The notes beneath the pieces were generated by a model, which saw only the letters and a program-made list of their open reading frames with translations, was not told the DNA's origin and did not search any database. Made by a program: the position numbers and the translations under genes. Positions 1-27,189 of a stretch of 27,189 nt of DNA are shown one piece after another (positions within the stretch are counted from its first letter, which is position 1; every line of letters begins with the position of its first letter). Source of the DNA: a virus; IMG/VR virus record IMGVR_UViG_3300021959_000314, positions 1 through 27,189 of that record. One strand, 5' to 3'.

Positions 1-151
1 TAAAATAAAAAAAAAAAAAAACAAAAAATCTCTGGGGAAGTGTCTATAGTGTAACTCGCGTAACCGCTGCTTGCAAAAAAGTCCTTGACCCGAGGACCGA
101 GGTGCAATAGCTTGCATGTATTCAACAAGTAATCAAGGAAGGAAATACATA
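1..151. other. AT-rich left edge and leader of the first operon
   Basis: Bases 1-30 are almost pure A with a few T and C, and may be an AT-rich leader or an assembly-edge artefact. The rest leads to the first gene. It holds an A-tract followed by TTGACC (85-90), the element GCATGT...AACAAGT (114-130) and the ribosome binding site AAGGAAGG (135-142). An ATG at 116 is in frame with the first gene but has no ribosome binding site. Confidence 0.4.
75..130 (+). promoter_or_regulatory. Candidate promoter/operator upstream of the first operon
   Basis: AAAAAAGTCCTTGACC (75-90) is nearly identical to a sequence at 1315-1331. A second shared block, GCATGTATTCAACAAGT (114-130), matches 13 of 17 positions with 1344-1360. 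TTGACC resembles a sigma-70 -35 box, but the hexamer 17 bp downstream (TAGCTT, 108-113) is a poor -10. The TTGAC box lies about 62 bases before the start codon, against 65 at the other site. A promoter or shared operator is inferred. Confidence 0.4.
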
Positions 152-316
152 ATGGTTTTGCCAAATTTAGAGTTTGCTGTGTTGCGTGTTGCGATTGATC
201 ACATGATTGAGCATCTGGAGGATGTTTGGTTGGACAGTGATGCGGAGCCTTGGGAGCATGAGGAGCTTCACAGTAGGTTGGAAGCCGCCAAGCGATTGAA
301 GGAGCGGTTTTCATGA
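152..316 (+). CDS. Small hypothetical phage protein (54 aa)
   Basis: First gene of the left operon; not recognised. I chose ATG 152 because AAGGAAGG (135-142) sits 9 bases upstream, whereas the in-frame ATG at 116 has no ribosome binding site. The product is a short acidic and probably helical protein, with a hydrophobic start (LEFAVLRVAIDHMIEHL) and a charged C-terminus (LEAAKRLKERF). It has no membrane segment or metal motif. Its stop overlaps the next start as ATGA at 313-316, so the two genes are probably translationally coupled. Position and size suggest an early accessory protein, which is inference. Confidence 0.6.
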   Translation: MVLPNLEFAVLRVAIDHMIEHLEDVWLDSDAEPWEHEELHSRLEAAKRLKERFS

Positions 317-516
317 GTGCCCTTAGCATTGACGAGGCGATGATCAAGCGGTGGCGTGTTGTAGTTGAGCAGCGAAACGTTTTCTACATCGACGAGGACG
401 AAGCCGAAACATCACAAGAAGCACGGCGCATCGCTGCTGAAGAGCGCATCTGGGATGAAGACCAGCGCGGGGAAGACACCTACGATGTTGAAATTACTGT
501 GGAGGAGGACGAGTGA
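313..516 (+). CDS. Small acidic hypothetical protein (67 aa)
   Basis: Starts inside an ATGA overlap with the previous gene and ends in TGATG at the start of the next one. The product is very acidic, with runs such as DEDEAET and a C-terminus ending VEEDE. A central segment (EARRIAAEERIWDEDQR) is likely helical. I recognise no family. Small acidic early proteins in phages sometimes mimic DNA or bind host enzymes, but nothing here proves that. Tight coupling to both neighbours supports it as a real gene. Confidence 0.6.
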   Translation: MSALSIDEAMIKRWRVVVEQRNVFYIDEDEAETSQEARRIAAEERIWDEDQRGEDTYDVEITVEEDE

Positions 517-998
517 TGCCTAATCATTGTTATCAGAGTGTGTACCTTCACGGCCCGACCCATTTGGTGTCGATGCTTTACGATGGCCTGACCCAGAACG
601 GTTACAACCCCCATAATGAGGGTCGCGCCTTAAACCCACAATTCTGTCAGTTGGTTTGTCCCATGCCGTTTGAGGTGTGGGCCCACGAGGAGAGGCGTCC
701 TGATCAACTCATGCCTGACTGGTACGAGTGGCGTGTTGAGAACTGGGGTACGAAGTGGGATGTCTGCGAGGTTGAGATTATTGAGCCTTTGGCGCATGAA
801 GATGTGTTCGACAAATCGTGGTTCTCGTTCCGCTGTTGGACGGCATGGGGTGCGCCTATTCCGGTGTGGGATAAGTTGCATGCGATGGGCATTGAGGTTC
901 AGGCTGATTATCAGGACGAGGGTGGTATGTTTGAGGGTGAGTATCATCACGGCGAGGATCGTTCGTGGGATCCTGAAGATGTATTGGAGGAGGCGTGA
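516..998 (+). CDS. Api92/YubB-like protein with ferredoxin-fold domain
   Basis: A 160-residue protein resembling the DUF1281/YubB ferredoxin-like family (Api92-like) found on plasmids and phages, whose function is unknown. Family hallmarks seen: the N-terminus MPNHCYQSVYL, the signature WYEWRVENWGTKWD at residues 69-82, and a downstream aromatic stretch (FSFRCWTAWGAPIPVWDKL, about 104-121) where the family usually has a Trp/Pro-rich segment. ATG 516 is preferred over GTG 513 because GGAGGAGG (501-508) lies 7 bases before it. It forms TGATG junctions with both neighbours, so it is part of the left accessory operon. Family assignment rests on recalled motifs. Confidence 0.75.
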   Translation: MPNHCYQSVYLHGPTHLVSMLYDGLTQNGYNPHNEGRALNPQFCQLVCPMPFEVWAHEERRPDQLMPDWYEWRVENWGTKWDVCEVEIIEPLAHEDVFDKSWFSFRCWTAWGAPIPVWDKLHAMGIEVQADYQDEGGMFEGEYHHGEDRSWDPEDVLEEA

Positions 999-1084
999 TG
1001 ACAGCGCAGGACATGGAAGATATGTTGGATGCGGTATTTCGCAAAGTGTTTAGGAGTTTAACAGAAGAGGAGAAGAAGAAATGA
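998..1084 (+). CDS. Very small coupled ORF (28 aa)
   Basis: A 28-codon frame starting in a TGATG overlap with the Api92-like gene and ending in an ATGA overlap with the next gene. GGAGGAGG lies just upstream (986-993). It encodes MTAQDMEDMLDAVFRKVF followed by a charged tail ending EEEKKK: one short amphipathic helix with a basic end. Without it there would be an 82-base gap in an otherwise gapless operon. It could instead be a translational relay that carries ribosomes to the next start codon. Confidence 0.5.
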   Translation: MTAQDMEDMLDAVFRKVFRSLTEEEKKK

Positions 1085-1329
1085 TTAGAGAATTTTGGCA
1101 ACGGCTGACGCGCAAGCGTCGGAGCAATAAGAAGTTGACGCGCAAGGAGCAGATCTTGGGTGAGTTGGACCGAGGAGCGGGGACTGCGAAGCAGTTGTCG
1201 GACCGCACGGGATTGAAGCTTACGATTGTTCGGGCGACGATGACCCAGTTACACAAGTCTGGTTTAATTGTGGACACTGGAAAGAAGTCTGGACGCGAGG
1301 GCGTTTGGATTGTGAAAAAAAGTTCTTGA
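1081..1329 (+). CDS. Small winged-helix DNA-binding protein (82 aa)
   Basis: Residues 1-22 are strongly basic (RLTRKRRSNKKLTRK). Residues 23-80 fit a winged helix: EQILGELDRGAG (helix 1), TAKQLSDRTGL (helix 2), KLTIVRATMTQLHKSG (recognition helix), then a wing LIVDTGKKSGREGVWIV. This pattern is typical of ArsR/MarR-type or phage winged-helix regulators. It begins in ATGA overlap with the upstream mini-ORF. A promoter-like box begins within its last codons (1315-1331), so it closes the first transcription unit. A role as an early regulator is inferred from fold and position. Confidence 0.65.
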   Translation: MIREFWQRLTRKRRSNKKLTRKEQILGELDRGAGTAKQLSDRTGLKLTIVRATMTQLHKSGLIVDTGKKSGREGVWIVKKSS

Positions 1330-1360
1330 CTAACGCGCAGAGCGCATGTCACAAACAAGT
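1315..1360 (+). promoter_or_regulatory. Candidate promoter/operator before the RAMP-like gene
   Basis: AAAAAAAGTTCTTGACT (1315-1331) matches the element at 75-90 with one or two differences. GCATGTCACAAACAAGT (1344-1360) matches 114-130. Between the two blocks lies GCGCAGAGCGC, a short inverted repeat. No good -10 hexamer is seen at 16-18 bp spacing. The start codon follows 65 bases after the TTGACT box, with AAGGAG at 1383-1388. Confidence 0.4.
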
Positions 1361-1395
1361 TACTATCAACTAGAAGCCAAGTAAGGAGAAAACAC

Positions 1396-2172
1396 ATGGC
1401 AACGAAGAAAGCACCACAAGAGTCTGCATTGGAAATTCAACCATTGAAGCAGGGTCGCGTTAAACTTCGGATGATGGGCACTACCCCGTTGTATTTCAAC
1501 AGCATGAGCAGCAAGGCTATGCGTGATTTGTTGATTGGTGGGGGTCGCAAGACTGCGGCGCAGAAGAAAGAGATCAAGCACAACCCTGAGCAGGAGTTTC
1601 GTGATTCGGTTTACAAGAAGTCTTTTGGGGATACGTTGTTATGTTTCCCTGCTCCAGGGGTCAAGGGCGCGATGGCTACGGCTGCGTTGGAGACTGACGG
1701 GATTACGAAGACGAGTGTGCAGCGGTTGATTTTTTTACCTCAGACGCATGTTCAGATATGGGGCAAGCCTCAGTTGAAGATTGACATGGTTCGCTCTGCG
1801 GACATGAACAAGACGCCGGACATGCGGACGCGGGCTTATTTGCCTCGTTGGTGTGCGGAGGTTGACATTGCGTATGTTCAGCCGACGTTGAGTGCGTATT
1901 CGATTGTGTCGTTGTTGACGAATGCGGGATCGATTGTTGGGATTGGAGACTTCCGGCAGGAGAAGGGCCGAGGATCGTTTGGCACGTTCCAAGTTCTGAC
2001 TGAGGACAGCATGGGTTCATTTCAGAGTGAGTGGGATGAGTTGATGTTGGAGGATCGAGCGGTTCAGCAGGATGCGATGGACAACCCTGTGTTTGCGGAT
2101 GAGCAGACTGAGGAGTTGATGCAGTTCATGGCGGAGGAGAGATCCCGCCGTGATATTACTTTAGTTGCGTAA
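1396..2172 (+). CDS. Conserved phage protein with RAMP/Cas7-like motifs (258 aa)
   Basis: I know similar proteins from phages only as hypotheticals. Three blocks recall RAMP-superfamily proteins (Cas7/Csm3 type): LRMMGTTPLYFNSMS (24-38), like the N-terminal strand and 'sPL.ig' turn; FPAPGVKGAM (84-93), like the 'iPgsslKGalR' helix; and VGIGDFRQEKGRGSFGTFQV (181-200), like the glycine-rich 'GG...rGfG.v' loop. The last 50 residues are acidic. The match is by eye and needs a structure search; no other Cas gene is nearby. Start: AAGGAG 7 bases before ATG 1396. It sits behind its own promoter-like element and in front of the unusual G/T-rich array. It could bind nucleic acid in recombination, defence or counter-defence. 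Confidence 0.6.
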   Translation: MATKKAPQESALEIQPLKQGRVKLRMMGTTPLYFNSMSSKAMRDLLIGGGRKTAAQKKEIKHNPEQEFRDSVYKKSFGDTLLCFPAPGVKGAMATAALETDGITKTSVQRLIFLPQTHVQIWGKPQLKIDMVRSADMNKTPDMRTRAYLPRWCAEVDIAYVQPTLSAYSIVSLLTNAGSIVGIGDFRQEKGRGSFGTFQVLTEDSMGSFQSEWDELMLEDRAVQQDAMDNPVFADEQTEELMQFMAEERSRRDITLVA

Positions 2173-2175
2173 GAA

Positions 2176-2201
2176 GGATCGGGGGCCGCGAGCCCCCATC
2201 C
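2176..2201 (+). terminator. Hairpin after the RAMP-like gene
   Basis: GGAT-C-GGGGGC (2176-2186), loop CGCGA, GCCCCC-ATCC (2192-2201): a 10-bp stem with one bulged C, four bases after the stop codon. It is followed only by ATTT rather than a full T-run, so it may terminate weakly or act as a 3'-end stabiliser. Confidence 0.5.
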
Positions 2202-2204
2202 ATT

Positions 2205-2780
2205 TGGTCAAGGTTAGACGGTCTGGGTGAGGTGCGGTCAAGCACGTTCGGTTAGGGCGGGGTACGGTCCGGCTGGGTCAGTTACGGCGGTCGGGGCGAG
2301 ATCCGGTTAGGTCTGTTGCGGTTTGTCGCGGTATGTTCAGGCGGTCACGGTGGTTTAGTTCGGGTTGGGCGTGGTAGGTCAGGTAAGGTAAGTCGGTCTA
2401 GGTTGGGTACGGCGGTGTGTGTCGGGTTGTGTTGGGTCAGGGTTTGTTACGGCGGTCATGTTGCGGTTCGGTTGGGTCTTATAAGGCTCGGTTGGTCAAG
2501 GTTAGGCGGTCGGGGTCACTCTAGGTGAGGTGTGATGTGTTCGGTTAAGTTATGGTCACGGTAAGGCGGTCGTGGCACGGCTGCGTTTGGTCGGGTCAGG
2601 TGTGTTCAGGCGGTCGGGGTGAGATGTGTTTCGGTTTTTTCGGTTTTGGTATCGTTTGTTAAGGCGGTCGAGGCGCGGTATGACGAGTTACGTTGCGGTC
2701 AGTCGGGGCGCGGTCACGGTACGGCGGTCGTTGTGTGGCGGGGTTTGGTCCGTTGCGATCAGTCGGGGTACGGCGGTCAA
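2205..2780 (+). repeat. Gene-free G/T-rich array with GGCGGTC repeats
   Basis: About 575 bases with no credible gene. The + strand is mostly G and T: in 2401-2460 I count 29 G, 20 T, 7 C and 4 A. GGT recurs with a rough 5-base rhythm. GGCGGTC occurs at 2286, 2340, 2451, 2505, 2565, 2609, 2663, 2723 and 2772, with GGCGGTG at 2411; spacing is 40-71 bases. Longer words recur too: GGTCACGGTA[A/C]GGCGGTCGT at 2554 and 2712, TGTTCAGGCGGTC at 2334 and 2603, and GGCGGTCGGGG at 2286, 2505 and 2609. Open frames crossing it (2316-2528 and the N-terminal extension from 2619) read Gly/Val/Arg low complexity and are not genes. The array lies between a weak hairpin and the next ribosome binding site. Confidence 0.8.
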
Positions 2781-2807
2781 TTAAACAGCTATATAAGGAG
2801 AAAAGAA

Positions 2808-3305
2808 ATGGCTGGTTTTCCAAAGAAAGAACGTCAAAGAATTATTGACGAATATCTAGCGGCATCTGGGAACAACATGTTTGTTCCGCACGAGTTTGTG
2901 GATTGGTTGGGTGGACAGCCTGATCATGAGGCATATGATTGGTTCTATGGTATGGATGATGCGGAAGCTGCGCGTCAACATCGGATCCAGTTGGCTCGTC
3001 AGATGGCGAGTGGTCTAAGGATCGTGGTTCAAGACACGACGACCAATGATCAGGTGGTTAGTTTATCGGTTCGTGAGTACCCTACGTTCATCAGTCCTGT
3101 GAGTTTACGCAAGAGTGGTGGAGGGTATGAGCGGTTTGATCCTGATAGCAGTGATTCTCAACAGGAATTACGCAGACAGGCGGCGACGGCTATGGCATCT
3201 TGGCTATCAAGATATCGTGGGTGTGCTGAGAACATCGGTTTGGACATGGGTCCTTTGGAGGATATTGCTCAGACGTTGCGGGGTGTTGAGGAGGAAGTTG
3301 CGTGA
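2808..3305 (+). CDS. Conserved hypothetical phage protein (165 aa)
   Basis: ATG 2808 is the start: AAGGAG (2795-2800) lies 7 bases upstream and the protein becomes normal here, while the frame upstream is translated repeat array. The N-terminal half is rich in aromatic and charged residues: ERQRIIDEYLAASGNN, FVPHEFVDWLG, HEAYDWFYGMDD, then RIQLARQMASGLRI. The C-terminal half has a helix RRQAATAMASWLSRYRGCAENIG. I have seen this kind of N-terminus in phage and alphaproteobacterial proteins of unknown function. First gene after the G/T-rich array; its mRNA leader probably includes part of that array if transcription reads through. No function is assigned. Confidence 0.65.
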   Translation: MAGFPKKERQRIIDEYLAASGNNMFVPHEFVDWLGGQPDHEAYDWFYGMDDAEAARQHRIQLARQMASGLRIVVQDTTTNDQVVSLSVREYPTFISPVSLRKSGGGYERFDPDSSDSQQELRRQAATAMASWLSRYRGCAENIGLDMGPLEDIAQTLRGVEEEVA

Positions 3306-3547
3306 TTGAATATTTTACAGCGTTGGTCCTGCATTATGAGGTGCAGGACCATGAGATGGAGACGGTGGTTTGGTTTGAGAACGAGGCTCAATGTCAGGCG
3401 GTCATGGATCAGGACATTGCGATGCCGTTGTACGATGAGCTTTATAGTTTGTACGGCAACAACATCATGATGTTTTGTGAGGTGACAGACAAGCCATCGA
3501 GGGTGGTACGACCGAGGCTTCGACCGGAGGGATTGGGCAATGGGTGA
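3302..3547 (+). CDS. Small hypothetical protein, GTG start (81 aa)
   Basis: Begins at GTG 3302, overlapping the previous stop (GTGA), with GAGGAAG just upstream. The N-terminal part looks like alternating strands and helices (EYFTALVLHYEV, METVVWFENEAQCQAVM), and the C-terminus is basic and proline-containing (RVVRPRLRPEGLG). No family is recognised. It overlaps the next gene by 8 bases, which supports a coupled operon. Confidence 0.55.
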   Translation: MIEYFTALVLHYEVQDHEMETVVWFENEAQCQAVMDQDIAMPLYDELYSLYGNNIMMFCEVTDKPSRVVRPRLRPEGLGNG

Positions 3548-3728
3548 CAGTGATTTAACTACATTCCAAGCGGCTCAGTTGAACTGGCTCAAGCGTCAGG
3601 TTGATGCGTTACAGGAGGAGCGGTATCGCAGGGATGCGAGGCCCAATGTACAACGTGAGTTATTCGCTGCGCGTGAGGAGCTTGATACATATGTTAAGAA
3701 CCTTCGTGAATCGGGCAAGCAGATATGA
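3540..3728 (+). CDS. Small coiled-coil hypothetical protein (62 aa)
   Basis: Start codon overlaps the end of the upstream frame, and its own stop overlaps the next start as ATGA (3725-3728). Nearly the whole protein is predicted helical by eye: QAAQLNWLKRQVDALQEERYRR and QRELFAAREELDTYVKNLRE, with leucine spacing suited to a short coiled coil. Not recognised. Its placement just before an HTH protein makes a regulatory partner possible, but this is a guess. Confidence 0.5.
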   Translation: MGDSDLTTFQAAQLNWLKRQVDALQEERYRRDARPNVQRELFAAREELDTYVKNLRESGKQI

Positions 3729-4072
3729 CAGAGTTTGAGCGCATTAAGTACGAGGATTTGTACCGAACAAAATGGTTGGAGCAGAACATCAAGGACGAGG
3801 CGGCGAACCCGCGTTGGAATGGTGGCATGTCCAACAGTGCTCGCAATGGATTCAAGAAGCACCCATCTGTGAACAAGGGCGGGCGTCCGAAATTGACGTT
3901 ATCCAAGGATGCGGTGATGTTAAACAAGTTGCTGCAACGTGAGCTTTCTTTAACCGATGCGGCGGACATCATGGGCTTGACCGTTAAGTCTTTGCGTCAG
4001 ATTAAATCAAGATACGGGTTACCAAGGAGCAAGGATGAAAAACCTTCTGACGTACATTCCAACGCGGATTAA
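3725..4072 (+). CDS. Small helix-turn-helix protein (115 aa)
   Basis: Residues 74-100 form a convincing helix-turn-helix: LSLTDAADIMGLTVKSLRQI followed by KSRYGLP, like the recognition motif of phage regulators. Just before it, residues 50-56 (NKGGRPK) carry a GRP core that recalls AT-hooks or the basic linker before HTH domains. The N-terminal 45 residues (ERIKYEDLYRTKWLEQNIKDE, then NPRWNGGMSNSARNGF) are basic and aromatic and are not assigned. It is ATGA-coupled to the upstream gene. A DNA-binding regulator is likely; its target is unknown. Confidence 0.6.
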   Translation: MTEFERIKYEDLYRTKWLEQNIKDEAANPRWNGGMSNSARNGFKKHPSVNKGGRPKLTLSKDAVMLNKLLQRELSLTDAADIMGLTVKSLRQIKSRYGLPRSKDEKPSDVHSNAD

Positions 4073-4205
4073 AGAACTGAACCAAGAGATCGATGATATA
4101 CTGTGGGAAGACACCGCGGATCCGAGGATCGAGCAGTTGGTAGAAGAACTCAATTATTTAAAGAGCCAAGAAGAGAAAGGAGAACTCTATGAGCCAGACT
4201 TTTGA
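4035..4205 (+). CDS. Overlapping small ORF (56 aa)
   Basis: Starts within the end of the HTH gene (38-base overlap) behind AAGGAG at 4023-4028, and ends 17 bases inside the next gene. It reads MKNLLTYIPTRIKELNQEID, then an acidic helix-rich stretch (RIEQLVEELNYLKSQEEKGE). Composition is normal for a protein, and it fills a 116-base gap that would otherwise be empty in this operon. No family is recognised. The overlaps on both sides suggest translational coupling. Confidence 0.5.
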   Translation: MKNLLTYIPTRIKELNQEIDDILWEDTADPRIEQLVEELNYLKSQEEKGELYEPDF

Positions 4206-4443
4206 GACGAAGAAAAAGTTCCAGTCGGAAGAGATGACTGTTTTGATAGAGGATCTAACTCATTCCGACAGTGCGTTCGGTGTGAATGAAGAGGGTGACG
4301 GGGTGTTCTTCGGCACCAGGATCGTTGAGAAGATGGAGCTTGAACCTGGAGACGAGGTTACGGCGCACTGCATTCCTAATTATGTGGACAAGCGGGACGA
4401 GATACCGTGGCGCTGCATAAAGATTTCCCACAAGAACGATTAA
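4189..4443 (+). CDS. Small beta-rich hypothetical protein (84 aa)
   Basis: ATG 4189 follows AAAGGAG with good spacing. The sequence suggests a compact beta-barrel: EEMTVLIEDLTHSD, GVFFGTRIVEKMELEPGDEV, TAHCIPNYVDK, then IPWRCIKIS. The 'lepGDeVtahc' strand-turn-strand resembles small OB-fold or cold-shock-like domains that bind nucleic acids. The resemblance is only general, so I do not assign a family. Last gene before the inverted repeat that precedes the ribbon-helix-helix gene. Confidence 0.55.
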   Translation: MSQTFETKKKFQSEEMTVLIEDLTHSDSAFGVNEEGDGVFFGTRIVEKMELEPGDEVTAHCIPNYVDKRDEIPWRCIKISHKND

Positions 4444-4450
4444 CTTGCAA

Positions 4451-4495
4451 CTTGTCCTCCAGTGGGTTAGAAGTAACCAACAAATGGAGGACAAG
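4451..4495 (+). promoter_or_regulatory. Inverted repeat covering the RBS of the RHH gene
   Basis: CTTGTCCTCCA (4451-4461) is the exact reverse complement of TGGAGGACAAG (4485-4495), which holds the GGAGG ribosome binding site of the gene at 4498. A second stem lies inside: GGTTA (4465-4469), loop GAAG, TAACC (4474-4478). As RNA the hairpin would hide the ribosome binding site. As DNA the two arms could be an operator for the RHH protein encoded next. Confidence 0.7.
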
Positions 4496-4497
4496 CT

Positions 4498-4668
4498 ATG
4501 GCTCGTAAGAAGATGAAAGAGAAAGACAAGCAGCAATTTCAGAATGTTGGCTTGATCAAAGAGGATCATGACCTGCTTCGCAAGTTGGCGGACGCAGAGC
4601 AGAGGTCCATGGCACGACAACTATCTGTATTGATTAGAAAAGCTATTGCTGAATTAGAGACGGCTTGA
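4498..4668 (+). CDS. Ribbon-helix-helix (Arc/CopG-like) protein (56 aa)
   Basis: A short gene with a basic N-terminal arm (ARKKMKEKDKQQ), then the ribbon strand FQNVGLIKEDH, helix DLLRKLADAEQ, turn RSM, and helix ARQLSVLIRKAIAELE. This is the classic RHH order and length (Arc is 53 residues). RHH proteins bind DNA as dimers through the beta strand, and are often autorepressors acting on inverted repeats. A perfect 11-bp inverted repeat ends two bases before the start codon, which fits autoregulation, though an RNA switch is also possible. It closes the left operon: a strong terminator follows. Confidence 0.7.
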   Translation: MARKKMKEKDKQQFQNVGLIKEDHDLLRKLADAEQRSMARQLSVLIRKAIAELETA

Positions 4669-4727
4669 TATACTTTACCTACTGCTCGAATAGGTTCACG
4701 CCTGTGGCCTTATTTGCCCTCATCAAC

Positions 4728-4778
4728 TAACCCCGACCCGGCTAGGATTCGCACTGCAACGGTTGGGGTTATTTTTTT
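4728..4778 (+). terminator. Rho-independent terminator of the left operon
   Basis: TAACCCCGACC (4728-4738) pairs with GGTTGGGGTTA (4761-4771) through 11 bp including one G-U, with a 22-base loop, followed by seven T (4772-4778). The right arm overlaps the stop codon of the convergent minus-strand gene. It is oriented for + strand transcripts only. Confidence 0.75.
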
Positions 4779-5017
4779 GCCTCATTAGATTTGCCTTTTT
4801 TGCCTGCGATTTGGTAGTCCTTTTCTTTGGAGTACCCTCGGATTTGTGTGACGTTGGTGTAGGATTTATTCATTCCTTTGAGCAGGGCTTTTGCTACGTC
4901 ATCCTCTAGGCCTGTTTGTTCGGCAAGGACCTTGGCCCCCGTATCGAGGGTCCGAAGTCCTTTCTTATAGTCCACCATGGTTTCGATTATTTCATCGTGG
5001 GTTTTAGACTTAGCCAT
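4769..5017 (-). CDS. Small basic protein downstream of the helicase (82 aa)
   Basis: Read on the minus strand directly after the SNF2-like helicase, overlapping its end by 31 bases. The N-terminal two thirds are helical (HDEIIETMVDYKKGLRTLDTGAKVLAEQTGLEDDVAKALLKG). The C-terminus is a lysine-rich tail ending GKKGKSNEAKK, which could contact nucleic acid. Interestingly 'LDTGAKVLAEQ' resembles the helicase's own C-terminal stretch 'IDIGAKVLGEE'. No family is assigned. Pairing with the helicase suggests a partner, but this is inferred from position only. Confidence 0.55.
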   Translation of the reverse strand: MAKSKTHDEIIETMVDYKKGLRTLDTGAKVLAEQTGLEDDVAKALLKGMNKSYTNVTQIRGYSKEKDYQIAGKKGKSNEAKK

Positions 5018-6456
5018 TCCCTTGCTTCCTCTCCTAATACTTTGGCGCCGATATCGATCTTGGTTCGAAGGGCCTTGACTATGCGTTCATCGATGCTGCC
5101 TTCGCAGATCAGATCGATGTATGTCACGTTGTTCTTTTGTCCGATCCGGTGTGCTCGATCCTCTGATTGGATCCGGGTTTCCAGATTGAAGTCGTTGGCA
5201 TAGTATACCACGAGGTTTGCCTCGGTCAAAGTCAGACCGTATCCTGCGGTGGCGGGGTTACCTACGAAGAATCGAAGTGGGTGGTTTGGATTCTGGAAGT
5301 TCTTGACGATGTCATTACGTTCGTCGTCGGTTGTGTCCCCGAAGTATGCCGCAGCGGATCCTTCTCCAAACTTATCGTTCAGCATTTGTGTGATCTGTTG
5401 GATGTCGTACCGGAAGCGGGACCAGATGATAGCTTTACCGTCGTGCTCGTCCATGATCTCGGTCAGTGCATCCATGCGTTTGGATGGGAAGTACAGCATT
5501 TCACCGTCGTCGGTCTTTAGATGGCCGGACATTATCTGTTGGAGCCGCAGCATCTGCGTGATTACTGCGGGTGCGGTGACCAACTCACCGTCATCAAGCA
5601 GCACCATGGCATGGCGGCGCACATCCTCGTACATCTTGAACTGTTCGGAGGTCATGCCGACATACCTGGCGGTGTAGATTTTGTCGGGGAGATCAAGGCA
5701 GTCCTTCTTCAATACGCGGAAGGAGAACATGTCGATCTTGTTGGTGAGCTCGTCGAGATTCTTGAACCCAATGATTTGTTGGAAGGCTGCTTGACCCATG
5801 GTCTTGCGTTGCACTACGGCGTAGCGTCCTTGGAACGCGTAGTACGAATCATATCCCAAGAGCCCAGGGCGGAGGAACTCGCACTGCGAATATATATCCA
5901 TTGGGCTTTTTGTTATGGGTGAGCCTGTCAAGAGTCTTCTATACTTGAACCCCGCAGCGATTTTCATTAGAGCTTTGGTGCGCTTGGCCTTATGGTTTTT
6001 GATGGTGGTTGATTCGTCGATTGCGATCATACCATTTGAGCCCAGCGCACGAGCCATCCATTCCCCTGCATTCTTACCTTTGAGAGATGAGAATGATTCG
6101 ACGTTCATGACGAAGATGGTCAGGCCGTTGAACTTATCTTTGACTGAGCGCATTTCTTCGGTTTGTTTTTTGTTTGGACTAGATACCCAACGTATGACGC
6201 GATGGGGTATATCATCGGACATATGCTCGGGGATTTCTTTGGCTACCCAGTTGCGATACACGCCTTTGGGTGCGATGACCAAGGCGAAGTTGATCAGCCC
6301 TGATTGATACAGCATGCCCATGTTGTCGATTAGAACTTTGGATTTACCTGTCCCCATCTCCATGAACAAACCAAACTCGATTCGATCCCACCCGTCATCC
6401 AAGGCTTCGGCCTGATGATTAAACGGTGGTAATTTATATTTGTAGTTGACAACCAT
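4987..6456 (-). CDS. SNF2-like superfamily 2 helicase/ATPase
   Basis: A compact 489-residue DNA-dependent ATPase of the SNF2-like group common in phages. Seen: FNHQ Q-motif-like start (12-15); Walker A MGTGKS (34-39); DEST as motif II (147-150); motif III LLTGSPIT (175-182); the C-terminal domain with DALTEIMDEHDGKAIIWSRF; and motif VI RAHRIGQ (434-440) followed by a DLICEGSIDERIV stretch typical of SNF2 enzymes. It lacks accessory chromatin domains, as expected. In phages these proteins are thought to act in replication or recombination, but the exact job is not established. Ribosome binding site GGAGG lies 7 bases before the start. It is one of two minus-strand genes in an otherwise plus-strand half. 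Confidence 0.9.
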   Translation of the reverse strand: MVVNYKYKLPPFNHQAEALDDGWDRIEFGLFMEMGTGKSKVLIDNMGMLYQSGLINFALVIAPKGVYRNWVAKEIPEHMSDDIPHRVIRWVSSPNKKQTEEMRSVKDKFNGLTIFVMNVESFSSLKGKNAGEWMARALGSNGMIAIDESTTIKNHKAKRTKALMKIAAGFKYRRLLTGSPITKSPMDIYSQCEFLRPGLLGYDSYYAFQGRYAVVQRKTMGQAAFQQIIGFKNLDELTNKIDMFSFRVLKKDCLDLPDKIYTARYVGMTSEQFKMYEDVRRHAMVLLDDGELVTAPAVITQMLRLQQIMSGHLKTDDGEMLYFPSKRMDALTEIMDEHDGKAIIWSRFRYDIQQITQMLNDKFGEGSAAAYFGDTTDDERNDIVKNFQNPNHPLRFFVGNPATAGYGLTLTEANLVVYYANDFNLETRIQSEDRAHRIGQKNNVTYIDLICEGSIDERIVKALRTKIDIGAKVLGEEAREWLSLKPTMK

Positions 6457-6532
6457 TATATACCTCCACTATTGTCCACTAACGGATAGCATGGTGCTAC
6501 CGGATAAATCAACCCTGAAGAGGAAAAACTTT
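6457..6532. promoter_or_regulatory. Divergent control region between helicase and replication operons
   Basis: This 76-base gap must start transcription both ways. On the + strand TTGTCC (6472-6477) is followed after 17 bases by TGCTAC (6495-6500), a weak sigma-70-like pair. On the - strand TTGATT (complement of 6507-6512) has a TATCCG-like hexamer about 18 bases downstream. A short inverted repeat TAGCA-TGG-TGCTA (6487-6499) lies between them and could be an operator. An ATG at 6446 in frame with the + gene reads through this region and is not the likely start. Confidence 0.35.
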
Positions 6533-7090
6533 ATGAGCGATATATTTGAAGACTTATACGACGAATCGGAGGCGCTCGCGTCTGTCGATACTGGAACCGG
6601 AAAGCAGTTAAGTCAACTGGTTCGCAAACTTCGCGCTGTTGAGAAAGAGATCAGCGATGCGGAGGACCACATCAAAGCTATGAAGCAAGAGAAGCACAAG
6701 CTTTCGGTCGAGAACATCCCCGCCTTAATGGATGAGATGGGCGTCGAGCGTCTGGATGTGGACGGCTCTGTTGTGGAGCGTAAGATGATTGTTGCTGCGT
6801 CGATACCTGCGGCAAACAAAGAGGCCGCGTTTGATTGGCTTCGGTCCAATGGCTTGGATGACATCATCAAGAATGACATCACCGTGTCCTTTGGTAAGGG
6901 CGAGGATAATGTGGCGGGCGACGTTGTCGGGCTGCTGCAAGAGCGTGGCTTCGATCCGAAGACCAAGACCCACGTTCACCCTTCTACACTCAAAGCCTTC
7001 GTTAAGGAGCGCGTGATAGAAGGTAAGCCGATTGATCTCGATCTGTTCGGGGCTTTCATTTCCAATACAGCACAAATCCGGAGGAAGTAA
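6533..7090 (+). CDS. Coiled-coil phage replication-module protein (185 aa)
   Basis: ATG 6533 is chosen because GAAGAGG lies about 9 bases upstream, and translating further upstream would cross the promoter region. Residues 20-65 form a long charged helix (LVRKLRAVEKEISDAEDHIK, then AMKQEKHKL) fit for a coiled coil. A central part follows (MDEMGVERLDVDGSVVERKM), then a C-terminal domain with VGLLQERGFDPKTKTHVHPS. The architecture (coiled coil then small domain, next to a candidate SSB) recalls phage Gp157-type proteins, but I cannot confirm homology. First gene of the replication operon, so probably expressed early together with the candidate SSB. Confidence 0.65.
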   Translation: MSDIFEDLYDESEALASVDTGTGKQLSQLVRKLRAVEKEISDAEDHIKAMKQEKHKLSVENIPALMDEMGVERLDVDGSVVERKMIVAASIPAANKEAAFDWLRSNGLDDIIKNDITVSFGKGEDNVAGDVVGLLQERGFDPKTKTHVHPSTLKAFVKERVIEGKPIDLDLFGAFISNTAQIRRK

Positions 7091-7091
7091 T

Positions 7092-7883
7092 ATGGGTGCC
7101 GTAGCTAAGAAAAAAAGTGCAGAGTTAAGCACAGATGTCATGGATGACATCCTAGAGTTTGCTGGAGAAGGCGCCGCCTTTGACAGTTCTGAAATGCAGA
7201 TCCCGTTTGTTCGTATTCTGCAAGCGATGTCCCCGCAGCTTAACAAGCGCGAGGCCAGTCACATAAAGGGTTCGGAGCAAGGTGATTTGTTTAACAACGT
7301 CACCATGGAACTGTTCACAGGAGAGGACGGGGTTACTGTCATTCCCTGCTACCAGACTGTTAAGTACCTGGAGTTCGTGCCTCGGGATCAAGGTGGTGGT
7401 TTCCAGGGAGAGATTGCTGCAACCGATCCTGTGTTGCAACAGACTTCCCGCTCGGGATCCAAGGAGATCCTGCCCAACGGCAATGAGTTGGTCAAATCAG
7501 ATCAGCACTTCTGCTTGCTAATTGGTGAGGACGGGATCACGCAACCTGTTGTGATCGACATGAAGTCTAGCCAGTTGAAGGTCAGCCGTCGTTGGAAGAC
7601 CCAGATTGCGATGCAAAAGGTTAAGCATCCAAAGACAGGGCAGATGGTTCTGCCACCCCTGTTCGCTACGATCTGGAAGTTCAGCACTGTTGAAGAGAGC
7701 AATGACCAAGGTACATGGTTCAACTATCAGATCGAAAAGGTCGGGTTGGTTGAGAGCCGTGACCTAATGCTTGAGGCCAAAGCCTTCCGCGACAGTGTCG
7801 CTGCGGGCGAAGTGAAAGCTGCACCGGAGGAAGGGGCTTCCACTCCCACTCCTCCATTGAAGGATGATGAAATCCCCTTCTAG
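7092..7883 (+). CDS. Candidate phage single-stranded-DNA-binding protein (263 aa)
   Basis: ATG 7092 follows GGAGGAAG; the frame is open further upstream but lies in the previous gene. The body is beta-rich: MQIPFVRILQAMSPQL (35-50), GEDGVTVIPCYQTVKYLEFV (77-96), HFCLLIGEDGITQPVVIDM (139-157). The tail is Pro/Ala/Glu-rich and ends PPLKDDEIPF, almost the DDDIPF tail that bacterial SSB uses to recruit replication proteins. I know homologues only as conserved phage proteins, so the SSB role is inferred from that tail and from the position in the replication operon. A terminator directly downstream would allow this gene to be expressed more highly than the enzymes after it. Confidence 0.6.
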   Translation: MGAVAKKKSAELSTDVMDDILEFAGEGAAFDSSEMQIPFVRILQAMSPQLNKREASHIKGSEQGDLFNNVTMELFTGEDGVTVIPCYQTVKYLEFVPRDQGGGFQGEIAATDPVLQQTSRSGSKEILPNGNELVKSDQHFCLLIGEDGITQPVVIDMKSSQLKVSRRWKTQIAMQKVKHPKTGQMVLPPLFATIWKFSTVEESNDQGTWFNYQIEKVGLVESRDLMLEAKAFRDSVAAGEVKAAPEEGASTPTPPLKDDEIPF

Positions 7884-7891
7884 CAGCCTTG

Positions 7892-7921
7892 GGGAGGCGG
7901 ACGGGTATCCGCCTCCCTTTT
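7892..7921 (+). terminator. Intra-operon terminator after the candidate SSB gene
   Basis: GGGAGGCGGA (7892-7901), loop CGGGTA, TCCGCCTCCC (7908-7917), then TTTT. The stem is a perfect GC-rich 10 bp directly after the stop codon. The next gene begins 17 bases later on the same strand, so it probably reduces rather than abolishes downstream transcription. Confidence 0.8.
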
Positions 7922-7937
7922 CACTTGGGAGCAGTAA

Positions 7938-9464
7938 ATGTCACAATCTAAAAAACTGCTTGCCGCGTTTGCCGGAGCCAAGAATGCTCACGGCACGACA
8001 TCCGTAGGTCGGATAGGTCGGAACGGTAAGGCAGACTCAAAGAGTAAGATCATACGCGAGCCGCTGACAGATGCGCTAGTCAAAGCGCACATCAAGGGCG
8101 AGCAGGGGGTCGGGGCCATCCCGATCAACGAAGACAATCAATGTCGGTTCGGTGCTATAGATGTGGATGTCTATGATCTGAACCAGAAAGAAATGCAGGA
8201 CAAGATCCAGAAGCTCAAGCTTCCGCTGCTGCATTGCAGATCTAAATCCGGAGGCGCCCATCTCTATTTGTTTCTAAAGGAGTGGGAGCAAGCAGCCGTG
8301 GTCCGAGAATACCTGACCGAGATGTCGATCATGCTTGGGCACAGTGGCGTTGAGATTTTTCCAAAGCAGGACACGATCATTGCCGAGCGCGGTGATGTTG
8401 GCAACTTTATAAACATGCCGTACTTCAATGCGGAAACCCCGCAGCGGTATTGCTACAACCCCAATGGCGAGGCCATGGAACTGGATGAGTTCTTGGATGC
8501 GGTGGAAAAGAACCGGGTTGAGTTGGCTGACTTGGAAGCTTTGCGCAGCACGACCAAGGTTCGCAAGCACTTCGACGATGGTCCTCCCTGCATACGCAAC
8601 ATCTTTTCGGACGGGCCACAGAGCGAGCCGAGGAACAAGCTTTTGTTTTTCATGGGCGTGTACTGCAAGAAGAAGTTTCCGGATAGTTGGCAAGCCTCCC
8701 TGGAGGAATACAACCGCACGTTATTCTCGCCGCCCCTTCCATCCTCAGAGGTACTGACCGTAATCAAACAGCACGAGAAGAAAGACTGGGGGTATACCTG
8801 TAAGGACGAACCGTTCAAGTCCTACTGCGACCCATCTCTGTGCGTCTTGGCAAAGCACGGGATCAGCGATGATGCGCCTGATGCACCGCAGGTTGGTGGG
8901 CTTACGATCATGTTGTCTGAGCCTCGGTTATATTTCATGGATGTAAACGGGTTGCGGATTCAGTTGAGCTCAGAGCAGTTGCAGAATCAAACGCTGTGGC
9001 AGCGAGCTTGCATGGAGCAATGTAACTTTATGCCGCCGACTACTAAGCCACAGAAGTGGCAGCAGATGGTCAACAGTTTGATGAGCCAAGCAACGTACAT
9101 CGATGTGCCGTATGAGGAGACGATTGCGGGTCAGTTTAAGGAGCACTTGTTTTCCTACTGCACCAGTCACATTCGCGCCATGGCTCCAGAAGAAATTGAG
9201 ATGAATAAACCGTGGACCGATGGTGGTGTAACGAAGTTTAAGTTGGAAGGCCTGTTGGAATATCTGCACCATCGAAGGTTTGTTGGTCAGACCCGAGCGC
9301 ACATTATCCAGATGATACGGGACATGGGCGGGGACAATGGGATCCAACATGTTACTAAAAAGAAAGGGCAGCGGACAACGATACGATGTTGGTATGTCCC
9401 TGCTTTTGAAGAAGATGAAACCGAATTGCCTGTGAAGGAGATATCAAATGACATCCCATTCTAA
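7938..9464 (+). CDS. Archaeo-eukaryotic-type primase (PriS-PriL-like fusion)
   Basis: A 508-residue primase. AEP catalytic motifs: FGAIDVDVYD with the metal-binding Asp pair D75 and D77; CRSKSGGAHLYLFL with H108; and the later VEIFPKQ (138-144) and GNFINMPYF. A PriL-like part follows with four spaced cysteines, C218 (GPPCIRNIF), C288, C297 and C302 (CDPSLCVLAKHGI), resembling the iron-sulfur ligands of primase large subunits. Other AEP fusions of this kind occur in phages and in TOTE-type systems. No helicase motif is present; the C-terminal 200 residues are unassigned. It ends NDIPF, like an SSB tail. Start: GGGAG 6 bases before ATG 7938. It lies downstream of the intra-operon terminator. 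Confidence 0.8.
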   Translation: MSQSKKLLAAFAGAKNAHGTTSVGRIGRNGKADSKSKIIREPLTDALVKAHIKGEQGVGAIPINEDNQCRFGAIDVDVYDLNQKEMQDKIQKLKLPLLHCRSKSGGAHLYLFLKEWEQAAVVREYLTEMSIMLGHSGVEIFPKQDTIIAERGDVGNFINMPYFNAETPQRYCYNPNGEAMELDEFLDAVEKNRVELADLEALRSTTKVRKHFDDGPPCIRNIFSDGPQSEPRNKLLFFMGVYCKKKFPDSWQASLEEYNRTLFSPPLPSSEVLTVIKQHEKKDWGYTCKDEPFKSYCDPSLCVLAKHGISDDAPDAPQVGGLTIMLSEPRLYFMDVNGLRIQLSSEQLQNQTLWQRACMEQCNFMPPTTKPQKWQQMVNSLMSQATYIDVPYEETIAGQFKEHLFSYCTSHIRAMAPEEIEMNKPWTDGGVTKFKLEGLLEYLHHRRFVGQTRAHIIQMIRDMGGDNGIQHVTKKKGQRTTIRCWYVPAFEEDETELPVKEISNDIPF

Positions 9465-9669
9465 TCGCTTGCTCCGAGTGGGGGAAGTTGCGGACCTATT
9501 GGGTGTGTCGCGATCCTACGTCTACAAGTTAGCGCAGACTACAGATAACTTTCCGAAGCCCATTGTTCTGGGGGACGAAACAAACAAGCGGTCCTCTAGC
9601 CGTTGGGTTCTGTCCGAGGTTGAAGATTGGGTAAACTCAAGACCAAGGGGCAAAGAGTATGATACCTAA
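9448..9669 (+). CDS. AlpA/excisionase-like helix-turn-helix protein (73 aa)
   Basis: Overlaps the end of the primase gene by 17 bases, and its own end overlaps the helicase start by 11. The sequence LLRVGEVADLLGVSRSYVYKL is a canonical AlpA/MerR-type HTH, followed by the usual FPKPIVLGDETNKRSSSRWVLSEVEDWV ending in the 'W..sEve.Wv' signature. The family includes excisionases and transcriptional activators. Here it is embedded in replication genes with no integrase in view, so either a transcriptional regulator or a replication accessory protein is possible. The GAAGGAGATATC upstream gives a good ribosome binding site inside the primase gene. Confidence 0.8.
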   Translation: MTSHSNRLLRVGEVADLLGVSRSYVYKLAQTTDNFPKPIVLGDETNKRSSSRWVLSEVEDWVNSRPRGKEYDT

Positions 9670-11188
9670 AGCGGAACTGGTGCTCGGTCCTCCAGGGACA
9701 GGCAAGACCTACTACTTGATACAGCAGATCAAGGCTGCGTTGGAAAAAGGAACGCACCCATCAAGGATCGGCGTGATTTCGTTTACGCGTAAAGCCATCG
9801 AGGAGATGGTTGCTCGGGCCTGTGCTGAGTTTAACTTGGAGCCAAAAGACTTTCCGTTTATGAAGACGAGCCACTCGTTCGGGTTTCATGGACTGGGGTT
9901 GCAGCCTCAAGACATCATGACCAAGGAAGACTACGACAACATAGGACGGGAGCTCGGCCTGACGTTTGAGGGTAAGATGCGTATGTCGCTAGAGGATGGC
10001 TTGTCTTTGCCCACGATTGGAGGATCAGGGTCCAAGTATCTGCAACTGGAGAACCGAGCTCGGCTGCGGATGATTGATCTGGAACGTGAGTTCAACGATG
10101 CGGGGGACCGTGATTTGTTTTTCCCGAAGCTTGTGCAGTTATCCAAGCAGATCGAAGAGTACAAGGCGGCGACTAACAAGTTTGACTTTGTGGATATGAT
10201 CGAGAAGTACATTCCGTTGGGGGAAGCGCCGAGCCTAGACTTCTTGTTTATTGATGAGGCCCAAGATTTTACTCCGCTGCAATGGCGGATGGCTGAGAAG
10301 ATAGCGGACAATGCCGATCAGGTGTTTATTGCAGGGGATGATGACCAAGCTATTCACAGGTGGACGGGCGTCGATGTTGATTTGTTTAACGAGAGTTCAA
10401 ACAATGTAAAAGTTCTGGAGAAATCCTACCGTATCCCCAAGGCCGTGCATCGTTTGGCAAACAGTATATCCGAACGTATATCCGGACGGCACGAGAAGGA
10501 GTTTGATTCGCGTGACGAGGAGGGGAAGGTCGAGTTTGTTTATCACTTGGATGACATCCCGTTGTACGAGGGGTCGTGGACAATCATGGCTCGGACCAAC
10601 AGCTATGTTACGGACTTGGCGGACCACATAAAGAAGGCGGGGTTTAAATACTCCATCAAGGGACGGCCCAGTGTGTCCCCTACCTTGGTTGCAAACATCT
10701 TTACTTGGCAGGATCTTTGCGCGGACAAGACGGTGTCATTGCAAAGGATCAAGGACTTCTATTCGTCTGTCCCAAAGCAGGGGCAGAACGCTGTTGTCAA
10801 ACGAGGATCCACTCAGATGCTAGATACTTTAGCAACTGATGCGGAGCTCACCATGGAGCAACTGCAAAAAGATTATGGGTTGTTGGTGGGGGCCGAACAG
10901 TCTGCGTCGGAAGTATTAAGGATTGGCAAAGCTGAGAGAGAGTATATCGTAGCTATGATGCGAAGGGGCGATGATTTGCTGTCCGAACCACGCATTAAGT
11001 TGTCCACCTTCCATGCTATGAAGGGCGGGGAAGATGATAACTGCGTCGTATATACGGCGTCCACCGCAGCGTGTGTGAACAGTGACCACCCAGACGATGA
11101 GCATCGAGCGTTCTATGTTGGGGTGACCAGAGCAAGGCACACGTTGTACATTCTACAGAGCAGCAACAAATACAGGTACACGCTATGA
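9659..11188 (+). CDS. UvrD/PcrA-like superfamily 1 DNA helicase
   Basis: A 509-residue ATP-dependent DNA helicase with all SF1A motifs: Walker A GPPGTGKT (10-17); motif Ia ISFTRKA (40-46); motif II FIDEAQD (197-203); motif III GDDDQAIHRW (226-235); motif IV SYRIP (256-260); motif V STFHAMKGGE (449-458); and motif VI FYVGVTRAR (485-493). It is shorter than bacterial UvrD (about 720 residues) and has reduced accessory subdomains, as in many phage versions. It starts within an overlap with the HTH gene and ends with ATGA into the next gene, so it is coupled to both. It probably unwinds DNA during replication or recombination; no DnaB-type helicase is seen in the window. Confidence 0.9.
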   Translation: MIPKAELVLGPPGTGKTYYLIQQIKAALEKGTHPSRIGVISFTRKAIEEMVARACAEFNLEPKDFPFMKTSHSFGFHGLGLQPQDIMTKEDYDNIGRELGLTFEGKMRMSLEDGLSLPTIGGSGSKYLQLENRARLRMIDLEREFNDAGDRDLFFPKLVQLSKQIEEYKAATNKFDFVDMIEKYIPLGEAPSLDFLFIDEAQDFTPLQWRMAEKIADNADQVFIAGDDDQAIHRWTGVDVDLFNESSNNVKVLEKSYRIPKAVHRLANSISERISGRHEKEFDSRDEEGKVEFVYHLDDIPLYEGSWTIMARTNSYVTDLADHIKKAGFKYSIKGRPSVSPTLVANIFTWQDLCADKTVSLQRIKDFYSSVPKQGQNAVVKRGSTQMLDTLATDAELTMEQLQKDYGLLVGAEQSASEVLRIGKAEREYIVAMMRRGDDLLSEPRIKLSTFHAMKGGEDDNCVVYTASTAACVNSDHPDDEHRAFYVGVTRARHTLYILQSSNKYRYTL

Positions 11189-11544
11189 AACGAGATGAAG
11201 TCTTAGACAAAGCCAAAGAGTTGATCAACGGTCAGAGGGCCAAGGATTACGGTGATGCGTACCACAATCATGGCAGGATTGCGGAGGGGTGGAACATTAT
11301 TATCAGCGGCGCATTAAAGAGCCACGGTCATGTGACCCCTGCGCATGTAGCGTTGATGATGGACTGGGTAAAGAGTGCGCGTTTGGTTGAGAACATTGAC
11401 CACGAGGATTCTTGGGTGGACAAGGCTGGGTATAGTGCCCTGGGCTCGGAGCACATAGACCGGGATAAGAAAGACGTACCGTCTCTTTTATTACCTCGGC
11501 ACAAAGAAATCATCCAAAGGATGCGTGAAAAGAATGCAAGATAA
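11185..11544 (+). CDS. DUF6378-like phage protein (119 aa)
   Basis: An all-helical protein. Recognisable features are AKELINGQRAKDYGDAYHNH near the N-terminus, then HVALMMDWVKSARLVEN and DSWVDKAGYSALGSEHI. This matches my memory of the DUF6378 phage family. The 'R...n..h.DswvD.agY' pattern also recalls nucleotide-metabolism-associated helical domains (NMAD1/DUF1599, MazG-like), so a role in nucleotide handling is possible but unproved. It sits directly before the DNA polymerase and overlaps both neighbours, which suggests a replication-linked function. Confidence 0.7.
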   Translation: MKRDEVLDKAKELINGQRAKDYGDAYHNHGRIAEGWNIIISGALKSHGHVTPAHVALMMDWVKSARLVENIDHEDSWVDKAGYSALGSEHIDRDKKDVPSLLLPRHKEIIQRMREKNAR

Positions 11545-13435
11545 TCTCTTTGGCAGTGCGCTGCACCACCAGATTAAGAACGAGTTGGATCTGATAGATG
11601 CTGACTGGAACATTCCTCCGGACTACCCTGACCTAACAGGGTACAAGAATGTGGCCGTGGATTTGGAAACCTATGATCCCAACATCAAGACTCTTGGCCC
11701 AGGGTGGGCCCGTAAGGACGGCCACATCATAGGTATTGCGGTGGCAGCGGGAGAATACCAAGGATACTTTCCTATCCGTCACGAGAACTCTCACAACCTA
11801 GACCCTAAGTTTACCCTGCGGTGGCTCAAGAAACAGATGTCTGTGCCTGACATGAACGTGATTATGCACAACGCAACCTACGATGCGGGTTGGCTGAGAG
11901 CCGAGGGCATAGAAATCAAGGGTAGGATTATCGACACGATGATCTCAGGTGCACTTGTGGACGAGAACCGTTGGTCCTTTGGTCTTGATTCCATGGCTCG
12001 GGACTTTGTGTCCATGCGAAAGAACGAACGGCTTCTGCAAGCAGCGGCCAAGGAGTGGGGCGTTGACCCTAAGTCAGGGATGTACAAGCTTCCGCCCAAA
12101 TATGTGGGGGCCTACGCCGAGCAGGACGCGGTTGCTACGCTCAAACTGTGGGAGGCGTTAAAGATACGTTTAGAGGAAGAAGAACTCTGGCACATCTGGG
12201 ACATTGAGAACGGGTTGATACCCTGCATGTTGGACATGCGGACCAACGGTGTGCGTGTTGATCTGGACAGGGCAGAGCAAAACAAGAAGCTGATTCGTAA
12301 GCAGTCGAAACTCTTGAGGAATAAGATTGAGAAAGAAGCAGGGATGGAGGTGGACATCTGGGCATCCGCTTCAATCCAGAAGATGTTTGACAAGCTAGGT
12401 ATGGAATACCTTACCACGGAGAAAGGTGCGCCGTCCTTTACCAAGTCATTTCTGAACGACCACCCCGCTGAGATATGCCAATCACTGGTCAAGCTGCGTG
12501 AGTTTGACAAGGCAGACGCTACATTTATCGACAGCATTCTGCGGCACGAGCATAACGGACGTATCCATACGGAGCTCCACTCTACCCGTAGGGATGAGGG
12601 CGGCACGGTTACGGGTAGGTTTTCGTCATCCAACCCTAATCTACAGCAGATTCCTGCTCGTGATCCGGACATCAAGAAGATGATCCGCGGATTGTTTATT
12701 CCGGAAGAGGGAATGAAGTGGGGATCGTTTGACTACTCGAGCCAAGAGCCGAGGTTATTGGTTCACTTCGCAGCGAGCGTTCCGTCTGAGCTGCGCAGTC
12801 ATGTGGTGGATGATGTGGTGGATGAGTTTAACAGTGGTGATGTTGATCTGCACCAGATGGTGGCGGACCTTGCAGGGATCACGCGTAAGCAAGCCAAGAC
12901 TGTGAACCTGGGGATTATGTACGGCATGGGCGTAGCCAAACTGGCCGATCAGCTAGGCATTGCTTCGGATGATGCCAAGGATTTAATCAAGCGGCACCGC
13001 AGTAAGGTTCCGTTTGTTAAGCAGCTTGCGGACATGGCAACCAAGAGGGCTGACAAGAACGGTCATATACGCACTCTGCTAGGCCGTAAGTGCAGGTTCC
13101 CCTTGTGGGAGCCTAAGAAGTTCGGAGTGGGCAAAGCCATGTCTCACGACGATGCACAGAAGGAGTACGGATCGGACATCAAACGAGCGTTTACATACAA
13201 GGCGCTCAACCGTTTGATCCAAGGATCAGCAGCCGACCAAACAAAGCAGGCGATGCTTGATTGTTACAAAGAGGGACTTACTCCTATGCTCACGGTTCAT
13301 GATGAGTTATGCTTTAACATAGAGAGCCAAGAACAGGCTGCTAAGATAAAGGACATTATGGAAACAGGTATACCGCTCAAGGTCCCTTCTAAAATTGACG
13401 TAGATATTAAAGATGATTGGGGAGAAATCGAATGA
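11525..13435 (+). CDS. polA: Family A DNA polymerase with 3'-5' exonuclease
   Basis: A 636-residue replicative polymerase. Proofreading domain: D46/E48 in VAVDLETY, D120 in HNATYD, and YAEQD with D201. Polymerase domain: TGRFSSSNPNLQQIP (363-377); motif A SFDYSSQEPRL with D403; O helix RKQAKTVNLGIMYG with R454, K458, L462 and Y466; motif C VHDELCF with D593. L462 aligns with E. coli Phe762, a position that varies between Phe, Tyr and Leu in marine viruses. There is no 5'-nuclease domain. GTG 11525 is used as start; ATG 11534 is equally possible, since AAAGG (11516-11520) suits neither perfectly. It overlaps the upstream gene, and its stop forms ATGA with the next gene. Confidence 0.95.
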   Translation: MKRMQDNLFGSALHHQIKNELDLIDADWNIPPDYPDLTGYKNVAVDLETYDPNIKTLGPGWARKDGHIIGIAVAAGEYQGYFPIRHENSHNLDPKFTLRWLKKQMSVPDMNVIMHNATYDAGWLRAEGIEIKGRIIDTMISGALVDENRWSFGLDSMARDFVSMRKNERLLQAAAKEWGVDPKSGMYKLPPKYVGAYAEQDAVATLKLWEALKIRLEEEELWHIWDIENGLIPCMLDMRTNGVRVDLDRAEQNKKLIRKQSKLLRNKIEKEAGMEVDIWASASIQKMFDKLGMEYLTTEKGAPSFTKSFLNDHPAEICQSLVKLREFDKADATFIDSILRHEHNGRIHTELHSTRRDEGGTVTGRFSSSNPNLQQIPARDPDIKKMIRGLFIPEEGMKWGSFDYSSQEPRLLVHFAASVPSELRSHVVDDVVDEFNSGDVDLHQMVADLAGITRKQAKTVNLGIMYGMGVAKLADQLGIASDDAKDLIKRHRSKVPFVKQLADMATKRADKNGHIRTLLGRKCRFPLWEPKKFGVGKAMSHDDAQKEYGSDIKRAFTYKALNRLIQGSAADQTKQAMLDCYKEGLTPMLTVHDELCFNIESQEQAAKIKDIMETGIPLKVPSKIDVDIKDDWGEIE

Positions 13436-13638
13436 TTGATGATGACATGCCGACACTAGGACTGAAACAAATGCACCCGTTACAGGTTCACGCGTTGATG
13501 GACTTCGTAGGAGAGGCGCTGAACCTAGCAGCCTTGACCGACGACGAAGAGATTCTGAGAGAAGTAGAGTCTTCCGCCGATGAACTGGTACGGTTGTTTG
13601 GCGGCAACGGTGTTAAGGTAACCGTCGAAGCTTACTGA
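13432..13638 (+). CDS. Small acidic hypothetical protein after the polymerase (68 aa)
   Basis: ATG 13432 forms ATGA with the polymerase stop and has GGGGAG upstream, so it is preferred over the in-frame ATG at 13417. The protein is acidic and mostly helical (HPLQVHALMDFVGEALNLAA, then DDEEILREVESSADELVRLF), ending in a short strand VKVTVEAY. No family is recognised. It is the last gene of the replication operon, and its last 7 bases overlap the end of the convergent virion operon. I see no terminator here. Confidence 0.6.
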   Translation: MIDDDMPTLGLKQMHPLQVHALMDFVGEALNLAALTDDEEILREVESSADELVRLFGGNGVKVTVEAY

Positions 13639-16600
13639 CGTTGTTGGCGGCGTAGGATTTCTTCGTTAGCAGCCTGCGCCGCTGGATCACTGCCCAAGAC
13701 TGACGGAGCTAGAGACTGAGCTCGCTGCAATAAGTTTGTTGCGCCAGTCGTTGCTTGATCCGCTAATCCGCTAATCGTATCCGTCGCTTGCCCTACAAAG
13801 GTTTCACTAGGCTGTGGTTGTGGAACCACGGGTTGTGGCGCGGGGGCTTTATCTTGTTGTATTAGGTCATCAAACATTCCCCCGCTTGGTGCGGGCGTTT
13901 CGGTGCCGTCGGATACTATAGGGTTGTTTAAATAGGACATTCTAGCTTTATTAATTAGTCCCAGAGGAAGTCTTTTTAATATCCGATTTTCTTTTTTGAC
14001 ATTTACTTCTTCAGAAACTTCTCGAAGTAAACTTCGACTAACTTTAATTGGCTCATATCGGTTATTAAAAATCATTGTAAGTTCGCGTTGGGAAACCCCC
14101 GTGTTGCGAAGAGCCTGCATTATCTGGCCTTTGTTCATGCCTGCGGATAGGGCCGTGTCGATCTTATTTTTTAATACAGCTTGGTGCTGCCGCTTGGCGT
14201 CGTTTGCTTGAACATACGCGTCTAAAATATCCTGCTCTGTAGCATCATTGTCGTCCGCAACCTTTGTAAAGATCTGAACCGCACTGGACCTGTCCGCGGA
14301 GTATGCACCAGCATCATATCCCAAGCTTCGACCGATGTTTACTTTCAAGGGACGAAGACCCGTAAGCATTGTGCCCGCTTCTTCCGCCACCGTAAACGGA
14401 TCACCAGTCTTTCCGGGCTCACCTGTGATTGCGCGGTTCAATCTGCCAGAAACAATCTCACCACCTTTGACGGTGTAAGCCTGCTCCACGATCCCAGGGA
14501 TGAAGGCTCCCGCTACATGGACCAAGGACTTAGATAGTTTGTCCCCCCAAAGTTCCCCGGGCTCATAGATCTCAGCGCCAGTCTGGGTTTTACCGTCTCG
14601 GATAGTAACATCAACAAGACGTTCCGTTGCCAAAGCCTCTGATGCAAACGGCTCCGAAAACTTCTTGAACGCTTCAATCGCAGCGAAACCAATTTGCTCT
14701 GCCTCATTGGCCCCGATCTCCCCCTTCTGTTGGTAGACTTCCGCAGCGGCTCGTGCAGGAGCCAGCATAAACTCATAAGGAAGCATGTATGACAGATCGA
14801 CAACCTCTGCGTTCAGGTCCTTGTCTGGTTTCTCTAAGAACATCATCGTGTTACCGATAGACCAGAACGGCTTGTTCTTTTCCAGAAGATCCTCTTCTGC
14901 TTCTGTAATGCCCAAGATGTTATGCGCTGCATCCCGCATTGCAACAGGTGCAACCGTAGCCATAGATATGTAACCCGTAAGACGCTCGGCCCCAATGCCA
15001 CGCACCTGACGAGCGAACGCTCTAGCCTGCTGCTCACCCATGGCTTGAATCATTTCAGGGGTAGCCTTAAAGCCTAGTTCCTTGACCGCTCGGTTTACAA
15101 TGTTGCCAGAAGTACGAATGATTTCCGCAGGGAACGCCATAAAGTTACCCATAACAGGGATTCGACGCAGGGATTTAATGACTTCAGGAACCATAGAATA
15201 TGTAGGCATGGTCTGCTTAACCACGTCTGTTGCCAGCATGTTGCCAAAGTCTGTGCCCGCGATAGAAGAGGTTCGCTGCGCTAACCCAGCTTGCTGGAAC
15301 GCATCTTGAATCAAGGGGTTAACATTCTCTATATCAATACCAGCCTTACGCATCGCTGCGCCGTACCGAGCTTTCTCGCCAAGAGCACCCACCACCTTCC
15401 AGTAGTCGTCACCTAACTGGTAAGTTTTTTCCATAAACTTTACCCCAGTGCCAATGACCGGGGTCTTGCGAACTAAACTGCCTCCTTTAGTAAGAAGAGA
15501 GGACACACCTTCTTCGGTCTGCTCCTGCATCAACTTTTTAAGTTCGTTGAGTTGAATGTTTTGACCGATGGCGCCTTCGTCTTGCATAGCCTTGAGCAAC
15601 CGGAACTGTTCTGGGCTGTCCACCGCGTTAGCTACCAGCACTTGTCCGCTCTCAAAGATGCCCATGTTGCGGCCAAGCAATCCGTTTGCCCCCACAACAA
15701 AGGTGTTCGACAAGAAGTTACGAACCTGTGACAACGGATTAAGAACCGTCTTCGTCATCTGGGACAGACCCTTGAGTTGCAAGGATACAGCAAGGGCATC
15801 CTGCACAAAAGACTGTGATCGACTTGGTGTAGTCAAACTATTAGCAATCTCGGTCGGAACGTAGTTGCCAGACAAAGACCCATACTTGCCACCAAACACG
15901 TTCTCCGAATCAAACTCACCCATCTTGGTATAGTTTAACTCTTCCGTAAGAACTTTGACCTGATCATCAGTCAGGTTGTTTCCGTTGATGGCAAAGGGCC
16001 GACCGCCTGCGTTCATCTTTTGAACGGCCTCGTCAAAGAACTGAACCTGCCCTGGGGTCGAGGCAGACTGTGCGGTGTTGCTGATCGAGTCAAACAATCT
16101 TTGCGAGGCCATCGTAGTAGACATGTTGTCCACTGTGCGTAGGAACGCCTCCTTTGGATTACGAACCTCGCCCATCATTTCCCGCAGCACAGGAGCTTGT
16201 TCCAAGAACGCCGAACGATCTTTTAACATTCCGTCTGCCAACTTAAACAGCGAGGTGCGCCCTACCACTTCCTTCGCGCCTTTCGCCACACCAGAACCAG
16301 CCTGTCTAGCAGCCGCCTCTGGCGTCAAACCAAAGGAGTTGACTGAAGACTTGTTAAATATGTCGTTGATAAACTGCGTAGCTTGTTGGTCCGCAGTCTG
16401 AGTATCAATGGTCGGGGTCCGAGTTTGGATGACATCTATAATTTGTTGCTTGGCCTCTTTGTACTGAGGCATGGACGCTGGGTTTACGTCTTGAAACTTT
16501 TTTGGATCCAAGTGTAGCTCGTACAACCGTCGGATGTATGTCCCCTGATTGTTCTGAAACTGTTGGAGAAGTTCATCCTGACGGACAGGATCAAGGTTTG

Positions 16601-17798
16601 GAGCAGAGCGAACAGAGGTTTCAAACTCTACGCTTAGATCATCGATTTTACTGCGCATGTTATCCACAGCAGTCCGGGCCTTGGCACCATAAACCTTAGT
16701 AAAGTCATCCTTACTCATGTTGCCTGTGAGAAAGTCCATCGTGTCATTGTAGGCTCGTTGCGTGGCGGACTTGCCTCTGCCTGTAAGACGTTGCAGGCGA
16801 ATAGCTTTGCTGATTGCAGACTCATACTCGCGTAAAAGTTTAGATGCCGCTGCTTCTTGGGCCTCGGTCATGCCTTCCGCAGTACGAACAGCGGTGGTTA
16901 TTTCGTTGGGTGCCAGCCCATCCGCGGTAAAGTTCTTCTTTAAGAAGTCCGCAGATTTAGGAAACAAACCTTTTGCTTTATCCCCTAAGTAATTCATTCC
17001 AGCCGACAGGCCACGAGCCAAAGTCGGAACGCCCGACAGTTCTGTGCGGCCAATTCCTTGGATTACGGCCCCCGCTACAGGCAGCACGACTTCTCCGGCA
17101 AGGTTAAAGCCCGCGCCTTCTACACCAAGCCGGAACTTGTTTCTCAGCCGTACCGCTGCGAGCTCCTTGCCTGTTAAACCGAACTCGTCTTCTGTTCTCA
17201 TAAGATCTGGCATAGCGTCCCAGCTATCTGCCAAGGTGGTCATGGTGCTAGGAGACACCAACACATCTGCTATGCCTGTCCCTGCCGTGGTCAGAGCAGC
17301 GCGACCCGCTCTTGTTTGGGTCAAAGCTTTGGGTGCAGTTCTTCCAAACGATTGCGCGGCCTTACCGAACCATGTTCGAGCAGCGGGAATCGCGGTCCCT
17401 GATTGCAAAGCTTTACGGGCCTTGTCCGCTTTGGAAACAAGACTAAACACCCCTAGCCCAGGGGTTGCGTATGTCGTAATAACTTCTGCGACTTTACCTG
17501 CGGAGCGTTCTGGCACTAGGCCCAGACTATCCTTCACGCCCTCAAAGGTTTCAGTGACCTTCTGTTGGGCTCCGTCTTCTATTAGATCAGCAGACGCTAG
17601 ACCCGCCGCTCCCAGTTCTGTCAAACCTTGACCGATGTTTACGATACCCGCACCAGCGCCACGGGCTATCGACCCGATGACCGTTTGATCCGACTCTTCG
17701 TCGGGCGCGTCTTCTATCAGATCATCAAACAAACCACCACTTGAACCAGAAGGTGTTGGGCTGTCTGTTTTTAATAAGTCGTCGAACAAACCTGCCAT
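13632..17798 (-). CDS. Giant internal virion/ejection-type protein (1388 aa)
   Basis: Last gene of the virion operon. ATG 17798 is preferred; an in-frame TTG at 17807 would overlap the upstream stop. Residues 3-9 (GLFDDLL), 21-28 (GGLFDDLI) and 1306-1313 (GGMFDDLI) are copies of one short motif in Pro/Ser-rich linkers at both ends. Between them the protein is mainly helical with Ala/Gly-rich segments (GSIARGAGAGIVNIGQG; AGEVVLPVAGAVIQG). Around 673-700 it has a NPLSQVRNFLSN region that recalls large phage 'polyvalent' and internal virion proteins. No peptidase or transglycosylase motif is seen. Length and gene order suggest a protein packed in the capsid and ejected with DNA, as with T7 gp16; this is inference. 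Confidence 0.7.
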   Translation of the reverse strand: MAGLFDDLLKTDSPTPSGSSGGLFDDLIEDAPDEESDQTVIGSIARGAGAGIVNIGQGLTELGAAGLASADLIEDGAQQKVTETFEGVKDSLGLVPERSAGKVAEVITTYATPGLGVFSLVSKADKARKALQSGTAIPAARTWFGKAAQSFGRTAPKALTQTRAGRAALTTAGTGIADVLVSPSTMTTLADSWDAMPDLMRTEDEFGLTGKELAAVRLRNKFRLGVEGAGFNLAGEVVLPVAGAVIQGIGRTELSGVPTLARGLSAGMNYLGDKAKGLFPKSADFLKKNFTADGLAPNEITTAVRTAEGMTEAQEAAASKLLREYESAISKAIRLQRLTGRGKSATQRAYNDTMDFLTGNMSKDDFTKVYGAKARTAVDNMRSKIDDLSVEFETSVRSAPNLDPVRQDELLQQFQNNQGTYIRRLYELHLDPKKFQDVNPASMPQYKEAKQQIIDVIQTRTPTIDTQTADQQATQFINDIFNKSSVNSFGLTPEAAARQAGSGVAKGAKEVVGRTSLFKLADGMLKDRSAFLEQAPVLREMMGEVRNPKEAFLRTVDNMSTTMASQRLFDSISNTAQSASTPGQVQFFDEAVQKMNAGGRPFAINGNNLTDDQVKVLTEELNYTKMGEFDSENVFGGKYGSLSGNYVPTEIANSLTTPSRSQSFVQDALAVSLQLKGLSQMTKTVLNPLSQVRNFLSNTFVVGANGLLGRNMGIFESGQVLVANAVDSPEQFRLLKAMQDEGAIGQNIQLNELKKLMQEQTEEGVSSLLTKGGSLVRKTPVIGTGVKFMEKTYQLGDDYWKVVGALGEKARYGAAMRKAGIDIENVNPLIQDAFQQAGLAQRTSSIAGTDFGNMLATDVVKQTMPTYSMVPEVIKSLRRIPVMGNFMAFPAEIIRTSGNIVNRAVKELGFKATPEMIQAMGEQQARAFARQVRGIGAERLTGYISMATVAPVAMRDAAHNILGITEAEEDLLEKNKPFWSIGNTMMFLEKPDKDLNAEVVDLSYMLPYEFMLAPARAAAEVYQQKGEIGANEAEQIGFAAIEAFKKFSEPFASEALATERLVDVTIRDGKTQTGAEIYEPGELWGDKLSKSLVHVAGAFIPGIVEQAYTVKGGEIVSGRLNRAITGEPGKTGDPFTVAEEAGTMLTGLRPLKVNIGRSLGYDAGAYSADRSSAVQIFTKVADDNDATEQDILDAYVQANDAKRQHQAVLKNKIDTALSAGMNKGQIMQALRNTGVSQRELTMIFNNRYEPIKVSRSLLREVSEEVNVKKENRILKRLPLGLINKARMSYLNNPIVSDGTETPAPSGGMFDDLIQQDKAPAPQPVVPQPQPSETFVGQATDTISGLADQATTGATNLLQRAQSLAPSVLGSDPAAQAANEEILRRQQRQ

Positions 17799-17799
17799 A

Positions 17800-20337
17800 C
17801 TATTCAAGCCCCGCTACATCATACCCTTTATTTTTAAGTCGTGTTAGCATAACGCTTTTCAACTCTGGTTTGGTTTTAAGAACACTTTTGTACTCAGCTA
17901 TGGCTTGTTCTTGAGTAGGTCTATCAGCCTCAGTGATTTCTTCAGAGACTACTCGATCCAAATATGTGTTTAACTTAGAGGGGTCAAGTTGACCATTGTC
18001 ATCCAGAAGAGCAGGGTAATCAAAAGGACTGCGAACAATAAGCTCTTTTAAACGAGTTCTTTCTCTGGTTGATGTGTATTTATCTGACCCTACATTACGA
18101 GCGCCAACAAGCTGCAAATCCCTGCCGAATTTTGTTTCGGCATCTTCTAATTGAAACGCTCGATTCATCGCAGCCATTTTAACTTTATCTGTACGCGCTT
18201 GCTGAGTGGCTCGATCCTGCTTCATCATCTTGGTGCCCGCAAGCAACCCGTTGGCTATGTTGGACAGAGCATTGGGGCTTTCGCCCGCGGCTATAGCAAA
18301 TCCAATCATTGCCATGTTGTGCCACATTTCCTTCTCAGCGTCTTTGTCTTTCATGCCTAGCATTTCGCTAAACATTCTCTCATACGCCTTGACCGATTCT
18401 TTGGGAGACAAGTTAACTTCTTGGCCTGTCATCTCAGAAAAGATTTGATTGGACGTATCTGTGGCTTTTTCCTCGGGCGTTTTATTTGAATTAGCAATTT
18501 TTACAATAGGCTCGAGGTTCGAGGGCCCAGATCTACCCGCATTCTCCGCCGCTTCTCTTCGTTGCTCCGGGGTTAAATCAGGAGTCGTTTGATCACCGCC
18601 TACTTCCTCGTCATCGGTTTCTACAGCCGCCGCTTCGGCTTCGGCTTCTACAACCTCGGGTTTTGCTGCGGCTTCCGCCTTTTGGAGTTGTTGCGCCTCA
18701 ATCTCATCCAGTGCATATGGCACATCTTTAAACGGTTTAGTCCTACTAAGAACTTGATCCACCGCAGAGGGTGGAGCCTCGGGTTCTTTGGCCGCAATTT
18801 CACGAGCGTCTCTCGCAGCCTTCGCTGCTAGATCTAAAAACTCTCCAGATCCTGTTGCTTCAAACCTTTGCTGCGCATCCTCTGCAACACGTTCAGCTTC
18901 CATTTGAGGCTGTACGTTCGTGTCGAAGTTGTACTGATCTATAACCATCTTCTGCACGTTAGCTTCTGCTCTTGATCCGCCTCCTAGCATGATCTCCGCA
19001 TTGCCTCCGCGTGGGCGGATGGCCCCTGTTTCTGGGTTGTAGTCAAAGACAGACATACCCATCGTGCCCTGATTTAAGGTCACTGGAACAAAACCTTCGT
19101 TCTCCGCAGCTGCGGCTAATTCTTCGGAAGCAAGTGCGGCTACAGGATCAAAATCACCTGCCAAGACTTCTTGTGTTCCCATGCTATCACCAAACCGAGG
19201 ATCCGTTCCCATTGGAATTAAATCTGGTGGCGGGTTCGGCATACTTGAGATGGCTTCATCTAAAAGACCTTGCCGCTGTGCAAGCTCAAGAACATCGGCG
19301 TTTCCTTCAATAATTGCTTGCTGTATTTGCTCAGTAGACAGGCTTGGCTCTTCGGATGTTGCCAAAATCTGTTCGGAAGGAGTTGCGTTGCCCTGCCCTT
19401 GAGCAAGTATGGCTTTACCCCGCAAAACAGGGTCTTCAATGTCTGACAACTGTTGCGTAAAATTACGAGCTTGGCCTTGTGGAACAGGAACAGCCATAGC
19501 CATGTCCTCTCCAGCAATGCGTTGTTGAACAGACAAGGGGCTGTCCTCTTGAGAAGTCATCCCCGCTAACGCCGCCGCGGCTTCTCCCATGGGCCCGCCT
19601 TGGTTTTCAGCAATAGAGCGGGCAGCAATTATATCTTCCATCGTAGGACTGCCGTCAGGAGTCATCCCAGCCAACGCCGCCGCGGCTTCTCCCATGGGCC
19701 CGCCTTGGTTTTCAGCGATAGAGCGGGCAGCAATTATATCTTCCATTGTAGGCGCCGCTGGAGCAGTAGGCTCAAACCCATCCGCCATAGGCATGCCAGT
19801 GCCACGCATTAACTCACCCATGCCTAGTCTAGGATCGGCTGTAAATTCAGGGGTGGTTACCGGATCCATTGTTTCAGGAACGGGTTGTGTGAACACACGA
19901 GGTTGTCCCTGCGGGACAGGCACAGCCATAGCCATGTCCTCTTCCGCAATCCGCTCGCCTTGAGTAAGAATCTCCCGCTTCAAGGAGGGCTCTTCTATCT
20001 CAACACCTGATTCTTCGTGAAATATCTTGTCTCGAATAACTCTAAAGGTATTACCTAAAAACCGAAGTATAGATCCTTGAACCGCATCATGCGCTGCGTG
20101 AACCTGAGCGCCTAAGTTACGATCAAGTGCTCGGAAATCCATAGGAGTTCGGCTAGACGAAGCAAGTTGATCCAAGGCTCCCTCGCCAGAGATTGCTCTT
20201 TCTCGAACGGTGCCACCACGCTCAAACTTCTGTACCTCATTCATTAACGGCTCGGACGAAGTCATGATGCCGCTCATCTGGGACAAACGGTTTCTTGCGC
20301 CTCGATTCGAAAAGAGCTTTCTGTCGTTTACGTTCAT
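17800..20337 (-). CDS. Large virion-type protein with internal repeats (845 aa)
   Basis: AAGGAG sits within the end of the upstream gene, a few bases before ATG 20337. The N-terminus is basic (NVNDRKLFSNRGARNRLSQM). Residues 129-289 contain a nested repeat: RIAEEDMAMAVPVPQGQ (129-145), a 35-residue unit starting PTMEDIIAARS at 196, the same unit again at 231, then RIAGEDMAMAVPVPQGQ (273-289). The middle is Pro/Glu/Ala-rich and probably disordered. The C-terminal 200 residues are helical and charged. No enzyme motif is seen. Its place between two other large low-complexity proteins suggests an internal virion component. Confidence 0.65.
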   Translation of the reverse strand: MNVNDRKLFSNRGARNRLSQMSGIMTSSEPLMNEVQKFERGGTVRERAISGEGALDQLASSSRTPMDFRALDRNLGAQVHAAHDAVQGSILRFLGNTFRVIRDKIFHEESGVEIEEPSLKREILTQGERIAEEDMAMAVPVPQGQPRVFTQPVPETMDPVTTPEFTADPRLGMGELMRGTGMPMADGFEPTAPAAPTMEDIIAARSIAENQGGPMGEAAAALAGMTPDGSPTMEDIIAARSIAENQGGPMGEAAAALAGMTSQEDSPLSVQQRIAGEDMAMAVPVPQGQARNFTQQLSDIEDPVLRGKAILAQGQGNATPSEQILATSEEPSLSTEQIQQAIIEGNADVLELAQRQGLLDEAISSMPNPPPDLIPMGTDPRFGDSMGTQEVLAGDFDPVAALASEELAAAAENEGFVPVTLNQGTMGMSVFDYNPETGAIRPRGGNAEIMLGGGSRAEANVQKMVIDQYNFDTNVQPQMEAERVAEDAQQRFEATGSGEFLDLAAKAARDAREIAAKEPEAPPSAVDQVLSRTKPFKDVPYALDEIEAQQLQKAEAAAKPEVVEAEAEAAAVETDDEEVGGDQTTPDLTPEQRREAAENAGRSGPSNLEPIVKIANSNKTPEEKATDTSNQIFSEMTGQEVNLSPKESVKAYERMFSEMLGMKDKDAEKEMWHNMAMIGFAIAAGESPNALSNIANGLLAGTKMMKQDRATQQARTDKVKMAAMNRAFQLEDAETKFGRDLQLVGARNVGSDKYTSTRERTRLKELIVRSPFDYPALLDDNGQLDPSKLNTYLDRVVSEEITEADRPTQEQAIAEYKSVLKTKPELKSVMLTRLKNKGYDVAGLE
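19556..19752 (-). repeat. Tandem 105-bp repeat inside the 845-residue protein gene
   Basis: A 92-base sequence at 19556-19647 recurs at 19661-19752 with only a few changes, in frame at a 105-base (35-codon) offset. It is flanked by a second repeated pair, 19473-19521 and 19901-19953, giving an A-B-B-A order. Confidence 0.9.
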
Positions 20338-20346
20338 AGTAACTCC

Positions 20347-22470
20347 TTACTGTCCTGCGCGGTACATACCGTAAAGTCCGGTGGCTAACCCGCCAGCCTG
20401 AGACATGAAACTTGGGCTCGGCGTAGAAGCCTGTGTGAAACTTGACTGACCAATCGGCATACCTTGGTAAATATCTGAGTAGAAACCAAGCTCCTGCATC
20501 GGCTGTTGATACTGTTGATACTGGTTTGCGAACTGCGCGTCCAGAATTGCCTGCTGTTGCTGCTGCTCCTGACCACCGATGTTCATCAAAGTATTCATGT
20601 CGTTTAGGTTCAGACCCTGTTGCGCCTCGCCAAGCTGCGCTTGCTGCATGCCCAAGGATCCAAGACCCTGACCAACACCCGCAATGCCCGATCCCAACTG
20701 GCCGTACTGACCAGCAATCGCGCCCATCTGACCTGCGCCCGCCAGTCCCATTTGACCGTACTGCTGACCCATCTGACCAACTTGAGCACCCAGACTTGCC
20801 GCTTGACCTGCGCCTTGCATGCCCATCTGTGCGCCCTGCATACCAAGTCCAGCACCTTGGCCCTGCGTTCCCGCCGCCATTTGAGCCCCCGCCAGTCCCA
20901 TTTGACCCGCGGATTGTGCGCCTTGCATGCCCATTTGTGCACCTTGCATCTGAGCTTGACCCGCTTGCTGTGCCGCGCCCATGCCCATCTGCGCTGATTG
21001 CGCGCCCAAGGCTCCAGCTTGACCCGCTGCCTGCATTCCCTGCCCAGTGCCAGCAAGATTGAGTTGTCCGCTCGTGGCACGGTTTGCTGCTGCCTGACCA
21101 AGTCCCGCCAGTCCAAGCTGCGTAGCCTGTGCCGCGGTGTTCGCACCCGCTTGTGTACCTTGCATAGCCGCTTGTCCGGCTTGACCTGCTGCCGACATAC
21201 CCGTCTGCGTAGCTTGCAACCCTGTGCCCGCACCCGCCTGACCAAGTTGACCCATAAGACCCGCTGCTGATTGCTGCCGACCTTTGGCCGCTTCGTATGC
21301 GGCTTGAGCTCTTTGAGACGCGCTCTCATATCCAGCCTGACGCATTCCCGCAGCAGTCTTAGCCTGCTGGTCCAACACGTTTCTACTAATCTCCGCGCCT
21401 TCGATGCCTTGGCGCGAGCCACCAAAGGCCCCCGCACCAACTGCTGTTGCACCAAGTTGATTCTGTTGCTGCTGCCCAGCGCGAGCAACATCCGCCATAG
21501 CGGCGTCAATTACTGACTGCTCGTATGGGTTCATGTAATCGCCAATAGCTGAAGGATCAAACTCTGCCGCTGATCCTTGAAGGCCGGATATACCAGCCTG
21601 CGCCGCGCTTAAACCAAATTGGCCTAGCTCGTCAGCCGCACTACCAGCCTTTAAAATGTTCTGCGCGGTCTGCTGCCCTTGGCTCTCCATGCGCTGCCCG
21701 TATTCCGGCAACTGTTGCAATGCCCCAAGGCCTACGCCCTCGGCCTTTCGACCTAAATTCATTACGTCTGCGCCTGCACCCATACCTGCACGTTGTGCTA
21801 ACGCACCAATGTCTTGGATGTCAGAAGCCGATCCAGTCAAAGCAGATTGCCCTGCCCCAACCTGACCTAGAATATTCTGTGCTGTTTCCTGCCCAGCTTG
21901 TACGCCCATGTTTGAAGCGTCCGCTATTCCGCGAACTCCACCCGCCGCAGCAAGTTCACCACGTTGCCCAGCTTCTATTACGCCTTGACGGCCTAGCGCA
22001 GCAACATCCACCCCTGCTTGAGCAGCCGCTTGTACTTCGGGGATTGCGCCTTGTAGTTGTTCAACCGCGAAATCACGATAAGGAACCGCCCCAGTATATG
22101 AGTCCGTCACCATTTGCTGCGCCGCAGCTAACGGGTTGTACCCCTGCTGCATTGTTTGCAACGCAGTACCAAGGCCCGTGACCCCCGCTCCTACGCTTCC
22201 GGCACCCGCTTGCAGCATTGGCAAGTACGAACCAACCCCGGATTGCGCTAATTGCGTTGCTTGTGTTTGAAGAGGAGTTCTGCCCGCAACCTGTCGGTTA
22301 GGCATTTGTAAGTTAGCAAGCTGGGCATCTGTTAACTGTCCCGACCGAGCTTCGTACTGACGCATTGCCTCGTCGAGAATCCCAGTATAGTTGGAATCCG
22401 CCGTAGACATATAGTTTTTCATCCAATCAGGAATATCCTGAATGTTTGTTGTTGTACTACCTTCGGCCAT
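20347..22470 (-). CDS. Gly/Ala/Gln-rich virion-type protein (707 aa)
   Basis: Start ATG 22470 forms TAATG with the upstream stop. The first 90 residues look ordered (IPDWMKNYMSTADSNYTGIL, then LDEAMRQYEARSGQL). Residues about 400-610 are almost only G, A, Q, M, L and S in repeating units such as MQGAQMGMQGAQ and QMGLAGAGQMGAI, rich in GxxxG and AxxxG spacing. That suits tightly packed, possibly membrane-inserting helices. The C-terminus has a Gln-rich stretch and ends GLATGLYGMYRAGQ. In podoviruses, internal core proteins of similar position (for example T7 gp14/gp15) form a channel in the host envelope; I infer a comparable role without sequence homology. Confidence 0.65.
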   Translation of the reverse strand: MAEGSTTTNIQDIPDWMKNYMSTADSNYTGILDEAMRQYEARSGQLTDAQLANLQMPNRQVAGRTPLQTQATQLAQSGVGSYLPMLQAGAGSVGAGVTGLGTALQTMQQGYNPLAAAQQMVTDSYTGAVPYRDFAVEQLQGAIPEVQAAAQAGVDVAALGRQGVIEAGQRGELAAAGGVRGIADASNMGVQAGQETAQNILGQVGAGQSALTGSASDIQDIGALAQRAGMGAGADVMNLGRKAEGVGLGALQQLPEYGQRMESQGQQTAQNILKAGSAADELGQFGLSAAQAGISGLQGSAAEFDPSAIGDYMNPYEQSVIDAAMADVARAGQQQQNQLGATAVGAGAFGGSRQGIEGAEISRNVLDQQAKTAAGMRQAGYESASQRAQAAYEAAKGRQQSAAGLMGQLGQAGAGTGLQATQTGMSAAGQAGQAAMQGTQAGANTAAQATQLGLAGLGQAAANRATSGQLNLAGTGQGMQAAGQAGALGAQSAQMGMGAAQQAGQAQMQGAQMGMQGAQSAGQMGLAGAQMAAGTQGQGAGLGMQGAQMGMQGAGQAASLGAQVGQMGQQYGQMGLAGAGQMGAIAGQYGQLGSGIAGVGQGLGSLGMQQAQLGEAQQGLNLNDMNTLMNIGGQEQQQQQAILDAQFANQYQQYQQPMQELGFYSDIYQGMPIGQSSFTQASTPSPSFMSQAGGLATGLYGMYRAGQ

Positions 22471-23276
22471 TATGCTGCACCTCGCTCAAAATCTCGCATC
22501 ATGGCGTACATTTTAGCCGCGCCCTGCTCTCGATTACCGTTTCCTGCGCCTTTAACTGCGCGTTCTGTCATTACAAATTCACCATCAGACAACGCGGCTT
22601 CCTGCACAGGTTGTCCATCTTGATATATCGTAGCCGGAATAGAATCGCTGCGCCCTGTCCCTGGGCCCTCAATATATCCGCCTTGGGCAAAACCCTCAGA
22701 ACGTGGAGGCAAGCCATCAGGGTATTCAAATTGGTGCTTACGCCTAAACATTTCCTCGTATTCGTCCCGGGCTTCCGGAGTGCTAAAGCGTCTTCCGGTA
22801 TATCTATCGACGTACAACTCTTGATTTAACCCGCTCTTAGGTTTCGTAAGCTCCTCAACCGCACCAAGGGCCGTGAGCCCCGTATAAAGCATCATCGGAT
22901 TGCCACCGAGAACCTTGTCTATAATACCTTTTTCAGCAACCTTCTGTGAGCCTTGAGCTAAGAGGTTAGCTTGCGTTGTGCCTTGTATTGCTTGAGCCGC
23001 GGCTTGTTGAGTTGCCATTTGTTGCAAACCAGCCTGCGTACCTAAACCAAGAGATCCAAGTCCTCCGGTAATTGCGCTTCCAATTCCAGAGCCCTGTATC
23101 GCAGGACCAAAGACCTTGGCGCCAACTCCAGCAATCAAAGCGTCTTTAATAGCGTCTTTAGGTTTCTTCTTATCAATGATTAAACCGCCCAAGCCGGATC
23201 CAATGGCCGAGGCTATCGCTCCACCGCCGGGAATTAATAACCCCGCTATGCCACCTAATATAGATCCTAAACTCAT
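22470..23276 (-). CDS. Glycine-zipper virion protein (268 aa)
   Basis: TAATG junctions on both sides. Residues 3-35 are hydrophobic with regular glycines (GSILGGIAGLL, GGGAIASAIGSGLGGLII), a glycine zipper that could enter a membrane, followed by a lysine cluster KKKPKDAIKDA. More Gly-rich segments follow to about residue 80, then an Ala/Gln helix. The C-terminal 73 residues carry a pattern seen in many phage structural proteins: GGYIEGPGTGRSDSIPA and LSDGEFVMTERAV. Together with the 707-residue neighbour this suggests part of the DNA-ejection machinery. The function is inferred; the C-terminal motif is recalled as common but uncharacterised. Confidence 0.65.
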   Translation of the reverse strand: MSLGSILGGIAGLLIPGGGAIASAIGSGLGGLIIDKKKPKDAIKDALIAGVGAKVFGPAIQGSGIGSAITGGLGSLGLGTQAGLQQMATQQAAAQAIQGTTQANLLAQGSQKVAEKGIIDKVLGGNPMMLYTGLTALGAVEELTKPKSGLNQELYVDRYTGRRFSTPEARDEYEEMFRRKHQFEYPDGLPPRSEGFAQGGYIEGPGTGRSDSIPATIYQDGQPVQEAALSDGEFVMTERAVKGAGNGNREQGAAKMYAMMRDFERGAA

Positions 23277-23497
23277 TACGCTTCCCCTTTGATAGCTTCA
23301 GGCGCGGTCACAGTAATCATCGTGCTACGTTTCTCTGCGCCTGTCCAAGCCTGTCCACAATCTGGACAATTACCATCGGGGTAGCTTGCAATTTCTTCCG
23401 GCGTGTCAACCGCGTTTGTACAGTTCACACAATGGACTGTATCAGAACTTGTTGAAGGTTTCCAGCGGGAGCCGTCTGGCATTATAATTACACTCAT
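23276..23497 (-). CDS. Small zinc-ribbon protein (73 aa)
   Basis: Two CxxC knuckles, C23-C26 (HCVNC) and C44-C47 (CPDCG), form a zinc ribbon. The N-terminus (SVIIMPDGSRWKP) is a short beta segment and the tail is TITVTAP-like. ATGA overlap with the upstream gene (23494-23497) and TAATG with the downstream gene place it firmly in the virion operon. It could be a minor virion component or an assembly factor. Confidence 0.7.
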   Translation of the reverse strand: MSVIIMPDGSRWKPSTSSDTVHCVNCTNAVDTPEEIASYPDGNCPDCGQAWTGAEKRSTMITVTAPEAIKGEA

Positions 23498-23787
23498 GTT
23501 GTCACCGTTACTGTTCCGACAGAGCCCGTAGCTTGTGAACCACGAACATACGGAGAATAAGCTAAGGGCACTCTAACATAACCATCATGGTTAAAGATAG
23601 CCCCCGGCTCCAGTCCGCTGTCATCTGTTTGAAGATTAGTAAATACCGCAAAAGTATTGCGCCCCTCCCCTGGGTTCTGCATCTGCTCCAAGTATACAGA
23701 AAACGCCCGAACAATCTCAGCTAGATATTGTTGGTCATACTCTTTTGGAGCAACAGGAAAGAAAGGAAGGACAAGGTTACGAGACAT
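23494..23787 (-). CDS. Small conserved structural-operon protein (97 aa)
   Basis: The sequence has an N-terminal hydrophobic start (NLVLPFFPVAPKEYDQQYL), a helix EIVRAFSVYLEQMQNP, and a beta C-terminus with IFNHDGYVRVPLAYSPYVRG. I have seen this 'GaifnhdGyvRvPl' ending in marine phage structural operons, where it is uncharacterised. It overlaps the 806-residue gene as TAATG and the zinc-ribbon gene as ATGA. Confidence 0.6.
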   Translation of the reverse strand: MSRNLVLPFFPVAPKEYDQQYLAEIVRAFSVYLEQMQNPGEGRNTFAVFTNLQTDDSGLEPGAIFNHDGYVRVPLAYSPYVRGSQATGSVGTVTVTT

Positions 23788-26207
23788 TAGCGCATCCCGT
23801 CAGGCTGTATATCCACCCTCGGTGAACCCAGCCGCCACGTTGTGCCCGCATCCGTTGTTTCGATCTTAAAGGCAAACGATCTGCCCCTTAGTCGAACATG
23901 CACTTGCTCAGTAAACTGCTCCACCGGAACAGTTGCAGTTTTCTCCACGACCTTTGCGTTAGTCTGCAAATAATTACCGCCAGGGAAATTACGAGTCTTG
24001 AGAGTCATCGTGGCCTGTGGAGTTTGATTGGTGCTATCGCGGAATGTTAGGTCAGGAATCATACGACGCAAGAATGCAAACTGATCCCCCTCCCCTAGAT
24101 CCATCTGGCTACTCTCGATGTACGCACTGATACCACTAGCTGGGTTTGTACTACCGTCGTCAAAACCCTGCTCCTGATAATACAAGACATGGTCCGATGC
24201 CGCTGCAACGGGTAGATCCTCTACGCCCCGATCCAACCAGCATGTACGGTTTAACGACCCATAATACCAGATCTGCTGCTGGTAGTTATACACAACGTAG
24301 CTGTCGTTTTCAGTGCTAGAAGCCGATGGATAGAACCACCAAACCTCAGAAAACGCCGTGTTCGTACCCGCGGTAACCTTTTCTAGCTGATCGGAGTTAA
24401 TGTTGCTAAACACATAGTCCCGAACAGTACACGGCAACCGCTGCACCGCACCGCCGTAGACATAAAACTCTTCTGCACCCATCCAATACACGTTGTCCTC
24501 AACCGCAATAGCCGCCAACGGACCCGCAATCGTGATGTTTTCAGAAACAGTATTGATACCAAAGGTAAATGGTGGCCCAAGGAACTGCATCGCATGCAAC
24601 GATACATCCGTAAACACCAGTACCTGCTGTCGTGTTTCAACAGCCGTGATGATCTCGGACCCGGAACCAAGGCGCAAGTCCCCAGCCGTGTTGGTTGCCG
24701 TAGCGTTCCACTCGGTTAAAGAAGCTTGGTCCGAGAATCGTATGAGCAACGGATCCTGAACCCCAGGATTAAGCTCACTGTCGCAACCAAACGCGATAAT
24801 GTGCCGATCACGGTCCGAAACCAGAACCTTTTTAGCTATCACCGGAGTAGTGTTTGCCCCTGTTAACGAGGCAAGTTCCACGGCTCTTGTGCTTGTTCCG
24901 TTGGTTTTGTCCCAATAAAACAAATCGCCGTCTCGCACGTTAATAAGTAAGTCTTCGCCAAAATTATCATGCGACCAAATGCGAAGGGTTTGACCCGATG
25001 TGGTTAGATTTGCAGAACTGTCCCAAGCTCCGCGTCCCCACGTTCCCGCGCCCCAACCCGCGCCCGTGATCGTCGTGTCAAGGCCCGTGTTGATCTGGTA
25101 TGTTCCCACAGTAGAGGACCCGCCTGCACCGGATCCGCTGGCGATATTTGCAAAAACAAGAGTGTCATTTATTCCCGTTGAAGTAGTGATCGAAGACATC
25201 GACTCTTCTGTACGAGCGTTTATGTAGTAAGTGTTGTCATTAGGCACATACGCAATCTGGTATTCTTGGTTTAATACGTTACTCGTAATCGTTCCAGAAA
25301 GTGTGGTAACCGTTAAAACTAAATCATTCGTTGGTGTGGCTCCACCCAAACTCGTTCCTGCAATTGTAATAGTGTCGTTGTCTGCATACGCTGACCCACC
25401 ATTCTCCACATAATTAACTGTGTAGGTGTTGTTAGAGCTATTTTTGGTGATGTTAAACTTTGCCCCTGTTCCAGAACCGCTTGTAGACGTTTGTCCTACG
25501 TCACTAAAGGTAGCACTTATTCCCGTGGAAAGACCGCTAGTCACTGCAACAGAGCCAATGTTTCCCGATGCATTGACTGACGCCGCACCAGAAAAAGTAA
25601 CAAAGTCATTTGCCAAGGCACCGTGGTTAGTATCTGTAACAATAATTGTAGAGAAACTAACGTCTATAAGAGCTCCAGTGTGTGTTGCAGCATCTGTTCC
25701 TTTTTGTCCTCGCAAACACCCCTGAAGTGTTGTTCCTGAAACCGCAGCATATGAAATTATTTCGTCGTTTATTTTTACAAACCCTGTTTCTGGAAGAGAG
25801 CCTCCTCCAAAATACAACAACGGTCCAATTTCAGTTTGATCTATGCTGATGTCTAGCGAACCAGATGGGTTAAACATCAACGTCTTAAACGTTTGAAAGG
25901 TTACGTCCCCCGCTGCCGTAGTGGCGCGGATCGGAGTAATGTCGTTATACCCACCACCCTCGTTTATGTAATATTTTAGGTGCGTACCAACGCCCAAGTA
26001 CCGCTCACCTTGGAGCGCGACCCATGGGTGCAATGCACGGCATGTACCTAAAAAGTAGGTGGAAGACGTTGGCTCCCACCCACCTATTTTTTCTGGAAAG
26101 CCAAACCGAAACCTAACCTTGTCCATATCAAACCACCCGCCCTCGTTGGAGTACGACGTAGTTTCACGGTTAATTCCTGGTCGGAACTGGAGCTTGGTCA
26201 GAGGCAT
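23787..26207 (-). CDS. Tail/neck-type structural protein (806 aa)
   Basis: A beta-rich protein starting KLQFRPGINRETTSYSNEGGW (from residue 5), a beginning I associate with tail or neck proteins of marine podovirus-like phages; a beta-propeller nozzle role like T7 gp12 or P22 gp10 is likely but inferred. The core (1-100 and about 385-806) is rich in Trp/Tyr strands, for example RYLGVGTHLKYYI, NVYWMGAEEFYVYGG and VVYNYQQQIWYYGS. The middle (125-370) looks like inserted modules: a GFVKINDEIISYAAVSG...GCLRGQKGT unit (142-171), and a Thr/Gly unit with NGGSAYADNDTITIAG (269-284). AGGAG lies before ATG 26207. Confidence 0.7.
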   Translation of the reverse strand: MPLTKLQFRPGINRETTSYSNEGGWFDMDKVRFRFGFPEKIGGWEPTSSTYFLGTCRALHPWVALQGERYLGVGTHLKYYINEGGGYNDITPIRATTAAGDVTFQTFKTLMFNPSGSLDISIDQTEIGPLLYFGGGSLPETGFVKINDEIISYAAVSGTTLQGCLRGQKGTDAATHTGALIDVSFSTIIVTDTNHGALANDFVTFSGAASVNASGNIGSVAVTSGLSTGISATFSDVGQTSTSGSGTGAKFNITKNSSNNTYTVNYVENGGSAYADNDTITIAGTSLGGATPTNDLVLTVTTLSGTITSNVLNQEYQIAYVPNDNTYYINARTEESMSSITTSTGINDTLVFANIASGSGAGGSSTVGTYQINTGLDTTITGAGWGAGTWGRGAWDSSANLTTSGQTLRIWSHDNFGEDLLINVRDGDLFYWDKTNGTSTRAVELASLTGANTTPVIAKKVLVSDRDRHIIAFGCDSELNPGVQDPLLIRFSDQASLTEWNATATNTAGDLRLGSGSEIITAVETRQQVLVFTDVSLHAMQFLGPPFTFGINTVSENITIAGPLAAIAVEDNVYWMGAEEFYVYGGAVQRLPCTVRDYVFSNINSDQLEKVTAGTNTAFSEVWWFYPSASSTENDSYVVYNYQQQIWYYGSLNRTCWLDRGVEDLPVAAASDHVLYYQEQGFDDGSTNPASGISAYIESSQMDLGEGDQFAFLRRMIPDLTFRDSTNQTPQATMTLKTRNFPGGNYLQTNAKVVEKTATVPVEQFTEQVHVRLRGRSFAFKIETTDAGTTWRLGSPRVDIQPDGMR

Positions 26208-26216
26208 TCGGTACTC

Positions 26217-26450
26217 CTAGTTTACAACTTCCGCTTCTTCGACTTCCTCTGGATTTTCCAAAGCGTCAGCCAAGAGTTCAACAAACTTCTGACGGCCTAC
26301 CGCAAGCTGGTCCAAGTTGAACTGAGCGTTATCCATTTTACGCCCTAGATCGTTTACATGGTTCAGCATTGCTTTTTGTTTATCCGTCATGTCTTCGACA
26401 AAGTATTCTGTGTCGTTGACTGTTATTGGGGTCTTTTCATTTTTACCCAT
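26217..26450 (-). CDS. DUF6447-like small protein (77 aa)
   Basis: The N-terminal strand pair ITVNDTEYFVEDM is followed by helices KQKAMLNHVNDLGRKMDNAQF and LDQLAVGRQKFVELLADAL, ending in an acidic tail. This matches the layout I remember for DUF6447, a small family found beside tail genes in marine phages. The role is unknown; it may be a minor tail component or chaperone. AAGGAGAC lies upstream of the ATG. Confidence 0.65.
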   Translation of the reverse strand: MGKNEKTPITVNDTEYFVEDMTDKQKAMLNHVNDLGRKMDNAQFNLDQLAVGRQKFVELLADALENPEEVEEAEVVN

Positions 26451-26473
26451 AATAGTCTCCTTTTAAGGTTAAG

Positions 26474-26797
26474 TTATGACCACGGTAGGGGTTCTACAGT
26501 GGGGCTTACGGGAGGGTTAATCATTGAGTTGATCTGTCCATCCACATTCGCTTGGTAGTTAGCAACTCCGTCTACGCCAAGGTCATCTTGTACCCAGCCA
26601 AGAACCTGAGCTTCTGTCAAGTTAGCGTAAGGCGTAAACGTGTCGCCTTCTTGTGTGAAATTATTAATTCCACCAATACTTGCGGTATTTGTACCGTCTG
26701 TGCCTGTTAGCGTCCATTTTGCGCTTACCACGAAATCTGGTTCCGGCGTGGGCATTGTGGACATGTTGTCTATTGTCCATGTGTATGTAATCGCCAT
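26474..26797 (-). CDS. DUF7936-like tail-region protein (107 aa)
   Basis: Starts ITYTWTIDNM, followed by VVSAKWTLTGTDGTNTASIGG, FTPYANLTEAQVLGWVQDDL and a C-terminus ending PLPWS. This strand-rich pattern, with 'W...gtDg...a...G' then 'f.py..Lte..v..Wv', matches my recollection of DUF7936, common in marine phage structural regions and thought to be a small virion protein. AAAAGGAGAAAG before the ATG is a strong ribosome binding site. Confidence 0.65.
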   Translation of the reverse strand: MAITYTWTIDNMSTMPTPEPDFVVSAKWTLTGTDGTNTASIGGINNFTQEGDTFTPYANLTEAQVLGWVQDDLGVDGVANYQANVDGQINSMINPPVSPTVEPLPWS

Positions 26798-26821
26798 TTC
26801 TTTCTCCTTTTCTGACTAATC

Positions 26822-27189
26822 TTATGCGACTTTTACAATGATCTTTGCACGACCATCATTTTCTATTGCGATTACCTTACCCACCGCTGACATATATTGT
26901 TCCAGCGTTGGAGAAGATACCGCTTGACCTGTAATACCTGTGCCGTCCTGAACAGGGATAATAAAGTCACCGACTGTTGCGCCTGTGACATTCACAGGAA
27001 CTTGACCTGAGAATGCCATTCGATCAACAGTTGCACGGGCTGCTTCCAGCGCTGCGTTGTAGGTGTCTTTTTCTTCTTGCGGAGCGTCCTTGCTAGGTTG
27101 CTCTCCCAACACCTCATCTGTACCCCAAGTATCACCACCGACATATGAAGGGTTAGTTGATTTTACGATAAACGAAATTGCATCTGCAA
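26822..27189 (-). CDS. 5'-truncated structural-region protein
   Basis: The frame stays open to the window's right edge, so the gene begins outside; the GTG at 27112 is internal. The first visible residues read ADAISFIVKSTNPSYVGG, then DTWGTDEVLGEQ. The visible part continues with a charged helix (APQEEKDTYNAALEAARATV) and a beta C-terminus (VGDFIIPVQDGTGITGQAVS; ending RAKIIVKVA). The GDFIIPVQDG and KVIAIENDGRAKIIVKV segments resemble C-terminal parts of phage tail or fibre proteins, but no family is assigned. First visible gene of the virion operon in transcription order. Confidence 0.6.
   Translation of the reverse strand, partial: ADAISFIVKSTNPSYVGGDTWGTDEVLGEQPSKDAPQEEKDTYNAALEAARATVDRMAFSGQVPVNVTGATVGDFIIPVQDGTGITGQAVSSPTLEQYMSAVGKVIAIENDGRAKIIVKVA

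Follow-up and report, generated by a model that had tools for sequence, protein, structure and literature searches.

The stretch from 2205 to 2778 on the + strand of the analysed window (the whole 27,189-nt viral DNA of IMG/VR record IMGVR_UViG_3300021959_000314) is, with a probability of about 0.94, the guide-RNA array of a VIPR (Viral Interference Programmable Repeat) system, whose steps of action can be proposed by inference. VIPR itself is already known from a 2026 preprint (PMC13142463). According to that source, the system combines a RAMP protein, for which an origin before the CRISPR RAMPs is proposed, with guide RNAs (vrRNAs) that alternate GGY and NN; each vrRNA is made of 9-16 tandem YNNGG repeats with hypervariable NN, and double-stranded DNA is recognized through the NN bases with one base skipped between pairs. 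The preprint gives a satellite phage and Pseudomonas prophages as natural targets, and staggered or ribozyme-interspersed arrays for some of the seven published types (PMC13142463). The novelty of the current case lies in the dense array without tails and in guides directed at protein-family motifs in hallmark genes of phages. This marine phage thus seems to be equipped in advance with an arsenal against its competitors, which would act through repression of their genes.

The element is a member of the VIPR group: it is phage-borne, it possesses a Vipr RAMP and a hypervariable GKY/NN array, and its guides have non-self targets that are read with a 1-nt skip at the wobble position. The structured 3' tail is missing, and thus the array is VIPR, but not type II. 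A further departure from published VIPR is that the second base of the triplet is often T (GKY in the window, mainly GTT in a distant clade), although the consensus is a related one. The remark of the preliminary description that no described element resembles this one was fair, but VIPR is described in the 2026 preprint (PMC13142463).

The observations in that description were confirmed and go far beyond chance. About 575 nt at 2205-2778 are indeed without a gene; short ORFs found there (e.g. 2316-2528) are incidental, and a coding sequence across the array was rejected on the grounds that its ORFs are short and do not keep step with the 5-nt rhythm. The described bias of the + strand to G and T holds (G+T = 420/586 bases), and so does the count of GGCGGTC, which occurs 9 times exactly at 2286-2772, together with one GGCGGTG at 2411. 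Its excess over chance was likewise substantiated, as dinucleotide-preserving shuffles (n=2000) gave a mean of 0.4 and a maximum of 3. GGT, said to recur between these repeats roughly every five bases, was seen 63 times against 42.9 expected (sd 3.9), and the longer words said to be reused, GGTCACGGTA and TGTTCAGGCGGTC, are repeated within the array. The identity autocorrelation proposed as a check of the 5-base rhythm detected a coherent period of about 4.92 nt, with z of about 5-6 at lags 5 and 10; z is still about 3 at lags 49, 54, 60, and 64, so the period is coherent beyond 60 nt. No tRNA and no inverted repeats were found within the array, covariance models of Rfam RNAs (e.g. hammerhead) gave no match in or near it at E up to 1, and a nucleotide search of the phage collection with window positions 1-8000 returned a short helicase match only.

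The rhythm reflects a simple grammar, in which a GKY triplet is followed by two variable bases. When parsed end to end by dynamic programming, the array consists of 116 GKY triplets separated by 101 two-base, 12 one-base, and 2 three-base spacers. The third base of the triplet is Y in 116/116 cases and the first is G in 108/116, and the commonest forms are GGT (43), GTT (21), GGC (20), and GTC (18). All 16 dinucleotides are used in the two-base spacers without strong bias, in close to uniform proportions. GGCGGTC can be read as GGC-G-GTC, that is, a triplet, a one-base spacer G, and another triplet. It is a punctuation mark: the one-base spacer shifts the phase, breaks the rhythm, and marks a segment border. 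These marks divide the array into about 10 guides of 8-13 dinucleotides each. A scorer for such arrays, run over the window, reached 179 at the array and at most 10 anywhere else. The last delimiter, at 2772-2778 (+), ends the array; AATTAAACAGCTATATAAGGAG and the next gene come after it, and this 3' end is conserved in relatives. Both three-base spacers are CAC (2557-2559 and 2715-2717) and occur within GGTCACGGTA(A/C)GGCGGTC, toward the end of guide 6 and of guide 9. The target of guide 9 continues with a His codon that agrees with the CA of this spacer, and the additional base may thus be tolerated or may form part of a 3' handle.

The gene 5' of the array (vipr, 1396-2172, +) encodes a 258-aa RAMP-type protein of the Vipr family, with an RRM core and the glycine-rich loop NAGSIVGIGDFRQEKGRGSFG, as judged from sequence profiles and a predicted structure. 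The protein has no match in Pfam. Its best match in the PDB is 36pp, 'SUSP1 Vipr protein', both in phmmer with the single sequence (E 0.027) and in hmmsearch with a profile of 20 relatives (E 2e-4). hhalign with SUSP1 Vipr gave a probability of 95.9 over 57 columns at the G-loop region NAGxxxGxGDxR; sequence similarity to SUSP1 Vipr is confined to this region of about 55 residues. An AlphaFold2 model of medium confidence (pLDDT 71) was searched with Foldseek, and 40/40 matches at E <= 1e-3 were CRISPR effector subunits (type III-A Csm, type VII, and others), with E of 2.5e-5 to the Csm and type VII RAMP subunits and subunits of the Csm/Cas7 type as the best fold matches; TM-scores were about 0.3-0.5.

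Two further elements flank the array. A hairpin, GGAT-C-GGGGGC-CGCGA-GCCCCC-ATCC (2176-2201, +), separates the stop codon of vipr from the array, and a stable hairpin of varying sequence occupies the same place in near-clade relatives. The + strand has no T-run here, and a classical vipr terminator was rejected; the hairpin may be a processing or boundary element. In loci L071 and L073 a hairpin 5' of the array is followed by a T-run. On the other side, a gene for a 165-aa protein (phrog_15946; 2808-3305, +) adjoins the array. It is present in about 60 related loci, is located between vipr and the array in the distant clade, and is the best candidate for an accessory gene. A fold search with its product found no significant match, the best being a weak similarity to RepE (E 0.27).

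Some other features of the window were recorded. A PHROG_2402/Pam3_Gp34-like protein with C-terminal DDEIPF is encoded at 7068-7883; acidic tips of this kind are typical of single-stranded DNA-binding proteins. The primase downstream of it ends in NDIPF. A primase with an AEP-TOTE domain (PF22548), a domain known from TOTE conflict systems, occupies 7938-9464 in the phage replication module. At 19555-19752, a 105-bp tandem repeat of two copies, 95% alike, lies within the minus-strand ORF 17800-20337.

Scanning IMG/VR with the 258-aa protein yielded 75 loci with 45-100% identity. A G/T-rich array is present in every locus whose contig extends to the array position, while 4 contigs stop short of it; the search of related contigs proposed earlier thus finds a similar array in the corresponding position of about 70 IMG/VR contigs, each assembled independently. 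In the most distant loci (L065-L074) a gene stands between the Vipr protein and the array, the triplet is mostly GTT, and the delimiters include GGCAGTT and GTCGGTT. Among 234 unique guides of the near clade, the entropy of the interior dinucleotides is 3.7-3.97 of 4 bits. Whole guides are gained or lost as units between close relatives. Comparison of L061 with L050, whose Vipr proteins have clearly diverged, shows every NN identical and 6 triplet bases different, and guide pairs of L061 and L058 with L050 keep all NN, with 6-7 GKY bases changed. The persistence of NN while GKY bases change between diverged phages implies that the information sits in the dinucleotides. Homologous guide variants keep the encoded amino acid: CT/CG corresponds to Arg AGR/CGN and AA/AG to Leu TTR/CTN. 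In the guide-5 homologues of related phages, these variants leave the peptide unchanged and differ only in which Arg or Leu codon is matched.

The guides were decoded by the published 1-nt-skip rule, and exact matches were sought in public collections (IMG/VR, GTDB genomes), with two-fold ambiguity permitted only at positions where homologous guides differ. The collection scans covered guides 1, 2, 4, 5, 6, 8, 9, and 10. Seven of the ten guides match conserved sites exactly, and the skipped base falls almost always at the codon wobble position. Guide 5 (AT-GC-TC-TG-CT-AA-TC-TG-AA-TA; 2458-2504, +) matched at least 120 stretches, and 79 of the 80 inspected were the tyrosine-recombinase catalytic motif FHDLRHEA(I/M) in antisense, with every skipped base at a wobble position. 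Guide 9 (GA-GC-AT-GA-AC-GC-CA-GG-GC-CA(C)-AC; 2670-2722, +) likewise had at least 120 matching stretches; of the 80 inspected, 79 were EAI(E/D)TAQGA of the HK97-type large terminase, in sense orientation and with the skipped base at the wobble position. Guide 4 (TA-TG-AC-GG-GT-GG-GT-GG-AG-TT-AC; 2399-2450, +) had 10 matches, 9 of which are NLPTPTPVQY of the T7-type large terminase, antisense and in wobble phase. All 15 matches of guide 10 (GT-GT-GG-TT-CC-GC-CA-GG-AC; 2730-2771, +) are VVGFPAHGT of DUF7227/phrog_2554 proteins, sense and in wobble phase. Guide 8 (GG-GA-GT-TC-TT-CG-TT-AT-TT-AA; 2616-2662, +) had 53 matches, 49 of them antisense in frame 0 and nearly all in a BppU_N-like tail protein of about 108 aa, at its N-terminus IKxNDTSP.

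The two remaining decoded guides have fewer matches. Guide 1 (TG-GA-GC-CA-AC-CG-AG-GG-AC-CC-TG-CA-AC; 2224-2285, +) reads RCEA(Q/R)TRRGTPC of an HGGxSTGP-motif protein in sense; it matched L203 at 24/24 bases and three places in the 84,980 species genomes of GTDB, all of the Roseobacter group (Ascidiaceihabitans, Paracoccaceae, Planktomarina). Guide 2 (GG-GA-CC-TA-CT-GC-TT-GC-AT-CA; 2293-2339, +) matched two phage family A DNA polymerases in sense at GDPY(L/I)AFA. Guide 6 (GG-CA-TA-GA-GT-GT-CG-AA-AT-CA(C)-AA; 2512-2564, +) is without a target, with no exact match in IMG/VR. Guide 7 (GT-AC-TG-TT-CG-CA-GT-CA; 2572-2608, +) found none among the collected loci, and guide 3 (2347-2391, +), which is irregular and contains two extra one-base spacers, is undecoded.

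Several controls bear on these matches. On a 13-kb contig (L081, IMGVR_UViG_3300024475_000404), the guides of the whole family gave 6 exact and 10 one-mismatch matches with a skip of 1, compared with 0 and 0.3 for shuffled guides; skips of 0, 2, and 3 gave no exact match there. This contig carries an integrase, PolA, and an HGGxSTGP gene, and is targeted at several sites by more than 10 different guides of the array family, from several phages. Across 323 target-side loci, the 231 guides that had played no part in the choice of loci produced 9 exact matches under skip 1, a few of which are variants of one another or share a gene and are therefore not fully independent; the same guides gave 0 under any other skip rule and 0 when shuffled. 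Several of the 9 lie in additional hallmark sites of phages, for instance DEVGQVRGP of terminase. Skip rules of 0, 2, and 3, with no excess of matches, were rejected. Shuffled-guide controls were run on L081, on the 323 target-side loci, and on the array-bearing relatives; targets within the array-bearing phages themselves showed no excess over shuffled guides. By our own estimate, chance would supply a few matches at most per collection scan, and the zero of guide 6 agrees with this. No site in the window itself comes closer than 3 bases to any of its guides (the minimum is 3 to 7 mismatches), or closer than 4 to those seven for which targets were found. Several target contigs share metagenomes with array contigs (e.g. 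ids 3300025652, 3300034375, 3300034418, 3300021958).

A mechanism may be proposed from these data. The + strand of the array would be transcribed, and the RNA would be cut or used as delimiter-bounded units. Vipr subunits would polymerise along the guide RNA, one per pentanucleotide, with GKY held and NN presented. Where the double-stranded DNA of another phage, co-infecting or resident, matches a guide, the complex would bind it and prevent integrase, terminase, polymerase, and tail genes from being transcribed. The wobble skip and the choice of motifs strongly constrained at the protein level would together allow one guide to cover a gene family and make synonymous escape ineffective. The earlier suggestion of a multi-site protein-binding RNA came near the mark, one RAMP subunit being expected per pentanucleotide; the units are, specifically, guide RNAs whose variable dinucleotides encode targets. 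Within VIPR, the array probably represents a dense, tail-less type with one-base phase shifts as punctuation. Its guides would be selected against signatures at the protein level, namely motifs with a catalytic or structural role in integrases, terminases, polymerases, and tail proteins, and would give a single phage a broad panel able to recognise hundreds of unrelated competitors.

The functional guides might instead be overlapping, staggered RNAs that run across the delimiters, with the one-base spacer as part of what is read. Some target matches use dinucleotides up to the delimiter itself, guides for the integrase site are found in shifted registers, and the preprint names 'staggered arrays with overlapping vrRNAs' (PMC13142463). 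This arrangement is nevertheless rather unlikely, since every decoded target is complete inside one delimited segment, and the last dinucleotide ahead of the delimiter has an A-rich bias among near-clade guides, as a boundary would show. Cas7-type RAMPs of type III CRISPR bind RNA, and the guides might by analogy act on target mRNA instead of DNA. Guides 1, 2, 9, and 10, however, have mRNA sense and could not pair with it, while guides 4, 5, and 8 are antisense; the occurrence of both orientations fits DNA targeting, not mRNA pairing. Binding of double-stranded DNA is moreover reported for SUSP1 in the preprint (PMC13142463), and action on mRNA is improbable.

The strong G/T strand bias could also suggest a DNA element with protein-binding repeats: a replication origin of the R-loop or G-rich kind, a site for packaging, or a recombination hot spot of G/T-rich DNA preferred by RecA, which is reported to favour TGG repeats (PMC3763553). 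Such an element would leave unexplained the exact, wobble-phased matches of seven guides to genes of other phages, the turnover of whole guides among close relatives, and the adjacent RAMP gene, and its probability is very small. A degenerate minisatellite or an assembly artefact, to which the recurring words might point, is refuted, as separate assemblies, about 70 in all, contain the element, and among them are 45%-identical relatives with another triplet and other delimiters. A Chi-like or RecA hot spot, an origin, a packaging site, and a minisatellite were accordingly rejected as incompatible with the decoding results. The replication origin, the packaging or recombination site, and the degenerate minisatellite put forward in the preliminary description are thus left unsupported: the dinucleotides decode to exact sites in other phages, which argues strongly against all of them.

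Reading the stretch as a VIPR array has wider implications. The VIPR code is confirmed independently, from sequence alone, in uncultivated marine phages; the arrays predict targets, and these targets are real genes in the correct codon phase. VIPR guides can operate on protein-family motifs, whereas a contiguous CRISPR spacer cannot, as synonymous changes break it. A gap in about 70 contigs becomes a readable record of phages competing for shared hosts, probably of the Roseobacter group. Moreover, the dense format delimited by single bases is a natural design for multiplexed guides.

Among known systems, type II VIPR of SUSP1 (Escherichia phage SUSP1/Pseudomonas fulva prophage; PMC13142463; PDB 36pp) shares with the window a phage-encoded RAMP Vipr with a G-loop, a pentanucleotide RNA of triplet and NN, targets on either strand read with a 1-nt skip at the wobble position, and the location of these targets in competing genetic elements. 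SUSP1, however, has four separate vrRNAs of about 100 nt, each with an invariant 3' tail, whereas the window packs about 10 tail-less guides in tandem, set apart by a 7-nt delimiter that shifts the phase. The triplet is GKY in the window and GGY in SUSP1, and conserved protein motifs in hallmark genes of many phages are targeted instead of one satellite/prophage locus. The staggered VIPR arrays (fig. S18 of PMC13142463, as mentioned in its text) are also multi-guide and possibly have the architecture of the window.

Class 1 CRISPR-Cas systems (Csm3/Cas7) resemble the window in the RAMP fold, in the guide array, and probably in periodic contacts between subunits and guide. They differ in that the window has no palindromic repeats and no contiguous spacers, and pairing proceeds by dinucleotides with skips; the repeated mark is only 7 nt long and the remainder is degenerate, unlike a CRISPR repeat array. 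Of those window proteins that were compared with Pfam and PHROGs, none was Cas1/Cas2 or the product of any other cas gene.

The match list of the Vipr homologue includes many mycobacteriophages. Arrays were examined in two actinophages, the Gordonia phage Ecliptus (OP820472.1; L078, from 3129) and the Mycobacterium phage Brocalys (NC_031262.1; L079, from 2136). In both, a Vipr homologue of about 30% identity adjoins a GGY/NN array with one-base spacers (GGC-a-GGC). These arrays differ from that of the window in having mostly GGC triplets; they are unannotated, and in Brocalys the array lies upstream of the gene. Ecliptus and Brocalys are cultivable systems in which the mechanism can be tested.
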